Origin: Candidatus Aphodovivens avistercoris
GTDB lineage: Bacteria > Actinomycetota > Coriobacteriia > Coriobacteriales > Eggerthellaceae
NCBI GenBank assembly: GCA_018710945.1
Contig: DVIW01000012.1
Coordinates: 1-64,000 of the forward strand
DNA length: 64,000 bases
Direction of reading: 5' to 3'
Part shown: positions 1-64,000 of the stretch, piece by piece
How positions within the stretch are numbered: position 1 is the first letter of the stretch
Layout: every line of letters begins with the position of its first letter
The notes under the pieces: model-generated
Seen by the model: the letters and a program-made list of their open reading frames with translations, nothing else
What the model was told of the DNA's origin: nothing
Databases searched by the model: none
Position numbers and translations under genes: made by a program

Positions 1-2625
1 AGCTTCGAGCGTCTTGCGGTTGTAGCACTTCGCGTCGAGGCGGTTCACGAAGTCGTGCAGGCTCGTGTACGGGCCGTTGGCCTCGCGCTCGGCGATGATG
101 GCCTCGGCCACGTTCGCACCCACGCCGCGCACGCCCACCAAGCCGAAGCGGATGCCGTCGTCGGTGGGCGTGAACTCCGCGTTCGAGGAGTTGATGTCCG
201 GCGGCAGCACCGGCGTGCCGTTGTGGTTGCAGCTGGCGATGTAGCGGATCAGGCGGTCGGTGTTGCCCATGTAGCTGGACAGCACGGCGGCCATGAACTC
301 GTTGGGATAGTGCGCCTTCAGGTACGCCGTGCGCATGACCAGGATGGAATACGCCGCCGAGTGCGATTTGTTGAACGCGTACTTCGCGAACTTCTCCGCG
401 TCGTTCCAGATGGTCTTGGCGATCTCCAGCGAGAAGCCGTTCTGCACCGCGCCGTTGTCCCAATCCTCCTGGAGCTGGCGCATCACGTCGATCTTCTTCT
501 TGCCCATGGCCTTGCGCAGCTTGTCTGCCTTGCCGGCCGAGAAGCCGCTCATCGCCATGGAGATCTGCATGATCTGCTCCTGGTAGACCATCGTGCCGTA
601 GGTCTCTTCCAGGATGGGGCGCAGGCGGTCGTCGTAGTAGTGGATGGGCGTCTTGCCGGACGCCACCTTCACGTAGTCGTCCACCATGCCCGACTCCAGC
701 GGGCCCGGGCGGTTCAGCGCGATGGAGGCCACGATGTCGGAGAAGCGCCGCGGTGGCAGGCGCGCGAACAGGCTCACGTACAGCGCACCCTCCACCTGGA
801 ACAAGCCGTCCATGTTGCCCGAGCGCATCAGCGCGAACGCCTTCTCGTCGTCGATGGGGATGTCCTCGGGAGCCAGCTCGATACCGTAGCGCTCCTTCAC
901 GTTGCGGCACGCGCGCGACAGCACGCCCAGGGTGCGCAGGCCCAGAAAGTCCATCTTCAGCAGGCCCAAATCGGGCGTATAGTGGCCGTCGTACTGGGTG
1001 ATGATGCCGCCGCCCTTGGTGTCGCGCTTCACGGGCACGTGGTCGTCCATCGGGTCGCGGCAGATGATGGTGGCGCAGGCGTGCACGCCCTCGCCGCGCA
1101 CGAAGCCCTCGATGGACTTCGCGGCGTCGATGACCTGCTTCACGTCCTCTTCGGCGTCGTAGGCCTTCTTCAGGTCGGGGTTGGTCTCCAGCGCCTTGTC
1201 GATGGTGATGCCCAGTTCGTCGCCGATCATCTTGCAGATGCGGTCGCCGGTGCTGTAGGGGTAGTCCAGCACGCGGGCCGCGTCGCGCACGGCGTTCTTC
1301 GCCTGCAGCTTGCCGAAGGTGATCACGCCCGTCACGTGGTCCTCGCCGTACACCTGGCGGATGTGGTCGATGACCTCCTGTCGGCGCTCATCCTCGAAGT
1401 CGCAGTCGATATCGGGCATCTCCACGCGCTCGGGCGACAGGAAGCGCTCGAACAGCAGGCCGTTGGAAAGCGGCTCCAAGTCGGTGATCTTCATCGCGTA
1501 GGCCACGATGGAACCGGCGGCCGAACCGCGGCCCGGGCCCACGCCGATGCCCTGACTGCGTGCCCATTCGAGGTACTCCTGCACGATGAGGAAGTACGCC
1601 GGGAAGCCCTGCTGGATGATGACGCTCATCTCGTAGTCGGCGCGCTCGCGGGCCTCTTTGGGCACCGGATCGCCGTAGCGCTCGATCATGCCCTCGTTGA
1701 CGCGCTTGCGGAACCAGCTCTCCTCCGTCTCGCCCTCGGGCAGGGGGAAGCGCGGCAGGATGGAGTCGCGCTCCAGCACCACGTTGCACTTCTCGGCCAG
1801 AAGCACTGTCTCGTCGCACGCCTCGGGGAAATCGCGCAAAGCCTCGCGCATCTCCTCTTCCGTCTTCATGTAGAACTGGTCGTTCTCGAAGCGCATGCGG
1901 TTGGTGTCGTTGACCGCCGAGCCCGTGCCGATGCACAGCATGATGTCCTGCGCGCGGGCGTCCTCGCGCGTGAGGTAGTGGAAGTCGTTGGTGGCGATGG
2001 TCTTGAGCCCCACGGCGCGCGCCACGTCGGTCAGCTGGCGGTTCAGCTCGGTCTGCGTGAGGCCGCCGTCGGTGCGCAGCCCCTGGTTCTGCAGCTCGAT
2101 GTAGAAGTCGCCCTCGTCAAAGCAGCTGGCGAAGCGTTGCGCCCAGGCCACCGCGTCATCGAACTGGCGGTTGTCCAGAAGCTTCGGGATGATGCCCGCG
2201 ATGCACGCCGACGCGCCGATGATGCCGTGGCCGTACTTCTGCAGCATGCTGAAGGTGGTGCGCGGCTTGTAGTAGAAGTTGTCCACGTGCGACTGGCTGA
2301 CCAGCTTCACCAGGTTGTGGTAGCCCTCGTTGGTCTTGGCCAGAAGCAGCAGGTGGTACAGGCGGGGCTTGCCGTCCTTCTTCAGCTCCTCGTCGGTGGT
2401 GAAGTACACCTCGCAGCCGAAGATGGGCTTCACGCGCACGCCCGTCTCCTTCTCCACCGCGTCGCACGCGTCGGAAAGCTCCGGCACGCCCGACATCACG
2501 CCGTGGTCGGTGATGGCCACCGCCGGCATGCCCAGCTCGGCGGCGCGCCTCACCATGTCCTTCACGTGGGTTGCGCCGTCCAACAGGGAATACTCGGTGT
2601 GGTTGTGAAGATGCACGAATGCCAT
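1..2625 (-). CDS. dnaE: DNA polymerase III alpha subunit, DnaE type (3' end off the window)
   Basis: Replicative polymerase catalytic subunit. 875 codons are present and the gene runs off the left edge; family members are about 1150 aa, so the beta-binding and OB-fold parts are missing. The protein opens with the PHP-domain motif FVHLHNHTEYSLLDGA, and the catalytic aspartates lie in PDIDCDFEDERR (about residues 403-405). GPGRGSAAGS and KSHSAAYS, both typical of the palm/fingers of DnaE, are present. The start ATG at 2625 is preceded by a GGGG-type ribosome site. No frameshift is seen. Confidence 0.96.
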   Translation of the reverse strand, partial: MAFVHLHNHTEYSLLDGATHVKDMVRRAAELGMPAVAITDHGVMSGVPELSDACDAVEKETGVRVKPIFGCEVYFTTDEELKKDGKPRLYHLLLLAKTNEGYHNLVKLVSQSHVDNFYYKPRTTFSMLQKYGHGIIGASACIAGIIPKLLDNRQFDDAVAWAQRFASCFDEGDFYIELQNQGLRTDGGLTQTELNRQLTDVARAVGLKTIATNDFHYLTREDARAQDIMLCIGTGSAVNDTNRMRFENDQFYMKTEEEMREALRDFPEACDETVLLAEKCNVVLERDSILPRFPLPEGETEESWFRKRVNEGMIERYGDPVPKEARERADYEMSVIIQQGFPAYFLIVQEYLEWARSQGIGVGPGRGSAAGSIVAYAMKITDLEPLSNGLLFERFLSPERVEMPDIDCDFEDERRQEVIDHIRQVYGEDHVTGVITFGKLQAKNAVRDAARVLDYPYSTGDRICKMIGDELGITIDKALETNPDLKKAYDAEEDVKQVIDAAKSIEGFVRGEGVHACATIICRDPMDDHVPVKRDTKGGGIITQYDGHYTPDLGLLKMDFLGLRTLGVLSRACRNVKERYGIELAPEDIPIDDEKAFALMRSGNMDGLFQVEGALYVSLFARLPPRRFSDIVASIALNRPGPLESGMVDDYVKVASGKTPIHYYDDRLRPILEETYGTMVYQEQIMQISMAMSGFSAGKADKLRKAMGKKKIDVMRQLQEDWDNGAVQNGFSLEIAKTIWNDAEKFAKYAFNKSHSAAYSILVMRTAYLKAHYPNEFMAAVLSSYMGNTDRLIRYIASCNHNGTPVLPPDINSSNAEFTPTDDGIRFGLVGVRGVGANVAEAIIAEREANGPYTSLHDFVNRLDAKCYNRKTLEA

Positions 2626-3001
2626 AGCGCCTGCGCCCCTTGTCCTTGTCGTCGCTTGCTTGCCTGTTCGCGTGCTTGCTTGCCGTCCGCTTCGCGTGCG
2701 CCGCAGGTTCGATGGAGGTGCGTTTGGATAAGGCGCCGCGTCGTTTCTCGGCTGCCATCATAGCAGCAATGGACAAGTTTTGTTTGGTTAACACAGCGAA
2801 CAAACGATGGAATTTTTCGCACATTTGTACGTGTTTCACGTTTCCCCTCGTCACACGTTTTCCGCTGCCGAAAAAACGGAAAGCCGCGCGCCCGCAGCGC
2901 CCGCCGTGAAAGAGCGGGGCGCCGAAGGCGCGCGGCCTGGGGAGGCGCGGAAATCCGGGGCCCGGGGCGGCCGTCCGTTCGGCAGCCGCCCGACGGCGGG
3001 G
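2626..3001. other. intergenic region between the amidohydrolase gene and dnaE
   Basis: 376 bp without a convincing gene. It should hold the 3' end signal of the amidohydrolase transcript and the dnaE leader. A short stem GCGCC-GAA-GGCGC lies near 2917-2931. The part around 2757-2850 is clearly AT-richer than its surroundings, as expected for a promoter region. Confidence 0.5.
2757..2765 (-). promoter_or_regulatory. possible extended -10 of the dnaE promoter
   Basis: On the minus strand the sequence reads TGCTATGAT, an extended -10 element, about 130 bp before the dnaE start. No good -35 box is visible, so this is only a candidate. Confidence 0.3.
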
Positions 3002-4711
3002 TTACGCCTCGTAGACGATCTTGCCGTCAACCACGGTCATGACGCACTTGATTGTGCTGATCTGCTCCGGGTCGATCTCGAAGATGTCCTGGTCGATGAC
3101 GCACAGGTCAGCCACCTTGTTGATCTCGATGGAGCCGCGCCACGTTTCGGCATGCTCCTGCCAGGCGCCGCCCATCGTGAACTCGCGCAGGGCCTCGGTC
3201 ACGCTGATGCCCAGGTCGGGGCGGTACTGCTTGCCCGTGATGTGCGAACGGCGCGTGACGGCGGCCTGCACGCCGGCAGTCCAGGTGCCGAAGGGCCCGC
3301 CAATGGAGTCGGAGCCGTTGGCCAGGTGCACGCCCAGATCCATGAGATCGCGCTGGGCCATGAACGTGTCGGCGCGCTCGGCGCCCACGCGGTCGGCGGT
3401 CACCTCGAAGGCGAAGTCCTCAAGCCCGGTCTGCACCGAGATGCCGATGCCGTTCTCGGCGGCGCGAGCCAGATCCTCCCGGTCGCCCAGACCGTCGGAG
3501 TGGATCAGGTAGTGGCGCGCGTCGGCACGCGGGTTCTCGCGCTGCGCCTCGATGTAGGCGTCGGTGACCACCTGGGCCGCCTTGTTGCCGATGGCGTGGA
3601 TGCCGATCTGCCAGCCGCGGTCGTGCGCCAGCTTCACGCAGCGCTTGATCTCGGCCTCCTGCTCCTCGTCGGTGGCGTCGGGGCCCAAGAACGTGGAGCG
3701 GCCGTGGCAGCCGGGGCGGTCGGCGTAGTCGTCCTTCATCCAGGCGGTGTAGCCCATGTGCACGCCGTCGCAGAACATCTTCAGCATGTTCATGGTCACC
3801 CAGCGCTCGTCGTCGTAGACGGGCATCTCGAAGGTGTCCAGGCACTCCTTGATGAGCTCGTAGGACTGGATGCCGTTCTTTCCGGGATAGAAGCCGATGT
3901 TCACGCGGGCGGTCAGCCTGCCCTCGCGCAGCAGCTCCTCGTAGGCCTTCAGCGACAGCTCGCCGGAGGCGCCCACCTCGCGCGTGGTGTTGGCGGGGCC
4001 GCAGGTGCAGTCGGTGTAGGAGGTGTAGCCCATCGAGTTCATGAAGCGCTGGCCGGCGATGAGGTTCTCCTTCAGCTCGGCCACCGTCGCGCGCGGCATG
4101 CCGGTGAACACCAGCTGCAGGGCGCTGGCCTCGATCATGAGGCCCGTCGGCTCGCCGTCCTCGGTGCGGATGATCTCGCCGCCCTGCGGGTTGGGCGTGG
4201 CGGCGTCGATGCCCGCCAGCTCAAGCGCCTTGGAGTTCGCCACGCAGGTGTGGCCATCCCACATGATGATGACGGCGGGGTTGTCGGGGCAGGCGTCGTC
4301 GATGTCCCAGCGCGTGATGCGCCGCCCCTCGGCCGCCAGCTCTTCCAGCTGCTCGTCGTCGCAGCCGGCGCCGCGCACCCACTTGCCCGGCCCCACCTTC
4401 TCGGCCTGGGCCGCCAGCACCTCGCGCAGCTTCGCCAGCGTCGGCGCCGCGCCGCGGCTGCAGTCGCAGGTGTTGCGCAGGTTGTCGCTGTAGTCGCAGA
4501 TGTGCACGTGCGCGTCGTGGATGCCCGGCAGCATCACCTTGCCGCCCAGGTCCACCACCTTGGTGTCGGGCCCCGCGTAGCCCTTGATGCGCTCGGTGTC
4601 GCCGCGGTCGATGATGTAGCCGTTCTTCACGGCGACGGCCTGGACGAAGGTGTCCTTGGCATCGAGCGTGGCGATCTTGCCGTTCACGAAAACAGAATCC
4701 GCTACCGTCAT
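3002..4711 (-). CDS. YtcJ-like metal-dependent amidohydrolase
   Basis: 569 aa, usual length for the amidohydrolase_3 (YtcJ) family, which hydrolyses C-N or related bonds with a metal-activated water; the substrate is unknown. The metal-binding motif LPGIHDAHVH is at about residues 60-70. The later motifs IGIHAIGNKAA, LIHSDGLGD and LANGSDS match the remaining metal ligands and the family signature. The start at 4711 follows a GAAGGGAAG ribosome site. It lies 125 bp downstream of a DMT transporter gene on the same strand, which suggests uptake or export of its substrate or product. No signal peptide, so probably cytoplasmic. Confidence 0.88.
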   Translation of the reverse strand: MTVADSVFVNGKIATLDAKDTFVQAVAVKNGYIIDRGDTERIKGYAGPDTKVVDLGGKVMLPGIHDAHVHICDYSDNLRNTCDCSRGAAPTLAKLREVLAAQAEKVGPGKWVRGAGCDDEQLEELAAEGRRITRWDIDDACPDNPAVIIMWDGHTCVANSKALELAGIDAATPNPQGGEIIRTEDGEPTGLMIEASALQLVFTGMPRATVAELKENLIAGQRFMNSMGYTSYTDCTCGPANTTREVGASGELSLKAYEELLREGRLTARVNIGFYPGKNGIQSYELIKECLDTFEMPVYDDERWVTMNMLKMFCDGVHMGYTAWMKDDYADRPGCHGRSTFLGPDATDEEQEAEIKRCVKLAHDRGWQIGIHAIGNKAAQVVTDAYIEAQRENPRADARHYLIHSDGLGDREDLARAAENGIGISVQTGLEDFAFEVTADRVGAERADTFMAQRDLMDLGVHLANGSDSIGGPFGTWTAGVQAAVTRRSHITGKQYRPDLGISVTEALREFTMGGAWQEHAETWRGSIEINKVADLCVIDQDIFEIDPEQISTIKCVMTVVDGKIVYEA

Positions 4712-4836
4712 AACGTTGCTTCCCTTCTCGAAGAGGCGGAAGGCCCACGGCCCCCCGAACCGCCCGCCCGCAGGCGGGCCCAACCCGAAAACCGACGGGG
4801 CGGGCGCACCGCATCCCTCGCCCGCCCCGCAAAAAC

Positions 4837-5808
4837 CTATCCGACCGAATCCGGCGCCTGCTCCCGCTGCGCCGGCGTGCCCGCGCCCGCGCCGTCCCCC
4901 GAAGCGTCGGAGGGCGCATCGGCCTTGGACGACAGCACCACCGCGCCCAGGATGACCACGATGCCGAACACGATGAAGCCCGTCAGCGCGTCGCCCAGCA
5001 CCAAGAAGCCGGAAAGCGCCGCCGCCGGAAGCTCCAGCGCCGTCAGCATGGCCACCGTGCCGCCATCCAGGCTGCGCCCGGCGAACGACAGGCACATCAC
5101 CGGGACGAGCAGCGTCAGGCAGCCCATCACCACGCCGCACGGCACGAACGCCAGCGGGCTGGCCGCCATGTCGGCGTAGGTGCCCGGGTACAGGACGCTG
5201 GAGAGCGCCACGCCCGACAGGCTGATGATGAACGAGCGCGTGATGGGATGCGCGTCGGTGGCAACGCGCCCGTTGAAGTACAGGAACACCGCGTAGCACA
5301 GGGCGCAGGCGCCGCCGACGGCGATCCCCAAAAGGCTCAGTCCGCCGCCCGCACCCGTCAGCGCCTCGTCGGCGATGCCGCTGCCGAAGATGGTGCCGAA
5401 CACGATGAGCAGCGAGCTTGCGACCGCCATCTTCTTGGGCGCCACGCGCTCCACGATGCACTGGATGACCACGGCGATCCACACGTACTGGAACTGCATG
5501 GCCACCGCCTGGCCCACCGTCAGCATGCTGATGGCGGTGTAGTAGCAGATGGCCGAGCCCGGTTGGAACAAGCCGACGACCAGCAGCTTCAGCACGTCCT
5601 TCGCGGACGGGAAATCATGGTAGCGGACGATCACCGGCACCGCCAGGATGATGGCCGACGCCACGAACTGCACCACCGTGATGTTGCCGACACTCAAGCC
5701 CTGCGCCGCGAACAGCTGGCTGACCGTGCCCGCCAAACCGTAGGACGCGCCCGCCACCGCCGCCGCGAGCGATGCCAAAAGCACCGCGTTGCCGCCCTTG
5801 CCTGCCAC
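4837..5808 (-). CDS. EamA/DMT-family transporter
   Basis: 323 aa integral membrane protein with about ten hydrophobic helices, arranged as the two EamA halves typical of drug/metabolite transporters (small organic solutes, direction unknown). The C-terminal 35 residues are a hydrophilic tail rich in Ala, Ser and Asp. The start is GTG at 5808, chosen because GGAG lies 7 bp upstream and translation gives a short cytosolic end followed at once by helix 1. Upstream of the amidohydrolase gene on the same strand, probably co-transcribed. Confidence 0.86.
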   Translation of the reverse strand: MAGKGGNAVLLASLAAAVAGASYGLAGTVSQLFAAQGLSVGNITVVQFVASAIILAVPVIVRYHDFPSAKDVLKLLVVGLFQPGSAICYYTAISMLTVGQAVAMQFQYVWIAVVIQCIVERVAPKKMAVASSLLIVFGTIFGSGIADEALTGAGGGLSLLGIAVGGACALCYAVFLYFNGRVATDAHPITRSFIISLSGVALSSVLYPGTYADMAASPLAFVPCGVVMGCLTLLVPVMCLSFAGRSLDGGTVAMLTALELPAAALSGFLVLGDALTGFIVFGIVVILGAVVLSSKADAPSDASGDGAGAGTPAQREQAPDSVG

Positions 5809-5997
5809 CGATCTCCGCCCTTTCCCTTTCTCGTTCCTTCACTTCTTGGCAATGCGCCCCTGCACCCTGCAAAGAGGCGCGCCGCGAACCCTTGCGGCCC
5901 CTGCGACGCCACGAGGCGCCGCACGCCGCCACTTCCTCGCGCCCCGCCCAGCGAGCAGCCCCGGAAGGAGCCCACAGGACGGGGCGGCGCGAAGCCC

Positions 5998-6501
5998 TTA
6001 CGCCTCCGGCGCCGGAGCCTTGGCGGGATCGAACCCGCTGATGGCCGTGGCGATCTTGAACGCCAGCGGCAGCGTGACGGCCTCAAGCACGAAGCCCAGA
6101 ACCAGCAGGACCGGGTACACCATCGTCCACGTGCCCAGGAAGCCCTCCCAGCCCAGCGTCTGGATGTTGCTGATGTAGCAAGCCAGGAAGCTGACGCAGG
6201 TGATCATGACCACGGCCAGCACCGCCACGCTGACGATGTGGCGCAGAAAGCCGCCCTTCAGCTTCAGGCCGTCGGCCAGCTTGTTTCCCCAGTTGAGCGC
6301 CGGAATCCAATCGCCGATGAACATGCCGATGAAGAAGCTGTCGATGAAGCTGACGAACCAGCTGAGCGGCGTGAGGATGGGCAGCGCCTCGTTGCCCGGC
6401 ACATGCTGCACCGTCCACAGCACGTAGGTGGCCAAAAGCGCGCACATGAGGATGTTCATGATGCAGTTGACCCAACGACCGAACCAGACTGGACCTTTCA
6501 T
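5998..6501 (-). CDS. small membrane protein, four predicted helices
   Basis: 167 aa, four hydrophobic segments (about residues 10-32, 45-65, 85-110 and 130-152) joined by short loops, and a Pro/Ala-rich tail. I do not recognise a named family. The start ATG at 6501 follows GGAAAGGGG. It is the first gene of the minus-strand group 6501-3002 and is divergent from the LuxR-type regulator at 6931, so it and the transporter/amidohydrolase genes downstream are plausible targets of that regulator. Confidence 0.75.
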   Translation of the reverse strand: MKGPVWFGRWVNCIMNILMCALLATYVLWTVQHVPGNEALPILTPLSWFVSFIDSFFIGMFIGDWIPALNWGNKLADGLKLKGGFLRHIVSVAVLAVVMITCVSFLACYISNIQTLGWEGFLGTWTMVYPVLLVLGFVLEAVTLPLAFKIATAISGFDPAKAPAPEA

Positions 6502-6930
6502 GCGAACCCCTTTCCACCGCGGATGCCCGCGGCTTCGCTTTCCGCCGCGGGATCGCCCGCAGCGCGGCGCCTCCGAAAGACCAAGCGGTCCGAACGCGCC
6601 TCCCCTCTTCGCAGGCCGCTCTCTGCAGGCCTGCATCCTGGGAAAAACGATACCCAGCGGCCAAGTTCGCATTCAAGGGAAAGCCAAGCCACCCTTTCTT
6701 CCGAAGAGGAAGGGCGCTTGTCCTTCGCCAGTGGAAAATGAGCAGGAAATGAGAACCTTCCTGCCTAGAATCTTCTCTGGACGGCCAGGCGGCGGTTATT
6801 TTATTCTGATGGGGTGAGGGCATGGCGCCGCCGTCCGGCATCCCCCGGACGCAACCCTATTCACCAGGCGGAACAACAGCACCCGGCCTTCTTGCGCGCC
6901 GTCGCGCAAGGGATCATCGAGGGGGAGTCG
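6502..6930. other. divergent intergenic region upstream of the LuxR-type gene
   Basis: 429 bp between divergent genes, with no convincing coding sequence. It contains an inverted repeat GCAGGAA-9 bp-TTCCTGC at 6742-6764. A weaker dyad (CCCTTTCTTCC near GGAAGGG) lies at about 6692-6716. The stretch just before 6817 (TTATTTTATTCTGAT) is AT-rich and could hold the regulator promoter. Confidence 0.5.
6742..6764. promoter_or_regulatory. inverted repeat, possible operator
   Basis: Perfect 7-bp arms GCAGGAA and TTCCTGC with a 9-bp spacer, in the divergent region between the membrane-protein operon and the LuxR-type gene. Position and symmetry fit a regulator site, but nothing ties it to a particular protein. 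Confidence 0.35.
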
Positions 6931-7707
6931 ATGAGCAACCTTTCCATCCAGCAATGGGAGATCGTCTACGAGGCGTCGTTGCGCATCCTGCGCGCGCAAA
7001 CCATGGACGAATTCGCGCAAGAAAGCCTCGGGGCGTTCGCCGCGCTCATTCCCGCACGGCAGTACATGCTGTTCACGTTCAAAGGCTATGCCGCCGACCG
7101 CATCGAGTACGACCGGGCGTTCACGTTCGGCACCACCGTGCATTTCCTGGACACGTTCCTCAACGGGCCCTACACGGAAGAGGACCGCATCTTCAGCCGC
7201 ATGAGCCTGAAGATCGGCGACGTGGCCTACCGCGACTCCGACATCATAGACGAGGACACGCTGGTAGGTCTGCGCATGTACCGGGACATCTACCAGCGAG
7301 ACGGCGTGCACTACGGCATGCGCGTCAACATGGCGCCGCACAACCACCTGGCGGGGTCGTACAGCATATTCAGAGAGAAGGAGGCGGGCGACTTCACCGA
7401 GCGAGAGCTTGAGGTGGGGCGCCTTCTGGCGCCGCTGTTCTCGCTGCGCTTCGACCAGCTGCGCGCGGGCGGACAGCACGCTGACGACGCGCCGGGGCTC
7501 ACCCGCATCGAAGCGATGGACCGCTACGGGCTCACCGCGCGCGAGTTCCAGGTGGCCGAGCTGGTGGCGCGCGGCTGCTCCGACGACGAGGTGGCCGAAA
7601 CGCTGAGCATCACCGCCTCCACCGCGCGCAAGCACCTCTACAACGCCTACGCCAAACTGGCCGTGAACAAGCGCTCCCAGCTGGAAGCGCTCTTCGGCCT
7701 GCGCTAA
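6931..7707 (+). CDS. LuxR-family transcriptional regulator
   Basis: 258 aa. The N-terminal 190 residues form an unassigned sensor-like domain without helices that span the membrane. The C terminus (about 195-255) is a LuxR-type helix-turn-helix: GLTAREFQVAELVARG followed by SITASTARKHLYNAYAKLAV. The start at 6931 has a strong GGGGGAG site. Eggerthellaceae carry many such regulators beside transporter genes, each usually controlling the divergent neighbours; here these would be the genes from 6501 down to 3002. Confidence 0.88.
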   Translation: MSNLSIQQWEIVYEASLRILRAQTMDEFAQESLGAFAALIPARQYMLFTFKGYAADRIEYDRAFTFGTTVHFLDTFLNGPYTEEDRIFSRMSLKIGDVAYRDSDIIDEDTLVGLRMYRDIYQRDGVHYGMRVNMAPHNHLAGSYSIFREKEAGDFTERELEVGRLLAPLFSLRFDQLRAGGQHADDAPGLTRIEAMDRYGLTAREFQVAELVARGCSDDEVAETLSITASTARKHLYNAYAKLAVNKRSQLEALFGLR

Positions 7708-7755
7708 GCGCGAACGCAGCACGGGGCAGCAGTCCCGCCATGCAGCGGCCCAACC

Positions 7756-7778
7756 GCCCCTTCGCGCGAAAAAGGGGC
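7756..7778. terminator. hairpin between convergent genes
   Basis: GCCCCTT and AAGGGGC form a 7-bp stem with a 9-bp loop. It lies between the convergent LuxR-type gene and MFS-CBS gene. There is no T-run, so termination activity is a guess. The rest of 7708-7952 shows nothing recognisable. Confidence 0.35.
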
Positions 7779-7952
7779 CCAACGCCGAACGCGCCGAGCC
7801 CCTTCCTCAACCGTCTTGCTTTCTGCCGCGCCGCCGCCCAACGTCCGGCACCGCGCTGCCGCGCCGCCATCAGGTGCCGCGCGCCTTGCGCCTGCTGCAC
7901 CTCCGCGCCATGGAAGCCGCCCGCCAGCCGCGACCAATGCCCATCATCGCGC

Positions 7953-9878
7953 CTAACGACGTTCGGGCGCTTCGGAGGAAAGGAAGGCGCCCATTGCGTA
8001 GCGCAGCACGTCGGAACGGTTGACCGTGCCCACCACGCGCCCGTCGCGCAGCACCGGGACCTTCTTCAACTTGCGCTGCGCCAGAAGTTCGCACGCCTCG
8101 CGCAGCGTCGCGCCTTCGTCAAGCGCCACCAGCTTGGCGGTGGCCACGTCGGAGACGGGCAGCTCCACCGTCTCGCGCAGGCGCTCGTCGAAGCTTTGGC
8201 TGTTCGCCACTTCGATAAGCGCATAGGCGCTGCTCACGGCGGCATGTTTGTCCGCCAAGCAGCGCATCGCATCGCCATCGGAGATGAACCCTACGCCGCG
8301 CCCGCGCTCGTCCACCACTGGCAAGCCGCCCACCTTCAGATCCACGAACGCACGCATGGCCTCGCCCGCCTTCGCTGCAGCGGAGATGACGTAGGGGTCG
8401 GTCTCCATGATGGCGGAAAGCAAAGGGGCGCCAGGCTCCGCCTGAACAGCCGCGCCGGCCGCAGCCTCCGCGCGCACCGCGGCTCCTGCACGCTGCGCGC
8501 GCTCCCAGCGGCGCGCGGCGACCGTGTAGGCCGACGCGACGCCGAAGCCCACAGCAGCCACGGCAGCCGCCACGCCGATGGCAACCGCGAACCCCTGCGC
8601 CGCGCCTGCAGCCGCATCGGCGCCACCGGCCGCGGCACCCTGTTGCACCGCCGACATGATGCCGATGTACAACGACGGCCCAATGCAAGCTGCCACCTGC
8701 ACGAACGTGGTGGAAAGCGCCACGCCGAAGGGGTTTTGCGCCGGCGGCAGCGTGCGGAAGCCCGCCGTCTGCGACGGCGAGAACACCATGCCCACGCCCG
8801 CATACGCCAGAAGCGCGCCGGCGAACGCAAGGGGAAGCGACAGCGAGGCGCTGGTGGCGGCCAGCACCGCCAGGCCCGCCAGGATGACGGCGAAGCCCGC
8901 CGGCAAAAGCGGCCAAGCCCCGAAGCGGTCCATCACGCGCCCGCTGAAAAGCGAGGTGGCGGCGTTGGCCAGAACCGGCACGAGGATGATGACGCCCGAC
9001 GCGAACGCCGTGAGCCCCAGCGCCCCCTCGAAGTACAGCGGCAGCAGCACGCTGAGCGAGAACGTGGTCATCATGGCGACCATCGCCAGGATGAGCGTGG
9101 GCCAGAACAGGAGGGAGCGACACGGCGACAGCTCGATGAGCGGATGCGCGCAGCGCAGCTGCCGCACGATGAACGCCGCCACGGCGACGGCCGCCACCGC
9201 CAGCGCAGCTCCCGCCGCAACCGGCAGGGCGGACAGCTCCGCCAACCCAAACGACAGCCCGAACAGCGCCACAGCGGACAAAGCGACCGACGGTGCGTCC
9301 AGATGCGCCTCGCTGGTGGGCACGTTGCGAATAAGGAACGCTCCCGCCACCGCCAGCACCGCCATCGCGGCCACCGGCACGACGAAGATGCTGCGCCACC
9401 CCAGCCCCGTCACCAGCGCGCCACACGCCACCGGCGCCAGCGCCGGCCCGAAGGTGATCATGCAGCTGCCGATGGACAGGTAGGCGCCCATCTTGTTCTT
9501 CGGCACCACCGCCAGGATGGTGTTCATCATAAGCGGGATGAAGATGCCCGTGCCCACGGCCTGCACCAAGCGCGCCGCCAGCAGAAACGCGAAGTTGAAG
9601 GAGAGCAGCCCCATGGCCGAGCCCGCCAGGCTCAGCCCCGCCGCGCAGAAGAACAGCGTCCGCAGCTTGAAGCGGCGGTAGAGGAACGCCATGCACGTCA
9701 CCACCACCGTCGCCACGATCATGTAGCCGGTCACCAGCCACTGGGCCGTCACCGAATCGACCCCGAACTCGCCCATCACCGCCATGAGCGCCATGTTCAC
9801 CAGGTTCTCGTTGAATCCCGCCATGAACGCGCCGCCGTACAGGACGGCAAGCGGCGCGACGAAGCTTCCACCTTGCAT
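7953..9878 (-). CDS. MFS transporter fused to a C-terminal CBS-domain pair
   Basis: 641 aa. Residues 1 to about 455 form a multi-helix major facilitator of the drug:H+ antiporter-2 type (many hydrophobic helices, loop MNTILAVVPKNKMGAYLS after the first helices). After a hydrophilic Ala/Arg linker, residues about 487-635 form two CBS domains (DPYVISAAAKAGEAMRAFVD and GLPVVDERGRGVGFISDGD, then KKVPVLRDGRVVGTVNRSDVL). CBS pairs bind adenosyl ligands and gate other transporters such as ClC and MgtE. A fusion to an MFS exporter is uncommon and suggests ligand-dependent control. The start ATG 9878 follows GGAAGAGGGG. The prophage attachment site lies 145 bp upstream. Confidence 0.88.
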   Translation of the reverse strand: MQGGSFVAPLAVLYGGAFMAGFNENLVNMALMAVMGEFGVDSVTAQWLVTGYMIVATVVVTCMAFLYRRFKLRTLFFCAAGLSLAGSAMGLLSFNFAFLLAARLVQAVGTGIFIPLMMNTILAVVPKNKMGAYLSIGSCMITFGPALAPVACGALVTGLGWRSIFVVPVAAMAVLAVAGAFLIRNVPTSEAHLDAPSVALSAVALFGLSFGLAELSALPVAAGAALAVAAVAVAAFIVRQLRCAHPLIELSPCRSLLFWPTLILAMVAMMTTFSLSVLLPLYFEGALGLTAFASGVIILVPVLANAATSLFSGRVMDRFGAWPLLPAGFAVILAGLAVLAATSASLSLPLAFAGALLAYAGVGMVFSPSQTAGFRTLPPAQNPFGVALSTTFVQVAACIGPSLYIGIMSAVQQGAAAGGADAAAGAAQGFAVAIGVAAAVAAVGFGVASAYTVAARRWERAQRAGAAVRAEAAAGAAVQAEPGAPLLSAIMETDPYVISAAAKAGEAMRAFVDLKVGGLPVVDERGRGVGFISDGDAMRCLADKHAAVSSAYALIEVANSQSFDERLRETVELPVSDVATAKLVALDEGATLREACELLAQRKLKKVPVLRDGRVVGTVNRSDVLRYAMGAFLSSEAPERR

Positions 9879-10022
9879 GGAAATGCCCCTCTTCCTTCTT
9901 CCCACGTATGAGCGCATGGATGCGGCGCGAACGCGCCCGCAAGCAGCCCGGCGGCGCGTCCGCCGCCGGGTGCGACTGCATTCTGAGCCGCTCATGGTAG
10001 CGGAAACCCGCCGCCCGCATAA

Positions 10023-10038
10023 GCGTTTCTTTTGTGAA
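10023..10038. repeat. attL core of the prophage
   Basis: GCGTTTCTTTTGTGAA, identical to 47615-47630. The two copies bracket a complete phage genome, and this copy lies 46 bp from the 3' end of the integrase gene, the usual place of an attachment core. It lies in intergenic DNA, not in a tRNA gene. Confidence 0.88.
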
Positions 10039-10075
10039 ATATCCTCTGACCTGCGGTTTTTCTAAGAAATATCCT
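10036..10075. repeat. direct and inverted repeats next to attL, probable integrase arm sites
   Basis: GAAATATCCT occurs at 10036-10045 and again at 10066-10075, followed by ATTATCCTATCTGACC. TCTGACCTGCGG (10045-10056) recurs inverted at 47569-47580, just inside attR. Tyrosine integrases use such short arm sites on both sides of the core; the assignment is inferred from position. Confidence 0.5.
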
Positions 10076-10083
10076 AAATTATC

Positions 10084-11223
10084 CTATCTGACCCGAGAAG
10101 ACGCGACTGCGGAGGCCACGGCGGACACCAGATCGTCCACGCCCGGGCGCAGGTAATGGCGGCCAGTGACGGTGGGGATCACATGCCCCATGAGGATCTC
10201 CAGAACGTCGGGCTCGACTCCCCAGTCGAACTGCGCGAAGGTGCGCCAGCTGTTGCGAAGGTTGGCGAACGGGACGCCCTCGCGCCCCATCGCCGAACGC
10301 CAGCGGAACAGGAGCCTCCCGCGGGACATGGGCAGCCCGTCCCCGCGGTCGGCGAGCCACTCCACGCCGGCGGCGATGCGCTCCTCGGCGATCTCCAGCA
10401 GGCGCGTCCCATACGGCTCGGGGATCACCAGCGTCCGCTCGCTCTGCCTGTTCTTGAGGTCGCCATCCGGCAGCGGCAGGTCTCCCTTGTCGGCCATCCG
10501 CCGCACGATGGGCACGATGGCGCAGGCGATCCCGTGGGACTCAGCCCTGCCGACCTCCGACGCCCTGACCCCCAGCGATTCGCCCGTGCGGGCTCCGCCG
10601 AAGCACGCCAGGATGTAGGGAGCCTCCACGGCCTCGCCTCTTAGGCGGCCCAGCACCTTCTCCGCCTCGGCAAGCCCGTAGACGTCTGAGCGCCGCACGT
10701 GCGTCTTGCGCGTCGGCATTTCGTAGGGCAGGCGCATCTTGTTGACTGGGATCGCCTCGAAGCGCACCGCGAAGTCGAGCACCTTGCGCAGCACGACGAC
10801 GGCGTGGGCCGCCGCGCCGGCAGACAGGCCCAGCAGCCATTCCTGCACCTCGGCGGGCTGGATGGAATCGACGGGCACCCTCCCCCACCTCGGCTCGACG
10901 GCTTTGGCCCACGCGGACGCGTAGGCGCGATGCGTGCCCTCCTTGGCTTTCCCTTCGGCCACACGGCGCTCCATCCACGGCTCGAACCACATCGCGTAGG
11001 CCTTGCCGACGGTGGGCACGGGCCTGTCGCCGCCGTCGGCGTGCTCCACCTGCAGCCGGGACAGCTCGAGATCCGCTTCGCGGTAGGTGCCGCGGAACGT
11101 GCGGGAGCGGCGCTTGCGCCCCTGCGGCGTGTTCTCGACCCAGCGCAGCACGTAGCGCCGCCCGGGGTCCACCTCGGTGATCGAGCCCCACGCGCGCCTG
11201 CGCTTCCTCCGTTTTCGTGGCAT
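10084..11223 (-). CDS. int: phage integrase (tyrosine recombinase)
   Basis: 379 aa. The N-terminal basic segment (PRKRRKRRR) and AP2-like fold (about 10-60) are arm-binding, then a SAM-like core-binding domain (about 70-165) and the catalytic domain. Catalytic residues visible: Arg212 (GARTGES), Lys257, Arg323 (NLRNSW), His347 (MGH) and Tyr357 (GRHYL). The His that normally follows Arg323 is Asn324, and the first His of HxxR is Ala320. Adjacent to attL, so this is the enzyme that integrates the prophage; a second recombinase at 44417-45301 has a different context. Confidence 0.93.
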   Translation of the reverse strand: MPRKRRKRRRAWGSITEVDPGRRYVLRWVENTPQGRKRRSRTFRGTYREADLELSRLQVEHADGGDRPVPTVGKAYAMWFEPWMERRVAEGKAKEGTHRAYASAWAKAVEPRWGRVPVDSIQPAEVQEWLLGLSAGAAAHAVVVLRKVLDFAVRFEAIPVNKMRLPYEMPTRKTHVRRSDVYGLAEAEKVLGRLRGEAVEAPYILACFGGARTGESLGVRASEVGRAESHGIACAIVPIVRRMADKGDLPLPDGDLKNRQSERTLVIPEPYGTRLLEIAEERIAAGVEWLADRGDGLPMSRGRLLFRWRSAMGREGVPFANLRNSWRTFAQFDWGVEPDVLEILMGHVIPTVTGRHYLRPGVDDLVSAVASAVASSRVR

Positions 11224-11259
11224 AATGGTTCCGCCTTCCGCTTGTCGGTTGGTATCGCC

Positions 11260-11297
11260 GAAGCCCCGCTTCCTCCGCCAAGACGACGCGGGGCTTC
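11260..11297. terminator. hairpin between the lysogeny membrane-protein gene and the integrase gene
   Basis: Perfect 10-bp arms GAAGCCCCGC and GCGGGGCTTC with an 18-bp loop, directly after the stop codon of the gene at 11301-11855. No T-run follows on either strand, so it may be a weak terminator or an mRNA-stability element. Confidence 0.45.
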
Positions 11298-11300
11298 TCC

Positions 11301-11855
11301 CTACTTGCTCGAAACCGCCTGCCTCAGCTTTCCCACCTCGCTGGCGACGGATTCGATGGCAACCGTCCTGCCCGTCCGCTCGATGACGCTCCCCTTGAAC
11401 GAGTCGCCTTCTATGGGAAACGACGCCGATACGCTTTTCCCGCCCTTCCTGCGGAAGAACGTGACCTCCGCAGATGCCGACTTCCCCTCCATCTCCCTGA
11501 CGAACTCATGGGAAACGTCGAGGGGGATGACCCTCTTGCCGCCCGGCGGAAGGAACGGGATGCCGTTCCCCAGCGCGCCGCCGTCGAGGCTCGGCCGCGA
11601 CCCGTCCTTCATGGGAACGCCCCCGAGGGCGATCCTCGTGTCCCAGGCCGGCGCGTTGCCGATGTTCTCTACGAACAGGTGCATCACCCCCTTGCCATCC
11701 ACCGGCACGCCGACGTACACGATGACATCCGGGCTCGTCTGGCTGAGGTAGACCTTGCGCGCGATGACCGCCGACGCTATGGCGCCCACCGCAGCGGCCA
11801 CCGCCGACAGGGCGGATACCCATCCAAGGATCAGCGACATGTCTGGGAAACTCAA
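11301..11855 (-). CDS. lysogeny-region membrane-anchored protein, unknown function
   Basis: 184 aa with one N-terminal transmembrane helix (about residues 8-32) and a soluble beta-rich remainder. Not recognised. The start is TTG at 11855: AGGAGG lies 5 bp before it, whereas the next ATG (15 bp downstream) would be about 20 bp from that site. Its place between repressor and integrase, in the block expressed in lysogens, is where superinfection-exclusion or other conversion genes sit, but nothing in the sequence proves such a role. Confidence 0.7.
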   Translation of the reverse strand: MSFPDMSLILGWVSALSAVAAAVGAIASAVIARKVYLSQTSPDVIVYVGVPVDGKGVMHLFVENIGNAPAWDTRIALGGVPMKDGSRPSLDGGALGNGIPFLPPGGKRVIPLDVSHEFVREMEGKSASAEVTFFRRKGGKSVSASFPIEGDSFKGSVIERTGRTVAIESVASEVGKLRQAVSSK

Positions 11856-11886
11856 CCCGTCCTCCTATCAAGAAAGGGGCCGCATC

Positions 11887-11997
11887 ATGAGCATCGACGC
11901 CCTGTTCAAGCTCGTCATAGCCTGCTTCGCAGTGTCGGCGCTGGGAGCGTTGGCGGCTCTCGTCATTTTCACGCTCGCGATCGCAGGGATCCTGTGA
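11887..11997 (+). CDS. 36-residue single-helix membrane peptide
   Basis: MSIDALFKLV then a long hydrophobic helix to the end. The ATG is preceded by AAGAAAGGGG. It is read from the plus strand inside an otherwise minus-strand lysogeny block, and its stop overlaps the next small gene (TGATG). Function unknown; size and pairing resemble small phage membrane peptides. Confidence 0.45.
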   Translation: MSIDALFKLVIACFAVSALGALAALVIFTLAIAGIL

Positions 11998-12116
11998 TGG
12001 GCGAGAAAGCAGCCCGCGAGATCGGCGAGCGCATCGGATCGTGGCTCAACTTCGCCGCGAAGTGCGCCATCTTCTGTCTCATGGCGAAAGCGATGATAGG
12101 CAGGAAGCCGCGATAG
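11997..12116 (+). CDS. 39-residue small protein
   Basis: Starts with the ATG of a TGATG overlap with the previous gene, which suggests translational coupling. It has an amphipathic N-terminal half and a hydrophobic CAIFCLMAKAMI segment before a basic end. Not recognised. Confidence 0.42.
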   Translation: MGEKAAREIGERIGSWLNFAAKCAIFCLMAKAMIGRKPR

Positions 12117-12173
12117 AACGCACCCATAGGAAGACAATACCTGAATGCGCGAAACACGCTGCTGTCTATCATC

Positions 12174-12677
12174 CTATTCCCTCCGATCTATCTCTTTATC
12201 GCGTTTTTGCTTCACGCGGCCGGCGTTCCCGTCTGGCCGTTTTCGTAACAAAAACGCCGGCCGGGTGAGATCGCACACCAAGCCGCAGGCGAGCGTCGCA
12301 ATCAACGTGAGCGGGATGTTCGACGGGTCCCTGCCGCCCCACACGATGGCGTAGAGCATAATGCACGACGCGATGACGAACAGGGCGAGCGTTATGGGGA
12401 GCCTGAAAGCGAGATTTCTGATAGCATGCAGGTTGCTCGAACGTCGCGCAAGGTCGTCTGCCTTGCTTATGACCCTGCTCGCGAAGCGGCGCGCCGCCTT
12501 CACGTCGTCATCGGATGAGGCCAGGTCGCGCATTCTCTCGGCTATCCTCAGCTCTGCCTCGATGCCGCGACGCCACCCGACATCCCTGAGCGGCCCACCG
12601 ATGAGCGCGATGAGCACGCCGATGGCTAGGATAACGACGAGCCACTCCGCTCCGACCTCCCCTACGTCGATGCTCAT
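12174..12677 (-). CDS. lysogeny-region membrane protein, three predicted helices
   Basis: 167 aa: a helix at about 12-30, a charged helical central part (about 38-80) and two helices at about 90-135, then a basic tail. It starts 3 bp after the repressor stop codon with GGAG in the repressor 3' end, so it is co-transcribed with the repressor and made in lysogens. No family recognised. An 11-bp inverted repeat (CGGCCGGCGTT and its complement) lies inside its 3' coding part at about 12217-12264. Confidence 0.72.
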   Translation of the reverse strand: MSIDVGEVGAEWLVVILAIGVLIALIGGPLRDVGWRRGIEAELRIAERMRDLASSDDDVKAARRFASRVISKADDLARRSSNLHAIRNLAFRLPITLALFVIASCIMLYAIVWGGRDPSNIPLTLIATLACGLVCDLTRPAFLLRKRPDGNAGRVKQKRDKEIDRRE

Positions 12678-12680
12678 CCC

Positions 12681-13364
12681 CTATTCCATCTCCTCCGGCG
12701 CCTGCCACCACACGACGGTGCCGATCACGCGCACCGGCCCGTCGTCCATGCCGAACACCATGTCCTCCTGCTCCTCGTAGCTGTCCGCCGTGAGCATGAG
12801 CGTGCTGCTGCCGCGATACCAGCGGCGCATGACGGCTTGGTACGCCTCCGTCTCGACCACGGCGATGGAGCCGTTGTGCGGCTCGCGGTCTGGGTCCACG
12901 AGAACGTGAGCGCCTTCGGGTATGACGCGGTTCATGCAGTTGCCCTCGACCACGAGCGCGAAGGCGCGCGGGTGCCTCGCGCAGACGGATGCAGGGACCT
13001 CGACGCGACTCTCCGCCTCCTCCTCGTCGGTGAGCGCGCCGGCGTGGACGCGCCCCAGGGTGAGCAGCGGCACGGTGGCCTCTCCCGACGAGTAGACGCG
13101 CATGGCGCCGTCTGGAATATACACAGGCTTTCTCGGCTTCCGTGTTACCGGGTCAACCTGATCCATGCCACCATCTTCTATGAGGTAGCTTTTGCGCAAG
13201 CCATAGCACGCCGCCATTCTCTCAATAGCTCCCATACGGGGCTCAGCTCGGCCATTCTCCCATTGAGACACCGCGTTCTTCGTGACCCCGGCCACCTCGG
13301 CAAGGTCTGCCTGGGTTAGATCGAAGATCTCGCGCAACTTCTTTATGTTGTGTGCGATTGACAC
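12681..13364 (-). CDS. CI-like prophage repressor (XRE HTH plus S24 domain)
   Basis: 227 aa. Residues 8-60 are an XRE helix-turn-helix (LTQADLAEVAGVTKNAVSQWENG); residues about 95-220 are an S24/LexA-like domain. It should hold the lytic promoters shut. The Ala108-Gly109 cleavage dipeptide is present, but the catalytic serine position is Cys143 (VEGNCMN, where LexA/CI have GDSM) and the catalytic lysine position is Arg180 (AVMRRW). Self-cleavage on RecA contact is therefore doubtful, and induction may use another route. Divergent from the cro-like gene. Confidence 0.9.
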   Translation of the reverse strand: MSIAHNIKKLREIFDLTQADLAEVAGVTKNAVSQWENGRAEPRMGAIERMAACYGLRKSYLIEDGGMDQVDPVTRKPRKPVYIPDGAMRVYSSGEATVPLLTLGRVHAGALTDEEEAESRVEVPASVCARHPRAFALVVEGNCMNRVIPEGAHVLVDPDREPHNGSIAVVETEAYQAVMRRWYRGSSTLMLTADSYEEQEDMVFGMDDGPVRVIGTVVWWQAPEEME

Positions 13365-13384
13365 CCTGCCTCCTTCCGTGGGTT

Positions 13385-13401
13385 AAATCTGTCTTAGATT
13401 T
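13385..13401. promoter_or_regulatory. dyad in the repressor promoter, operator candidate
   Basis: AAATCT-GTCTT-AGATTT, a perfect 6-bp dyad with a 5-bp centre. It overlaps the candidate -10 of the repressor promoter, where autoregulation would act. Confidence 0.5.
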
Positions 13402-13406
13402 TAGCA
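13398..13406 (-). promoter_or_regulatory. extended -10 of the repressor promoter
   Basis: Minus strand reads TGCTAAAAT about 35 bp before the repressor ATG. No clear -35 box, as is common for extended -10 promoters. Confidence 0.45.
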
Positions 13407-13415
13407 AAATTATTA

Positions 13416-13444
13416 TTGACTGTTTGGTGAAGTTTAATTACACT
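13416..13444 (+). promoter_or_regulatory. early (cro-side) promoter
   Basis: TTGACT at 13416-13421 and TACACT at 13439-13444 with a 17-bp spacer, 21 bp before the cro-like ATG. Close to the sigma-70-type consensus and the best promoter in the window. Confidence 0.8.
13430..13443. promoter_or_regulatory. operator candidate, first arm of a 14-bp inverted pair
   Basis: AAGTTTAATTACAC covers the -10 region of the early promoter. Its exact reverse complement occurs at 13653-13666, after the cro-like gene. A protein bound here would block RNA polymerase. Confidence 0.55.
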
Positions 13445-13464
13445 AAGAGAAGAAAGGAGGGGAA

Positions 13465-13662
13465 ATGAAAACGCTTCGAAAACTGCGCGAAAGTAAGGGA
13501 GTAACCAAAGCGGCCATCGTTCGTCATCTTGGCATATCAAAGCCCACTTATGACGACTATGAGCAGCATCCAGAGCACATGCGGATTGAGACGGCCAAGA
13601 GGTTGGCGGACTTTCTTGGCGTCGATATATCCGATATTTTTTTCTACTCTGGGTGTAATTAA
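13465..13662 (+). CDS. Cro-like helix-turn-helix protein
   Basis: 65 aa, almost entirely one HTH domain (VTKAAIVRHLGISKPTYDDYEQ). First gene of the rightward early operon, with a strong AAGGAGG site. By position it should be the Cro-type antirepressor that shuts the repressor promoter. It is AT-richer than most neighbours. Confidence 0.82.
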   Translation: MKTLRKLRESKGVTKAAIVRHLGISKPTYDDYEQHPEHMRIETAKRLADFLGVDISDIFFYSGCN

Positions 13663-13666
13663 ACTT
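13653..13666. promoter_or_regulatory. operator candidate, second arm of the 14-bp inverted pair
   Basis: GTGTAATTAAACTT, the reverse complement of 13430-13443. It overlaps the stop codon of the cro-like gene and lies 209 bp from the first copy, a spacing that would allow looping between two bound repressors. Confidence 0.5.
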
Positions 13667-13688
13667 AACAGAAAGAGAGGAGGAACCG

Positions 13689-13916
13689 ATGGAAGAGAAG
13701 GAGGGTTACCGAGAGCCGACCGTCGCCGACGTCGTCCAAGCCTGCGAGAACCTGAGAGACCGCATCGACGTTCTCGAGTTCCGCGAGGGGCACGACGCGC
13801 GGGAGATCGCGCGGCTGCGCCGAGCCGGGGTGCCCCGGTGGCCGTTCTGGGCGGGTCTCGCCGTGCCGATCGCGGTCATAGCAGCATGGCTGCTGCTAGC
13901 TGCAGTCCTTGGCTGA
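13689..13916 (+). CDS. small coiled-coil, membrane-anchored protein
   Basis: 75 aa: a charged helix (about 10-45) that could form a coiled coil, then one C-terminal transmembrane helix (WPFWAGLAVPIAVIAAWLLLA). Preceded by GAGAGGAGG. Not recognised. Its last 41 bp overlap the tail of the opposite-strand gene at 13876-14382. Confidence 0.6.
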   Translation: MEEKEGYREPTVADVVQACENLRDRIDVLEFREGHDAREIARLRRAGVPRWPFWAGLAVPIAVIAAWLLLAAVLG

Positions 13917-14382
13917 GGACGGCGCCGACGGCGAGCATGGCCAGATCGCGGCCGAGTCGATTGGCCGACGCGACCCTCTTCGGGTCGCCGATAAACGGAT
14001 GGAGCCTCTTCCACTCCCGCTTGTCGCGTTCTAGCCGGTTCCAGGCGGCGACCTTGCGCACGACGGCCAGACCGACGAGCGAGGTCTTGTACCTCACCTG
14101 GAAGAAGTTCTCCCCGTCCAGGCTCATGCGCTCCATGTCGTCGCACACGAGCCCGAGTTCGCGGAGCCGGTCGAACCGCTCGAGGTCGTACGGGTTCTCG
14201 AGATCGTTCAGCAGGTAGCCGTCTCCGCCGCGCTCGGCGTCCTCAACCGAGTAGGCCAAGTAGCCCATCTGGAACACGTCGAGCTCGGGGACGCCGATCT
14301 CATCGGCAACGTCGTGCGGCACGCCGCATATCGCGTCGCTCGTCTCAGGCTCGCCGATCGGCATCTTCGGAATCAGACCCAT
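13876..14382 (-). CDS. opposite-strand early-region protein, unknown
   Basis: 168 aa. Soluble, acidic N-terminal 100 residues, basic middle part and a hydrophobic C terminus (LGRDLAMLAVGAVLSQGLQL) that may be a tail anchor. It reads against the early operon. The start at 14382 has GGGGAG 8 bp upstream, and that ribosome site sits in a CTCCCC-TCAC-GGGGAG hairpin (14390-14405). The protein-like composition and good start support a real gene. Function unknown. Confidence 0.6.
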   Translation of the reverse strand: MGLIPKMPIGEPETSDAICGVPHDVADEIGVPELDVFQMGYLAYSVEDAERGGDGYLLNDLENPYDLERFDRLRELGLVCDDMERMSLDGENFFQVRYKTSLVGLAVVRKVAAWNRLERDKREWKRLHPFIGDPKRVASANRLGRDLAMLAVGAVLSQGLQLAAAMLL

Positions 14383-14428
14383 GTCAACCACTCCCCTCAC
14401 GGGGAGCCTACCACAGAAAGGAAGGGAA

Positions 14429-14656
14429 ATGACCATCGACCAGCTGAACAAGATCCTCACCTGGACGCCATCACTGGCGTCGGCGGTCTCGACGGACGCC
14501 ACCGCGAAGAACCTCGCAAGGGAGTTCGGGCTGGGCTGGACGCGCGTGGATGGCCGCGTCGTGGTCGAGTGCGAGGACGGCATGGCCGAGGTCGCCTGGG
14601 CGAACCGCAAGCGCACCATGCAGCGCGTGCGCGAGGCCGAGGCCCCGGGCCGCTAG
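14429..14656 (+). CDS. small phage protein, unknown
   Basis: 75 aa soluble protein beginning MTIDQLNKILTW, with a conserved-looking core (AREFGLGWTRVDGRVVVECEDG). The ATG follows AAAGGAAGGG. No recognised family; it precedes the excisionase-like gene. Confidence 0.62.
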   Translation: MTIDQLNKILTWTPSLASAVSTDATAKNLAREFGLGWTRVDGRVVVECEDGMAEVAWANRKRTMQRVREAEAPGR

Positions 14657-14674
14657 GAAGGAGGAGCGACTGGG

Positions 14675-14926
14675 ATGGAAAGAACGGAGGCGACCCTGCT
14701 GGCCGCGATGGCCGCGGCCGCTGGGCTGCCGCGAAAGCCGCTGTACACGATCTCGGAGGTGGCGGACGCCACGGGCGTGCCGCGCACCAGCCTGGCGGAG
14801 GCGGCGAGGAGCGGGGAGCTGCGCACCTTCATGCCGCCAGGGCGGAAGAAGGGGACGCTCGTCCGCTGCGAATGGTTCGACGACTGGTTCGCCCGCGGAA
14901 CGTCGGGCGGGAAGGAGGAGGAATGA
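14675..14926 (+). CDS. excisionase-like helix-turn-helix protein
   Basis: 83 aa with a MerR/HTH_17-type domain: LYTISEVADATGVPRTSLAEAARSG, then a beta-wing RTFMPPGRKKG and a tryptophan-rich end. Such domains occur in excisionases and small phage activators. Position in the early operon fits a directionality factor for the integrase, but a regulatory role is equally possible. Confidence 0.65.
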   Translation: MERTEATLLAAMAAAAGLPRKPLYTISEVADATGVPRTSLAEAARSGELRTFMPPGRKKGTLVRCEWFDDWFARGTSGGKEEE

Positions 14927-15105
14927 AGCGGATGGGATGGCGCGCCGAAGCCGGCAAGCAGACGGCGCGCCGAGAGGCCTGCGGGGCCGAACCCATGGTA
15001 CCAGAAACGCGGAGCGAGCGGCTGCGAGCCGCCCTTGCGCTGGCAGGCGTCTTCGCGTGCGTGATCCTGGCGGGCATCGTGGAGGGGTCGCGATGGCAGA
15101 TGTAG
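14923..15105 (+). CDS. 60-residue protein with one C-terminal helix
   Basis: Overlaps the previous stop (ATGA). A basic N-terminal half is followed by one transmembrane helix (LALAGVFACVILAGIV). Unknown. Confidence 0.5.
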   Translation: MKRMGWRAEAGKQTARREACGAEPMVPETRSERLRAALALAGVFACVILAGIVEGSRWQM

Positions 15106-15494
15106 AGCGGGCGCGGCAGATGGTCGCCAAGGCGTGCTGGTGGGTGCGCAGGAACCCCGAGAAGTGGCGCAAGCTCAAGGGCTTCTGCGGCTACCTCATG
15201 GAGGAGGGCGACCTGATCCAGCGCGGCAACGTATACGAGCTGGCACGCCGCTACGGCATGGACGTGAGGCTCGCGAGCGAGTTCAAGCGCGACCACAACC
15301 TGTGGAGCGTGCTCACCCGCTACATGGTCATGGAGCGCCCGATGCTGCTTTCGGCCGTCAGCTTCCGCGAGACGCCCATCGACCAGGTGGACCTCGCGGG
15401 CTACTGGCGCGGAATCGTGGGGGACGACGTGTTCGTGGCCTCCTCGCTCGAAGAGGCGCGGCGCATCTACGACATCCAGCGGGGCGCGGAATGA
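15093..15494 (+). CDS. conserved-looking phage protein, unknown
   Basis: 133 aa, soluble and helical, rich in Trp, Tyr and Arg (WWVRRNPEKWRKLKGFCGYL). Overlaps the end of the previous gene; GGAGGGG precedes the ATG. It directly precedes the RusA-like gene with a 4-bp overlap. I do not recognise a domain. Confidence 0.65.
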   Translation: MADVERARQMVAKACWWVRRNPEKWRKLKGFCGYLMEEGDLIQRGNVYELARRYGMDVRLASEFKRDHNLWSVLTRYMVMERPMLLSAVSFRETPIDQVDLAGYWRGIVGDDVFVASSLEEARRIYDIQRGAE

Positions 15495-15856
15495 TCGGGC
15501 GCATGTCCATACCGGGACGCATGCCCGGCCTGAACGAGTACGTGCGCGCCGAGAGGGCGAACCGCTACGCGGCCTCGAAGATGAAGAGGGAGCAGACCGA
15601 GCGCGCGGGCATCGCCGCCGTCGAGCAGCGCATGCCGAAGTTCCCCGGCCGCGTGGAGGTCGCCTTCACGTGGGTGGAGCCCAACCGGCGCCGCGACATG
15701 GACAACGTGGCGTTCGCCAAGAAGTTCATATTGGACGGCCTCGTGCGCGCCGGCGTCATCAAGGACGACACGCCGCGCTACGTCGCCGGGCTGTCCGACC
15801 GCTTCGAGTACGACGCGGCAAGCCCCCGCGTGGAGGTGGAGGTGCGCAGCGCGTGA
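15491..15856 (+). CDS. rusA: RusA-like Holliday junction resolvase
   Basis: 121 aa, the usual size. The family core is visible: RRDMDNVAFAKKFILDGL with the metal-binding aspartates, followed by AGVIKDDTPRYV. It would resolve branched DNA made during phage recombination and replication, as a dimer. Overlaps both neighbours by 4 bp, in the early operon with ERF and SSB. Confidence 0.9.
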   Translation: MIGRMSIPGRMPGLNEYVRAERANRYAASKMKREQTERAGIAAVEQRMPKFPGRVEVAFTWVEPNRRRDMDNVAFAKKFILDGLVRAGVIKDDTPRYVAGLSDRFEYDAASPRVEVEVRSA

Positions 15857-16413
15857 CGAATCCGAGGACGTGGACCACCGGGGACCTGAAGAAGGTGGCG
15901 GAGCTCGCCGGCACCATGCCGGAGCGCGAGCTGCGCAGGCGCCTGAAGCTGTCGAAGAACCAGCTCCATTACGCCGTCACGCGCCTTAAGAGCCTCGGCG
16001 TGAACGTCACGACGCGCTACTACGAGCCGCGGCTGGGCACCTGCCCGGTCTGCGGATGCAGGCGGGCGACCCTCGAAGAGCACGGGATATGCGAGCCGTG
16101 CCGCCTCAAGAGGCAGCTCGCCGAGATCGAGTGGCGCATATCCGACCTCATGGCACGGCTCACGCCGGAGCAGCGCGCCGTCTACGAGAAGTCGGAGGCG
16201 CAGCGCGAATCGAGGGCGGACCCCATGCCCAAACCGAGGCCAACCGACGGCCTCGACGGCTACGAGCGCGCCAAGGCATCCGAGGAGCACGACGCCGCCA
16301 TGGAGGCATGGGCGGCGGCGTACCTCAAACGCCGCGTGAAGGCGGCGCAGAAGCGCAAGGAGCGCATCCAGGAGAAGGTAAACGAGAACGACAACAGGAG
16401 GAAACGGGCATGA
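15853..16413 (+). CDS. HTH protein with a zinc ribbon
   Basis: 186 aa, GTG start overlapping the previous stop. N terminus: a winged-helix-like segment (ERELRRRLKLSKNQLHYAVT). Middle: a four-cysteine zinc ribbon, CPVCGC (about 64-69) and CEPC. C terminus: long charged helix. Likely a DNA-binding regulator or nucleoid-associated phage protein; target unknown. Confidence 0.72.
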   Translation: MTNPRTWTTGDLKKVAELAGTMPERELRRRLKLSKNQLHYAVTRLKSLGVNVTTRYYEPRLGTCPVCGCRRATLEEHGICEPCRLKRQLAEIEWRISDLMARLTPEQRAVYEKSEAQRESRADPMPKPRPTDGLDGYERAKASEEHDAAMEAWAAAYLKRRVKAAQKRKERIQEKVNENDNRRKRA

Positions 16414-16454
16414 CAAGACGCAAGGACGAGGCCGTCGAGGAGGTGCTGGGCTGA
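16410..16454 (+). CDS. possible 14-residue leader peptide
   Basis: ATG overlaps the previous stop (ATGA), AGGAGG lies 8 bp before it, and its own stop overlaps the next start (TGATG). The peptide MTRRKDEAVEEVLG could couple translation of the flanking genes. It may equally be chance, since the next gene has its own GGAGG inside it. Confidence 0.35.
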   Translation: MTRRKDEAVEEVLG

Positions 16455-17758
16455 TGCAGGCCATGGAGCTGGTGGACATCGAGGATGTCTACCCCTACGA
16501 GCAGGGCGACGTGCGCATGAACCCGCGCGACGTTTCGAGCAAGGAGTGCCGGGAGTACATAGCGCAGCTCGCCGAGCAGTTCAAGCGCAACCGCCTGAAC
16601 CCCGGGCAGCCGCGCGTGCGCCCCATTCTCTACAGGGACGGGGGCATCTACCAGATCATCGACGGCGAGTGCCGCTACGAGGCCATGAAGCTCGCCGGCA
16701 CCAAGCGGTTCTGGGCAGACGTGTACGACGACCTGGCCGACGCGGAGACCGCGCGCCAGGAAGCGGCGAAGGCCATGGTGGAGACCGACGCCAAGCGCGC
16801 CCTGACGCCGGAGGAGATGAGCCGGGGCGTGCAGACCATGCTCGCGCTCGACGTGCCCGACGAGGAGGTGGCCGCGTCGGCGCGCATCGACGCCGGAGCC
16901 GTCCGCAAGGCGCGGCGCGGCGCCAGGGCGACGGGCGACGCGGCCTACGACATGACGCTCGACCGCCTGATGGCCGTAGCGGAGTTCGAGGGCGACCCGA
17001 AAGCCGTGGCCCAGCTGCGCGACTGCCCGCAGAGGGAATGGCGCCGCGTGTACGAGGAGCTGGCGGGCGAGCGCGAGCGCGAGAAGGCCGTCGAGGCGGC
17101 CCGCGCCGTCCTGGCCGTCCACGGGGCGCGGGAAGCGGAAGGCTCCGACGGGACGGTGCTCTGCGCCTACGTCCGCATCGACGGCAGCGCCGAGGGCAGG
17201 GTCGCCGACGAGATCGAGCGCGAGCCGCGCATCGACCGATACACCATCGACGAGGGAGGCAGGTGGATCGCACTGCGCCGCGCCGAGGAGCCGGAGGACG
17301 CGGCCGCAAGCTCCGACGAGCGCCGCAAGCGCGAAGAGCGGCAGAAGCGCGCCGGCAAGGCCGCCGACGAATGGGCGCGCGAGACCGAGGCGCGCGAGGA
17401 GTGGCTGGCCGGGCGGCTGGGCGACCTCCGCTCGATGCGCCGCACGGCGAAGCTGCTGGCGGGCAGGGTCGAGGCCAGGTGCGCCGAGATGGCGGAGCGC
17501 ACCGGGGCGCGGGCCGACTTCTCCCCCACCCCCGCGCTCGTCCTCGCCGGGTGGTCGCTGTCGTGGGCGCCCGCCGAGCAGGCGGCGGTGAGCGCCGCCG
17601 TCGAAGGCCGGGCGCTTCCCTGGGCGGCGAGCAGGGCGCAGGCGGCGGGCTACGCGGAGCTCGAAGAGGCGATGGAGGCCGACGGGTACGAGCCGACGGG
17701 CACGGGCGCGGCGGTTGCCCGCGCCATGAAGGAGTTCGCGGAAGGAGAAGGGCGATGA
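16454..17758 (+). CDS. ParB-like nuclease-domain protein
   Basis: 434 aa. The N-terminal 110 residues match the ParB/Srx fold (VDIEDVYPYEQGDVRMNPRD, then IIDGECRYEAMKLAG). The following helical part (about 115-155) looks like the ParB HTH. The C-terminal half is Ala/Arg/Glu-rich and probably helical. Phage relatives act in partition-like or DNA-processing roles; which applies here is unclear. No ParA partner is present, so plasmid-style partition is unlikely. Confidence 0.82.
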   Translation: MQAMELVDIEDVYPYEQGDVRMNPRDVSSKECREYIAQLAEQFKRNRLNPGQPRVRPILYRDGGIYQIIDGECRYEAMKLAGTKRFWADVYDDLADAETARQEAAKAMVETDAKRALTPEEMSRGVQTMLALDVPDEEVAASARIDAGAVRKARRGARATGDAAYDMTLDRLMAVAEFEGDPKAVAQLRDCPQREWRRVYEELAGEREREKAVEAARAVLAVHGAREAEGSDGTVLCAYVRIDGSAEGRVADEIEREPRIDRYTIDEGGRWIALRRAEEPEDAAASSDERRKREERQKRAGKAADEWARETEAREEWLAGRLGDLRSMRRTAKLLAGRVEARCAEMAERTGARADFSPTPALVLAGWSLSWAPAEQAAVSAAVEGRALPWAASRAQAAGYAELEEAMEADGYEPTGTGAAVARAMKEFAEGEGR

Positions 17759-18858
17759 GCTACGAGGCCATGACCGTCGCCCAGCTGCGCGCCGTCGCCG
17801 AGGAGCGCGGCGTCGAGCTGGGCAAGGGATGGAAGAAGGCGCGGATCGTCTCCGCGCTCGAAGAGGGCGACGCCGGGGCGCAGCCCGTCGAGGCCGAGGT
17901 GATCGACGAGCCGCAGGGGCTCGCCGTGAGCCTGCTTCCCGGCACGCTCCACGCCGACTTCGCGGCGCTGGACGCCCGCATCGACGGGATCCTCGCCCAG
18001 TACGAGGGATGGGAGCCCTCGCCCGACGACGCCGACGAGCTCAGGCACGTGGCGCGCGAGCGCAAGTACCTCAACGGCCTGGCCAACGAGCTGGACGCGC
18101 GCCGGAAGGAGATCAAGCGCGAGTACACCCGCCCCCTGGCCGAGCTGGAGGGGATGGTCAACGCCCGCCGCGACCGCATCAAGGCGGTGGTGGCGAGACT
18201 GCAGGCCGTGGAGAAGGAGGCCGAGGCGGCCCGCAGGGAAGCAAAGGAAAGCGAGCTGCGCGAGCACTACGAGGCCGTCGCCGGGCTGCTGGCCAACATC
18301 GTGCCCTACGGCGCCATCGCCGACCCCAGGTGGATGAACAAACAGCCGACCGTCGAGAAGTGCAAGCTGGAGCTGGAGGAGCGGTGCCGCAGGGTCGCCG
18401 CCGACTGGGAGACGCTGAAGGCCCAGGAGGGAACCCTGCCGCGCTACGACGCGGCGGAGCGCGCGTTCTTCGCCACGCTCGACCTGGGGGCGGCGCTCAG
18501 CGCCGCACGCGAAGCGCAGGAAGCCGACGAGCGGATAGCTGGCATGCGCGCCGAGATGGCGGCGTACGGGCACGGCGAGGTTCCTCCTGACACCGAGCCG
18601 GAGACGGAGCCCATGCCCGCGCCCGAACCCACGCCGGAACCCGAGCCCGCCCCGCAGGCGGCAGCGCCGGTCGCCGTCCCCGGCGGCAGGTACGTGCCGT
18701 GCGTCATGGTCATCCAGGCGGCGAGCATCGAGCAGATGCAGGAGATCGGCCGGTTCTGCGGGAACCTGAACCCCCGGGTGACGGGCAGGTTCGTGACGGG
18801 GACGCTTGAGCAGGCGTTCGAGAAGGAACGTCGCCAGATCGGAGGTTTCAATGCCTGA
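17755..18858 (+). CDS. DUF1351 phage protein with an N-terminal SAP-like segment
   Basis: 367 aa. Residues 1-35 (MTVAQLRAVAEERGVEL) resemble a SAP/HeH DNA-binding helix pair. The central part (about 60-270) is the coiled-coil DUF1351 region found beside phage single-strand annealing proteins. A Pro/Glu/Thr-rich linker (about 280-305) follows, then a compact C-terminal domain. It sits directly before the ERF gene, as in many Gram-positive phages, so it probably helps recombination. The exact role is unknown. Confidence 0.8.
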   Translation: MSYEAMTVAQLRAVAEERGVELGKGWKKARIVSALEEGDAGAQPVEAEVIDEPQGLAVSLLPGTLHADFAALDARIDGILAQYEGWEPSPDDADELRHVARERKYLNGLANELDARRKEIKREYTRPLAELEGMVNARRDRIKAVVARLQAVEKEAEAARREAKESELREHYEAVAGLLANIVPYGAIADPRWMNKQPTVEKCKLELEERCRRVAADWETLKAQEGTLPRYDAAERAFFATLDLGAALSAAREAQEADERIAGMRAEMAAYGHGEVPPDTEPETEPMPAPEPTPEPEPAPQAAAPVAVPGGRYVPCVMVIQAASIEQMQEIGRFCGNLNPRVTGRFVTGTLEQAFEKERRQIGGFNA

Positions 18859-19414
18859 TGAGAATCCGCGCAGAATCTTGAGCGCCATAGCGCAGGTGCA
18901 GCGGTCGGTCGTGGTGCCCAAGGCCCGCTACAACGAATACGGGAAGTTCAGCTACCGGAGCTTCGAGGACATCGTGGCGGCGCTCAAGAAGCCGTGCGAG
19001 GACGCCGGCATCGGCTTCTCCATGCACGACGAGATCGTGAGCGTCAGGGAACGCTACTACGTCAAGGCCACGGTGACCGTGTTCTTCGCCGACGGGGCCG
19101 GGGAGACGTTCACCGCGTCGGCCTTCGCGCGCGAGGCCGAGCACAAGAACGGCAGCGACGACGCGCAGGTGACCGGCATGGCTTCGAGCTACGCCCGCAA
19201 GTACGCCCTGTGCGGCGTCTTCGCCATCGACGGCGAGAGCGACCCCGACCAGCTCGCCCCAGCCAAGGACCAGAAGAAGGCGCCGCAGGAAGGGCCGTTC
19301 ACGGCCCGCTGCAGAAGCTGCGGGACGCGCTACAGCTTCGACAGTGCGGCCCAGTACGACGCCTTCGCCGCGGCGCCCGGATGCTGCCCGGCGCCCGCCT
19401 GGGAGATCGAGTAG
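18851..19414 (+). CDS. erf: ERF-family single-strand annealing protein
   Basis: 187 aa. Family core visible: ILSAIAQVQRSV, YGKFSYRSFEDIVAALK, then TGMASSYARKYALCGVFAID. Promotes annealing of complementary single strands, used in phage recombination and genome circularisation. The C-terminal end holds CRSCG and a later CC pair that may bind zinc. GGAGG lies 5 bp before the ATG. Followed by a small gene and SSB, the usual recombination module. Confidence 0.92.
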   Translation: MPDENPRRILSAIAQVQRSVVVPKARYNEYGKFSYRSFEDIVAALKKPCEDAGIGFSMHDEIVSVRERYYVKATVTVFFADGAGETFTASAFAREAEHKNGSDDAQVTGMASSYARKYALCGVFAIDGESDPDQLAPAKDQKKAPQEGPFTARCRSCGTRYSFDSAAQYDAFAAAPGCCPAPAWEIE

Positions 19415-19417
19415 GCC

Positions 19418-19759
19418 ATGCAGGAGCTGTGCGCGCAGCTGGACGAGCTCACCGGCCTGCTGATGGCGGAGCTCGACGTGTGCAAGACCTCCGGCTGCCA
19501 GTACGCGGAGAACGAGGCCGAATATCGAAAGGCCCTCCGCCTCGCCATCTTGGATGAGCGCCAGAAGGGCACGCCGGCGACCATCACGAGCGACCTGTGC
19601 CGGGGGCGCGAGGACATAGCCGAGCTCAAGCGGCTGCGCGACTGCTCGGAGGCCATATACAAGGCCAGCCAGGAGGCCATAAACGTCTACAAGCTGCGCA
19701 TGAGGATGATAGACGCCCAGATGACCCGCGAATGGAACAGCGGCGGGCAGGGCATGTGA
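19418..19759 (+). CDS. helical protein between ERF and SSB genes
   Basis: 113 aa, mostly alpha-helical and coiled-coil-like. Starts 3 bp after the ERF stop. The conserved place between annealing protein and SSB suggests a role in recombination, but no domain is recognised. Confidence 0.66.
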   Translation: MQELCAQLDELTGLLMAELDVCKTSGCQYAENEAEYRKALRLAILDERQKGTPATITSDLCRGREDIAELKRLRDCSEAIYKASQEAINVYKLRMRMIDAQMTREWNSGGQGM

Positions 19760-19769
19760 GGAGGATGGA

Positions 19770-20249
19770 ATGAAGGACTTCACGATCAGCGGGTACGTTA
19801 CCAAGAACGTCGAGACGCGCTCGACCAACAGCGGCCAGACCGTCACGCGCTTCTCGGTCAACAGCCCCAACTACAACCGGCAGAGCGGACAGAGCGCGCC
19901 CCAGTTCTTCGAATGCGAGTACTGGCACTCCGGGGACCGCGACGACAAGGCCGCCAACATAGCGGAGGGCGCGCTGCTGCTGCTCTGGGGCCAGCTCTCC
20001 TTCGAGAGCTGGCAGGACCAGACGGGCCAGAACCGCTCGAAGACGCGCCTGAAGGTGCGCGAGATCGGCGTCGTCCGGCCTCCGCAGCCCAACCGGCACC
20101 AGGGCCGCCAGCGGCCCGCACCGCAGCAGGCGACCCCGTCCTACGCCCCGAGCCAGGCCGCGCCCGCCCCGCAGCAGGCCGCACCGGCGCCCGCCCCGCA
20201 GCAGTACCAGCCGACCATGGGCCTGTACGACGAGGACATCCCGTTCTAG
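19770..20249 (+). CDS. ssb: single-stranded DNA-binding protein
   Basis: 159 aa. An OB fold fills residues 1-108 (ISGYVTKNVETRS, VTRFSVNSPNY, then WGQLSFESWQD). After a Gln/Pro/Ala-rich linker comes the acidic tip DEDIPF, the classic SSB tail that recruits partners. Phage early protein, working with the ERF protein. Confidence 0.93.
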   Translation: MKDFTISGYVTKNVETRSTNSGQTVTRFSVNSPNYNRQSGQSAPQFFECEYWHSGDRDDKAANIAEGALLLLWGQLSFESWQDQTGQNRSKTRLKVREIGVVRPPQPNRHQGRQRPAPQQATPSYAPSQAAPAPQQAAPAPAPQQYQPTMGLYDEDIPF

Positions 20250-20258
20250 GGGCCGGGC

Positions 20259-20852
20259 ATGGCGAAGGAGAGGACGATGCCGTTCCCGAAGTCGATATTC
20301 GAGCTCACGAAGGTTCTGCCGAAGAAGGACCGCGAGAAGGTGCGCAACGCGATGCTGGAGTTCTACTTCGACGGAACGGAACCATGCGGGCTGTCCGAGA
20401 ACGCCCGCAGGGTGTTCGAGGGCGTGCGCGGCAGGCTCCACCAGAGCCGCGTCAACTCGATCAACCGAGGCGGCGAAAGCGCGATGGAAACGGAAAACGA
20501 AACGCCAATGGAAACGGCCAACGAAACGGCGATGGAAACCGCCGGAGAACGGCGAACGGACGGGGCCACGAAACCCCCGACGAAACCCCGCCCAGAAGGA
20601 GAAGGAGAAGGAGAGTTAGAAGGAGAAGAAGGGAAAGGGAGGGCGCGCTTCCGCGCCCCCGCCCCCGCGGAAGTGGCCGCATACGCCAGGGACGCGGGCC
20701 TCTCCCTCGACGCCGAGCGGTTCTGCGACTTCTACGCCTCCAAGGGCTGGCGGGTCGGCAGGTCCCCGATGAAGGACTGGAAGGCCGCCGCGCGCAACTG
20801 GGCGCGCCGCGACGAGCCGGCGAAGGCGGCGAGGTTCGATGAGTACGCCTAG
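20259..20852 (+). CDS. replisome-organiser-like phage protein
   Basis: 197 aa. The N-terminal part (FPKSIFELTKVLPKKDREKVRNAML) resembles the conserved head of phage DUF6291-type proteins. A low-complexity linker of ETANETAMET-type repeats (about residues 70-100) follows, then a C-terminal domain (VAAYARDAGLSLDAERFCDF and DWKAAARNWARR) of the kind found in phage replication initiators. An internal ATG at 20277 with GGAG is an alternative start. It directly precedes the DnaC-like loader, which fits an origin-binding role. Confidence 0.75.
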   Translation: MAKERTMPFPKSIFELTKVLPKKDREKVRNAMLEFYFDGTEPCGLSENARRVFEGVRGRLHQSRVNSINRGGESAMETENETPMETANETAMETAGERRTDGATKPPTKPRPEGEGEGELEGEEGKGRARFRAPAPAEVAAYARDAGLSLDAERFCDFYASKGWRVGRSPMKDWKAAARNWARRDEPAKAARFDEYA

Positions 20853-21606
20853 GGACGTGTCGGGCATCGCCCTGCCGCCCAACGTGCGCTGGGACCGCTC
20901 CTCCCCGCCGGTCGAGTGCCCGCACTGCGGCAGGGCCACCCCCAGGACGCAGGCGCTGTTCCGCGGGAGGTGGATACGCTTCCTCCCCTACCCCTGCGAC
21001 TGCCCCGGCTACCGCGCGAAGGTGGCCGGGATCGAGCGCAGGGAGGCCGAGCGCCGGGCGGCGTCGCTGCCGTCGGTTGAGGTGCCGGAGCGTTTCGCGG
21101 AATCCATCGGCGAGGTGGACGCCGAGGCCATGGCCGGCACCATCGAGGCCGGGTGCGGCATCTACCTTCACGGCCCCAACGGCACCGGCAAGACCACGGC
21201 GGCCTACGCGGTGGCCGGGGCGCTGTCGGCGAAGGGCTGGCGCGTGGAGGTCACCACCGTGGCGCGCATCCAGTCCGAGCTCGCCGACACGTGGGGCGGC
21301 AGCGAGACGCAGGAGGCCCTGTTCAGGAGGCTTTCAGGATGCGACCTGCTGGTGATCGACGATCTGGGCAAGGAGCGCCCGACAGAGGCCATGGGGTCGC
21401 TGCTGTTCCGGATCGTGAACGACCGCTACGAGAGGGAGGGCGCGCTGATGGTGACGAGCAACTACGCGCGCAACCTCATGGCGGGCAGGCTCATGCAGGG
21501 ATGCGACGAGGGCACGGCGCGCTCAATCGCGTCGAGGCTCGTGGAGATGACCGCCCCGGTGGAGATGGGCGGGGATGACAGGAGGTTGTCCAATGGCAAA
21601 CGTTGA
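20839..21606 (+). CDS. DnaC-like helicase loader (AAA+)
   Basis: 255 aa. An N-terminal zinc-binding region (CPHCG, about residues 26-30, and later CDCPG) is followed by an AAA+ core: Walker A GPNGTGKT (about 110-117), Walker B LLVIDDLGKERP, and a sensor-type arginine in the C-terminal part. Should load the host replicative helicase at the phage origin. Overlaps the replisome-organiser gene by 14 bp. Confidence 0.9.
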   Translation: MSTPRDVSGIALPPNVRWDRSSPPVECPHCGRATPRTQALFRGRWIRFLPYPCDCPGYRAKVAGIERREAERRAASLPSVEVPERFAESIGEVDAEAMAGTIEAGCGIYLHGPNGTGKTTAAYAVAGALSAKGWRVEVTTVARIQSELADTWGGSETQEALFRRLSGCDLLVIDDLGKERPTEAMGSLLFRIVNDRYEREGALMVTSNYARNLMAGRLMQGCDEGTARSIASRLVEMTAPVEMGGDDRRLSNGKR

Positions 21607-21994
21607 CACGCTGCCGGCTATGCTCGTCCCGCTCATGTCGGCGCCAAGCATCAGGCTCGACAGGTGCGCCGTGTGCGGCAGGAGGTCGCCGCTCAACCAG
21701 CACCACATCGTGCGCAGGGCCGCCGGCAAGCTCTACCGGGCGGGAAGGGAGGTTCCCAAGCCCACGGTCACGCTGTGCGGCATGGGCAGCGTGCTGTCCG
21801 ACTCCGACGGACGCCCCTACTGCCACGGCCTGGCGCACGCCAACCGGCTGCACTTCCGCTGGGTGCCGGAGGAGGGGCCGAGGGACGGCGCCGGAAGCTA
21901 CCGGCCGAAGGGCGGCCACCTGGAGTGCCTGCTGCTGGACGAGCCGGCGCCCTACATCGAGGCGCTGGAAATGGACGGATGGAGGAAGCTGTGA
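21593..21994 (+). CDS. HNH-like zinc protein
   Basis: 133 aa with CAVCGRRSPLNQHHIVRR in the first third and TLCGMGS, then CHGLAHANRLHF further on: paired cysteines and histidines spaced as in HNH endonucleases. Start ATG has AGGAGG 7 bp upstream and overlaps the loader gene. Could be a nuclease acting in replication or packaging. The terminase is over 4 kb away, so it is not the usual packaging HNH. Confidence 0.65.
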   Translation: MANVDTLPAMLVPLMSAPSIRLDRCAVCGRRSPLNQHHIVRRAAGKLYRAGREVPKPTVTLCGMGSVLSDSDGRPYCHGLAHANRLHFRWVPEEGPRDGAGSYRPKGGHLECLLLDEPAPYIEALEMDGWRKL

Positions 21995-22203
21995 GCAACT
22001 ACCCGGATTCGACGTGGGAATGCGACCCCCGAGCCCCGTGGAACGGCCCCGGCGCCGAGTGCGGAACGTGCAGGTACGCCGGGGCGGTTGGCCGCGTCGT
22101 CATCTGCACGGCGGGCTGCTGCATCGACGGCGACCCCGACGGCTACGGGACCGTAGACCCGCGCGGCGAGGCGTGCGAAATGTACGAAAGGCGCGGCGCA
22201 TGA
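21991..22203 (+). CDS. cysteine-rich small protein
   Basis: 70 aa, GTG start overlapping the previous stop (GTGA). Seven cysteines, including CGTCRYAG and CTAGCC, suggest metal binding. Unknown role; one of a string of tightly overlapping accessory genes. Confidence 0.55.
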   Translation: MSNYPDSTWECDPRAPWNGPGAECGTCRYAGAVGRVVICTAGCCIDGDPDGYGTVDPRGEACEMYERRGA

Positions 22204-22298
22204 GGCAGGAAGACTACACGGCATGGGCGATGGCCGCGTTCGCGCTGCTGCTGGTCGCGGCGATCGTCCGCGGAATGACGAACGGAGGGACGGTATGA
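22200..22298 (+). CDS. 32-residue membrane peptide
   Basis: ATGA overlap with the previous gene and TATGA overlap with the next. One helix (MAAFALLLVAAIV). Unknown. Confidence 0.5.
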   Translation: MRQEDYTAWAMAAFALLLVAAIVRGMTNGGTV

Positions 22299-23071
22299 GC
22301 AAGGCCAAGGACGTGCGAAACGCCCTGCGCGACGCGTTCTCGGAGCTAGAGGCGCGAGTGATGCCCGATGGCATGGAGTGGCCGAGGTTCGAGGATGGGG
22401 AGCCGGTGAGGCTAGGCGACGAGTTCGAGTGCTGGTGCGGCGAGACGCACGCCGTGGCCAGCGTCACCATCAGGGAGGGGCGCTCCGTGCTCAACGCGAG
22501 TCAGCCGCATACGTTCGTCGTGAGCAACGGCCCGTTCACTGCACACGGAGAGCGCGTCAAGCGCCCTGCCGTCCTCGCAGCCGACGGCGAGCCGCTGGAG
22601 GCCGGGCAGACGGTGTTCATGGTTGGAAACGGGCGGCGCGGCTCCGTTATGGGCTTCGACGGCGTCCTCGCCATTGTCGAATACGAAACGACGGACGTGA
22701 ACGGCGGGACCATGGCCGTTCGAACGGAAGGAGCATGCCTCACCCACCAGCGTCCCGTGCTGGACGCTGACGGCGTGCTCATCAAGGAGGGCGACCCGGT
22801 GTGGCATATCGAGACCGGTCGAGAGTACGTGGTCATCGAGCCGTCCTATGGGGAGGCCGTCGTAGTGCGTCTCGCGAAGTACGACGATGCCGAGGGTGAG
22901 CAGTACGCGCCCGACAAGCTCTCCCACACTAAGCCCGAGCCTCCCGACAGCTGGGAGCGCATCGAGCAGGACGCGCGGGCGATGCTCGACGACGGCCTGC
23001 ACCCAAACGACGAGTGGGTGCTCGACCTTTTGAGCCGCGCCAAGGCGCTGGCGGAGAGGGAGCAGAGATGA
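22295..23071 (+). CDS. accessory early protein, unknown
   Basis: 258 aa soluble protein. Three similar short segments are visible: PAVLAADGEPLEAGQTVFMV, RPVLDADGVLIKEGDPVWHI and an earlier more diverged one, suggesting duplicated small beta domains. Such proteins are frequent in phage early regions without known function. Confidence 0.6.
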   Translation: MSKAKDVRNALRDAFSELEARVMPDGMEWPRFEDGEPVRLGDEFECWCGETHAVASVTIREGRSVLNASQPHTFVVSNGPFTAHGERVKRPAVLAADGEPLEAGQTVFMVGNGRRGSVMGFDGVLAIVEYETTDVNGGTMAVRTEGACLTHQRPVLDADGVLIKEGDPVWHIETGREYVVIEPSYGEAVVVRLAKYDDAEGEQYAPDKLSHTKPEPPDSWERIEQDARAMLDDGLHPNDEWVLDLLSRAKALAEREQR

Positions 23072-23343
23072 CCGAGTACGTGTGCGAGATGACCGACGAC
23101 TACCCGGACGTGCCCTACGGCAGCGACGGGTACAGCGGCACGGTGGAGCGCCGCGAGGAGGTCGTGCGGTGCCGTGACTGCGCGCATGCAATCAAGCTCG
23201 AAGGAGAGCCGGCGGAAGCCCGGCCTGGAATGCTCAACTGCGTTTACTTCGCGCAATGGGACTGCTACGACGACGAGCCGGGCGTGTGGTTGGTCGAGCC
23301 TGACGGCTTCTGCGCGTGGGCGAGATCAAGGGAAGGGAGATAA
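23068..23343 (+). CDS. small zinc-ribbon-like protein
   Basis: 91 aa with CRDCAHA in the middle and two later cysteines (CVYF and FCAW). It overlaps the previous gene by 4 bp. Unknown; the pattern recurs in phage accessory proteins. Confidence 0.55.
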   Translation: MTEYVCEMTDDYPDVPYGSDGYSGTVERREEVVRCRDCAHAIKLEGEPAEARPGMLNCVYFAQWDCYDDEPGVWLVEPDGFCAWARSREGR

Positions 23344-23346
23344 GCC

Positions 23347-23655
23347 GTGAGCGAATTGGAACCCTGCCCGTTCTGCGGGGGCGAGGCCGAGGAGATAGAA
23401 CCACCCCGGAAAGGCTACTGGATGGGCTTCTGGCGCATCAGGTGCACCGGATGCCATGCGCTCATGCATGGCAGCCATCGGGGCATGAACCGCGACGCCT
23501 GGAACCGCCGCGCGGAGCGGACGTGCCGAGAAGAATGGGTACCTGGAAGCGTCGGCGGGACGTCGGTGCCGGTGTGCTCGAACTGCGGAAGGGGCTGGGA
23601 GGCGGCGGAGGTCTACTGCCCCAACTGCGGGGCGCGAGTCGTTAAGGAGGAATAA
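23347..23655 (+). CDS. Lar-like restriction-alleviation/zinc-ribbon protein
   Basis: 102 aa, GTG start. The N-terminal half has the Lar-type pattern ELEPCPFCGGEAE, later CTGCHALMHG and NRDAWNRRA. The C-terminal half is a second ribbon (CSNCGRGW and YCPNCGARV). Lar-family proteins soften type I restriction; whether this one does is not shown by the sequence. Confidence 0.65.
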   Translation: MSELEPCPFCGGEAEEIEPPRKGYWMGFWRIRCTGCHALMHGSHRGMNRDAWNRRAERTCREEWVPGSVGGTSVPVCSNCGRGWEAAEVYCPNCGARVVKEE

Positions 23656-23924
23656 TGAGCGTGACTATTTGCAGAACATCGCAGAAAGCAGTGCTTCGCC
23701 AATTTGCGGCGAGCATGCTCGGATGCGAAAAGCTTGCCCTCATGTCCGATGGGGATGTAAGAGAGTGGCTCAATGACGAGGGCTACCAGTCCTACATCGA
23801 GTACACGGGCGAGTACGACGACAGCGACGACATTCTCATAGCGAAGTCATGTGACATCGCGGCGCTCGTCTCCGAGGGCAAGGCGTTCTGGGCGACGAGG
23901 AGCGGAAAGCTGGGTGACGCGTGA
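23655..23924 (+). CDS. small acidic protein, unknown
   Basis: 89 aa. Starts inside the previous stop with AAGGAGG. Soluble, acidic centre (YTGEYDDSDD). Not recognised. Confidence 0.52.
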   Translation: MSVTICRTSQKAVLRQFAASMLGCEKLALMSDGDVREWLNDEGYQSYIEYTGEYDDSDDILIAKSCDIAALVSEGKAFWATRSGKLGDA

Positions 23925-24457
23925 TGCCGACCGATAACGAGCGCCGCGAGGCGGCGCGGAGGCTGCGGGAAACGGGCGAGGAGCTGGGGAGCGCCGCGCT
24001 GCTGTGGTACCACATCGCGAAGGCTCTCGGGGTTCGCGCTGCCACGGACGGGAAAACCGCGTGCGGCATGCTCGCCGACCTCATAGAGCCATCCGGCTAC
24101 GAATGCGTGCCCGGAGAGTGCCCGCTGAACGTCCACCACGACAACGACCGCATCGACCGAGAACGGCTGCTGGCGATCGCGACGGTGATGGCTGCGGACT
24201 CCGTGAGGTCAGTAAAACAAGGGATCAGCGTCTCGCCGGTCTATATTCTCCATGCCGCGAGGAACATCGCCGAGGCGTGCGGGGAGACTTTTGGCTCGAT
24301 TCGCAACCGGGAGCTGGCCGAATGGGGAACAAGCATCGTTCCGAAGGAGACGATCGTCGACCGCGCCGCGCTGCTGGCGCTGGCGGACGAGTGCGACTCC
24401 GTGCACATGCACAAGGTCGCCCGACGCATCCGCGAGGCTCTGGGGGCGGTCGAATGA
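23924..24457 (+). CDS. accessory early protein, unknown
   Basis: 177 aa from the ATG of a TGATG overlap (a GTG lies one codon earlier). Mostly helical; begins with an Arg/Glu-rich helix (NERREAARRLRETGEEL). Not recognised. Last soluble protein of the early operon. Confidence 0.55.
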   Translation: MPTDNERREAARRLRETGEELGSAALLWYHIAKALGVRAATDGKTACGMLADLIEPSGYECVPGECPLNVHHDNDRIDRERLLAIATVMAADSVRSVKQGISVSPVYILHAARNIAEACGETFGSIRNRELAEWGTSIVPKETIVDRAALLALADECDSVHMHKVARRIREALGAVE

Positions 24458-24576
24458 TCAGGCGCGACAGGGAGCCGAGCATCGTCCTGATGGTGGCGGC
24501 GGCGTGCGTCGTGGCGTGGTGCATGGGCTGCGCCACCATATGCGCGGCGCACATGGTGGTCGAGCTCGTCGGATGA
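24454..24576 (+). CDS. 40-residue membrane peptide
   Basis: Overlaps the previous stop (ATGA). One hydrophobic helix with four cysteines. Unknown. Confidence 0.45.
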   Translation: MIRRDREPSIVLMVAAACVVAWCMGCATICAAHMVVELVG

Positions 24577-24641
24577 CGCGACACGCGGGATAGCATGGCG
24601 TTGCGCGGGTTTCCTCCTTTCTCCGCGCGTTGTGGGGCAAC

Positions 24642-24671
24642 GGGCCGCCCTCAAGGGCTTCAGGGCGGCCC
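24642..24671 (+). terminator. hairpin ending the early operon
   Basis: Perfect 10-bp stem GGGCCGCCCT/AGGGCGGCCC with a 10-bp loop, 65 bp after the last early gene. No T-run, but placed exactly where the early transcript should end and just before the promoter of the next cassette. Confidence 0.6.
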
Positions 24672-24686
24672 GATCGCCGGAAACGC

Positions 24687-24715
24687 TGGATGCCCCCGAT
24701 CGGAAAATGTATAAT
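24687..24715 (+). promoter_or_regulatory. promoter of the Panacea cassette
   Basis: A perfect TATAAT at 24710-24715. The -35 (TGGATG at 24687-24692, 17 bp spacer) is poor. 27 bp before the antitoxin ATG, so the cassette has its own expression signal. Confidence 0.6.
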
Positions 24716-24742
24716 AGTCGTTCAACGAAAAGGAGGAAGACT

Positions 24743-25234
24743 ATGCCGACGCCGAGATACTGCGCCGCCGATGTCGCAGCCTGCATAGTCAACATGGCGA
24801 TATCCAACGGCAAACCAGTGAGCAACCTCCAACTCCAGAAGATCCTCTACTTCGCACAACGGGACTACATCAGAGGCCACAACGGGAACGTCCTGTTCCC
24901 CGACTCATTCGAGGCGTGGCAGTACGGGCCGGTCGTCCCGTCCGTCTACAGGTCCTACTCCATATTCGGGGGATCCCCCATATTCAAAGCGGCCGAATAC
25001 CGCGACTTCAACATCTTCGTCGGGAAGAGGGAGCCGATAGAAAAAGTAGACGGCATCGAACTCGATTCCGTCGCGGAAACCTATCGCAAGTGGGGATTCC
25101 TCCCCGCCTGGCAGCTGGTCGAGTCGACCCACAAGCCCGGAGGAGCGTGGGACAGCGTGTACAACAGGGGCGGGAAGAGCGGATCGGGCTACAAGAACGT
25201 GATACCCGTCGACGCCATAAGGAATGATATCTAA
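24743..25234 (+). CDS. Panacea (SocA/DUF4065) antitoxin-like protein
   Basis: 163 aa. Family hallmarks: VAACIVNMAI, LQLQKILYFAQRDYI and FEAWQYGPVVPSVYRSYS. Panacea domains are antitoxins that neutralise many unrelated toxins encoded next door. The gene has its own TATAAT promoter, AAGGAGG site and downstream terminator. Codon choice and base composition are AT-richer than the flanks, which fits a recently acquired cassette. Its neighbour at 25235-26189 is the expected partner. Confidence 0.85.
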   Translation: MPTPRYCAADVAACIVNMAISNGKPVSNLQLQKILYFAQRDYIRGHNGNVLFPDSFEAWQYGPVVPSVYRSYSIFGGSPIFKAAEYRDFNIFVGKREPIEKVDGIELDSVAETYRKWGFLPAWQLVESTHKPGGAWDSVYNRGGKSGSGYKNVIPVDAIRNDI

Positions 25235-26189
25235 TTGCACGTGAGGATTGACCCCGTTCCCGAGGATGCCGGGCGGGACGAGAGGAACAGGCTCTTCAGA
25301 AACGCGCTCGCCAGACTCGCGTCGAGGCAGATATCGAGCGAGAAGGAGCGATGCGAGTACGTGGGGGTTCTTCACATCCCTGTACTCGGACGACACCTAC
25401 CGGCACAGGTACTCCGACATCCTGTCTGCGATAATCGACGGAGGGAACGCCGAGCAGAGCCTCGAGCGCAGCGCGTGTCTCGCTGACAACCTGCACACCC
25501 TGTGCGACCATGCGGACTGCTCGTCAAGCAGGAGAAGCCAGTGCGGGAAGGCGCCCCTGTCGAAAAACCCGCACTTCTACAAGCTGCTCGACCACGTCGA
25601 CCTCGAGTCGCAGAGGCTCGCGATGCAAAATTCCGCCGCGCTCGATGCATTGGACGCCATAAAAGAGGCGACGGACCTGCTCAGCGAAAACTACAGGACG
25701 TTCGAAAAGGCGCAAAAAGCACTCAGCGAATTGAACTGCTCCCTGCCGAAGATCCATGAAGCAAGCTCCGCCACACAATCTGCGATATCGAAAGTCGAGG
25801 CGCAACAGGAGGAGATCGAGAGGGGGATCGAGAAATCGAGCAAACAGTTGGAGGAAGTCGAGAAGAAGGCAAACAGCATCCACAGGGACACTATCGCCAT
25901 CATCGGCGTCTTCGCCGCCATCGTCATCACCTTTGCATCGGCCATGATCTTCTCGGAATCGGTGCTGAAGAACGTGTCGGAGGCCTCCCCCATCAGGCTG
26001 CTCGTCATCGCCCTTGCCGTCGGCTTCGTCTCGTTCAACATGCTCGTCGCCCTGCTCGTTTTCCTGAACAGGATGTCCGACAAGTCCAGCAAGGCGGTCA
26101 TCGGGATCACCATAGGCGTTGACGTCGCATTAGTAGCAGGGATAACTCTACTCGTCATATTCTCGGCCTTAGGCATGCTATCGTTCTAG
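25235..26189 (+). pseudogene. membrane coiled-coil partner of the Panacea protein, frameshifted
   Basis: The reading frame opens at TTG 25235, directly after the antitoxin stop, and continues in-frame to the G5 run at 25363-25367. After that the protein continues in the +1 frame to 26189. Removing one G restores about 317 residues: a soluble N-terminal domain (LYSDDTYRHRYSDILSAIID), a long coiled coil (about 125-215) and three hydrophobic helices at the C terminus. Panacea partners are often membrane-acting toxins, so this is a candidate toxin. The shift may be a real inactivating mutation, a slippage switch or a sequencing error. Confidence 0.62.
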
Positions 26190-26192
26190 GGC

Positions 26193-26227
26193 AAGGAGCC
26201 GTCCTTCGGGACGGCTCCTTCTTTTCG
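26193..26227 (+). terminator. strong intrinsic terminator after the Panacea cassette
   Basis: 12-bp perfect stem AAGGAGCCGTCC/GGACGGCTCCTT with a TTCG tetraloop, then a T-rich tail (CTTTT). It separates the cassette from the late genes. Confidence 0.9.
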
Positions 26228-26242
26228 CACTTCGGCCCCGGC

Positions 26243-26261
26243 GCGACACATGGGGGATCAT
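26243..26261 (+). promoter_or_regulatory. late-region 19-bp motif, copy 1
   Basis: GCGACACATGGGGGATCAT. Closely similar to 35605-35623 and 45386-45404 (consensus GCGACAC-NN-GGG-R-GA-Y-M-AT). It lies 7 bp before the terminase ATG and 22 bp after a terminator. GGGGGATCATCCCCC within it also forms a hairpin over the ribosome site. Confidence 0.5.
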
Positions 26262-26268
26262 CCCCCGC

Positions 26269-27975
26269 ATGCAGGAGAACACCCGAGACATACCGCTGGC
26301 GAACCCGCGCCACGAGCTCTACTGCCAGAAGCGCGTCGAGGGGCTGACGCAGCGGCAGGCCATGCTGTCCGCCTACCCCGGCCGCTCGCGCTGGAAGCCC
26401 GAGACGGTCGACAAGCGCGCCTGCGAGCTCGAGGCCGACGGGAAGATCAAGGGTAGGATGGCCGCGCTCAAGAGGCTCGCCGCCGAAAAGGCGACCACGA
26501 GCCGCGCCGAGGTGCTGGCGGGCATGAGCGAGACGTTCGAGGCGGGCGTGGACCGCGTGCGCAAGGCCGAGGACGGCAAGCCGCTCGACTACGTGGCGGT
26601 CAACGCCGTGACGCAGCTTGGCAAGACCCTGCTCGACGCCCTTCCCGAGGAGCGGCCCGAGGAGCGCGGCGAGTTCACGCGCGACTTCGCGCTGCTGATC
26701 GGACGCGACTTCTTCCGCCCGCACATGCTCATGGCGACGGGCGCGCAGGCCGAGTTCTGGTGCAAGGGCGGGCGCGGCTCGCTCAAGAGCTCGTGGGCGT
26801 CCATCGAGCTGGTGAAGCACATCGAGGACAACCCCGGGGAGCACGCCGCCGCCGTGATGAAGCGCAAGAACAGCCTGCGCGACGCGGTGTACGCGCAGGT
26901 GGTCTGGGCGATCCACGAGCTGGGGCTGGATGACGCGTACGAGATGCCCGTCTCCACGCTCAAGATACGCAAGAAGTCCACCGGGCAGGTCATCTTCTTC
27001 GCCGGGTGCGACGACCCGCACAAGTCGAAGGGCCTCAAGCCGCCCTTCGGCTTCATCGGCTTCCTGTGGTTCGAGGAGGCCGACCAGTTCAGGGGCATGG
27101 CCGAGATCCGCACCGTGCGCCAGTCGTCCGCCAGAGGCGGCGAGCGCACGTTCACGGTCTACACCTACAACCCGCCGCGCACCCGCGACAACTGGGCAAA
27201 CAAGGAGGCCGACCGCCGAAAGGACGCGGGCGAGGAGGTGTTCGACAGCTGCTACCTCGACGCGCCGCCCGAGTGGCTCGGCGCGCAGTTCATAGCCGAC
27301 GCCGAGAACCTCAAGCAGACGGACGAGCAGGCGTACCGCCACGAGTACCTGGGCGAGCCCGTGGGCTACGGCGGGCAGGTGTTCGACCGCGTGGAGTTCC
27401 GCGAGGTGACCGACGGGGAGATCGCCGCGTTCGAGCGCCTGCACGCGGGCCAAGACTTCGGCTGGTTCCCCGACCCGTGGGCCTACACGCTCTCCGAGTG
27501 GCAGCCGGGGCAGCACCGCGTCATCACGTTCGCGGAGCTTGGAGGAAACAAGGTGCTGCCGACAGAGGCGGCGGCGCGCATCAGGGCCTCGCTCACGTGG
27601 AGCGACGGCAAGAACCCGGACGGCAGCGCGAAGGAGCCCGCATACCACCGCCTGCGCGTGCTCTCCGACGACGCCGCGCCCGACCAGATACAGGCGCAGC
27701 GCGACGAGGGCGTGGACGCCAGAAGTGCGGGCAAGGGCGGGCTGCGGTCCATGAGCTACCGCTTCCTGCAGTCGGTGACGTGGGTCATCGATCCGAAGCG
27801 GTGCCCGAACCTCGCACGCGAGGTCAGGGCCGCGGAGTTCGAGCTTGACGAGGCGACAGGCGAGTACTCGGGCGAGTACCCCGACGGAAACGACCACTGG
27901 ATAGACGCGACGCGCTACGCCTTCATGGACGTGGTGACGAGGCGCGGGGCATACAAGAACGCAGGAAGGGGCTAG
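26269..27975 (+). CDS. fused small-large terminase (TerS-TerL)
   Basis: 568 aa. Residues 1 to about 130 resemble a small terminase subunit: HELYCQKRVEGLTQRQAMLSA, a helix-turn-helix, and a helical oligomerisation part. Residues about 145-568 are a PBSX-type large subunit: Walker A region CKGGRGSLKSS (166-175), Walker B FLWFEEADQF (265-274) and a C-terminal nuclease domain with acidic residues (LSDDAAPDQ, NDHWIDATRYA). Packages DNA through the portal. In most phages these are two genes. The ATG 26269 has only a weak, hairpin-covered ribosome site. Confidence 0.9.
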   Translation: MQENTRDIPLANPRHELYCQKRVEGLTQRQAMLSAYPGRSRWKPETVDKRACELEADGKIKGRMAALKRLAAEKATTSRAEVLAGMSETFEAGVDRVRKAEDGKPLDYVAVNAVTQLGKTLLDALPEERPEERGEFTRDFALLIGRDFFRPHMLMATGAQAEFWCKGGRGSLKSSWASIELVKHIEDNPGEHAAAVMKRKNSLRDAVYAQVVWAIHELGLDDAYEMPVSTLKIRKKSTGQVIFFAGCDDPHKSKGLKPPFGFIGFLWFEEADQFRGMAEIRTVRQSSARGGERTFTVYTYNPPRTRDNWANKEADRRKDAGEEVFDSCYLDAPPEWLGAQFIADAENLKQTDEQAYRHEYLGEPVGYGGQVFDRVEFREVTDGEIAAFERLHAGQDFGWFPDPWAYTLSEWQPGQHRVITFAELGGNKVLPTEAAARIRASLTWSDGKNPDGSAKEPAYHRLRVLSDDAAPDQIQAQRDEGVDARSAGKGGLRSMSYRFLQSVTWVIDPKRCPNLAREVRAAEFELDEATGEYSGEYPDGNDHWIDATRYAFMDVVTRRGAYKNAGRG

Positions 27976-27978
27976 ACC

Positions 27979-29385
27979 ATGGCAGAGAACCAGTTCGAGG
28001 TGCCGGCGTACGTCCGGGCGGAGATCACGTCGCGCGGCTACGCCATGCCGCCGGACATGGGCGAGCACATCGAGCAGTGGTACCAGTGGTACACGGCGAC
28101 GCACCCGTTCTACACCGAGAAGTACCTGGGCGTGGACGGGCGCAGCCACGAGCGCCAGAAGCTCTCGCTGCGCCCAGCCCGCCGGGTGTGCCGCGAGTGG
28201 GCGTCGCTCATAGCCAACGAGATGCAGGCGCGAAGCGAGAGCGCCGACGCGAACGAGTGGGTGCAGGGCTACTGCGAGGACACGGGCCTCTACGCGCTCT
28301 TCCAGCGCGGCATAGAGCGCGCCTTCGCCATGGGCACCGGGGCCATGGCGCTGTGGTTCGACGTGCGCGACGAGGGGACGGCCATCAGGGTGCGACGCTA
28401 CGACGCGAAGATGGCGCTGCCGCTCACGTGGGACGAGGACGGCACCACAGAGTGCGCCTTCTGCACCCGTGTGTCCGTCAAGGGCAAGCAGGCCGTCCAG
28501 CTGCAGATGCACGTCATGGACGCGGAGGCGGGCACCTACCACATCGTCACGAAGGTGTGGCGCGACGGCAAGCCGGTCCCTCCCGACGTGCTGGGGATCA
28601 TAGAGGACTTCGACACGGGTTGCGGCATGAGCACCTTCTGCCTGCTCTCCCCTGCCATCGACAACACGGTGCAGGACACCAGCCCTTACGGGGTGAGCGT
28701 GTTCCACGACGCCGTGGACGCCATGCGCATGCTCGACACCGCGTGGACGGCCCTCTACGACGAGACCGACCTGCTGCGCGCCGTGCTGATGGTACCGGAC
28801 ACCATGATCGCCGTCGAGGCCGACAAGGACGGCGAGAAGCGCGCCGTGCCGTTCGGCAGCCGCGAGCAGCGCCTGTACCGCCTCACGGCAGCCTCCATCG
28901 GTGAGGAGGGCAAGCCCTACGCCTTCGCCCCGCAGATGCGCACGGGCAGCATCCACGAGGTGTACGCGGACGCCCTGGCCGCGCTGGGCGACGAGTGCGG
29001 TTTCGGTTCACAGTACTTCCAGCCCGACAAGGCGGGCGGCCTCAAGACCGCAACCGAGGTGAGCGCGGACAACTCGGCCCTGATGCGCAACATCCGCAAC
29101 CACGAGAACGCGCTGGGCAAGGAGCTGGGGCGGCTCCTGACCGCACTCGTCGAATGCGCCCGCATCCACATGGGGGCGCCCGTGGCGGAGGGCTTCGAGC
29201 CCGTCACCGTGGCATGGGACGACAGCATCATCACCGACACGCAGGCCGACAAGGCGCAGATGCTCGCCGAGATCGCGGCAGGCGTGGTGCCGAAGTGGAT
29301 GTACCTCGTGCGCTTCTACGGCATGGGCGAGGACGAGGCGCGGGCCGCCATGCCCGAGCAGGCCGTCCTCGACGTGGGGTTCTAG
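27979..29385 (+). CDS. portal protein (SPP1 gp6-like)
   Basis: 468 aa, normal length. Family features: WYQWYTATHPFYTEKY near the N terminus, LRPARRVCREWASLIANE, the clip/stem region about 240-330 and EVSADNSALMRNIRNHENAL. Forms the dodecameric DNA gate at the capsid vertex. 3 bp after the terminase stop. Confidence 0.9.
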   Translation: MAENQFEVPAYVRAEITSRGYAMPPDMGEHIEQWYQWYTATHPFYTEKYLGVDGRSHERQKLSLRPARRVCREWASLIANEMQARSESADANEWVQGYCEDTGLYALFQRGIERAFAMGTGAMALWFDVRDEGTAIRVRRYDAKMALPLTWDEDGTTECAFCTRVSVKGKQAVQLQMHVMDAEAGTYHIVTKVWRDGKPVPPDVLGIIEDFDTGCGMSTFCLLSPAIDNTVQDTSPYGVSVFHDAVDAMRMLDTAWTALYDETDLLRAVLMVPDTMIAVEADKDGEKRAVPFGSREQRLYRLTAASIGEEGKPYAFAPQMRTGSIHEVYADALAALGDECGFGSQYFQPDKAGGLKTATEVSADNSALMRNIRNHENALGKELGRLLTALVECARIHMGAPVAEGFEPVTVAWDDSIITDTQADKAQMLAEIAAGVVPKWMYLVRFYGMGEDEARAAMPEQAVLDVGF

Positions 29386-29388
29386 GCC

Positions 29389-31182
29389 ATGCTCGACCCC
29401 GACTACCTGGACCGCGCCGGCGACATGGTGGCGGCGGTGTACGGCGAGATAGAGGCCGACATGCTCGCGCACCTGTGCCGCCTGCTGCTCGACCAGGACA
29501 TCGAGGAGCTGGGGCAGCGCGGCATCACGGCGGTCAACCTGCTCGCACAGTCCGCGGCGCCGCAGCTCATGGCGTTCATCGAGAGCCGCCGCGAAGAGGT
29601 GAACGATGCGGTGCGCGCCACCGTGGAGGACGCCCTGTCGCGGAGCGACGCGGCCGACGCCGCCGCGATGGGAGCGGAAGCGGCAGCCGCATCGCAGACG
29701 CTCCCCCGCCAGGCCGAGCTGACGGCCAGGGGCATAGCCGCCATACTGGAGCGCGACAACGTGGACATGGCGCAGGGCGCGCTCGACCTGTGGAACAGAT
29801 GCGTTGCGGAGGCCGTCACGAACGTGAACACAGGGGCGGAGACCGCCGAGCGCGCCGTGCACAAAGCCGTGCGCCGCATGATGCGCGAGGGCGTGTCCAC
29901 GGTCACCTACCGCGACCCGTCCACGGGAGAGCAGACGGTGACCAACCGCATCGACGTGGCCGTGCGCCGGCACGTGCGCACGCAGATAGCCCAGGACGGC
30001 ATGCGCCGCACCCTGGACATCTGCGGGCAGTCCGGCATCCGCCTGGTCGAGGTGTCCAGCCACGGCGGGGCGCGGCCCGAACACGCCAGATGGCAGGGGC
30101 GCGTCTACTCGCTCAACGGCGAGGTTGAGATCGACGGCGTGCGCTACAGGGACTTCTACGCGGAGACGGGTTACGGCAGGGTAGACGGGCTGGGCGGAGC
30201 GAACTGCCGCCACAGCATCGGACCGTGGCTCCCCGGAACGCCGCGCATGTACTCCCCCGATCCAGAGCACCCCAGCGGGCTGCCGAGCGGCGAAATCTAC
30301 CGGCTGACCCAGCGCCAGCGCGAGAGGGAGAGAGGCGTCCGGCAGACCAAGCGCGAGCTGGCGGGCGCGCAGCTCATAGCCGACAAGGACGCAAGCCTCG
30401 CCAACATCGCCGAGGTGGAGCGGCTGAAGTCGAAGCTGCGCCGCCAGCAGGAGGGCATGCGCTCGTTCATCGCCGACGCGAACGCGAAGGGCAAGGCCCC
30501 CGTGCTGCAGCGCAGCCCGAACCGCGAGTGGCAGGGCGACATGCCGCGCATCCGCAAGTCCGACGCGAGCCGCCGCACCATGAAGGAGTTCATGGACGGC
30601 GACGGCGTGAAGCGGTCGCTCAAGGCGCGCGGCGTATCCAAGACCGCCGCGCAGAAGGCGCTGTCAGAAGAAATGGGTCGGCGCGGCGTTCCGAGCTCCA
30701 GCTTCAAGAACCTGAGCAGAACGACGCAGCGGGCAATGTTCCGCGAAGTGGTTCAATCGGGCGCCATATCCCACCCTGAAACAAGCGGAAGGGACAGAGC
30801 GAACGACCACGCGAAAAGATATTATGCAGAGATCGCCAACAGGGAAAGGAAGTCCACCGTTGCCAAGATAGCCGAAGCTTCGGGCATGAGCCTCGATGAC
30901 GCCGCCTTGGCGTTCAGCCATCTTTTCGTGGAGGAGCACGACCTTGACGCAGGGCGCATGAGGTTTCCGCCCGACTACTTCATGGCGCAGTCCATCCAGA
31001 GGATCGTGGACACGGGCAACCCGCTACCCCACGATCTGCTGCTTTTCAAACACGAGGCGCTTGAGGCCAGGCACATGGCCGGCGGAATGACGCAGCGCGA
31101 AGCCCACAAGAAAGCAAACGAGCGGTACAATTATGAAAAGGCCCTGGATGATTGGCTTGAGGAGAAGGGGGTGGAGCCGTAA
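29389..31182 (+). CDS. MuF-type minor capsid protein with a toxin-like C-terminal domain
   Basis: 597 aa. Residues 1 to about 300 are the phage minor capsid protein 2 / MuF-like region, ending in the conserved ARPEHARWQGRVYSLNGE and GGANCRHSIGPWLPG. A helical linker follows (about 305-450). The last 130 residues (from about 464) are a separate domain, coded by clearly AT-richer DNA, with FPPDYFMAQSIQRIVDTGNP, HEALEARHMAGG and AHKKANERYNYEKAL. MuF proteins of temperate phages are known carriers of exchangeable toxin domains. A small gene that overlaps the stop codon is a natural immunity candidate. Confidence 0.85.
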   Translation: MLDPDYLDRAGDMVAAVYGEIEADMLAHLCRLLLDQDIEELGQRGITAVNLLAQSAAPQLMAFIESRREEVNDAVRATVEDALSRSDAADAAAMGAEAAAASQTLPRQAELTARGIAAILERDNVDMAQGALDLWNRCVAEAVTNVNTGAETAERAVHKAVRRMMREGVSTVTYRDPSTGEQTVTNRIDVAVRRHVRTQIAQDGMRRTLDICGQSGIRLVEVSSHGGARPEHARWQGRVYSLNGEVEIDGVRYRDFYAETGYGRVDGLGGANCRHSIGPWLPGTPRMYSPDPEHPSGLPSGEIYRLTQRQRERERGVRQTKRELAGAQLIADKDASLANIAEVERLKSKLRRQQEGMRSFIADANAKGKAPVLQRSPNREWQGDMPRIRKSDASRRTMKEFMDGDGVKRSLKARGVSKTAAQKALSEEMGRRGVPSSSFKNLSRTTQRAMFREVVQSGAISHPETSGRDRANDHAKRYYAEIANRERKSTVAKIAEASGMSLDDAALAFSHLFVEEHDLDAGRMRFPPDYFMAQSIQRIVDTGNPLPHDLLLFKHEALEARHMAGGMTQREAHKKANERYNYEKALDDWLEEKGVEP

Positions 31183-31421
31183 TGCTCGACTACAGAAAAA
31201 CGGGGGCGAACGGCACGGTCGCCGAGTACGAATACGCGATAGAGGGCAACTGGTCCGACGCCGGCCACGTTTTGATCGACGCCAAGACCGGAAAGGCGGA
31301 AATGGCCGACCGCGGAGGCTCCATCAGGCACGCCCGATATGCGTCCAAACTCATATCCGAACTTGAGTATCGCGCGGCGAGCGGGAGCATTCCCGATTCC
31401 GGAACCGTCATGTGGTACTAG
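31182..31421 (+). CDS. small protein paired with the MuF toxin-like domain, immunity candidate
   Basis: 79 aa. The ATG overlaps the MuF stop (TAATG), so both are translated together. Pattern: YEYAIEGNWSDAGHVLIDAK, then RHARYASKLISELEY and a GTVMWY end. From memory, similar small proteins follow MuF genes in Firmicute phages, but I cannot confirm it here. A terminator follows at once, so MuF domain, this gene and terminator look like one exchangeable module. Confidence 0.65.
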   Translation: MLDYRKTGANGTVAEYEYAIEGNWSDAGHVLIDAKTGKAEMADRGGSIRHARYASKLISELEYRAASGSIPDSGTVMWY

Positions 31422-31445
31422 ACCCAATACGAGCACGACGAGCGC

Positions 31446-31471
31446 AAGCCGCCCCACAGGGCGGCTTTTTT
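31446..31471 (+). terminator. intrinsic terminator inside the late block
   Basis: 9-bp stem AAGCCGCCC/GGGCGGCTT with a CACA loop and six Ts. It lies 24 bp after the immunity candidate and before the scaffold gene. Confidence 0.88.
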
Positions 31472-31475
31472 CATG

Positions 31476-31485
31476 CAAGCGACAC
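31476..31485 (+). promoter_or_regulatory. partial copy of the late-region motif
   Basis: CAAGCGACAC, identical to the first 10 bp at 35602 and 45383, but the rest of the 19-bp motif is not kept. It follows a terminator, as do two of the full copies. Confidence 0.3.
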
Positions 31486-31580
31486 CTCCTGTACCTTCTC
31501 CCCATCGCCCGGGCATGCGAAAAAGGCCCGCCTAAACCGCGCAGGGAAGCGCGCAAACAAACCTAGGCAAGGAGAAGAGC

Positions 31581-32117
31581 ATGGAGAACGAGCACAACGA
31601 CGAGAAGGACCCGAAGGGCGCCGGCCCGCAGGCCGAACCCGACAAGGGCGCAGGCTCCCAGGGCGGCGACCAGAACCCCGCAGCCGAAGGCCAAGGCGGC
31701 GGGAGCGAGCCCGAGGACAAGCACGGCCACCCCGGCATCAACCGCGAGAAGTACCAGCGCGACATGGCGGCCAAAGACGAGGAGATCGCGAAGCTCAAGG
31801 CGCAGATCGCCGAAGCGGCGAAGACCGAGGAGGGCCGAGCGGCCCTTGAGGAGAAGATCACCAAGCTGGAGGCCGACCAGAAGGACGAACGCATCACGCA
31901 CAAGCTTGAGATGGCCGGATGCCTAAACCCGAAGGCGGCCAAGGCGCTGCTGGAGGACTACGACGGCGACGTGGCCAAGCTCAAGGAGGCGTGCCCGTAC
32001 CTCTTCTCCGACGGCAAGCAGAAGCAGACCGGCTCCACCGGCTTCAAACCGGACGGGGACGCCGGCAAGGCGCTGGACGAGAAGATCGACCGCGCCTTCG
32101 GACTGAAGAAGGAGTAG
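31581..32117 (+). CDS. capsid scaffold protein
   Basis: 178 aa. Low-complexity acidic/Gly-rich N terminus (1-55), a coiled coil (INREKYQRDMAAKDEEIAKL, about 55-110) and a short C-terminal domain (MAGCLNPKAAKALLEDYDGD) typical of gp20-like scaffolds. It guides procapsid assembly and directly precedes the major capsid gene. Confidence 0.85.
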   Translation: MENEHNDEKDPKGAGPQAEPDKGAGSQGGDQNPAAEGQGGGSEPEDKHGHPGINREKYQRDMAAKDEEIAKLKAQIAEAAKTEEGRAALEEKITKLEADQKDERITHKLEMAGCLNPKAAKALLEDYDGDVAKLKEACPYLFSDGKQKQTGSTGFKPDGDAGKALDEKIDRAFGLKKE

Positions 32118-32120
32118 CGA

Positions 32121-33020
32121 ATGGCACTCGGCGAATACGTAACCAAGTTCACGACGCGCCTCGACAAGATCATCGAGCGCGAGACGCTGACCAACGACCT
32201 GAACATGAACGGCGACCTGCTGGGCGAGTTCAGCGACGCGGGCGAGATCAAGGTCGCCACGCTCGCGATGGACGGCCTGGCCAACTACGACCGCGCGACC
32301 GGCTTCGTGGACGGCGAGATCACCACCGGCTGGGAGACGATGAAGCTGCGCTACGACCGCGGGCGCGCGTTCTCCATCGACGTGATGGACGACGAAGAGC
32401 ACGCGGCCATCGTGTCGGCCAACGCCATGGCGGAGTTCGAGCGCACCAAGGTAATCCCCGAGGTGGACGCCATCCGCTTCGCGACGCTCGCCGCCAACGC
32501 CGGCAACACCGTCGCAGCCGACCTCACCACGGCGGACGCGGCGTACAAGGCGGTGGCGCTGGGCGAGGAGGCGATGGAGGACCTGGGCGCCGACCTGTCC
32601 AAGTGCCTGCTCTACTGCACCTCCACCGTCAAGCGCCTGCTCCGCGAGAACCAGAAGCAGAACTACCGCCTGTCCCAGGGCGAGAACCCCAACGGCAACT
32701 TCCTCATGTGGGACGAGATGAAGATCGTGACCGTCCCGACGGCGCGCTTCCAGAGCGCCGTCACGCTGCTCGACGGCACGACCTCCGGCCAGGAGGGCGG
32801 CGGCTTCAAGGCGGCAGACGACGCGGTGGCGCTGAACTTCATGATCGTGCACCCGTCCGCAGCGGCGGCCATCCAGCGCCACAAGAAGCTGCGCTACTTC
32901 GCGCCGGACACCAACCAGAAGCGCGACGCGCACCTGTGGCAGTACCGCCTCTTCCACGACCTGCTCGTGTACGAGCAGAAGAAGGGCCTCGTCTACTCCC
33001 ACACCGCGGCGGGAAAATAG
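32121..33020 (+). CDS. major capsid protein
   Basis: 299 aa, starting 3 bp after the scaffold. The HK97-type coat is supported by position, size and content (ATLAMDGLANYDRATGFVDG, YDRGRAFSIDVMDDEEHAA, MIVHPSAAAAIQRHKKLRYF). The gene ends GCG GCG GGA AAA TAG: the heptamer G GGA AAA lies directly before the stop, and the -1 frame stays open for 143 further codons. A longer minor coat form of 442 aa is therefore likely. Confidence 0.9.
   Translation: MALGEYVTKFTTRLDKIIERETLTNDLNMNGDLLGEFSDAGEIKVATLAMDGLANYDRATGFVDGEITTGWETMKLRYDRGRAFSIDVMDDEEHAAIVSANAMAEFERTKVIPEVDAIRFATLAANAGNTVAADLTTADAAYKAVALGEEAMEDLGADLSKCLLYCTSTVKRLLRENQKQNYRLSQGENPNGNFLMWDEMKIVTVPTARFQSAVTLLDGTTSGQEGGGFKAADDAVALNFMIVHPSAAAAIQRHKKLRYFAPDTNQKRDAHLWQYRLFHDLLVYEQKKGLVYSHTAAGK
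33011..33017 (+). promoter_or_regulatory. -1 ribosomal slippery heptamer at the end of the capsid gene
   Basis: G GGA AAA in the reading phase X XXY YYZ, followed at once by the TAG stop. After slipping, ATA GCG CCC is read and the frame stays open to 33448. A GC-rich hairpin is possible about 40 bp downstream (CCCC-AC-GGGG with flanking GAG/CTC, about 33065-33085). Confidence 0.6.
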
Positions 33021-33043
33021 CGCCCGACCCCGATCAGGCAACG

Positions 33044-33448
33044 GTGGCCGCATCCGCGCCCGGGAGCGGCCCCACGGGGCTCGGTGACGTGACGTTCGAG
33101 CAGCTGGGATCCTACACGGTGTCCCAGGACGGCTCGAAGATCACGGTCGAGGGCGAGCTGCGCCGCGTCGAATGGCCCGAGTTCAGCGACCGCGAGAGCG
33201 ACCGCACAGGCTACTACCTGACGCTGCTTCTCTCGGGCGATGCGGGCGCCTACGTCGGCAAGGAGACGCCGAGCGGCGACTGGAAGGCGTCGCCGGTGTC
33301 CGAGTGCGCCGACGGCTGGTGCGTCGCGGTCGAACAGGGATCGCCCGGCTTCTCGTTCCAGGTTTTCAAGAACCGCGAGGACGCCGAGGCGAAGCGCGAC
33401 GGCGCGGCCTACGAGGTGGACCTGTCGGGGGTGTCCTATGGATCATAG
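33044..33448 (+). CDS. capsid C-terminal extension or decoration protein
   Basis: The frame that continues from the capsid slippery site encodes a compact beta-rich domain (VTFEQLGSYTVSQDG, ADGWCVAVEQGSPGFSFQVF). A GTG at 33044 would give a free 134-aa protein, but only a weak ribosome site precedes it. Read through from the capsid gene it adds 143 residues. Either way it is probably displayed on the capsid surface. No family recognised. Confidence 0.6.
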   Translation: MAASAPGSGPTGLGDVTFEQLGSYTVSQDGSKITVEGELRRVEWPEFSDRESDRTGYYLTLLLSGDAGAYVGKETPSGDWKASPVSECADGWCVAVEQGSPGFSFQVFKNREDAEAKRDGAAYEVDLSGVSYGS

Positions 33449-33794
33449 GCCCGACTACGCCTTCTACTCCGAGCAATACGGCGGGAGCCTCGACGAGAAG
33501 TCGTTCGACGCCGCCCTCCCCCACGCGCTCGCCGAGGTGCGGCGCCTCACGTGGCCGAACGACCCGTCGCTGGACGAGGCGGCCTACATGCGGGCCGTGT
33601 GCGCGGCCGTCGAGGTGGACGCGGCCTACGGCTGCACGGGCGGCGCGGGGTCGCTCCAGTCGGTGACGGTCGGCTCCGTGTCCATGGGGTTCGGCTCCCA
33701 AGGCGGCGAGGCGTCGTACTCCGCCGACATGGCGCGGGCCGTGCGCGGGGAGCTCGCCGGCACGGGCCTGCTGTTCATGGGGGTGGGGTCGTGA
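33438..33794 (+). CDS. head-tail connector protein
   Basis: 118 aa, overlapping the previous frame by 11 bp. Helical N-terminal half (DEKSFDAALPHALAEVRRL, DEAAYMRAVCAAVEVDAAYG), as in gp15/gp6-like adaptors that sit under the portal. Assignment rests on place and helical content. Confidence 0.68.
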   Translation: MDHRPDYAFYSEQYGGSLDEKSFDAALPHALAEVRRLTWPNDPSLDEAAYMRAVCAAVEVDAAYGCTGGAGSLQSVTVGSVSMGFGSQGGEASYSADMARAVRGELAGTGLLFMGVGS

Positions 33795-34105
33795 GGATAC
33801 CGCCCATCCCCGCCTTCTGCCGGCGCGAGCAGGTGGAGGTCGAGCGCCAGGAGGAGGGCGGCTTCGGCGAGCCCGTTGCCGTCCCCCGCTGCCGCGTCGA
33901 GCGGTCAGCCCGGCTCTCGCCCAACGACTGGCAGCTCACCGCCGGGTGCTCGGCGCGCGTGTACATCGACGCTACCGAGTACGGCGGCGATCTGGCGGAA
34001 GGAGACCTGATCTCGTTCGACGGCGAGCGGCACGCCGTCGCGGCAGTGAAGAGGCTGGACCACCCCGACGGGACGCCGCACCACTGGGAGGCCGACGTGG
34101 CATGA
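33791..34105 (+). CDS. head-completion / minor capsid protein
   Basis: 104 aa, GTG start overlapping the previous stop. Beta-rich (VTAVPRCRVERSA-type strands, ARVYIDATEYGGDL, HHWEADVA). The second of four consecutive connector-type genes; fits the stopper position. Confidence 0.62.
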   Translation: MRIPPIPAFCRREQVEVERQEEGGFGEPVAVPRCRVERSARLSPNDWQLTAGCSARVYIDATEYGGDLAEGDLISFDGERHAVAAVKRLDHPDGTPHHWEADVA

Positions 34106-34461
34106 GCAAGGCGGCAGGATGCAGCGTCAAGATCGACCTGTCCGGCATGGAGCGCAGGTTCGGCGCCGAGCGGCTCAAGGCGAACCAGGAGGCGTTCGCC
34201 AGGCGCGTGGCGTTCGAGGCGCGCGACTACGTGCCGGTTGACGAGGAAACGCTGCGGGATTCGGAGCCGCTTGCCAGCGACTACGCCGCCGGCAGGATCG
34301 AGTGGAGCCAGCCCTACGCCCAGCGCGTCCACGACCTGCCGCAGTCGAGCATCAAAAAGGCCAAGAACCCCAACGCCCGATCCCATTGGCCCGCGGAGGC
34401 CAAGAGGGAGCGCCTGGGCGCGTGGGAGGAGTTCGCCCGGAAGCTCATGGAGGAGAGATGA
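34102..34461 (+). CDS. HK97 gp10-like / minor capsid protein 2
   Basis: 119 aa, ATGA overlap. YVPVDEETLRDSEPLASD and YAQRVHDLPQSSIKKAKNPNA match the gp10-like family pattern (late loop followed by a helical, basic end). Joins head and tail. Confidence 0.75.
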   Translation: MSKAAGCSVKIDLSGMERRFGAERLKANQEAFARRVAFEARDYVPVDEETLRDSEPLASDYAAGRIEWSQPYAQRVHDLPQSSIKKAKNPNARSHWPAEAKRERLGAWEEFARKLMEER

Positions 34462-34853
34462 CCGAAGCCATCGACATATGCGAGCGCGCAGCCGACGCGC
34501 TGAGGGGCGCCGGAATGGACGCGCTGGGAACGCGCATCGACCGCATCACCGGCAAGGACGGCGTTGTGGTGCGGATGATGCCGTCGAGGACGCTTGAGCA
34601 CTACCTTGACGGCTCCAGGCTCGTCGAATGCGTCCTGCAGGTGGTTTCCAAAAGGCTCAACCCCGCCGACGCCATGGCGGATTGCGAGCGCGCCTCCGAT
34701 GCGCTGCGCGCCGCCGACCTGTCGAGCGCGAACGGCTCGTATGCCGTGGTGCTGCCGGCAGAGCCCGACGGGGACATGGAGGAGCTGGCCGTCGGCGAGG
34801 ACAGGCGCCACGTGTGGGCCGTGCGCCTCGCCGTGCAGATCATGAGAAGCTAG
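34458..34853 (+). CDS. tail terminator-like / minor capsid protein
   Basis: 131 aa, ATGA overlap. VVVRMMPSRTLEHYLDGSRL, then a helix and strand pair, in the position of the tail terminator just before the tail-tube gene. Confidence 0.65.
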   Translation: MTEAIDICERAADALRGAGMDALGTRIDRITGKDGVVVRMMPSRTLEHYLDGSRLVECVLQVVSKRLNPADAMADCERASDALRAADLSSANGSYAVVLPAEPDGDMEELAVGEDRRHVWAVRLAVQIMRS

Positions 34854-34867
34854 AGAAAGGCAAGGAA

Positions 34868-35599
34868 ATGGCGGAAGACATCGGATTCGCGCAGAACTAC
34901 ACCAACCTTTACTTCATCGACACCACGCCGAGCGGGAGCGCGCGCACCTGGGCGCGCATCGGCGCGGGCATCAACAACGTTGCCCCCGCCGGCAACGAGG
35001 TGGTGACGCAGGACCCCTACTACGACGGCGAGGGCGTGGCGGAGTCGGACGTGACCGGCGGCCAGCCGGTGTTCAGCTTCTCCGGCCACCGCAAGTTCGG
35101 CGACCCGGCGCAGGACTACATCGCGTCGCTGTTCATCAACTACGGCCCCAGCCGCAGGACCAACTTCAAATGGGTCATCCCGAACGGCGGGACGTTCGAG
35201 GGGAAGTGCTCCGTCGTCAACGTCCAGCCGCAGGGCGGCGACCCGAACGCCAAGGGCGACTTCAACTTCGAGGTCCACATGAACGGAATGCCATCGTTCT
35301 CGCCCGGCGACAAGACCACGCATCCCGACGAAATCGCCGCGTCGGCCGTCACCGTCCAGGCCGGATCGACCTCGGCGATAAACGCCTCCGTGACCCCGGA
35401 GACCGCATCCGACAGCCTGGTCTACGCCGTTGACAACGACGAGATCGCAACGGTCGATCCCCTGGGCAACGTGACCGGCGCCAAGGCCGGAACCTGCAAG
35501 GTGAGCGTCAAGAGCGCCGTGAAGCCCACGGTGCAGGCCACCGTGGAGGTCACCGTGAGCGCAGGCGCCGCCATGTCCGCGGCGCGGGCGGAGAAGTAG
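34868..35599 (+). CDS. major tail tube protein with C-terminal Ig-like (Big2) domain
   Basis: 243 aa. Residues 1 to about 150 are the tube protein (IGFAQNYTNLYFIDTTPSG, FSFSGHRKFGDPAQDYIA, FNFEVHMNGMPSFSPG). Residues about 155-235 are a bacterial Ig-like fold (VTVQAGSTSAINASVTPETA, then ATVDPLGNVTGAKAGTCKVS). Such decorations project from the tail and can aid weak cell binding. Own AAGG ribosome site. Confidence 0.85.
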   Translation: MAEDIGFAQNYTNLYFIDTTPSGSARTWARIGAGINNVAPAGNEVVTQDPYYDGEGVAESDVTGGQPVFSFSGHRKFGDPAQDYIASLFINYGPSRRTNFKWVIPNGGTFEGKCSVVNVQPQGGDPNAKGDFNFEVHMNGMPSFSPGDKTTHPDEIAASAVTVQAGSTSAINASVTPETASDSLVYAVDNDEIATVDPLGNVTGAKAGTCKVSVKSAVKPTVQATVEVTVSAGAAMSAARAEK

Positions 35600-35604
35600 C
35601 GCAA

Positions 35605-35623
35605 GCGACACCCGGGAGACAAT
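35605..35623 (+). promoter_or_regulatory. late-region 19-bp motif, copy 2
   Basis: GCGACACCCGGGAGACAAT. Similarity to the 45383 copy extends further: both read CAAGCGACAC at the left and ACCAAGGG at the right, over about 37 bp. Lies 6 bp after the tail-tube stop. Confidence 0.5.
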
Positions 35624-35632
35624 GCCGGCACC

Positions 35633-35663
35633 AAGGGCCGCGGGGCGCACCCTCGCGGCCCTT
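35633..35663 (+). terminator. hairpin between tail tube and tail chaperone genes
   Basis: Perfect 10-bp stem AAGGGCCGCG/CGCGGCCCTT with an 11-bp loop, followed by CCGCTTTCGG. It probably lowers expression of the genes behind the abundant tail-tube gene. Confidence 0.6.
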
Positions 35664-35685
35664 CCGCTTTCGGAAGGAGGAAACG

Positions 35686-36084
35686 ATGGCGACCCTCAAC
35701 CTCATGCGCCAGAAGGAGACCATAAGGCTCGACGACTCGCGGGATTCCCCGGAATTCGAGCTCGACCTGGGCGACAGCAGGCTCAAGGCCCTGTCCGTGC
35801 CGTTCGGGCAGGCCTACCGCACCATCAGCCGGTTCGCCAAGGGGCAAGGCGGCGATCCTGCGGCTTTGGCCGGCGCCTACAAGGAGGTCGTGGCCGCCGC
35901 GCTTGGCGAGGAGGCATACCGCGCCATCCTGGACTACGTGACGTGCGGGGCGAACGACGCGGAGGACGCGACGGTATACATGGCCCCGGTGGTCACCTAC
36001 CTGTTCGCCCGCTACTCGGACGCGTGCACGCAGAAGCGGCTCAACCTCGCGGAGAAGTACCTTGCGTCTGACAGAGCCGATTAG
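35686..36084 (+). CDS. tail assembly chaperone (gpG-like)
   Basis: 132 aa with AAGGAGG site. The position between tail tube and tape measure and the helical content fit gpG. The next frame overlaps its last 23 bp but in the +1 phase and with its own start, so a classic -1 G/GT fusion is not evident. Confidence 0.72.
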   Translation: MATLNLMRQKETIRLDDSRDSPEFELDLGDSRLKALSVPFGQAYRTISRFAKGQGGDPAALAGAYKEVVAAALGEEAYRAILDYVTCGANDAEDATVYMAPVVTYLFARYSDACTQKRLNLAEKYLASDRAD

Positions 36085-36673
36085 GAGGCGCAACGGCAGG
36101 CTCGTGGCCGACGTGGAGGGCCACGAGGCGTACAGCGATGCCGTCGCGGCGCTCAGGCTGCTTGAGATCACCGGCGAAGAGGCGGCCCCAGCCGACAAGA
36201 CGTGGGTTGCCTGGCGAGTCGTGTTCGTCGATGCGGAATCGGCTTCCAAGGACGGGCCGGGGCTTCTCGCCCGCGCCGCGTGGGAGCTGTACGGCATCGA
36301 TCTGGACGGCTCGCACGCATCGGAGTGCGGTGGGAAGCGCGTGATCGACTGGGAGGCCGACGCGCAGCGGATCGCGGCGAGCGTGCGGCAGGTGTACGGG
36401 GTCACCTGGGAGCAGTTCGCGCGCGAGACGGCGTTCAGGGACGCCTGCGCGATGATCGGGATGCTGCCGCGCGATACGCCCATGGGGACGGCCATCCACT
36501 ACCGGACGGCGAAAGCCCCCAGGTTCAACGGCAAGAACGGAGAGCAGGTGGCGGCGTTCAAGCGGGCGCAGAGGGCGTTCGCCATCGACGGAGGGGGAGA
36601 CCCCGCCAAGGCGTCGAACGACGCGATGGCGGACTTCGCGGCATCGATGATGAGGGCGGTGGGAAGTGTCTGA
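36062..36673 (+). CDS. Gp15-like tail protein / second chaperone
   Basis: 203 aa, TTG start with GGAG 8 bp upstream inside the previous gene. Contains WELYGIDLDGSHASECGGKR and VIDWEADAQRIAASVRQVYG. The bacteriophage Gp15-like family sits in this place before tape-measure genes. It overlaps the tape-measure start by 8 bp. Confidence 0.72.
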   Translation: MRLTEPIRRRNGRLVADVEGHEAYSDAVAALRLLEITGEEAAPADKTWVAWRVVFVDAESASKDGPGLLARAAWELYGIDLDGSHASECGGKRVIDWEADAQRIAASVRQVYGVTWEQFARETAFRDACAMIGMLPRDTPMGTAIHYRTAKAPRFNGKNGEQVAAFKRAQRAFAIDGGGDPAKASNDAMADFAASMMRAVGSV

Positions 36674-39600
36674 CGGTAGCGTCACCATCGAAGCGATCCT
36701 CGACGCATCGGGCGTCGAGCGCGGCGCCAAGCGCATAGAGGGCGCGCTTGAGGGCATCGGCACGAGGCCGTTCGACGATCTGGCCGACGGCGCCGGCAAA
36801 GCGTCCGACGCCCTGGGCGAAGAGGCCGAGAAGGCCTCCAAAGCGGGCGACGAGACGGAGAAGGCGGGCGAGAAGTCCCGCAAGTCCTCCGCTGGCCACG
36901 ACAAGCTCAAGGACAGCGCGGAGAAGGCGGGAACCGCCCTGCAGGTGGGCCTTGCCGGAGCCGCCGTAGCCGCCGGAGCGGCGGTTTTCGCGGCAGCAGC
37001 CGACTACGAGGGCGCCCAGAGCCGCATCCAGGCCGCTCTGGGCGTGTCCGCGGAAGAGGCTGGGCGGTTTCGCGACATCGGGGCGTCGCTGTACGAAGAG
37101 GGCTGGGGGAACAGCCTTGACCAGGTGACCGACGCGCTGATCCAGACCAAGGAGACCATCCGCGACATCGACGAGACCGGCCTGCAGAAGGTCACCGAGA
37201 ACGCGCTGGCACTGGAGAAGGTGTTCGGCGCGGACGTGAACGAGACGATACGCGGCACGAACGCCCTGATGGAGGGATTCGGCCTCACCGCCGAAGAGGC
37301 ATCCGACCTCATGGCCGCCGGCATGCAGCGGGGGTTGAACTACACCGACGAGCTGGGCGACAACCTCTCCGAGTACGCCGGGCGTTGGGGCGATGCCGGG
37401 ATGACCGCATCGCAGTACTTCTCGCTTTTGGAAGCCGGAACCGCGAACGGGGCCTACAACCTCGACAAGGTAGGCGACTTCCTGAACGAGTTCCTGACCA
37501 GCCTTTCCGATGGAAGAATGGAAGAGAACATCGGGCGGCTGTCCGAGGGCACCCAGGAGGTGTTCGAGAACTTCAAGGCAGGAAAGGCCACCGCCGAGGG
37601 CGTGCTGAACGCCGTCATAGGCGATCTGGGCAGCATGACCGACGAGACGGAGCGGGCGAGCATCGCCAGCGACCTGTGGTCGAGCCTGGGCGAGGACAAC
37701 GCCATGAGCATGATCCTCGCCATGGGCAACGTCGATGACACGTTCGGCGACGTTGCGGGGTCGTCCGAGCAGGTTGCCGCGTCAATGGAGCAGTCTTTCG
37801 CCCAGAAGGCCCAGGCAGCCGTGCGCACCCTGGCCGGGTCGTTGGAAGGCCTCGGAGACCCCATGCTCAACATAGCCGAGTACGCCGCCGAGCTGGTGAC
37901 GGCGTTCGCGGAGTGGTTCGGGAGCCTCAGCGAAGGCGAGCAGCGGGCAGTGGTGACGTTCGCGGCGATAGCCGCAGCCGCCGTGCCCGTTGCCAAGGGC
38001 GTCAACGCCGTGAAAGACGCCGCCAAGGGGGCCGGAGGCATCCTGCAGGCTGCGTCCGGCGCGTTCCAGGCGTTCGCCGAGGCCGCAGGGCTGGCGGGCG
38101 ACGGCGTTGAGGACGCCGGGAAGAAATCAAGCAAGGCCAAGGGCAAGTTCAGCGGGCTGGTTTCCGCCGTCAACCCAATGACGGCCATGTTCGGCGTGCT
38201 GGCGGGCGCTGCGGTCTACCTGGGCGTGTCGTACCTTGAGGCTGCGGAGGACGCCGCCGAGTTGGACAAGGCCACCAACGGGCTGCGCGACGCGGTTTCC
38301 GGCGCTGGGGCCGCTTCGCAGGGGGCCGTTTCGGGCGTGGGCGCGTTTGGGGGCGCGGCGGCAAGCTCGGCGAAGTCGGTTGACGAGCTGCGCGAATCGC
38401 AGGCCGCGTGGGTTGACGACCTCAACGCCCGCCAAGCCGACCTCAACGCCGCGAACGGCACGCTCGACGCGTACATGGCCGCCATCGAAGACCTTGCGGG
38501 CAGAACCGACCTGTCGGCCACCGAGCAGGCCAAGCTGAAGGCCGCCGTCGATGCCGTGAACGACGCCTGCGGCACGACCTACGCCGTGGCGCAGGACGCG
38601 GGCGGGGCGTACCAGGTCATGGCCGACGGGGCGGCGGTGGCGACCGACGACATAAGCCGGCTCGTCGAGGCCCAGAAGATGCAGGCCAAGCTCGACGTGT
38701 ACCAGGACGACTACGCCGAGGCAATGCAGCAGGAGGCCGACGCGGCGGCCACGCTTGCCGAAGCCAAGCAGAAGCAGGCTGCGGCGCAGCAGAAGGTCAA
38801 CGACGCCCTTGCTGCCGGATGGACGCCGGACATGATGGCGCAGTACGACTACGAGCTAGCCCAGGCGAACGCGAACCTGGACGAGGCCCAGCAGCTCTAC
38901 GACGGGGCCGCCGGCGCCCTGTCTGGCTACGAGGAGCAGATGGCCCTCGCGCAGATGGCGCTGGAGGGGATGGACGCGGGATACGCCTCGTTCATCAGCA
39001 ACTCGTCGCTGCTGACCTCCGCGCTCATGGGCAACGGCCAGTCGCTCACCAGCTTTAGGGATGCGCTTGAGGCCACGGGAGTTTCCACCGAGGCCCTTGC
39101 AAGCCTTTCCGACGAGCAGCTGACGGAGCTTGCCAACAGCTACGACGGCACCATCAACTCGATCTCCGACCTGCTCTCCGAATACGACGAGGGCCTGGCG
39201 GGACACGCCGCGTCGGCCATGGAAACGATAGACGGCGCATTCGGGTATTCCACCGACCAGCTCTACGCCTTGGCGGAGCAGTTCGGCGTCCAGGGGGACG
39301 CGGCCATGGCGGCCTACGCCGCCGCCATCCAGAACGGCACGGAACCGGCCATAGCCGCCCTGTCTGTAACCACGGGCGCGAACGCGCAGCAATTGCAGGA
39401 CGTGGCGACGCAGGCGGGAATCAAGGGCAGCGAGGCCATGGCCGCCTACGCGACGGCCATCCAGAACGGTTACGAGCCTGCTTTCGCGGCGCTTGCGACG
39501 GTGACCGGGGCCAACGCCCAGCAGCTGCAGGATGCGGCTGCCCAGGCGGGCGTGAGCGGCGACCAGGCCATGAGCAACTACACCACGGCCATAAACGCGG

Positions 39601-40331
39601 GCTACAGCCCCACCGTGGCGGCTGCTGCGGCCATCAAGGGCATCACGGTTGACCAGCTGTCCCAGGCGGCTGCAGAGGCCGGGTACACGGGAGCCGACGC
39701 GGTTGAGCGGTACGCCGCCGGCATCATAGGCAAGAGCGGCACCGCGGAAAGCGCGGGCGAGGCGGTTGCCGGCGAGGCGAAATCCGGCCTCGAGTCAAAG
39801 AACGCGAGTGCGGCCGAATCCGGCTCGCACTTGGTGCAGAACTTCAAATCGGGCATGGAGTCGATGGCAGCCGTGGCGTACAACGCCGCTGCGGGAATCG
39901 CGTCGACAATCGCGTCCGCCCTGCAGTTCTCGGTCCCCGAGAAGGGTCCGTGGTCCGGTGCGGAGCGCGGCGGCGAGCGTTCGGGCGAGCACCTCGTCGA
40001 GAACTTCGCGCGCGGCATCGTCAAAGCAGCGCCAGCCATCGAAGAGGCGTCGCTGTTCGCCGCGTCCGAGGCCCAGGCCCCGTTCTCCCAACCCGCGGGC
40101 CTGGCGAACGACAAGGAGGCGTGGGTGCTTTGCGACCTCCCCTCCCCCGCCCCAGCGCAGAGCGGGGCGTCGTCGGACGGGCTTGCCGAGGCCTTGGCGG
40201 CCGCCATCGGCGAGCGGATGAAGGTCAAAGGCGACACGGTGTACAACTTCTACCAGCCGGTCGAATCGCCCGACGAGATCGCCAGGGCGATCAGGCTGAA
40301 AGAGAGGTACGGATTGGCGGCGAGGTCATGA
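36666..40331 (+). CDS. tail tape measure protein
   Basis: 1221 aa, GTG start. A coiled-coil-rich N terminus is followed by the tape-measure core (YEGAQSRIQAALGVSAEEAG, TNALMEGFGLTAEEASDLMA), hydrophobic segments around 435-530, long helices and a 44-residue repeat array (about 872-1020). The C-terminal LQFSVPEKGPWSGAERGGE is typical of tape-measure ends. Its length sets the tail length, roughly 180 nm if 0.15 nm per residue applies. Confidence 0.92.
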   Translation: MSDGSVTIEAILDASGVERGAKRIEGALEGIGTRPFDDLADGAGKASDALGEEAEKASKAGDETEKAGEKSRKSSAGHDKLKDSAEKAGTALQVGLAGAAVAAGAAVFAAAADYEGAQSRIQAALGVSAEEAGRFRDIGASLYEEGWGNSLDQVTDALIQTKETIRDIDETGLQKVTENALALEKVFGADVNETIRGTNALMEGFGLTAEEASDLMAAGMQRGLNYTDELGDNLSEYAGRWGDAGMTASQYFSLLEAGTANGAYNLDKVGDFLNEFLTSLSDGRMEENIGRLSEGTQEVFENFKAGKATAEGVLNAVIGDLGSMTDETERASIASDLWSSLGEDNAMSMILAMGNVDDTFGDVAGSSEQVAASMEQSFAQKAQAAVRTLAGSLEGLGDPMLNIAEYAAELVTAFAEWFGSLSEGEQRAVVTFAAIAAAAVPVAKGVNAVKDAAKGAGGILQAASGAFQAFAEAAGLAGDGVEDAGKKSSKAKGKFSGLVSAVNPMTAMFGVLAGAAVYLGVSYLEAAEDAAELDKATNGLRDAVSGAGAASQGAVSGVGAFGGAAASSAKSVDELRESQAAWVDDLNARQADLNAANGTLDAYMAAIEDLAGRTDLSATEQAKLKAAVDAVNDACGTTYAVAQDAGGAYQVMADGAAVATDDISRLVEAQKMQAKLDVYQDDYAEAMQQEADAAATLAEAKQKQAAAQQKVNDALAAGWTPDMMAQYDYELAQANANLDEAQQLYDGAAGALSGYEEQMALAQMALEGMDAGYASFISNSSLLTSALMGNGQSLTSFRDALEATGVSTEALASLSDEQLTELANSYDGTINSISDLLSEYDEGLAGHAASAMETIDGAFGYSTDQLYALAEQFGVQGDAAMAAYAAAIQNGTEPAIAALSVTTGANAQQLQDVATQAGIKGSEAMAAYATAIQNGYEPAFAALATVTGANAQQLQDAAAQAGVSGDQAMSNYTTAINAGYSPTVAAAAAIKGITVDQLSQAAAEAGYTGADAVERYAAGIIGKSGTAESAGEAVAGEAKSGLESKNASAAESGSHLVQNFKSGMESMAAVAYNAAAGIASTIASALQFSVPEKGPWSGAERGGERSGEHLVENFARGIVKAAPAIEEASLFAASEAQAPFSQPAGLANDKEAWVLCDLPSPAPAQSGASSDGLAEALAAAIGERMKVKGDTVYNFYQPVESPDEIARAIRLKERYGLAARS
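39279..39725 (+). repeat. 132-bp coding repeats in the tape measure gene
   Basis: About 3.4 copies of a 44-residue unit built on G-x-x-G-x-x-AM-x-x-Y-x-x-AI-x-x-G-x-x-P-x-x-AA and QQLQDxA. The first two are nearly identical at protein level and later copies diverge. Gain or loss of whole units would keep the frame and change tail length. Confidence 0.75.
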
Positions 40332-41266
40332 GCAACTTGGTCATCGAGATCGTGCGCGACGACGGGCTGGGAGACGGCAACCCGTCGTTCATCGCCGACG
40401 GAAGCAGGTGGGGCATACCCGTTGGCGGGCTGGAGAACTTCGGCGAGGTGTCCTACGAGGTTTCGACGCAGGAATACGCGCAGTACGACGGCTCGTCGCT
40501 TATGCGCGAGAGAACTCCCGAGCAGGACCGCACGATGGAGTTCGTTGCCCGCATCCCGCCCGAAGAGGCACGCGACGAGGCGATGGCGTTCTTCATCCCC
40601 CACCGCGAATACACGGTGAGGTGCACGGCGTTCGGCCGGACGCGGCACTTCAAGGGGCGCCAGCTCGCCTTCGCCGTCAAACTCGGAGGCGTGAACGAGC
40701 GGACCAAGGCCACCTGGACGTGCCTGTGCACCCAGCCGTTCTGGCTGTCGGAGGGCGAGCACGGCTACGACATCGCCGAAGCGCAGGGCATGAGGTTCTT
40801 CCCCTTCGTCTCGCTTCTCCCCGGCATCGACCTGCCGGGGACGGCGGAGAACGACGCCGGCGCCAAGGCCCCCGCGTACGTGCCGGGGTTCGTCTGCGGC
40901 ATCGTCAGCCACACACTGCGCCTGGAGAACGGCGGGCACGTCCCCACCTACCCGCGCTTCGCCGTTTCGGCGAGCGGGAACGTGGAGAACCCGACGATCC
41001 GCGTGACGGACGCCGCAGGCAACGCCGCCATGGACGTGACGGTGCTGGTCGAGATGGCCGAAGGCGACGAGCTGGTGATCGACTTCGACGCGCGCCCCAC
41101 CGCGATAGAGCTCAACGGGGAGAACGTGAGCCACCTGGTCAAGCCGGGATCGACGCTGTCCGCCAGCATCGGCGTCGGGCGCTACGACGTGGAGTGGTCG
41201 GCGGAGGCGGGCGACGCGTCCATGCGCGTGGTGCCGTCCATCAGGGAGAGGTACACGGGGATATGA
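40328..41266 (+). CDS. distal tail protein (Dit)
   Basis: 312 aa, ATGA overlap with the tape measure. Belt domain at the N terminus (FGEVSYEVSTQEYAQYDGSS, RTPEQDRTMEFVARI) and a galectin-like second half. Forms the hub at the tail tip. Confidence 0.82.
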   Translation: MSNLVIEIVRDDGLGDGNPSFIADGSRWGIPVGGLENFGEVSYEVSTQEYAQYDGSSLMRERTPEQDRTMEFVARIPPEEARDEAMAFFIPHREYTVRCTAFGRTRHFKGRQLAFAVKLGGVNERTKATWTCLCTQPFWLSEGEHGYDIAEAQGMRFFPFVSLLPGIDLPGTAENDAGAKAPAYVPGFVCGIVSHTLRLENGGHVPTYPRFAVSASGNVENPTIRVTDAAGNAAMDVTVLVEMAEGDELVIDFDARPTAIELNGENVSHLVKPGSTLSASIGVGRYDVEWSAEAGDASMRVVPSIRERYTGI

Positions 41267-42336
41267 TCGAAGCAGTCATCAGCCTGTACATGGTCGATCC
41301 GTCCGGGGCCGTCGCCCTTGCTGCGGCGAACGTCCCCTACTCCAACCTGCAATGGAACCGCTCCCTCTCGACGTGCGGCGACTTCGCCGCGCAGCTCGTC
41401 GGCCGGTTCCCGCTGCCATGGCCGGGGCGCTACCTGCTCACCCGCAGCGACCGCCCCGAGGCGGCCGTCGTGGAGAAGGTCGAGTACTCGGACGGCGTTG
41501 CGAGCATGTCGGGCAGGTTCGCCGAATGCCTGCTCGACCGCCGGCGGTTCGGCGCTTCCGGCGGAGCGGCCAGCGGGGCGAACTGGCGCCAGGCGGTCAC
41601 GGAAGCGTTCGAGTCTTGGCCGCTTGAGGACGCCCCCGCCATCCTGATGGGCGCGGGAACCGAGCAGGCGTCCGGCGCGTCCTACGCCGTCAAGGCCGAC
41701 AAAAGCGCCACGGCGATGGAGGCGGTCTACGCCGTGACGTCGGCAAAGGGAAGCTACCCCGTCCTGTCGCTTGACTGGGAGGCGGGCGCGCTTTCACTGT
41801 CGATCATCGATGGCAAGGACAGGACGCGCGCGCAGTCCGAGAGGCCGGTCATGGTGTTCGGTTTGGAAATGGCCACGGCGAGCGCGGTGTCGTACTCGGG
41901 CGACTACTCGGTGGCGTGCTCGACCGTGGTCGCCACGGCGTCGAAGCAGGCCCAGGACGCGGCGGGCGTCGAGGTCGAGGTCGCCGTTCCGGGGTTCGAC
42001 CCCGAGACGATGTGGCGCGCCATCGCATCCGAGGACGTGTCATCGCTCTGCTCGGACGATCCGACCGAGGGCGAGGCGGCCGAAGCCGGCGCGCTGCGCG
42101 CCTACGACCACATGCCCGCGCTGTCGGTGGACGCCACCGCCATGGGAAACGGGTACGGAACGCTGTGGGACCTCGGCGACACCTGCGAGGCCGACGTTCC
42201 CGAGGCCGGCGTGTCGGCATCGGCACGCATCGAGGAGGTGCGCGAGGTGGTCAAGAAGGAGGGAGCGACACTTGAGGTCTCATTGGGGTCGAAGGCGATA
42301 AGCAAGGTCGCGCGGGCGCTGATGCGCCTGCGATAG
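41263..42336 (+). CDS. tail tip protein (Tal / Gp37-like)
   Basis: 357 aa, overlaps Dit by 4 bp. The N-terminal LYMVDPSGAVALAAANVPYS and SLSTCGDFAAQLVG match the Siphovirus Gp37-like / prophage endopeptidase-tail family; no peptidase domain is added. It closes the tail tube. Confidence 0.78.
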   Translation: MIEAVISLYMVDPSGAVALAAANVPYSNLQWNRSLSTCGDFAAQLVGRFPLPWPGRYLLTRSDRPEAAVVEKVEYSDGVASMSGRFAECLLDRRRFGASGGAASGANWRQAVTEAFESWPLEDAPAILMGAGTEQASGASYAVKADKSATAMEAVYAVTSAKGSYPVLSLDWEAGALSLSIIDGKDRTRAQSERPVMVFGLEMATASAVSYSGDYSVACSTVVATASKQAQDAAGVEVEVAVPGFDPETMWRAIASEDVSSLCSDDPTEGEAAEAGALRAYDHMPALSVDATAMGNGYGTLWDLGDTCEADVPEAGVSASARIEEVREVVKKEGATLEVSLGSKAISKVARALMRLR

Positions 42337-42343
42337 GGGGAAT

Positions 42344-43282
42344 ATGGCAAAAGTCACATCGATCATAGACGTGTACCCCATCGATTCCGACTTCAAGAAG
42401 GACGAGAGCGGGGGTTTCATCCTTGACGAGCACGGCTTCGTGATCCCTGACAGGGGCTCGAACGCCGACGCGCTGCGCGACGTCATGAAGACGTTCTTCT
42501 CCAGCGGCGTGTTCGCCGACAGAGGCGACGAGCTGGCGGTCATCTCTTCCGGCGGAACCTGGAAAGTTGGAACCGGCATCGCGATGGCCGACGGCCTGCG
42601 CATCCCCGTGGAAGAGCCGGCCGAGGTGATAGGCCAGGAAGAGATCGGGGCGGGCGAGTACGCCTACATCTGCATAGCCGGCAGGTTCGAGACGCAGCTC
42701 CGAGACGGCGGCATCTATCCGGTGGTCACGAGCTCGCCAGCGTACGAGCCCGTGCGCGACGGATCGACCTACGAGCTTGTGCTGGCGCGCATCGACTGGC
42801 GCGGAACCATGACCGACTACCGCCTCGACCCGTCCATGTGCGGCGTCGCCGCCCCGTTCGAGAGCATCGACACCGATTCGTTCATGCTGGAGCTGTACAC
42901 GGCGGTCAGCCAGTTCAACCTCAACGTCGGTAAGGTGAGCAGCCTGCCGAGCGGCAGCACCCCCGAGGTCGTCGTGCGCAAGCCGATCATGGCTGGCGGG
43001 GAGGTGTACATCGACTTCGGCATCCCCAGGGGCGCGCCCGGCGAGCCGGGTCAGAGCGCGCCGGGGCTGTACATACAGGAGGATAGGCCAACAGAGCCGT
43101 CCGAGGGGGCGGTGTGGATGGGGACGAATCCAGACACGCGCCAGATCGAGCAGATTGAGGTCTACGAGCTGAAGGGCACCTATCCGGACGAGTTCTACCC
43201 GGACGAAGCCTACCCCGACGGCACAATCAAATGGGTGCCCTACACCATCGACCCGTCCCTGATCACTGGAAGCCAATCGTAA
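42344..43282 (+). CDS. upper baseplate / fibre protein with a short collagen-like segment
   Basis: 312 aa. N-terminal domain (TSIIDVYPIDSDFKKDESGG), a central beta-rich part, a helix (about 183-205) and a Gly-x-Pro-like stretch (GIPRGAPGEPGQSAPG, about 225-242) as in trimeric fibres. The C terminus holds repeats of YPDE/FYPDEAYPDG. Likely carries the variable fibre encoded next. Confidence 0.72.
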   Translation: MAKVTSIIDVYPIDSDFKKDESGGFILDEHGFVIPDRGSNADALRDVMKTFFSSGVFADRGDELAVISSGGTWKVGTGIAMADGLRIPVEEPAEVIGQEEIGAGEYAYICIAGRFETQLRDGGIYPVVTSSPAYEPVRDGSTYELVLARIDWRGTMTDYRLDPSMCGVAAPFESIDTDSFMLELYTAVSQFNLNVGKVSSLPSGSTPEVVVRKPIMAGGEVYIDFGIPRGAPGEPGQSAPGLYIQEDRPTEPSEGAVWMGTNPDTRQIEQIEVYELKGTYPDEFYPDEAYPDGTIKWVPYTIDPSLITGSQS

Positions 43283-43295
43283 GGAGAATTGAAGA

Positions 43296-43820
43296 ATGGC
43301 GAAGCAGACCGAAATCGGCTACGAGGCCCCCATCGAGTACCAGCCCTACGACACGGGCGGCACCCTCGTCAGGGCGGCGCACCTCAACGCGATGAACGAG
43401 GGCATCGTGAACGCCTGCAACGCGATTGACGAGCTGCGCACCAAGCGCCTCGTCACCTACATGGTGCTGCAGGACGGCGAGACCGCCACGCAGGACGCCT
43501 ACGGCGAGGCGATCCTGGGGCCGTGCCTGATCCTCGACCTCGCCGAGCGCGCGACCTACTACGACAACGGCGAGGACGGCGAGGCGCACGAGCGCAACCT
43601 GATCACGTCCGGAGCCGACATCGACGCGCTCCGGGATTCCATATCCCGGTGCGTCACCGCATCGGCTGTGACGGCCATGGTGAAGACTGGCAGCAACCAT
43701 CCTATCGAGATCGTGGTTGAGGGTGATGACAGCAACGTGACGCTGTACGCTTCGAGCGCGGGCATCGGGCTGTGGGACAACACCACAAGCAGCGCAATCG
43801 GCTCCGTTGACTGGCAATAG
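43296..43820 (+). CDS. tail fibre with switchable C terminus (currently joined form)
   Basis: 174 aa. Residues 1-118 are the constant part (YQPYDTGGTLVRAAHLNAMN, AERATYYDNGEDGEAHERNL, ending ALRDSISR). Residues 119-174 are the joined cassette (beta-rich, ending SAIGSVDWQ). The codons for Asp-Ser-Ile-Ser-Arg contain the recombination core at 43636-43649. Behind the stop codon lie two further cassettes that would continue the same frame after recombination, giving 201- or 218-aa forms. Probably the tip that contacts the host surface. Confidence 0.85.
   Translation: MAKQTEIGYEAPIEYQPYDTGGTLVRAAHLNAMNEGIVNACNAIDELRTKRLVTYMVLQDGETATQDAYGEAILGPCLILDLAERATYYDNGEDGEAHERNLITSGADIDALRDSISRCVTASAVTAMVKTGSNHPIEIVVEGDDSNVTLYASSAGIGLWDNTTSSAIGSVDWQ
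43631..43649 (+). repeat. recombination site A in the fibre gene
   Basis: CCGGGAT-TCCAT-ATCCCGG: perfect 7-bp arms around a 5-bp centre, the layout of a tyrosine-recombinase core. The right 14 bp (ATTCCATATCCCGG) recur at site B, 12 of them at site C. Confidence 0.82.
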
Positions 43821-43821
43821 C

Positions 43822-43835
43822 ATTCCATATCCCGG
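43822..43835 (+). repeat. recombination site B
   Basis: ATTCCATATCCCGG, direct copy of the site A core, one base after the stop codon of the joined cassette. Its left arm (AATAGC) is not conserved. Confidence 0.8.
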
Positions 43836-44087
43836 ACTAAACTTCTTACGATTTCCGGGAGGGAAGTGGCGGCCAACAGCTATTCCGATTTCGTGTTCGA
43901 AACCGAGGATTTCCAGTCGGTTCTATTCGCGATTCCCAATGTGACGACCGCATCGGAATCGTCAAAATACGGACTGCTGTCGGTCTCCACGACGCAATGG
44001 GGTGCCGAAACGGTCACCGTCAGGCTGTACAACGGCTCGGACGTGCGCGTCATTCCTACCGTCCGCGTTCTCGTGGTCGGCAGGTAG
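43822..44087 (+). other. silent fibre cassette 2, same orientation
   Basis: From site B an open frame continues in the same phase as the fibre gene: TCC ATA TCC CGG ACT AAA and on to TAG at 44085-44087. After joining at site A it would add 83 residues (TKLLTISGREVAANSYSDFV at the start, ending VRVLVVGR). A GTG at 43866 with GGGAGG could allow a free 73-aa product, but the site phase suggests it is a spare C terminus. Confidence 0.8.
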
Positions 44088-44095
44088 CGCCGCCC

Positions 44096-44412
44096 CTATT
44101 CGCCCGCTACGTAGACGAGGCGCACCCAGCCGCTTTCGCCGACGTTGGACGTTCCCGTGGCCCAGACGGCCCCTGCCTGGGGGTAGAACCTCACGTTGCT
44201 GCCCGGCAGGCAGAAGTACGGAAGCTCCTCGTATGGAGCCGGCAGATCGGGGAACTCGAACTGGAGCGCGTTGCCGGGGCTCTTGGCCGATGTGCAGTCG
44301 GCGTAGAACTGCAGGATCACCATTCCGCCAGATCGCACCGGGCTTATGAACTGGTAATCGTGCGTAGCCGATGACGCGTCTCCGATCTCAGCGAACGTCT
44401 GGGATATGGAAT
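44096..44412 (-). other. silent fibre cassette 3, inverted
   Basis: Read from site C on the minus strand: TCC ATA TCC CAG ACG TTC, open to TAG at 44096-44098. It would add 101 residues (QTFAEIGDASSATHDYQF, GGMVILQFYADCTSAKSPGN, ending WVRLVYVAGE). It converges on cassette 2 with only 8 bp between the stop codons. No own start codon or ribosome site fits the whole frame, as expected for a cassette that must be joined to be expressed. Confidence 0.82.
44401..44412 (-). repeat. recombination site C, inverted
   Basis: The minus strand reads ATTCCATATCCC followed by AG, so it faces sites A and B. It lies 4 bp beyond the stop codon of the recombinase gene. Confidence 0.82.
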
Positions 44413-44416
44413 ACCC

Positions 44417-45301
44417 TCACGCCGACCGCTGCAGATGCGCCGCCCACGCCCGCTGCGCCTGGACGCACACGCTCTTGCGCGGCACGATGTAGTGCTCGTA
44501 TGCCGTGCCTATCTCTGTGTGACCCAGCATCATCGCCACCGTCTCTATGCCCACGCCCGCCTCTATGGCGATGGTGGCCCAGCTGTGCCGCAGGTTGGTC
44601 ATGGAGACGTGCGGCAGGCCGTGCGAGCGGCACCACGACCTTATCCGCCTCGCCGTGGCGGTTGGGGACAGCGGGCAGACCAGATCGGACTTGCGTCGGC
44701 CCTTGGCGAGCTGGCGAAGGCGGCGCAGCGCAAAGGATGGGAGCCACAGGCTGCGGTCACTGCGGTCGGTCTTTGGCGGCACCACCACCGTCCCCGACCG
44801 CACGTCCTGGCGGCTCTTGGACACGCGTACCTCGCCGGTCTTGAGGTTGACGTCCCCCCACGTGAGCGCACACGACTCGCCGCGCCGAAGCCCGAGCGTT
44901 AGCGAGCAGATAGCCGCCGCCTCGGCCTCGCATCCCCAGAGGCCGCGCAGGTAGTCGCGCGCCTGGGAGGCGTCTAGTACCTGCGGATGGTAGGCGGGCT
45001 TGCGCGGCAGCTCGATGCCGGCCGTGGTGGGATCGTAGACACGCAGCCCCAGCCTGCGGATGGCCCAGCGGATGACCTGGCGCAGGGTCTTGTAGGCCTT
45101 TTCCGCCGCTCCCGGAAGCTCGAACGATGCCACCCAATCCTGGACGGAGTCCGGATCGATCTCTTCCAAGGCCATGCCGCCCCAGCGGGGCAGCACATGG
45201 AGGCGAAGGGCACTTGCGTAGCCCTCCACGGTGCTCTCGCGGCGCGTGCGGCGCTTGTCGGTCAGGTACAGATCTGCGATCTCGGCGATGGTCATGGCCA
45301 T
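44417..45301 (-). CDS. tyrosine recombinase of the fibre-switching cassette
   Basis: 294 aa. N-terminal SAM-like domain (about 5-95) and catalytic domain with Arg139, Lys177, Arg238, His239, His261 and Tyr271 (TAYEHYIVP), all present except a Thr at the first His of HxxR. It lacks the basic arm-binding N terminus of the integrase at 10084-11223, as simple inversion enzymes do. It lies in the middle of the tail/lysis region, opposite to its neighbours, touching site C. Most likely role: inversion among sites A, B and C, comparable in principle to the Rci shufflon enzyme. A second integrase from a nested element is the alternative. Confidence 0.87.
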   Translation of the reverse strand: MAMTIAEIADLYLTDKRRTRRESTVEGYASALRLHVLPRWGGMALEEIDPDSVQDWVASFELPGAAEKAYKTLRQVIRWAIRRLGLRVYDPTTAGIELPRKPAYHPQVLDASQARDYLRGLWGCEAEAAAICSLTLGLRRGESCALTWGDVNLKTGEVRVSKSRQDVRSGTVVVPPKTDRSDRSLWLPSFALRRLRQLAKGRRKSDLVCPLSPTATARRIRSWCRSHGLPHVSMTNLRHSWATIAIEAGVGIETVAMMLGHTEIGTAYEHYIVPRKSVCVQAQRAWAAHLQRSA

Positions 45302-45328
45302 GGCGTCTCCTCTCGTTTTCAGCGGTCA

Positions 45329-45380
45329 GAAATCCCAGACCGAATTCTGTCCCTTCCAGCTGCTTGCGGCCTGGGATTTC
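45329..45380. repeat. inverted repeat upstream of the recombinase gene
   Basis: GAAATCCCAG (45329-45338) and CTGGGATTTC (45371-45380), perfect 10-bp arms 32 bp apart. The arms contain ATCCCAG, the right half of site C, so they may be extra recombinase binding sites or an operator/terminator. Confidence 0.45.
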
Positions 45381-45385
45381 CTCAA

Positions 45386-45404
45386 GCGACACAAGGGAGA
45401 TCAT
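45386..45404 (+). promoter_or_regulatory. late-region 19-bp motif, copy 3
   Basis: GCGACACAAGGGAGATCAT, 29 bp before the holin start and just behind the inverted repeat. Best match to the 26243 copy (17 of 19). Confidence 0.5.
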
Positions 45405-45433
45405 GACCGGGCAACCAAGGGAAAGGAACGGAA

Positions 45434-45805
45434 ATGGGTCTCGAATCCCCAGAAATCGGCCTGCTCGCCGTCACGGTCGCCTTCATGCTGCTGGATATGG
45501 TGACGGGCATCGCCAAGGGCGCCAAATCGGGCGCGCTTGACTCGAAGGTCATGAGGGAGGGCCTGTGGCACAAAGCGGGCTTCATCGGCCTGATGGCGCT
45601 CGCCTACGCCCTGCAGTTCGCCGCCAGCCTCGCAGATCTCGGGATCGACGTGCCGGCTATCGGCGCGGTATGCGTGTTCGTCATCCTGACCGAGGCCGTC
45701 AGCATCGCCGAGAACCTGTGCGCGCTCAACCCGTCCATCGCGTCCAGCCCGCTTGGCTCGGCGCTCGCCGGCCACGGCTCGTCCAATGCTTCAAGCGGCG
45801 ATTAG
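45434..45805 (+). CDS. holin (phage_holin_4-like)
   Basis: 123 aa with three hydrophobic helices. The motif LLDMVTGIAKGAKSGALDSK followed by GLWHKAGFIGLMALAYALQF is characteristic of the toxin-secretion/phage-lysis holin family. It makes the membrane lesion that releases the lysins. Overlaps the next gene by 20 bp. Confidence 0.9.
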   Translation: MGLESPEIGLLAVTVAFMLLDMVTGIAKGAKSGALDSKVMREGLWHKAGFIGLMALAYALQFAASLADLGIDVPAIGAVCVFVILTEAVSIAENLCALNPSIASSPLGSALAGHGSSNASSGD

Positions 45806-46379
45806 CGCGGCGCTGGCCGCCTGCATCGCCCTTTCGGGAATCCCGGCGACGGAATGGCAAGCCGGCAAGGAATGGACGGATAAGCCAAGGGAGATGCCCC
45901 AATGGTACCAGGGGCAAGCGGAATGGGCTGCGAGGCCCTACGGGTACGGGACCATGGCGGATTCCGGCTGCGGGCTGGTGTCGGCGGCGATGGCGGCGTC
46001 GTGGCTCGTGAAGGACGAGGTTCCGCCCGATGCGCTCCTCGACGCCGTTGGCAACAGCTGCACCACCGGCGGCCTCAACGACATGGCGAAGTTCGGCGAT
46101 TACATGGCGGGCGCCTACGGGATCGGGGTCTCCGACCGCTACCACGACCCGCAGCGCGCCATCGCCGACGCCAAGGCGGGGGCGGCGGTCATCTGCTCCG
46201 TGCCCGGCAGGCTCGGCGACAGCGTGTACACGGGGCACATCGTGGTCGCCTACTGGCAGGACGGCTTGCGGATCGCCGATCCCGCGAGCCAGGGCAACAG
46301 CAGCCGCGTCTGGTCGGAGGCGGAGTTCGCCGCCACCGTCTGGGCGTATTTCTACACATGGGAGAAGGAGGAGATGTAG
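45786..46379 (+). CDS. C39-like cysteine peptidase in the lysis cassette
   Basis: 197 aa. N-terminal signal-like hydrophobic stretch (about 3-20), then a papain-like C39 domain: Cys62 (ADSGCGLVSAAM), His151 (GHIVVAYW) and Asp165 (RIADPAS). Likely a cell-wall or surface peptide hydrolase. Lies between holin and the GH25 lysin; both neighbours touch or overlap, so all three are one lysis operon. Confidence 0.8.
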   Translation: MLQAAISAALAACIALSGIPATEWQAGKEWTDKPREMPQWYQGQAEWAARPYGYGTMADSGCGLVSAAMAASWLVKDEVPPDALLDAVGNSCTTGGLNDMAKFGDYMAGAYGIGVSDRYHDPQRAIADAKAGAAVICSVPGRLGDSVYTGHIVVAYWQDGLRIADPASQGNSSRVWSEAEFAATVWAYFYTWEKEEM

Positions 46380-47435
46380 ATGGCCAAGTTCATCATCGAC
46401 GTGTCGGAGCACCAGGGCTCCATCGACTGGGAGGCGGTCAAGCCGCACATCGACGGCGCTATCATCCGCTGCGGGTACGGCAACGACGATGCCAGCCAGG
46501 ACGACAAGCAATGGGCGCGCAACGTCAGCGAGTGCGAGCGATTGGGCATCCCGTTCGGCGTGTACCTTTACAGCTACGCCACGGACCCCGGCATGGCGCG
46601 CAGCGAGGCGCAGCACGCCCTCCGACTGATAGCGGGCCGCAAGCTGCAGTACCCCGTGTACTTCGACTCCGAGCAGCCAGGGACGGAGGGCGTCGCTCGG
46701 GCGTGCGCCGAGGCGTTCGGCGACGTCATCGAAGCGGCTGGCTATTGGTGCGGGGTGTACGCGTCGCGCAGCTGGTTCCAGTCCTACATCAACCTCGACC
46801 GGTTCACCAAATGGATCGCGTCGTGGGGAAGCTCGGACGCCGGCATGGGGTGCGACATGTGGCAGTACTCCTCCGACGGCTCCATCGCGGGCATCTCGGG
46901 GCGCGTTGACTGCAACTGGTGCTACCGCGACTTCCCGGCGGAGATCGGCGGGGGCTCGCCGCAGGCCCCGGCGGGCGGCGGCAAGTCGGTCGAGCAGCTG
47001 GCCCAGGAGGTCATCCAGGGCCTCCACGGGAACGGGGACGAACGCAAGGCGTCCCTCGGCTCCATGTACGACGCCGTGCAGGCGCGCGTGAACGAGCTTC
47101 TGGGGGTTTCCGGCGGCTCCTCCCCTTCCGGCACCACCTACGTCGTGCAGAGCGGCGACACGCTCTCCGGCATCGGCGCGCGCTTCGGGGTGGATTACGG
47201 CGCCATCGCGTCCGCCAACGGGATCGCCGACCCCGATCTTATCTACGCCGGGCAGGTGCTGACGATCCCCGACGGCTCCGGGTCTGCATCAGGATCCTCC
47301 ACCTACATCGTGCAGGCGGGCGACTGCCTCAGCGTGATCGGGGACAAGCTTGGCATCGACTGGACGGCAATCGCCGCCAACAACGGGATCGGAGCGCCCT
47401 ACACCATCTACCCGGGGCAGGTCCTGTACGTCTAG
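46380..47435 (+). CDS. endolysin: GH25 muramidase, Cpl-7-like motif, two LysM domains
   Basis: 351 aa, starting right after the previous stop. GH25 domain 1-200 with Asp7 (IIDVSEHQG) and Asp96/Glu98 (YFDSEQ). A Cpl-7/CW_7-type binding motif at about 208-243 (LAQEVIQGLHGNGDERKA). LysM repeats at about 251-295 and 305-351 (YVVQSGDTLSGIGARFGV, YIVQAGDCLSVIGDKLGI). Cleaves the glycan backbone. No signal peptide, so export depends on the holin. Confidence 0.95.
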   Translation: MAKFIIDVSEHQGSIDWEAVKPHIDGAIIRCGYGNDDASQDDKQWARNVSECERLGIPFGVYLYSYATDPGMARSEAQHALRLIAGRKLQYPVYFDSEQPGTEGVARACAEAFGDVIEAAGYWCGVYASRSWFQSYINLDRFTKWIASWGSSDAGMGCDMWQYSSDGSIAGISGRVDCNWCYRDFPAEIGGGSPQAPAGGGKSVEQLAQEVIQGLHGNGDERKASLGSMYDAVQARVNELLGVSGGSSPSGTTYVVQSGDTLSGIGARFGVDYGAIASANGIADPDLIYAGQVLTIPDGSGSASGSSTYIVQAGDCLSVIGDKLGIDWTAIAANNGIGAPYTIYPGQVLYV

Positions 47436-47466
47436 GGGCGGCATCGGATAGGGATGCGCGCCCGTC

Positions 47467-47491
47467 GGCGGGGCTTCGGCCCCGCCTTTTT
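47467..47491 (+). terminator. intrinsic terminator at the end of the late operon
   Basis: 8-bp stem GGCGGGGC/GCCCCGCC with TTCG loop and five Ts, 31 bp after the lysin stop. Confidence 0.92.
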
Positions 47492-47614
47492 CATGCCCGT
47501 TTCCCTATCCCAGGAATATCCCAACTGCCCGTTTTTCCCGCTTTTCTCGTTCTTCTCGTTAATATTCCCGCAGGTCAGAACGTTGTCGTTGTCCCGAATC
47601 AACAATAATCGGAT

Positions 47615-47630
47615 GCGTTTCTTTTGTGAA
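47615..47630. repeat. attR core of the prophage
   Basis: GCGTTTCTTTTGTGAA, identical to attL at 10023-10038. Host DNA resumes at 47631. Between the terminator and this site the DNA is AT-rich and holds the inverted copy of the arm-like 12-mer (47569-47580). Confidence 0.88.
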
Positions 47631-47671
47631 CGGAGCGCGCCGTCGTTCGCTTCGCCGTCCACCATTATATA

Positions 47672-47683
47672 GAACAGTTGTTC
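47672..47683 (+). promoter_or_regulatory. LexA (SOS) box
   Basis: GAACAGTTGTTC fits the Gram-positive/actinobacterial SOS consensus GAAC-N4-GTTC exactly. It lies 47 bp before the polymerase ATG; a TACTAT just downstream (47692-47697) could be the -10. The DNA-damage role of the gene supports the call. Confidence 0.82.
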
Positions 47684-47730
47684 GTTTTTTGGTACTATGG
47701 ACGGGAAGGAGAAAGGGGGCGGGCTTCGGA

Positions 47731-49266
47731 ATGCAACGAGAGGCAGGCAAGACGCGCGGCGGCGCGGCGGCGGAACGCGGCGCGGAGGCACCGGCATGCG
47801 GCGGCACCCAAACGCAGGCCGAAGCCTCGTGGGCCGACAGGATGCGCATGCCGGCGGAGAACGGCGGGCGGGCGTACCTGTGCATCGACCTGAAAAGCTT
47901 CTACGCCTCGGTGGAGTGCGTCGCGCACGGGCTGGACCCGCTTTCCACCAACCTGGTGGTGGCCGATCCCTCGCGCGGCCGCACCACCATCTGCCTGGCC
48001 GTCTCGCCCGCCTTGAAAGGGCGCGGCGTGCGCAACCGCTGCCGCCTCTTCGAGATACCCGAGGGCATCGACTACGTGACGGCCCGGCCGCGCATGCGCC
48101 GCTACATGGAGGTGTCGGCGCGCATCTACGCCATCTACCTGCGCTACCTCTCGCCCGACGACATCCACGTGTACTCCATCGACGAGTGCTTCATCGACAT
48201 CACGCCCTACCTGGAGCTTTACGGGAAAACGCCCCGCCAGCTGGCGCGCATGCTGATAGACGAGGTGCTGGCCGGAACGGGCATCACCGCCACCGCCGGC
48301 ATCGGCACGAACCTGTTTCTGGCGAAGGTGGCGCTCGACATCGCCGCAAAGCACGCCGACGGCGGCATCGGCGTGCTGGACGAGGCCGCGTTCAAGCGCA
48401 CCATCTGGCGCCACCGCCCCATCACCGACGTGTGGGGCATCGGGCCGGGCATCGCGCGGCGCCTGGCGAAGTACGGCGCGCACGACCTGCGCGACGTGGC
48501 CCGCATGAACGAGCGCACCCTCTACCGCGAGTTCGGGAAGAACGCCGAGTTCCTCATCGACCACGCCTGGGGGCAGGAGCCCTGCACCATCGCCGAGATA
48601 CACGCCTACCGGCCCAAGGGCCATTCCCTGGTGAACGGCCAGGTGCTGCCAGGCGACTACGCCGCCGCCGACGCGCGCATGGTGCTGCGCGAGATGGTGG
48701 ACGCCAGCGTGCTGGACCTGCTGCAGCGGGGGGTGGCGGCAGGGCGCATCGGGCTGCACCTGGGCTACGCGCGCCCGAACGCGAAAGCGGGCGCCGTGCG
48801 CGAGACCGCGGAGGGCGGCCTGCAGGCGGCCGACCTGACGGCGGCGGGCGCGGTGCGCAGCAGGCGGGGCGAAAGCGCGGTGGTGTTCGAGGGCGAGCAC
48901 GGCAAGCGCTTCGCCGACGGGCGCTTCGGGGCGGGCGCGGGCGCCGTCGAGCGCAAGCTGCCCCACCCCACGAACTCGTTCAAGCAGCTCGCCGCGGCGT
49001 TCGACGCGCTGTTCGACGAGACAGCCGACGCATCGCGCCCCATCCGCCGCATCAGCATCGGGTTCTCCGACCTCATCCCCGAAGGGCTTGCCACACCCAG
49101 CCTGTTCGAGGATGCGGAGGGGCAGCAAACCGAGCGGCGGGTGCAGGACGCCGTGTTGGCCGTGAAGCGGAAGTTCGGGAAGAACGCGCTGCTGAAGGGC
49201 ACCAGCCTCAAAGAGAAGGCCACGGCGCGCGAGCGCAACGAGCAGATAGGAGGCCACCATGCCTGA
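47731..49266 (+). CDS. Y-family translesion DNA polymerase (UmuC/DinB-like)
   Basis: 511 aa. After a 45-residue low-complexity N terminus come the catalytic motifs YLCIDLKSFYASVE (Asp53) and YSIDECFIDIT (Asp151, Glu152), a fingers segment SRGRTTICLAVSPALKGRG, the helix-hairpin-helix thumb (VWGIGPGIARRLAKYG) and a little-finger domain interrupted by an Ala/Gly/Arg-rich insert (about 375-420). Copies damaged DNA during the SOS response, as the LexA box indicates. A start at a later ATG is possible. Confidence 0.92.
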   Translation: MQREAGKTRGGAAAERGAEAPACGGTQTQAEASWADRMRMPAENGGRAYLCIDLKSFYASVECVAHGLDPLSTNLVVADPSRGRTTICLAVSPALKGRGVRNRCRLFEIPEGIDYVTARPRMRRYMEVSARIYAIYLRYLSPDDIHVYSIDECFIDITPYLELYGKTPRQLARMLIDEVLAGTGITATAGIGTNLFLAKVALDIAAKHADGGIGVLDEAAFKRTIWRHRPITDVWGIGPGIARRLAKYGAHDLRDVARMNERTLYREFGKNAEFLIDHAWGQEPCTIAEIHAYRPKGHSLVNGQVLPGDYAAADARMVLREMVDASVLDLLQRGVAAGRIGLHLGYARPNAKAGAVRETAEGGLQAADLTAAGAVRSRRGESAVVFEGEHGKRFADGRFGAGAGAVERKLPHPTNSFKQLAAAFDALFDETADASRPIRRISIGFSDLIPEGLATPSLFEDAEGQQTERRVQDAVLAVKRKFGKNALLKGTSLKEKATARERNEQIGGHHA

Positions 49267-49642
49267 GGAAGCCGACGGGCGAAGCGCCGCGGGCAGCTGG
49301 GAGGAATGGTGCGCGTCAGTGGGCGCGGCGGCGGGCGCGGCGGCGGGCGCGGCGGGGCGGCACAGCGGGACGACGGCGCCCGCAGCGGCCTGGCGCGGCG
49401 AAACGTTGCCGGCGGCAGCCCAAGCCCGCAACGCGGCGCCGCAGGCCGCCTGCCGCGAGCAGCCGGCGGACGACCTGCCGCAACGGCCCCACCGCGCCGT
49501 GCCGCATCCCGACCGGGCGCGCCAGTTCATGCCCTTCGCCGCGCTGCGCGGCTACCACGAGCTGGTGCAGGAGGAGGAACGCGCCGCCCGGGCCCGCCAC
49601 GCCGATCGCGGAACGGCAGAGCCGGGCTTTTCGCTATACTAG
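49259..49642 (+). CDS. YolD-like partner of the Y-family polymerase
   Basis: 127 aa, overlapping the polymerase stop. The C-terminal motif DRARQFMPFAALRGYHELVQ is the hallmark of the small proteins that accompany DinB/UmuC genes in Gram-positive bacteria. The N-terminal half is Ala/Gly low-complexity and includes three in-frame copies of a 12-bp repeat (49321-49356). Probably modulates or stabilises the polymerase. Confidence 0.78.
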   Translation: MPEEADGRSAAGSWEEWCASVGAAAGAAAGAAGRHSGTTAPAAAWRGETLPAAAQARNAAPQAACREQPADDLPQRPHRAVPHPDRARQFMPFAALRGYHELVQEEERAARARHADRGTAEPGFSLY

Positions 49643-49720
49643 ACAGTTGCGCGCGCGGACAGCCGCGGCGCTTGGCCGCCGACGACGTGCGCGTCGGCCG
49701 ACACGCAGGGGAAAGAGGCT

Positions 49721-50998
49721 ATGGAAACGCGAAACGAAGCACTGCAGGCCGCGCTGCGCCACTACGACGGCGTGCGCGACACCTACGTGGAAGCGCTCAA
49801 GGACAAGGGCATCGCCTTCGCCGAACCCGGCACGGGCGACGACGTGCACTGCGCCCTGCGCGGCAGGCTGCGCCAACGCGGCGCGCGGTTCTGCAACGCC
49901 GGCGCCAGCATCCGCGTGGGATGGGTGTCGGAAGCCTGCGTCGAATGCACGGGCAACCGCGGCAGCGAGACGTTCTCCACCACGTTCAAGTGCCACCGCG
50001 ACTGCTACTTCTGCTTCAACCACAACCAGGCCGACTACGAGAAGTTCTTCCGCGAGGGCTGCCCGTGGGAAGAGGGGCTCGACCGCGCCTCGCACGCCTA
50101 CCAGAGCCTGGCCTGCCTGGGGCTGACCGGCGGCGAGCCGCTGCTGAACCTCGACGACACGCTGCGCTTCCTCAAACGCGCCGGCGAGCTGTTCCCCGCA
50201 ACCCACAAGCGCATGTACACCTCGGGCGACCTGCTGACCGAGGACGCCGCGCGGAAGCTGGGCGACGCGGGCCTGCAGGAGATCCGCTTCAGCGTGAAGA
50301 ACGACGACCCCGACGACGTGCAGGAGCGCGTGCTGGCCAACATGCAGCTGGCCGGCCGCTACATCCCCGACGTGATGGTGGAGATGCCCATCGTCCCCGG
50401 CACCGAGGACCAGATGAAGGCGCTCATGCGCCGCTTCGACGAGGCGGGCATCAAGGGCATGAACCTGCTGGAGTTCTGCTTCCCCTTCCACAACTGGGAC
50501 GAGTTCGCCCGCCGCGGGTTCGCGGTGCGCAACCCCCCGTTCGACGTGATGTACGACTACGGCTACTCCGGCGGCCTGCCCATCGCCGGCAGCGAGGAGC
50601 TGGCGCTGTCGCTGATGCTGTTCGCCCTGGACGAGGGGCTGTCGTTCGGCATGCACTACTGCTCGCTGGACAACAAGCACCGCAGCGAGATGCGCCAGAT
50701 GAACGAGCGCGCGGCGCACGCGCACCCCTGCTACCGCTTCGACGAGGGCGACTTCTTCCTGAAGACGGCGAAGGTGTACGGGTCCGACCGCGAGATGGCT
50801 CATGCCGTGCTGGCGGAGGCGGGCTGCGCCGACTTCCTGGCCGACGACGAGGAGGCGTCGCTGGCATTCCCCACGCGCTACCTGCCGCTTCTGGAGGGAA
50901 CGCCCGTCGAGCCCGTCTACTCGGTGAACGTGCTGGAGACGCGCGAGGACGGCAGCTACCTGCGCGAAGTGGCGCTTGAGCCCCTTCGGAAGGGCTAG
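49721..50998 (+). CDS. radical SAM protein, unknown substrate
   Basis: 425 aa. The iron-sulfur cluster motif is C91-HRD-C95-YF-C98, preceded by an unusual cysteine-bearing lead (EACVECTGNRGSETFSTTFK). LTGGEPLLN is the SAM-binding GGE motif. No SPASM or B12 domain is obvious; the C-terminal 100 residues are unassigned. GGGGAAAGAGG precedes the ATG. It follows the SOS polymerase pair by 78 bp and may have its own promoter (TATACT at about 49634). Confidence 0.86.
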   Translation: METRNEALQAALRHYDGVRDTYVEALKDKGIAFAEPGTGDDVHCALRGRLRQRGARFCNAGASIRVGWVSEACVECTGNRGSETFSTTFKCHRDCYFCFNHNQADYEKFFREGCPWEEGLDRASHAYQSLACLGLTGGEPLLNLDDTLRFLKRAGELFPATHKRMYTSGDLLTEDAARKLGDAGLQEIRFSVKNDDPDDVQERVLANMQLAGRYIPDVMVEMPIVPGTEDQMKALMRRFDEAGIKGMNLLEFCFPFHNWDEFARRGFAVRNPPFDVMYDYGYSGGLPIAGSEELALSLMLFALDEGLSFGMHYCSLDNKHRSEMRQMNERAAHAHPCYRFDEGDFFLKTAKVYGSDREMAHAVLAEAGCADFLADDEEASLAFPTRYLPLLEGTPVEPVYSVNVLETREDGSYLREVALEPLRKG

Positions 50999-51034
50999 CG
51001 GCCGCGCGTCGGCGGAAACGGGAAAGGACCAGCC

Positions 51035-51250
51035 ATGGCGAACATCAACGTGACCATCCGCATAGACGAGGACCTGAAGGAAGAGGCCGACAAGCTCTTC
51101 GACGATCTGGGCATGAGCTTCACCACGGCCATCAACGTGTTCGTGAAGCAGTCGCTGCGCGAGGGGCGCATCCCCTTCGAGATCACCACGGCTCCGCGCG
51201 CTGCGGGCTACGAGCATGCCGTGGTGGGGCTGGGCGAGGCCCAGCGCTAG
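51035..51250 (+). CDS. RelB/DinJ-family antitoxin-like protein, no toxin beside it
   Basis: 71 aa with the ribbon-helix-helix pattern NINVTIRIDEDLKEEADKLF, DLGMSFTTAINVFVKQSL and GRIPFEI, the standard RelB/DinJ start. The next gene is a spermidine-synthase-like protein, so a RelE/YafQ toxin is missing here. It may act as a lone regulator or pair with a distant toxin. Confidence 0.85.
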   Translation: MANINVTIRIDEDLKEEADKLFDDLGMSFTTAINVFVKQSLREGRIPFEITTAPRAAGYEHAVVGLGEAQR

Positions 51251-51256
51251 GCGCGC

Positions 51257-52165
51257 ATGGCGAAGCGGACGGGTCTGAGCCGCGACGAGAGCGGCCGGAG
51301 CGGCACGGGCGGCGGCAGCGGCGCGCCAGGCACGCGGCGACGCGCGGCAGGGGCGCTTTTCGGCCCGGAGGGGCTCGTCGGCGCGCTGGGACACTGGCGC
51401 GAGCGCGGCTTCCACCTGGTGCGCACCGCGCGCGGCTGGGCGGCGGTGTTCGAGGTCGAAGGCCCCGACGGCGACCCCGTGCGCGTGCTGGACGTGGGCG
51501 GCGCCTACCAATCGGCAACCTACCTGGGAAAACGGCGCTTCGAGCCCGTGTTCTCCTACTACCGGGCCTTCGACGCGGTCTTCGCCGCCGGCATCTCCGT
51601 GCGCCGCGTGCTGATGCTGGGCGCGGGAGGCTGCGCCTGGCCGAAGCATGCGGCGGCCAGCCATGCCGGGCTGACGGTGGACGCGGTTGAAGAGGACCCG
51701 CGCATCGCGGAGGCGGCGCGGCGCTTCTTCTTCGCCGGCGAGCTGGAGCGACCTTGCGCGGGACGGGGCGTTTTGAACCTCGTCGCCGCCGAGGGGCGCG
51801 CGTTTTTGGAGGGCGGTGCCGAGCCCTACGACGCCATCCTCAACGACGCGTTCTGCGGCGAGGAGCCGGCATTGCGGCTTGCCACCGTGGAGGCGGCGCA
51901 GGCCGTCGCACGGCGTCTGGCACCCGGCGGCCTCTACCTGGCGAACGTCGTCTCGCGCGACGGCGGCGCCGATTTGTCGTTCCTGCGCGGCGTCGTGGCC
52001 ACGCTTTCGCGCGTCTTCCCCACAGTGCAGGTGATTCCCTGCCCCGACCAGGATTTTTCTGACGAGGACAACTTCTTGGTGGCCGCCACCGCCGGACCCG
52101 CGCGCCTGCCCGGAGCGCTGCCCTACGACGCGGGCTTCCCCACCGCGCCGTTGCGCGACCGCTAG
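51257..52165 (+). CDS. spermidine-synthase-like methyltransferase-fold protein
   Basis: 302 aa. A Rossmann-like core: VLMLGAGGCAWPKHAA (SAM/dcSAM-binding loop), VDAVEEDPRIAEAARRFF, and YDAILNDAFCGEEPA in the polyamine-synthase position of the acidic active site. The N terminus is a basic low-complexity stretch. Could be an aminopropyltransferase or a methyltransferase; no polyamine gene is nearby. Convergent with dxr. Confidence 0.75.
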   Translation: MAKRTGLSRDESGRSGTGGGSGAPGTRRRAAGALFGPEGLVGALGHWRERGFHLVRTARGWAAVFEVEGPDGDPVRVLDVGGAYQSATYLGKRRFEPVFSYYRAFDAVFAAGISVRRVLMLGAGGCAWPKHAAASHAGLTVDAVEEDPRIAEAARRFFFAGELERPCAGRGVLNLVAAEGRAFLEGGAEPYDAILNDAFCGEEPALRLATVEAAQAVARRLAPGGLYLANVVSRDGGADLSFLRGVVATLSRVFPTVQVIPCPDQDFSDEDNFLVAATAGPARLPGALPYDAGFPTAPLRDR

Positions 52166-52303
52166 AACGGGCCGCAGCGGCAGGACTGAACGGGACCGGG
52201 CCGCCCGCGACGCGACCGCGCAAACGCCGACGGCAAGCGGCACCGCGCACAAATTGCAGTCAGGCGCAACGAACACGCCCGCGCGCCCCGCGCCAAAGCG
52301 CGC

Positions 52304-53533
52304 CTACCGCGCGCGTACCCACTCCCCGGCGACGCGCCGCGCCCAGGCGTCCACGGCCTCCAGCTGGTCAAGCCCCTCGACCCGCTGCACGCCGTCACGC
52401 TCGTGCGCGTCCATCGCGGCTTCCACGCAGGCGGCGATGTCCAGATACCCTATCGCGTCGTCCAGAAACGCCGCCACGGCCACCTCGTTCGCCGCGTTCA
52501 TCACGCAGGGCAGCGTGCCGCCGGTCGCGCCCGCATGGCGCGCCAGAGCCAGGCAGCGGAACGTGTCGGTGTCGGGCGCCGCGAACTCCAGCGACCCCAG
52601 CTTCGTGAAGTCGAGCGGCTCCACCGGCGCGTCCCAGCGCTCGGGATAGCTCAGGGCGTACTGGATGGGGATGCGCATGTCAGTGGTTCCCAGGTGCGCC
52701 TTCACGCTGCCGTCCGCGAACTCCACCATGGAATGAATGGCGCTCTGCGGCTGCACCACCACGCTGATGCGCTCGTAGGGCATGGCGAACAGGTGGTGCG
52801 CCTCAATGACCTCCAGCCCCTTGTTCATGAGCGTGGACGAGTCGATGGTTATCTTGGCGCCCATGTTCCACGTGGGATGCTTCAGCGCCTGGGCCGCCGT
52901 GACGTGGCGCAGCTCGTCGCGCGTGCGCCCGCGGAACGGGCCGCCCGATGCCGTCACCCACAGCCGCGCCACCTCGCGCTCGGCCTCGCCGATGAGGCAC
53001 TGGTAGATGGCGCCGTGCTCGGAGTCGATGGGCATGAGCGCGCCCGCCGGCCCGTTTTCGGGAGCCGTTCCCGCCGCGCGGCGCGCCGCGTCAACCTGGG
53101 CGGCCAGCGGCATGATGAGGTCGCCGCCCACCACGAGCGACTCCTTGTTCGCCAGCGCCAGCACCTTGCCCGCCGCCAGCGTCTCGTAGCTGGCGCGCAG
53201 CCCCGCCTCACCCACGAGCGCGTTCACCACCACGTCGGCTTCAGGCAGCCGCACCAGCTCGGCCACGGCCTGCGGCCCGAACCCCAGCGATCCCGCCGCG
53301 CCCGCCTGGGCGCGCAGCTCGTCGGCCACGGGCTCGCCCGCCAGCCGCTCGTCGCCTGCCGCCAGGTGCCGCACGCCCAGCGCGCGCGCCTGCGCCAGCA
53401 TCTCGGCAGCGCGCGTCCCGCACGCCAGCGCCACCACTTCCAGCTTGTCCGGATGCCGCCGCGCCACATCAAGCGTCTGCGTCCCGATGGATCCCGTGCA
53501 CCCTAAAACGACGATGCGCCTTCTACCCTGCAT
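52304..53533 (-). CDS. dxr: 1-deoxy-D-xylulose 5-phosphate reductoisomerase
   Basis: 409 aa. NADPH-binding VVLGCTGSIGTQTLDV at the N terminus, LALANKESLVVGGDL, LMPIDSEHGAIYQCL, then WVTASGGPFRG and MNAANEVAVAAFL: all Dxr hallmarks, including the metal ligands Asp and Glu of IDSEH. Second step of the MEP isoprenoid pathway. Last gene of the operon; start overlaps cdsA by 11 bp. Confidence 0.97.
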   Translation of the reverse strand: MQGRRRIVVLGCTGSIGTQTLDVARRHPDKLEVVALACGTRAAEMLAQARALGVRHLAAGDERLAGEPVADELRAQAGAAGSLGFGPQAVAELVRLPEADVVVNALVGEAGLRASYETLAAGKVLALANKESLVVGGDLIMPLAAQVDAARRAAGTAPENGPAGALMPIDSEHGAIYQCLIGEAEREVARLWVTASGGPFRGRTRDELRHVTAAQALKHPTWNMGAKITIDSSTLMNKGLEVIEAHHLFAMPYERISVVVQPQSAIHSMVEFADGSVKAHLGTTDMRIPIQYALSYPERWDAPVEPLDFTKLGSLEFAAPDTDTFRCLALARHAGATGGTLPCVMNAANEVAVAAFLDDAIGYLDIAACVEAAMDAHERDGVQRVEGLDQLEAVDAWARRVAGEWVRAR

Positions 53534-54491
53534 AAGGAATGCAACCTCCCGCCACCAGCAGCACCGCCGAGGTGATGGCCACCAGGAACAGCGAATCGCA
53601 GCGGTCCAGCAAACCGCCGTGGCCCGGCATGATGGTGCCCGAGTCCTTGAACCCCGAATTGCGCTTGATGCGGCTTTCCGCCAGATCGCCCAGCACGCCC
53701 GCAAGGCCGCACACGAGACCGAACAAAAGCGCCAGCGGGATGCTCATCGAAACGCCGGGGATGAACGAAAGCAGCGCCCAGAACAGCATCGATGCCACCA
53801 GCCCCGCGAAGAAGCCCTCCCAGCTCTTCTTCGGGCTGGTGCGCGGCGCCAGCTTGTGCTTGCCGAACTTGCGCCCGAACAGGTAGGCGAACGAGTCGTT
53901 GGCCCACACGCTCAAGAAGATGCCCAGCACCAGCAGCCCGCCCCACGGGTCGGGCAGCGCGCTGCGCACCACCACCAAGCCGGACAGCAGAAGCCCCGTG
54001 TAGGCCGCGCCGAAGAAGCTCACGCCCACATCGGCCACGCGCGCCCGCATCCAGAACACGTACCAGGCGATCAGCGCCACCAGAAGCGCCAGGCTCACGT
54101 ACACCACGCCGTCCATTCCCAGGAAGAACACGCTGGCGGGATACAGCACGGCACCGATGATGCCCAGCATCTCGTTGGGCAGCTTCGCGTCGGAGCGCAG
54201 CATGTAGTAGAACTCGCCGGCCGAGATGCCCGCCGTCAGCATGAGCAGAAGCAGCGTGGTCCACTCGTTCACCATGATGCACACCACCGACACGGCGATA
54301 TAGACGAAGCCCGTGCGGAAGCGCACCTGGATGTCGGTGGGGTTCTTCAGCTTCTCAGGGGTCTTGTCGTGCGCGAAGTCCTTCAGCTTCTGCTTGCGGC
54401 TGCGCTCTTCGGGGGAAACCTCCTGCGCAGGGGGCTCCTCCCCCCACGCGTGGCGCACCGCCGGCTTGACCTCCTCGCGCTTTTTCGGCAT
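53523..54491 (-). CDS. cdsA: phosphatidate cytidylyltransferase
   Basis: 322 aa. A 50-residue charged cytosolic start is followed by about eight membrane helices. The CDP-alcohol signature is near the C terminus: SRIKRNSGFKDSGTIMPGHG and GGLLDRCDS. Makes CDP-diacylglycerol for phospholipid synthesis. Confidence 0.95.
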   Translation of the reverse strand: MPKKREEVKPAVRHAWGEEPPAQEVSPEERSRKQKLKDFAHDKTPEKLKNPTDIQVRFRTGFVYIAVSVVCIMVNEWTTLLLLMLTAGISAGEFYYMLRSDAKLPNEMLGIIGAVLYPASVFFLGMDGVVYVSLALLVALIAWYVFWMRARVADVGVSFFGAAYTGLLLSGLVVVRSALPDPWGGLLVLGIFLSVWANDSFAYLFGRKFGKHKLAPRTSPKKSWEGFFAGLVASMLFWALLSFIPGVSMSIPLALLFGLVCGLAGVLGDLAESRIKRNSGFKDSGTIMPGHGGLLDRCDSLFLVAITSAVLLVAGGCIPYAG

Positions 54492-54494
54492 GCG

Positions 54495-55277
54495 CTACTT
54501 CACCGCCCCGAACCGGCGGTCGCGGCCCTGGAAGTCCAGCAGCGCGCGCAGAAAGTCGTAGCGGTTGAAGTCGGGCCACAGCACGTCGGTGCAGTAGAAC
54601 TCGGAGTAGGCGATCTGCCACAGCAGGAAGTTGGAGATGCGCATCTCGCCGGACGTGCGGATGACCAGATCAGGGTCGGGAATGTCGGCGGTGTAGAGGC
54701 TGCGGGCGATGGCCTGCTCGTCGATGGCCGAAAGCGGGTCGCGCCCTTCGGCCTGCGCCTGCAGCGCCTGGCCCACGCACGAGCGCACCGCCTGCACGAG
54801 CTCCTGGCGGGCGCCGTAGTTCACAGCCACCACCAGCGTCATGCCGGTGTTGTCGCGCGTCTGCTGCCACGCGTCCTCGAACGCCTGGCGCGTCTCGGCG
54901 GGAAGCGGCGACAGGTCGCCGATGGTGCGCACGCGCACGTTCTCTTCGTCAAGGCCGTCCACTTCGGCCAGCATCGTCTTGGCGAACAGGTCCATCAGCC
55001 CCACCACCTCGTCTTGGGGCCGCTTCCAGTTCTCCGTGGAGAACGAGTAGATGGTGAGGTAGCGCACGCCCACGTCGGACGCGCAGCGGATCGTCTCGCG
55101 CACGGCTTCGATGCCGGCCTTGTGCCCGCGCAGGCGGTTGAGCGCGCGCTTCTTCGCCCAGCGCCCGTTGCCGTCCATGATGACGGCCACGTGCTGCGGC
55201 ACGCGCTCCGCGTCAAGCCGCGCCGGGTCGAGCCCTGCCGGCGGATCCGGGAATATGTAGTCGAGAGGCTTGTTCAT
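54495..55277 (-). CDS. uppS: undecaprenyl diphosphate synthase
   Basis: 260 aa. VAVIMDGNGRWAKKR at the N terminus with the catalytic Asp, LTIYSFSTENWKRP, and RTSGEMRISNFLLWQ, AYSEFY near the C terminus. Synthesises the C55 lipid carrier for cell-wall precursors. ATG at 55277 was chosen by family length; an upstream ATG at 55325 has no better ribosome site. Confidence 0.96.
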   Translation of the reverse strand: MNKPLDYIFPDPPAGLDPARLDAERVPQHVAVIMDGNGRWAKKRALNRLRGHKAGIEAVRETIRCASDVGVRYLTIYSFSTENWKRPQDEVVGLMDLFAKTMLAEVDGLDEENVRVRTIGDLSPLPAETRQAFEDAWQQTRDNTGMTLVVAVNYGARQELVQAVRSCVGQALQAQAEGRDPLSAIDEQAIARSLYTADIPDPDLVIRTSGEMRISNFLLWQIAYSEFYCTDVLWPDFNRYDFLRALLDFQGRDRRFGAVK

Positions 55278-55517
55278 AGCACCCGCAATCGGACGGGGAC
55301 AACAGAGGCGGAGGCGAATCGCCATCGTTAAGAAAAGTCAAGGAAACCCCAGGTCGAAGCAATGCCAGCGAGAAGCGGCGAGGTGCCCTTTGATTCGCGG
55401 GACCGCGCGGGCGCCGCCCACGACGGGTGCGCACGTCCGCAGGATCGCGCGAGGCAGAGGCGCATCGCCGCTTCGCAGCGTCGGCCTGTTCAGTCGGCCT
55501 GCCGGCCGGCGGAACCT

Positions 55518-56075
55518 CTAGATCTCCATTACCTCGGCTTCCTTCTTCTTGAAGTGCTCGTCAACCTCGGCGATGAACTTGTCGGTGATCTTCTGGATCT
55601 CCGCCTGGCCGCGGCGGATGTCGTCCTCGGGCAGGCCCTCGTCCTTCACCGCGCGCTCGATGGCGGTGTTGGCGTCGCGGCGGATGTTGCGCACGGCCAC
55701 GCGCGCTTCCTCGGCGAACGCCTTGCACTGCTTCACCAGCTCGCGGCGGCGCTCCTCGGTGAGCGCGGGGAACGGCAGGCGGATGACCGAGCCGTCGTTG
55801 CTGGGCGTCACGCCCAGGTCGCTCTCCAGAATGGCGTGCTCGATGGCGCGCAGCGAGCCCTTGTCCCACGGCTCGATGACCAGCAGGTGCGCGTCGGGCG
55901 TCTTGATGCCCGCCAGCTGGTTCACCGGCGTGGGCACGCCGTAGTAGTCCACCTTGATGCGATCGAGCACCATCGCGTTTGCGCGGCCCGTGCGCACCGA
56001 GCCGAAGTTCTCGCCCAGCGCGGTGATGGCCTTCTTCATGCGCTCTTCGGCGCCCTGCAGGATGTCGTTGACCAT
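55518..56075 (-). CDS. frr: ribosome recycling factor
   Basis: 185 aa, family length. FGSVRTGRANAMVLDRIKVD, YYGVPTPVNQLAGIKTPDAH, RLPFPALTEERRRELVK and a VRNIRRDAN helix are diagnostic. Splits post-termination ribosomes. 240 bp separate it from uppS, a region with no recognised feature. Confidence 0.97.
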   Translation of the reverse strand: MVNDILQGAEERMKKAITALGENFGSVRTGRANAMVLDRIKVDYYGVPTPVNQLAGIKTPDAHLLVIEPWDKGSLRAIEHAILESDLGVTPSNDGSVIRLPFPALTEERRRELVKQCKAFAEEARVAVRNIRRDANTAIERAVKDEGLPEDDIRRGQAEIQKITDKFIAEVDEHFKKKEAEVMEI

Positions 56076-56148
56076 GGCAGTTCCCTTCCCCTTTCGCGCC
56101 GCCCCGCTTCGGCGGGCGGCATCGGCGCACGGCGGCGCCGCATCCGCT

Positions 56149-56865
56149 TTATTCTACCGTTGTTCCGACGTTTTCGCCCTTCAAAGCGCGGGAAATGTTG
56201 CCCTGCGTCGTCAGGTCGAACACGATCATGGGCATGTCGTTGTCCATGCACAGCGAGGTGGCCGTGGAGTCCATGACGTGCAGCTCCTTCGCCAGCACCT
56301 CCATGTAGGAGATGCGGTCGAAGCGCTTCGCGTCGGGGTTGGTCTTGGGGTCGCTGTCGTAAACGCCGTCCACCTTCGTGGCCTTCATCAGCACGTCCAC
56401 GTCCAGCTCGCACGCGCGCAGGGCGGCGGTGGTATCGGTGGTGAAGTAGGGGTTGCCCGTGCCGGCGGCCAGGATAACCACGTAGCCCTTCTCCAGCTGG
56501 CTGATGCAGCGGCGGCGGATGTAGGGCTCGGCCACTTCCTTCATGCTGATGGCGCTCTGCACGCGCGACACCATGCCGTGGCGTTCGAAGGCGTCCTGCA
56601 GCGCCAGCGCGTTCATGACGGTGGCCAGCATGCCGATGTAGTCGGCCTGGGCGCGGTCCATGCCCTCGGTGGCGCCGGACACGCCGCGGAAGATGTTGCC
56701 GCCGCCCACGACGATGGCCAGCTGCACGCCGTCGTGCACGATCTCCGCGATCTCGTCGGCCAGGTTGTCGACCACCTTCGGGTCGATGCCGTAGCCCAGA
56801 TCGCCCGCCAGCGCCTCGCCGGACAGCTTCAGCAGCACGCGCTTGTATTTGTACTCTTCAGACAT
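56149..56865 (-). CDS. pyrH: UMP kinase
   Basis: 238 aa. [29 protein letters not shown] and [17 protein letters not shown] are the family motifs. Phosphorylates UMP to UDP. Start ATG 56865 gives the usual length. Head gene of the visible operon; rpsB and tsf, which often precede it, are not here. Confidence 0.97.
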
Positions 56866-57371
56866 GGAGAACCATTCCCTTCGCGTCATCGTCTCCCGGT
56901 GCGCGGGGCGCACCGCACGCAGTTACTGGCATGATACCCGAAAGGCGGCTCGTCCGGCGCGCCGCGCCGCCGTTTCCCGCCAATCCTCCGCAAGGCCGGG
57001 CGGAAAGGGCGCGACGCACTCGGCGGGATGCGGGCTGCAGCGTGCGAACCGACGCGCCAAGCGGGACACGCTGCGGAAAGAGAAGGGGGCGGGCTGCGGG
57101 TGGGCAGGCGGACGGAGCGAGACGCAGGGCTCGGGGCGCAAGGCTCAGAGCCCAGGGCGCAAACGCAGCCCCTGGCACGCGAGCCAAACGCGCGGCGGCC
57201 CTTCCCCGCGCGAGGGGAAGGGCCGCCGTCATCGCCGGGGCGGGAAGCTGGAAGGGGGAGGGCTTCCCGCCGGGCGCCGAGTTGTCGAAGGGATGCGAAA
57301 CCGGGTCCGCGCCTGATCAGCGGGCGAACGTTTGGGAAAGGCCCGTCGTGCCGCCCGCTTCCGCCCAGGTG
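56866..57371. other. intergenic region between htrA and pyrH
   Basis: 506 bp without a supported gene on either strand. It holds a strong hairpin (57194-57227) behind htrA and must hold the promoter of the pyrH operon. The GC-rich open frames across it have no protein-like composition. Confidence 0.6.
57194..57227 (-). terminator. hairpin downstream of htrA
   Basis: Perfect 14-bp stem (GGCGGCCCTTCCCC and its complement) with a 6-bp loop, 145 bp after the htrA stop. The minus-strand tail has only a short TTT, so it may stop RNA decay as much as transcription. Confidence 0.6.
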
Positions 57372-58871
57372 CTACGCCGCGTCGCGCTGCTGCTGGCCGC
57401 CGCCGAACAGCTGGTCAAACAGGCTGCCGCCCGAAGCGCTCTGTTGCTGCGTCGAAGCGGAAGACGACGCGCTGTCAGAGCCAAGCGTCACGTCCATGGC
57501 AAGCGTCTGCCCGTTGCGGTTCACCTCGACGGACACGGTGTCGCCCACGTTCTTCGAGCGCACCGCCAGCGTCAGGTCGCTTGCGGAGGTGACGGTTTCG
57601 CCGTCGAACTTCGTCACGATGTCGCCGGCCTGGATGCCCGCCTCTGCGGCGCCAGAGCCCTGCTGGACGGCCGACACGTAGGCGCCCTCGTCAACCGCGA
57701 ACCCGTAGCGGTCGGCGATCTGGGCGTTCACCGTGGACATAGTCACGCCCAGCTGCGCATGCGAGGGGGTTTCGCCATCGATGATCTGCTGCGCGATGCT
57801 GACCGCGTAGTTCACCGGGATGGCGAAGCCCACGCCCGAATAGTTGCCCGAGTACGACGTGATGAGCGTGTTGATGCCGATCAGCTTGCCGTCGGCGTCA
57901 ACCAGCGCACCGCCGGAGTTGCCGGGGTTGATGGCCGCGTCGGTCTGGATCATGTTCGTGTAGACGGTCGTCTCGCCCTGGCCGTAGGCGTCGGAGGAGC
58001 TGTCCATGATCTGCGAGCGGTTCGTGGCCGACACGATGCCGGTGGCCACCGACTGCTCAAGCCCGAAGGGGCTGCCGATGGACATCACCCATTCGCCGAT
58101 GGTCAGGTTGTCCGAGTCGCCCAGCTCGATGGCGGTCAGTCCCGAGGCGCCCTCGGCCTTCACCACCGCCAGGTCGGAAGAGGGGTCGGTGCCCACGATC
58201 TCGGCGTCGTATTCCTGCCCGTCGATGGTGACGCGCAGCGCGTCGGCGCCTTCCACCACGTGGTTGTTCGTGATGATGTAGCCGTCCTCGCTGATGACCA
58301 CGCCGCTGCCCAGCGACGTCTCGGTCAGCTCGCCGGAGCCTGCGCCGTAACCGTACATGCCGTACATGCCGGAATCCTCGGTGTACACGTCGATGGCCGC
58401 CACCGAGGGCAGCGCCTTCTCGGCCACGGCCTCGGCCAAGGTGGCGTCCTCGTCGGAAGCGTTCACGCTCGACCCGGCGCCGCCGATGACCGTGGAGCCG
58501 GACGGACCCGCAGCGCCCTGCCACAGCGCGAAGCCGCCCAGCGCCAAGACGCACGCCAGCGCCGCGCCCGCGAAGCCCAGAAGGAAGGTGCGCGCGCCGC
58601 CGGGCTTCTTGCCCGATCCGTGCGCGCCGGACGGGCCGCCTGTCGGCGAGCCGGAGCCGCCCGCGCCCGCCGAAGCTGCGGCGAAGCCGGTTGAGGCGGT
58701 TGCGGCGGTCGCCTGCTGATAGGCCTGGTAGCCGCTGCTTCCCGTGCCCTGGGGCTGCCCGAAGCCGGTGCCGGACGAAGCGCCCTGCGCGGACTGGTAG
58801 CCGGCTGGCGACTGGGGGGCGCCGGAGGCGGGCGGCTTGCCGTTGGCGTTGTAGCCGTACTCGTTCGTCAT
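57372..58871 (-). CDS. htrA: HtrA/DegP-type serine protease with PDZ domain
   Basis: 499 aa. A cytosolic low-complexity Gly/Ser/Gln-rich tail (1-90), one membrane helix (about 94-118), an extracellular trypsin-like domain with His204 (TNNHVVEG), Asp233 (SSDLAVVK) and Ser319 (PGNSGGAL), and a PDZ domain (about 390-470). Ends in a Ser/Gln-rich tail. Surface protein quality control. Start ATG 58871 with AAGGAG. Confidence 0.95.
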   Translation of the reverse strand: MTNEYGYNANGKPPASGAPQSPAGYQSAQGASSGTGFGQPQGTGSSGYQAYQQATAATASTGFAAASAGAGGSGSPTGGPSGAHGSGKKPGGARTFLLGFAGAALACVLALGGFALWQGAAGPSGSTVIGGAGSSVNASDEDATLAEAVAEKALPSVAAIDVYTEDSGMYGMYGYGAGSGELTETSLGSGVVISEDGYIITNNHVVEGADALRVTIDGQEYDAEIVGTDPSSDLAVVKAEGASGLTAIELGDSDNLTIGEWVMSIGSPFGLEQSVATGIVSATNRSQIMDSSSDAYGQGETTVYTNMIQTDAAINPGNSGGALVDADGKLIGINTLITSYSGNYSGVGFAIPVNYAVSIAQQIIDGETPSHAQLGVTMSTVNAQIADRYGFAVDEGAYVSAVQQGSGAAEAGIQAGDIVTKFDGETVTSASDLTLAVRSKNVGDTVSVEVNRNGQTLAMDVTLGSDSASSSASTQQQSASGGSLFDQLFGGGQQQRDAA

Positions 58872-58998
58872 GTCTCTCACGCTCCTTGGGAAGGCGGCGC
58901 CCTGCGCGCCGCCGTCGTCTCTTACGAGAGCAACCTTAGCACGCGCGCAACCCTCCCCCGCGCCCCGCCGTCCAATCGTCACCTCCGCGTCACGTAAA

Positions 58999-59014
58999 TA
59001 CACCGCCTGGTGTA
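58999..59014. promoter_or_regulatory. palindrome upstream of htrA, operator candidate
   Basis: TACACC-GCCT-GGTGTA, perfect 6-bp arms, 128 bp upstream of the htrA start. Typical size for a dimeric regulator site; the regulator is unknown. Confidence 0.4.
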
Positions 59015-59145
59015 CGGCGCGAGAACGAGAAAAGTCGGGGAGCGTCTCGTTTCCACGGCTGAGGGTAGCCTTGGGAGGTCACCGCCCGACCGCCGCTCCC
59101 TCCCCACGCTTGGCCGCCGCACCATCCGTCGGCAACCGCCAACGC

Positions 59146-59202
59146 ATCGTCGTCCGTTTCGCGCGCCTGAGCGCCCGCCAAGCGCGCGAGACGGACGACG
59201 AT
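59146..59202. repeat. 21-bp inverted repeat with a 15-bp loop
   Basis: Arms 59146-59166 and 59182-59202 match at 20 of 21 positions (the mismatch is a G-T wobble). The arms begin ATCGTCGTCCGT. It could be a remnant mobile-element end, a small structured RNA or a strong hairpin shielding the exporter genes. Confidence 0.5.
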
Positions 59203-59402
59203 CCGCCGAAGCGCGTACCGCAAACCGCGGAAAGGGCGCCCCGCGCGTGCTCCTTTCGTCCGCGCCAGCGCTCCTCTCGTCGCGATCGGGCGCGGCACGT
59301 CGCGTTTCCCTTGCTCAGCGGGCCGCGGGCGGCGACGATGCATTCCGTCGAAAGCAGCCGCCGCGCACCCCGCGCCGCGGCCCCTACGGAAAGGAGCATC
59401 CC

Positions 59403-59579
59403 ATGACCGAACCGAGCCAGCTCGCCATCCTCGTCGGCGCCATCGCCCTCATCTGCGTCATCAGCATGATGCTGCACGTCCGCGCCGAGAAGACGCGCAC
59501 CCGCGTCGACGAGTTCGAGCAGCGCCTCGCCCGCCTCGAGCGCACTGGGCACGCCACCGACGACGCAACCGCGAACTAA
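59403..59579 (+). CDS. small membrane-anchored coiled-coil protein
   Basis: 58 aa: one helix (LAILVGAIALICVISMMLHV) then a charged helix (TRVDEFEQRLARLER). The leader AAAGGAGCATCCCATGACC is repeated exactly before the next gene at about 59598-59616, so the start regions were duplicated or recombined. Unknown; first gene of the exporter cluster. Confidence 0.7.
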   Translation: MTEPSQLAILVGAIALICVISMMLHVRAEKTRTRVDEFEQRLARLERTGHATDDATAN

Positions 59580-59610
59580 CCGCTGTCGAACCGCACGAAA
59601 GGAGCATCCC

Positions 59611-60522
59611 ATGACCGCCCTGCTGTCCATGGAGGACGTGTGCCTGAGCTTCAAGGACAAGCGCGTCCTCGACCACCTGACGTTCCGCGTGATGCGCGGC
59701 GAGTGCTTCGGCTTCCTCGGGCCCTCGGGCGCCGGCAAGACCACCACCATCAAGCTGCTCACGCGCCAGCTCGTGAAGGACACCGGCCGCATCGCGCTGT
59801 TCGGCCGCCCCATCGAGCACGCCACGAGCGCCGACTACGAGCGCATCGGCATCCTGTCGGACACGAGCGCCCTCTACGAGCGCATGACCATCGAGGAGAA
59901 CCTGCGCTTCTACGCGAAGATCCGCGGCGTCACCGGCAACAACATCCCCACGCTGCTCGAGCGCATGAACCTCGCGCGCGACCGCCGCACGCTCATCAAA
60001 AACTGCTCGAAGGGCATGCGCCAGCGCGCCGCCATCCTGGCCGCCCTCGTGCACGGCCCCGAGCTGCTGTTCCTCGACGAACCCACAAGCGGGCTCGATC
60101 CCGCCGCGCGCGCCGAGGTGCACAAGATGCTGCGCGAGCTGAACGAGGCCGGCACCACCGTCTTCCTCACCACGCACGACATGGCTGAGGCCGACGAGCT
60201 GTGCGACCGCATCGGCATCCTCAACGACGGCCGCCTCATCGCCGACGACGCGCCCGCCGCCCTCAAGCTGCGGTTCGCGCGCAACGAGGTGATCGTGCGC
60301 GTGCGGGACGACGCGGCTGTCGCGGGCGGCAGCCCCAACGCGACCACGGGTGCCAGCACCAACGCCTCCGCCCCCGCCGTGCGCACCATCCGCACCACCA
60401 AGGACGCCGCCGGCGCGCCCGTCATCCTGCGCGCACTGCAAGACGGCACCTGCCTGTCCATCCACTCGGTCGAGCCGAACCTCGAGGAAGTGTTCCTCGA
60501 GCTGGCCGGAAGGGAGTTCTAA
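59611..60522 (+). CDS. ABC exporter ATP-binding protein
   Basis: 303 aa. Walker A GPSGAGKT (about 38-45), Q-loop region, signature SKGMRQR in place of the usual SGG, Walker B LLFLDEPTSGLDP and H-loop TTHDM. A C-terminal tail (about 215-303) with an Ala/Thr-rich insert follows, as in DrrA/BcrA-type importin-independent exporters. Partners are the two permeases at 60524 and 62335. Confidence 0.93.
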   Translation: MTALLSMEDVCLSFKDKRVLDHLTFRVMRGECFGFLGPSGAGKTTTIKLLTRQLVKDTGRIALFGRPIEHATSADYERIGILSDTSALYERMTIEENLRFYAKIRGVTGNNIPTLLERMNLARDRRTLIKNCSKGMRQRAAILAALVHGPELLFLDEPTSGLDPAARAEVHKMLRELNEAGTTVFLTTHDMAEADELCDRIGILNDGRLIADDAPAALKLRFARNEVIVRVRDDAAVAGGSPNATTGASTNASAPAVRTIRTTKDAAGAPVILRALQDGTCLSIHSVEPNLEEVFLELAGREF

Positions 60523-60523
60523 C

Positions 60524-61255
60524 ATGGAAGCCACCCTGCGCAAGACGAGCGCCCTCATCGGGAAGGACGCCAAGGACCTCGTGAAGAACCCCACGATGCT
60601 CATCTGCTGCCTGCTGCCCATCGCGTTCACCGCGCTGTACACGCAGGTCGTCTCCGACGTGCCGGGCGAGGCCGCGGGCGCGGTGTCACTCTACCTGCAA
60701 ACGCTCTCCCTCGCCATGACCGCCGGCATGGTGGGCAGCATGACCATCCTCTATGCCATCGCCGAGGAGAAGGAGAAGCACACGCTGCGCACCCTCATGC
60801 TGGCGAACGTGAGCGGCGCCCAAACGCTCGCCTCGCGCGCCCTCGTGGCGTTCGCCGCCATCCTCGTCGTTGACGTCGCGTGCTTTCTCGTGATGCGCGC
60901 GCCGCTCGACGCGCTCGCGCCCTACCTCGCCTTCGGTCTGCTCGGCAGCGTGCCCATCGTAATGCTGTCGCTACTGCTGGGGCTGGCGGCCCGCGACCAG
61001 ATGACCGCAGGCGTGTACAGCCTGCCCATCATCCTCGTGGCGCTCGTGCCGAGCTTCGCCATGCTCAACGACACCATCGCCGACGTGGCGCCGTGGCTGC
61101 CCACGGGTGGCATGCAGGAGCTGCTGCAGCTCGCCGCCGCAGGCAACCTGCTCACCGCCGACGCGGTGCAGCCCCTGATGGTGACGCTCGCCTGGATCGT
61201 CGTCACCGCCACAGTCTTCGCCCTGCTCTACCGCCGCCTCTCCCGCGACAACTAG
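60524..61255 (+). CDS. ABC-2 type permease
   Basis: 243 aa, 1 bp after the ATPase stop. Six predicted helices; KDAKDLVKNPTMLICCLLPI at the N terminus and EEKEKHTLRTLMLANVSGAQ after helix 2 are typical of ABC-2 permeases. Forms the channel with the ATPase. Confidence 0.88.
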   Translation: MEATLRKTSALIGKDAKDLVKNPTMLICCLLPIAFTALYTQVVSDVPGEAAGAVSLYLQTLSLAMTAGMVGSMTILYAIAEEKEKHTLRTLMLANVSGAQTLASRALVAFAAILVVDVACFLVMRAPLDALAPYLAFGLLGSVPIVMLSLLLGLAARDQMTAGVYSLPIILVALVPSFAMLNDTIADVAPWLPTGGMQELLQLAAAGNLLTADAVQPLMVTLAWIVVTATVFALLYRRLSRDN

Positions 61256-61371
61256 GCCGCCGCGAACATGGCATTCGACGCGCACCGCCGCCGTCCAGAC
61301 AGGTAGAATACGGAACAGCGAAACGCACGGCCCGCCCTGGCAAGACGCACCCGACCCCGAAAGCGAGCGAC

Positions 61372-62325
61372 GTGACCGAACCGACCGAATACGCCTCCAT
61401 CGACGCGCTGCTCGACGCGCAGGAAGCCGCCGGCGCGAGCATGCACATCGAGTGCGGCCGCGAGGCCTCCGCCGCCCTGCTTGACGCCGCCCGCGCGCGC
61501 TTCGCGGGGCGGCGCTGCGCCTTCGCGCTCGACGGCGACGCCGGCATCCCGCGCGACACCGTCACCTCGCACCTGCGCTTCTTCAGCAAGCTGGCAGGCG
61601 GCGCCGTGCACCACGAGGACGCCATCGCGCACTTCGGCCTGCGCGAGGTTGCCCACACCAAGCTGCGCGACCTCGCCGCACCGCAGCGCGCCCTCGTGAA
61701 GCTCGCCCGCGCGAGCCTGTTCGAACCCGAGTTCTGCTTCATCGAGCGCCCGCTGTCCGACCTCGACGCCGACGGGCGCACCGCCGCCCTCACCTGGATC
61801 GCCGAGGCCGAGCAGGCCGGCTGCCGCTTCATCACCACGCTGCAGCCCCTGCGCGAGGCGCTGCTCATGCCGGGCATCGCGCTCTGGCACGACGAGGGCC
61901 GCTTCATCGCCGCCGAGCGCGACGAGGACGACGCCGCCGACGGCCCCAGCGCATCCGACGACGGCCCGCTGTTCGCCGGCGACGAGGTGCGCGTGATCAA
62001 GATCCCCGCGAAGTCCGACGCCACCACGCTTTTGTTCGACCCGCGCGAGATCGACTACATCGAAAGCGCCAACAAGCGCAACTACGTGGCCGTGCGCGGC
62101 AGCCTCTACCCCACGCCGCTCACGATGGACGAGCTCGACGCGCAGCTCGGCGGCTTCGGCTTCTTCCGCTGCCACCGCTCCTACATCGTGAACGTGCAGC
62201 GCGTAGCGAAGGTGGAGCGATTCACGCGCAACAGCTTCAACCTCACGCTGAACGACCCGCAGCACACCTCCATCCCGCTGGCGAAGGGCCGCGCGGACGA
62301 GATGCGCGCACGGTACGGCTGGTAG
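61372..62325 (+). CDS. LytTR regulator with a degenerate ABC-ATPase-like N-terminal domain
   Basis: 317 aa, GTG start. Residues 1 to about 185 look like an eroded ABC ATPase: the helical part (SHLRFFSKLAGGAVHHEDAI), LAAPQRALVKLARASLFEPE in the signature position and FCFIERPLSDLDADGRTAAL in the Walker B/D-loop position, but no Walker A. Residues about 215-317 are a LytTR DNA-binding domain (IKIPAKSDATTLLFDPREID, FFRCHRSYIVNVQRV). Probably controls the exporter genes around it, perhaps by sensing their ATPase state. Confidence 0.85.
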   Translation: MTEPTEYASIDALLDAQEAAGASMHIECGREASAALLDAARARFAGRRCAFALDGDAGIPRDTVTSHLRFFSKLAGGAVHHEDAIAHFGLREVAHTKLRDLAAPQRALVKLARASLFEPEFCFIERPLSDLDADGRTAALTWIAEAEQAGCRFITTLQPLREALLMPGIALWHDEGRFIAAERDEDDAADGPSASDDGPLFAGDEVRVIKIPAKSDATTLLFDPREIDYIESANKRNYVAVRGSLYPTPLTMDELDAQLGGFGFFRCHRSYIVNVQRVAKVERFTRNSFNLTLNDPQHTSIPLAKGRADEMRARYGW

Positions 62326-62334
62326 GAGGCTCCC

Positions 62335-63153
62335 ATGACGACGCGAACCCCCGAGAGCGCCCCGCATGCCGCCCCGCAGGCGCCCGCGCGCCCCCATGCC
62401 CGCCCGCGCCGTGCATTTTGCCTGCTCACGGGCAAGTACCTGATCGATCTGGCGCGCAACCCCAACATGGTGGCGAGCGCGCTCATCCCGCTGGCGCTCG
62501 CCTTCGCGATGCGCTTCGTGCTGGGCGACGCGTTCCCGTCGTCCGTGCAGGCCACCCGCGACGCGCTGTCGGCCAACGCCATCCTCGGCATGTACGCCAT
62601 GATGTTCGAGGCCATGATGGCGTCGAACATGTTCGTCGCCTACGCCATGGCGGAGGAGGCGGAGAAGGGCGCCGCCCGCACGCTGCAACTCGCGGGCGTG
62701 TCGCGCACGCAGATGGCGCTTGCGCGCATGGCCTCGGCGTTCGCGGTGTTCCTTGTCATGTCGGCGCTGTGCTGCGCGGCCATCGGCGTGCCGGCGGGCA
62801 TCCTCGTGCCGTTCTTTGTGGCGAGCGCGCTTGCCCAGCTGCCGCTGTTCATCCTCGGCACCGCGCTCAGCCTGGGGTGCCGCACGCAGATGGACGCGAT
62901 GACGCGCTGCGTGCCGCTGCTCGTCATTCCCATCCTGCCGTTTCTGGCGGCCTGCACCGTCACGTTCGCCGGCTGGACGACGTTTTTGCCGTGCGGCGGC
63001 GCCCTCGACGTCACCGTCGCGCTGCTGACCGGCACGCCGCTTCTCGACGGCGCCGGCATCGCGCTCGGCTTCACCGTGCTCTGGAACGCCCTCGGCATCG
63101 CAGCCCTCGTCATAGCCCTGCGCCGCATGGCACGGGAGGATGCGCGGAGGTAG
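62335..63153 (+). CDS. second ABC-2 type permease
   Basis: 272 aa. A Pro/Ala-rich cytosolic start (1-27), then six predicted helices with KYLIDLARNPNMVASALIPL and AEEAEKGAARTLQLAGVSRT. Paralogous in layout to 60524-61255, so the exporter may be a heterodimer of the two permeases. Confidence 0.85.
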   Translation: MTTRTPESAPHAAPQAPARPHARPRRAFCLLTGKYLIDLARNPNMVASALIPLALAFAMRFVLGDAFPSSVQATRDALSANAILGMYAMMFEAMMASNMFVAYAMAEEAEKGAARTLQLAGVSRTQMALARMASAFAVFLVMSALCCAAIGVPAGILVPFFVASALAQLPLFILGTALSLGCRTQMDAMTRCVPLLVIPILPFLAACTVTFAGWTTFLPCGGALDVTVALLTGTPLLDGAGIALGFTVLWNALGIAALVIALRRMAREDARR

Positions 63154-63640
63154 CGAGGGCGCTGCCCCAGAGGAACTCCGTGCGCAAAATCGCCTCTTGC
63201 GCGGACAAAATCACACGATAGTTCAGGTGCACCTTCGGCGTTGCGCCCACACGCCCAACGTTTCCCCAGATGGATTTCACAGCGAACCGCCCCTGCGCCT
63301 TCGAATGCGCCTCTACTTGCGGCTTCGACGCCCTCAGCCTGAACTATCGCACCTTTTTGTCCATCCTGACGACGTTTTGCCGCACGCCTCGGCACAACCC
63401 CCGTCGCGAATGCTTTCCGCAGCCCGAGCACGCGACAGACACCCTCTCGATGCGGTATCATTTTCCCGAAGCCAATGCAGGCGCGTCTTCACCGAAGATG
63501 CCCCGAGAGGCGCGGTTCGCCCGCATCCGCAACGCCTGCAAGATCCTTCGACCCGGCCCGCTGGTGCTGCGCTCGCCCGAAGAGCGCGCTGCTGCGCAGG
63601 CCGCGCGGAAACATCCGCTCATCGAATCGGAGGGTCATCC
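63154..63640. other. intergenic region with a long imperfect inverted repeat
   Basis: 487 bp without a supported gene. A short stem GCGCAA-9 bp-TTGCGC at about 63182-63202 follows the permease gene. The inverted repeat 63203-63362 is listed separately. Confidence 0.5.
63203..63362. repeat. 25-bp imperfect inverted repeat, 110 bp apart
   Basis: Arms 63203-63227 and 63338-63362: the outer 8 bp (GGACAAAA) and inner 12 bp (CGATAGTTCAGG) match exactly, the 5 bp between do not. The layout resembles ends of a very small mobile element or two facing copies of one regulatory site. Confidence 0.5.
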
Positions 63641-64000
63641 ATGGCGCATCGCATCTGCTTCACCGGCCGCAGCGCACTGACGATCGCGCGGGGCATCGCG
63701 CAGGAAGAGCGGAGAGCTCTCCGGCGGCGCGCCCTGCCCGCCCCCGTTCCACCGAAACGCGTGCTGGACGATCTTGTCGCCGAGTTCGAGCGCGCCAATC
63801 CGCAAATCGCCCTCGAAAAGCCCATCGAGCTCGCATTCGACGGCACCGCGCAACGACGCAGCCGGCCCGGTTACGCAATGCACTTCTTCTCCGGCACGCT
63901 GTCCGCCGGCTCTCTTTTCGGTCTTAGCGGCGATGCGGTCGTTGCCGTGCCGCCGCTCGCGCTTGCGCATGTCGCCCTCGACGAGCGCGACGATATCGCG
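63641..64000 (+). CDS. start of an unidentified protein gene (runs off the window)
   Basis: 120 codons from ATG 63641, with GGAGGG 7 bp upstream, still open at the edge. Begins MAHRICFTGRSALTIARGI, later ALPAPVPPKRVLDDLVAEFE and VVAVPPLALAHVALDERDD. The layout faintly recalls AbiEi-like antitoxin/regulator proteins that are common in Eggerthellaceae, but this is weak and the C terminus is missing. Confidence 0.6.
   Translation, partial: MAHRICFTGRSALTIARGIAQEERRALRRRALPAPVPPKRVLDDLVAEFERANPQIALEKPIELAFDGTAQRRSRPGYAMHFFSGTLSAGSLFGLSGDAVVAVPPLALAHVALDERDDIA

Follow-up and report, generated by a model that had tools for sequence, protein, structure and literature searches.

The fibre locus and its prophage

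The window, by which we mean the whole stretch of DNA analysed, comprises 64,000 nt of Candidatus Aphodovivens avistercoris contig DVIW01000012.1 (positions 1–64,000, forward strand; assembly GCA_018710945.1). It carries an integrated tailed phage of about 37.6 kb in a host of the family Eggerthellaceae. Genes for the terminase, portal and capsid precede the locus described here, a repressor-like gene and a separate integrase occupy the opposite prophage end, and the variable fibre gene is flanked by the tail genes and the lysis genes. The relevant features are as follows.

10023–10038 (+): candidate attL, 16-bp direct repeat GCGTTTCTTTTGTGAA, exact copy at 47615–47630
10084–11223 (−): prophage integrase, tyrosine recombinase of 379 aa, apart from the shufflon enzyme in the tree
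36666–40331 (+): tail tape measure protein (PHROG tape measure and Pfam PhageMin_Tail matches)
42344–43282 (+): probable protein of the tail tip or fibre region, encoded just before the variable fibre gene (assigned from its position and from weak PHROG matches to head and minor tail proteins)
43296–43635 (+): constant N-terminal part (Rc) of the putative variable fibre/receptor-binding protein (ORF 43296–43820)
43636–43647 (+): rix site 1, inside the fibre gene, core ATTCCATATCCC
43648–43820 (+): cassette A, in the expressed position in the assembled order; open frame in fibre phase; resembles both cassettes of an Olsenella locus (L107)
43822–43833 (+): rix site 2, just past the stop codon of the fibre gene and in the same direction as rix1, core ATTCCATATCCC
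43834–44087 (+): silent cassette B, in-phase open frame, 88 residues from the core
44096–44400 (−): silent cassette C, convergent with B, in-phase open frame, 105 residues from the core
44401–44412 (−): rix site 3, in inverted orientation, separated by 4 bp from the stop codon of the recombinase gene, core ATTCCATATCCC
44417–45301 (−): rin, tyrosine recombinase of 294 aa without an N-terminal arm-binding domain (Pfam Phage_integrase and Phage_int_SAM_3; Rin clade)
45434–45805 (+): holin (Pfam Phage_holin_4_1, E 3e-16)
46380–47435 (+): endolysin (GH25, CW_7 and LysM domain matches)
47615–47630 (+): candidate attR, 16-bp direct repeat, exact copy of 10023–10038

A joined (empty) att site was not found in two congeners, and we therefore infer the att sites from the 16-bp repeat at 10023 and 47615. 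By eye, the translation of the host gene beside the left prophage end (7953–9995, −) looks like a transporter-like membrane protein fused to CBS domains. At the right end the prophage adjoins a host Y-family DNA polymerase gene with IMS domains (47626–49266, +), whose listed ORF start is overlapped by the candidate attR. An Rfam search gave no match.

Three identical cores, each followed by an open frame in the fibre phase

The layout is that of a Rin shufflon: each silent cassette is preceded by a rix site, and rin flanks the far side, 4 bp from rix3. With its left flank GGG, rix1 forms the near-palindrome GGGAT-TCCAT-ATCCC, and rix2 starts one base past the fibre stop codon (43818–43820). 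The preliminary description had placed the core three times at these positions and in these orientations; this was confirmed, and the whole genome holds exactly three copies. No fourth copy of ATTCCATATCCC is present in the window, even allowing one mismatch, and none of 100 dinucleotide shuffles contained three matches (mean, 0.06). In a genome-wide pattern search, ATTCCNTATCCC occurred over the 2.45-Mb genome only at the three rix sites. The site is of the Rin type TTCCNTANCCC: its sequence here, TTCCATATCCC, has only three copies in 2.45 Mb. Although rix1 and rix2 have 14 bp in common, the left flanks of rix1, rix2 and rix3 differ (GGG, AGC and GGT, respectively), so that the part shared by all three sites is essentially the 12-bp core and the exchange must fall in it or at its edge.

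From the cores of rix1, rix2 and rix3, the frames in the fibre phase stay open for 61, 88 and 105 residues, counted from the codon spanning the core start, and the remaining two phases for 11/28, 40/6 and 22/8 residues. The 56, 83 and 101 residues reported earlier are the same frames counted from the core end, and the two counts agree within one residue. Cassettes B and C are indeed packed tail to tail, as first described, with 8 bp between their stops (44085–44087 and 44096–44098).

The three cassettes are very dissimilar to one another (pairwise identities 16/52, 8/30 and 19/83). Cassette B matches the C-terminal part of a tail-region protein encoded by another Eggerthellaceae genome (32% identity, E 1e-4), and cassette C weakly matches cassette 3 of an uncultured Enterorhabdus MAG locus (L037). 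Because each of the three resembles cassettes or a tail-region protein elsewhere, it is plausible that A, B and C are tips drawn from a shared pool. Position, the fibre-like N termini of relatives and these weak cassette similarities together suggest that the gene at 43296 encodes a fibre. The constant part has no relative in 138 genomes of Eggerthellaceae, a Pfam search with the cassettes and the constant part of this phage gave nothing significant, and single-sequence structure models of the fibre and of cassette C were uninformative (mean pLDDT 40 and 51, respectively).

The adjoining recombinase belongs to the Rin clade

The enzyme beside the cassettes had been called a tyrosine recombinase, and its match to Phage_integrase (PF00589, E 2e-15; catalytic domain at residues 135–272) bears this out; Phage_int_SAM_3 is matched from residue 4. 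The product is full-length and intact, and R139, K177, R238, H261 and Y271 are conserved. In a maximum-likelihood tree, in which support is weak at some of the deeper forks and the branches of two outgroup sequences are very long, the rix-linked recombinases cluster away from the integrase of this prophage and from recombinases without rix. The two enzymes of the prophage are 29% identical over residues 20–282 (E 6e-16), and the integrase at 10084–11223 gave no Pfam match at E 0.001. Judged by sequence, the shufflon enzyme is distinct from the prophage integrase.

General profiles name the shufflon enzyme only as an integrase, as would be expected if it were the prophage integrase or a remnant of it and the repeats were att relics or chance occurrences. 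However, the prophage has another integrase, at its left end and next to the 16-bp candidate att repeat, the rix sites lie inside the fibre gene and in phase, and the same arrangement recurs at about 30 loci; we give this explanation a negligible probability.

Three further recombinases (L043 to L045; 31–34% identical) lack rix repeats, and a tRNA-like sequence adjoins the end of the L043 gene. On these grounds all three were classed as ordinary integrases.

Rin shufflons are widespread in Coriobacteriia

Enzymes 46–64% identical to this recombinase are found in many Eggerthellaceae genomes; Rin homologues with the same layout are present in 15 of the 138 searched, its own genome counted. Finding relatives required an alignment of Rin proteins, and related enzymes also occur in Collinsella, in Olsenella-type genomes and on IMG/VR and GTDB contigs. 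Several loci from genome contigs and from IMG/VR duplicated loci already obtained from the genome search and were removed before counting. The same anatomy is seen beside Rin-clade recombinases at about 30 Coriobacteriia loci, all with a (GGG)ATTCCNTATCCC-like site. This phage itself has no close relative in IMG/VR, queried with the recombinase alone and with the fibre N terminus, or among phage records at the DNA level; with no close relative among the databases searched, a second order of cassettes A, B and C was not found.

De novo repeat searches beside the recombinase genes returned the same kind of site locus by locus. The commonest sequence is ATTCCGTATCCC; other loci have ATTCCTTATCCC, ATTCCCTATCCC, ATTCCAAATCCC, ATTCTGTATCCC, AATCCGTATCCC, ATTCGCTGTCCC, ATTGCTTGTCCC and more. 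All copies of the core in one locus have the same sequence. The sixth (centre) base of the core is A, C, G or T depending on the locus and is never mixed within one (L027 to L117), as would be expected if recombining partners have to agree in their overlap region. At the fibre-gene site the left flank is GGG in nearly all loci, which makes the site a near-palindrome, GGGAT-TCCNT-ATCCC; the left flanks of silent sites are looser. At 110 of 113 sites in distinct loci, at least 50 codons are open in the fibre phase (other two phases, 11 and 43), and a stop triplet falls within 9 nt around the left edge of the site at 84 of 86 silent sites. The constant parts of relatives, which gave no Pfam match, end in sequences that by eye are typical of tail fibres, such as HSHSASDMTSGTLSADRLPTVPVAHGGTGATTA.

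Loci carry 2 to 12 sites; in every locus that has both outer sites, these two are in inverted orientation to each other. The 12-site locus (L117; uncultured Coriobacteriia MAG, CATLBX010000001.1) has all its rix sites within 2.4 kb of rin and 11 of them in the same direction; direct repeats are thus evidently not lost quickly. Another locus (L094) has seven of eight sites in one direction. The 123 cassettes of the loci sampled fall into about 76 sequence clusters, and similar cassettes recur across different phages in different combinations.

Two Rin genes are present in one genome, that of Adlercreutzia muris DSM 29508 (L032 and L034, on contigs 14 and 10). Both contigs start about 115 bp past a site, and the cores of the two sites are identical, ATTCGCTGTCCC; with the same core, the two shufflons might cross-react.

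Related loci differ by inversion at rix

A comparison of related prophages for other cassette orders had been proposed as a check, and inversions were found in two sets of loci. A constant order, lacking alternative junctions in related genomes, would have spoken against the proposal and is thus contradicted. The same two-cassette segment lies in opposite orientations in Adlercreutzia caecimuris B7 (L035) and in two IMG/VR contigs (L088 and L093): it aligns on the opposite strand at 94.1% identity over 596 bp, with 567 bp between the cores in both, and the recombinase side and the fibre side remain collinear. Moreover, the cassette expressed in L081 is a silent, inverted cassette in L106, and the fibre-side homology stops and the cassette homology starts within the same 12–13 bp core. 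The differences in order between related loci are clean inversions.

Between L088 and L093 themselves, 2543 bp running from the fibre gene across three cassettes are 100% identical; the identity stops at the fourth rix core, and the recombinases on its far side share only 71% identity. Either phages exchanged DNA at rix, or the metagenome assembly is chimeric. A second metagenomic case is the uncultured Enterorhabdus MAG (L037/L115), where one 193-bp cassette is found in inverted copies at the two shufflon ends (99.5% identity), either because it was truly duplicated or because the assembly merged two inversion states.

Contigs end exactly at rix in three isolate genomes and one MAG. In Enterorhabdus sp. 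P55, the last core base is also the last base of contig C67, and C282 begins 3 nt past the core; C32 of the MAG (G074) starts 1 nt beyond it. The core lies at base 116 from the contig end in Enteroscipio rubneri C5 and C26 and in A. muris C14, and at base 115 in A. muris C10; an offset of 115–116 is that expected of a 127-mer assembly graph forking at the core. Such breaks suggest that several orders coexisted in culture.

By contrast with several of these relatives, the present locus shows a single order and is unbroken in its assembly (contig C47, 104 kb), and one order therefore dominated in this strain. This could mean that a Rin shufflon by descent has become locked, with enzyme or sites dead and fibre A always made. 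Yet the recombinase is intact with its catalytic residues conserved, the cores have one and the same sequence, and none of the three frames is interrupted. The assemblies of Parvibacter, Gordonibacter and A. caecimuris are likewise unbroken at the shufflon, so that an unbroken contig is ordinary. We consider a locked locus unlikely and expect that this copy is active.

A model for switching among three fibre tips

We conclude with high confidence that the locus is a Rin-type shufflon that can give the prophage fibre alternative tips A, B or C. The proposal of three tips switched by site-specific inversion, made in the preliminary description, is supported by the anatomy, the phase of the frames, the membership of the enzyme in the Rin clade and the inversions among relatives. 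Rin would recombine the 12-bp rix cores. The present order is Rc joined to A, then B in the forward direction, then C in the reverse direction and rin. Recombination of rix1 with rix3 would invert 43636–44412, joining the 113-residue fibre N terminus to C and silencing A; recombination of rix2 with rix3 would turn B and C round, after which rix1 and rix3 would yield Rc joined to B. The expected fibres are 174 aa with A (the state in the assembly), 201 aa with B and 218 aa with C, and all three tips would be read in the same phase across the joint D-S-I-S-R/Q.

Deletion of A by rix1 and rix2, which are direct repeats, is formally possible. On a wider scale, the recombinase could chiefly delete or capture cassettes by direct-repeat excision and integration, in the manner of an integron, with inversion incidental; besides the orientation of rix1 and rix2, the recurrence of similar cassettes in different combinations in different phages and the identity of L088 and L093 up to a rix core would fit this. 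However, the long direct arrays noted above persist (11 of 12 sites in L117, seven of eight in L094), which argues against frequent resolution of direct sites. Loci that have both outer sites always show this pair inverted, and the order differences seen are clean inversions. A chiefly deleting or capturing enzyme is thus, in our estimate, very unlikely, and inversion probably dominates over deletion in the shufflon described here.

This shufflon probably serves to diversify the receptor-binding tip across phage progeny and lysogens. A more speculative proposal, which we think rather improbable as a whole, is that Coriobacteriia phages share a large tip pool and that the centre base of rix acts as an address. 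Under it, the centre base would stop recombination between the shufflons of one cell or of a co-infecting phage, and the shared rix arms would still let related enzymes bind.

The system is not new in kind, Rin shufflons being known from Bifidobacterium and Eggerthella lenta prophages. What is new is a member with three cassettes, the wide spread of the family within Coriobacteriia and a centre base that is specific to each locus. Rin shufflons are common across gut Coriobacteriia (Eggerthellaceae, Collinsella and Olsenella-type genomes), beyond the two groups in which they were known. Their tips may change host range and are candidate host-range determinants in phages that infect gut bacteria metabolising drugs and bile acids.

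Comparison with known systems

In the R64 shufflon, the tyrosine recombinase Rci switches C-terminal cassettes of an adhesin by inversion at short asymmetric sites. By description, the present locus resembles it in using a tyrosine recombinase on the C-terminal cassettes of a surface adhesin. The target in R64 is pilV, encoding the pilus protein PilV, on a conjugative plasmid, whereas here it is a prophage fibre between tail and lysis genes. Gin, Cin and Min (of Mu, P1 and p15B) invert the tip segments of phage fibres; they are serine recombinases, whereas the enzyme here is a tyrosine recombinase (Phage_integrase). The parallels drawn earlier were with Gin, Cin and Rci; the closest system, Rin, had been missed (PMC6109161, PMC8778435). 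A literature search for "Rin shufflon" found it described for Bifidobacterium and E. lenta prophages only, plus a passing mention.

In 2018, a Rin shufflon was reported in the Bifidobacterium prophages Bb423phi1, Bl30698phi1 and Bl157phi1, with the site TTCCCTAACCC, inversions between prophages, and variant reads in virion and host DNA (PMC6109161). As here, an armless tyrosine recombinase adjoins the cassettes, one rix lies in the receptor-binding protein gene and a second, direct rix right after its stop, and the silent C-terminal cassettes are dissimilar (PMC6109161). The sites, TTCCCTAACCC and TTCCATATCCC, are alike at 9 of 11 positions. The Bifidobacterium shufflon has five tips, compared with three here, and another host class. 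It also has virion-read evidence (PMC6109161), whereas this prophage is known from assembled sequence alone. The enzymes of Bifidobacterium phage PMBT6 (41%) and of phage ctl617 are 41–42% identical to the present one, and TTCCGTAACCC-type sites lie beside both. How an armless tyrosine recombinase inverts without deleting between direct sites was a question of the 2018 paper (PMC6109161); it becomes testable because the about 30 loci define a site, GGGAT-TCCNT-ATCCC, with natural variants.

The Rin shufflon of E. lenta clade 1 prophages, reported in 2022 with the site TTCCGTAT, lies in the same bacterial family and has the same layout, with the integrase at the other prophage end (PMC8778435). 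Its cassettes encode H-type lectin domains, which were not detected in the cassettes here, and its constant gene is described as much larger (PMC8778435). The 8-bp cores are TTCCGTAT in E. lenta and TTCCATAT here, with a centre base of G there and A in the present phage.

Follow-up and report, generated by a model that had tools for sequence, protein, structure and literature searches.

A Rin-type shufflon in a prophage of Candidatus Aphodovivens avistercoris, with a palindromic site in its putative tail-tip gene whose left arm recurs among related loci

The closest described relatives of the locus reported here are the Rin shufflons, which have been characterized in Bifidobacterium prophages (Mavrich 2018, PMC6109161) and in E. 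lenta clade 1 prophages, where the repeat is ttccgtat (PMC8778435). According to the passages of both papers that deal with these systems, small variable segments are attached to the constant N-terminus of a tail receptor-binding gene by means of short rix repeats, such as TTCCCTAACCC; an XerD-size tyrosine recombinase adjoins the array, and a separate integrase lies at the far end. The same passages call the repeat asymmetric and contain no mention of a palindromic site inside the gene, and our literature searches found no paper describing one. One passage of PMC6109161 raises the question of how Rin, which has no arm-binding domain, flips inverted sites and spares direct ones. The Rci shufflon of R64/IncI plasmids, which acts on pilV, likewise relies on a tyrosine recombinase that inverts C-terminal segments, and in the sections concerned its sites have a conserved core and right arm and a variable left arm (PMC11852207, PMC4176322). 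Its target is a pilus adhesin, whereas the locus described here belongs to a phage tail. As related in part of PMC11852207, the R64 left arm is bound non-specifically, with the C-terminal domain of Rci thought to aid, and symmetric sites also undergo excision. Gin, Cin and Min are serine recombinases, in contrast to the tyrosine recombinase of this locus. That they, too, alter a phage tail tip by DNA inversion is described in PMC6109161.

The window, i.e., the whole stretch of 64,000 nucleotides that was analysed, contains a further example of the Rin shufflon of receptor-binding proteins already in the literature, a system of a known kind (Table 1). It shares with the published examples the constant N-terminus with its small variable segments, the short repeat (here the 12-bp core ATTCCATATCCC), and the placement of recombinase and integrase. 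It differs from them, as far as the published passages go, in having three segments and three sites only and in carrying A, not G or C, as the spacer base. When Rc is joined at the core to each of the three variable segments, the reading frames stay open and encode proteins of 174, 201, and 218 aa, which are identical through ...DALRDSIS and wholly different thereafter, all three segments being in frame with the constant N-terminus as in Rin. The gene order, in which Rc follows soon after the tape measure, Dit, and minor tail genes, suggests a tail-tip function for the Rc/Rv gene, and a receptor-binding role of this tip may be presumed from the literature on other phages. No confident Pfam or PHROG family match was obtained for Rc or Rv1-3, and Pfam gave no match for the full tip proteins of ten relatives; PHROGs assigned several of those ten to tail or virion families. 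AlphaFold models were too weak to use (mean pLDDT 40 for the 174-aa tip and 49 for Rv3). A homologue of Rc was detected in another family (L179, genome G130), with 38% identity over 90 aa and covering residues 21-110 only. This match ends just short of the site position, and a site-like sequence is absent from the 3.3 kb examined there.

Table 1. Features of the prophage and its shufflon, in window positions.
Feature	Position	Strand	Basis or remark
attL, 16-bp direct repeat GCGTTTCTTTTGTGAA, prophage left end	10023..10038	+	identical 16-mer
Prophage integrase, 379 aa	10084..11223	-	phrog_1 integrase 6e-22
Tail tape measure protein	36666..40331	+	phrog_1272 8e-48; PF10145
Distal tail protein (Dit)	40328..41266	+	PF22768 2.7e-7; phrog_33
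Minor tail protein, Gp37-like	41263..42336	+	PF14594 2.9e-9; phrog_538
Rc, constant N-terminal part of putative tail-tip gene, 113 aa	43296..43634	+	common to all three joined forms
Site A, palindromic rix site, putative anchor	43631..43649; core 43636-43647	+	exact sequence; GGG left arm as in 29/32 family A sites
Rv1, variable segment expressed in this assembly, 61 aa	43635..43820	+	ORF running through site A
Rv2, silent variable segment, 88 aa	43821..44087	+	in frame once joined at core
Site B core, direct to A	43822..43833	+	TAG stop of Rv1 within its left arm
Rv3, silent variable segment, 105 aa	44096..44413	-	in frame once joined at core
Site C core, inverted vs A and B	44401..44412	-	12-mer match
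Rin-type tyrosine recombinase, 294 aa	44417..45301	-	PF00589 2.2e-15; phrog_1; stop 4 bp from site C
Holin	45434..45805	+	PF05105 3.2e-16
Endolysin (GH25 plus LysM)	46380..47435	+	Pfam/PHROG matches
attR, prophage right end	47615..47630	+	second copy of attL 16-mer

The recombinase comprises the PF00589 domain and a core-binding domain from residue 4, with no arm-binding N-terminal domain, which is the architecture of Rin. In the alignment with Rci of an IncI plasmid (384 aa), it lacks the C-terminal extension of that protein. As a member of the phage integrase family, it could in principle be the integrase of the prophage itself, with the repeats as remnants of att sites, but this is hardly credible: a second integrase, 29% identical to the shufflon recombinase, stands beside a 16-bp att repeat shared by the two prophage ends and found within the window solely there, and in most relatives multi-site arrays adjoin the homologous recombinase. 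The integrase and the recurring repeat thus delimit a prophage of about 10.0 to 47.6 kb with its own integrase, and the protein next to the array is better regarded as a dedicated shufflon recombinase.

The 12-bp core is present in three copies in total in the 2.45 Mb genome, where the reversed pattern, used as a control, gave 0 matches. The repeat therefore has the distribution of a rix site, being located in the constant gene and at the segments, in both orientations, and rare elsewhere in the genome. The first-pass annotation of this DNA had described site A as a recombinase core set within codons, with 7-bp arms (CCGGGAT and ATCCCGG) around a 5-bp centre (TCCAT). On re-reading the sequence, the letters and coordinates were exact, the right arms of the three sites were those reported (ATCCCGG, ATCCCGG, and ATCCCAG), and the Asp-Ser-Ile-Ser that it considered constant was present in all three joined forms; the description as a recombinase core placed within codons is supported. 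The left flanks read CTCCGGG (A), AATAGC (B), and GAGGGT (C). That the palindrome is statistically special in itself was considered and dropped, with 10 perfect 7/5/7 palindromes observed in the window against 10.45 expected under a Markov model. Three copies of any one 12-mer within 800 bp are not ordinary, having arisen in 1 of 2000 simulated sequences. What gives site A its weight is where it lies, the presence of two partner sites, and the fact that it recurs in relatives; the palindrome alone is ordinary. At 44413-44419, the recombinase stop codon is 4 bp from core C, and in some relatives (e.g., L026) a stop even overlaps the core, so that the end of the recombinase gene appears to form part of the left flank of the site.

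Relatives of the recombinase were collected from related genomes (17 of 199 genomes at E <= 1e-30) and from the class (18 of 396 at E <= 1e-40), the genome studied here being included in both counts, as well as from viral and named genome contigs, which were queried with an alignment of ten recombinases. Together with two phage records, these sources provided 46 non-redundant recombinase loci, L063 having been removed as a copy of L062. Recognisable sites were present in 39 loci; the remaining ones (L038, L041, L042, L043, L070, L073, and L075) were omitted from the site counts owing to an unrecognised core or a contig end. Site A was defined as the site inside the constant gene, and its reading frame was always identical. 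Seven loci have sites without a visible A (L027, L030, L031, L033, L037, L060, and L065), and their sites were counted among the others, which resulted in a comparison of 32 A sites with 125 other sites. Loci retrieved by a GGG-containing pattern were kept out of the 32. Bifidobacterium loci of like design, with core TTTCCGTAACCC or TTCCCTAACCC, were included or seen. Single-protein and peptide-pattern queries of the viral and genome contigs returned no relative or rearranged copy of this exact prophage. The largest array observed here, that of L036 (4144-6492, oriented), comprises 12 sites, of which 11 point the same way and the twelfth, next to the recombinase, is inverted. Of the 18 relatives' loci of the related-genome search, seven lie on contigs that break off no more than about 1.1 kb from the recombinase, an effect to be expected of mixed arrangements. 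The cores vary between loci mainly at positions 4-9 (CCATAT, CCGTAT, CCTTAT, CCTTGT, GCTTGT, CGCTGT, and others) and are identical within most loci, a pattern that would be expected of an exchange region in which the partners have to match. The proposed 5-bp centre holds as a reading of the symmetry, but an exchange region of 6-8 bp is likelier given these locus-specific positions and a crossover to the left of position 11, for which evidence is given below.

The left arm of site A is kept throughout this family. GGG precedes the core at 29 of the 32 A sites and at 8 of the 125 others (Fisher 4.6e-21, with loci treated as independent though they are related). In 7-bp arm symmetry, A ranks first in its own locus in 25 of 32 cases, is tied in seven, and is never beaten (0), the permutation value being at its floor of 5e-5. 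Site A departs from the R64 description, in which all left arms are non-conserved, in that its two arms are reverse complements of each other; the junction site of the shufflon on E. coli plasmid p85 lacks this symmetry, with only 3 of 12 positions symmetric. The first-pass annotation had stated that the left arm is kept only at A. As a family-wide trend this is borne out, and the sequences make it a stronger observation than could have been known from a single locus; as a strict rule it fails, because in the two-site loci L028 and L051 the left arm is identical at both sites, and because 6 of 33 recombinase-proximal sites carry GGG, which make up six of the eight exceptions. At A itself, the exact arm is missing in L050 (GCAGG) and L051 (CCGAG), and in L040 GGG persists opposite a changed right arm, ATCAC. 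A search with an inner-site pattern retrieved 13 stretches. An A site is visible in seven of them (L182, L223, L228, L230, L235, L236, and L310), each time with GGG; L230 and L235 belonged to the set beforehand, and L236 and L310 represent one phage. In the Bifidobacterium-type loci L248, L253, L256, and L263, both outer sites, the recombinase-proximal one included, have GGG where visible and the inner sites TAGC or TAGT. GGG at the outer sites fits the predominant inversion of the entire segment in virions that is reported in a passage of PMC6109161.

The left arm might be kept merely because it encodes part of a conserved linker (x-Asp-Ser-x-Ser) and might not contribute to recombinase binding, and the single reading frame of the A sites and the homology of many constant genes agree with this. 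The codon usage makes it quite improbable. In 29 of 32 loci, CGG, GGG, or TGG stands directly ahead of the Asp/Glu codon, and the residue varies between Arg, Gly, and Trp. Arg is encoded by CGG in 12 of 13 cases (0.29 expected for CGG or AGG from codon usage) and Gly by GGG in 8 of 8 (0.17 expected), with TGG in nine loci; in the codon before Asp, the first position is free and the third is fixed, the second and third being GG. Moreover, in L076 the left arm of A (TTTGTGAT) has changed in step with the right arm (ATCACAAA), and both form an 8-bp matching pair. A residue that changes while GG is kept, together with the paired arms of L076, points to selection on the DNA. The pattern also recurs among constant genes without detected homology. 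The constant genes as a whole group into two large clusters, with this locus and L069 as singletons, and the statistics over loci ignore this relatedness.

The other sites are characterized by stop codons. A stop is present in the left 12 bp of 123 of the 125 other sites, compared with 4 of the 32 A sites, and in many loci each segment terminates right at the next site. This distribution could mean that the other sites lost the palindrome because a stop was needed there, and that A retains the ancestral symmetric site. TAGGG and TAAGGG, however, combine a stop with GGG in eight cases, so that a stop does not exclude the palindrome. In addition, where the stop ends before base -1, C occupies this base in 48 of the 77 distinct flanks, against a background of 0.27, opposite to the G of A. 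Such passive loss is therefore rather doubtful.

The reading that we favour, and regard as very probable, is that a siphophage-like prophage carries here a shufflon of the Rin type, with the left arm of site A selected at the DNA level; site A would act as a preferred anchor, and the partner sites would restrain deletion. The tyrosine recombinase would recombine inverted pairs among the three rix sites and thereby attach one or another of the three C-terminal segments in frame to Rc, which would change the receptor-binding tip, as the literature on other phages suggests. Starting from the current order, inversion between A and C would lead to expression of Rv3, and Rv2 would require two inversions. 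The in-frame modules, the dedicated recombinase, and the conserved left arm of A can be read from the sequence, whereas inversion in this very prophage is presumed. In a crossover, as the arrangements in relatives indicate, the left half of a site would stay and the right half would move with the segment. The left half of A would thus never leave the gene, where, in this family, selection on the DNA appears to keep it matched to the shared right arm as a reverse complement (GGGAT...ATCCC); the other sites carry a stop codon in this position. Site A is predicted to bind the recombinase well on both arms, probably more tightly than its partners, and so to serve as the preferred anchor; the asymmetric partners may limit pairings of the wrong kind, chiefly those that would delete DNA between direct sites. 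What counts against this proposal is that 16 of the 32 loci have further sites direct to A, with ten such sites in L036, and the R64 model, in which symmetric sites also excise, predicts their loss. Arrays are evidently not lost rapidly through a symmetric A, and asymmetry in the partner may suffice to prevent excision.

Rearrangements in nature support exchange at the cores. L236 and L310, the clearest such pair, represent one phage from two metagenomes, 99.9-100% identical and in two arrangements, with every breakpoint at cores. A variant base at core position 11 accompanied the right half in its exchange between sites C and A, which places the crossover to the left of this position. The two arrangements are related by two inversions, which can be derived as A x s2 followed by A x C, or as A x C followed by s2 x C. 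L050 and L054 share a segment that one phage carries at A and the other at an inner site of inverted orientation, as expected of an exchange at A, and L032 and L059 also differ at A. In L034 and L061, the expressed segments are homologous and the inner block is inverted, which points to silent shuffling but could also result from a return through several events at A. The asymmetry was earlier proposed to force every exchange through A, so that A would be an obligatory partner, each inversion would change the expressed tip, and inner sites would never pair. This strong form is consistent with the left arm of A as the only one regularly conserved, with the path from L236 to L310 by two inversions using A, and with the pairs that differ at A. 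We nevertheless consider it unlikely, because the same two arrangements are also explained by a path that pairs an inner site with C, because the inner block of L034/L061 is inverted behind homologous expressed segments, and because a passage of PMC6109161 reports that silent segments are rearranged by inversions at the site that follows the gene. A as a preferred anchor, not an obligatory one, remains the reading adopted here.

The difference in left arm between the in-gene site and its partners, seen over 32 loci, bears on the avoidance of deletion by Rin and provides a concrete sequence element to swap. If this difference matters, it would offer a simple way of constructing recombination arrays that only invert and whose output site is fixed. 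We put forward only tentatively, as a possibility that we do not favour, that Rin employs two classes of sites: a palindromic in-gene anchor and partners whose left arms are actively kept non-palindromic (stop, then C at -1), steering exchange through the expressed junction and blocking deletion. If true, such a code would do with DNA what the extra C-terminal domain of Rci is thought to do.

Two further arrays deserve mention. In L053 (6197-7147), the same variable segment is found at both array ends in opposite orientation, as a duplication or an assembly artefact. The metagenome phage contigs L061 and L067 (oriented, with sites at 3845 and 4888) are 99.9% identical over the 3870 bp up to a rix core, after which their recombinases are about 72% identical; behind its array, L061 is 96.7% like L034. 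Unless a contig is chimeric, rix sites may thus also be points of module exchange between phages.
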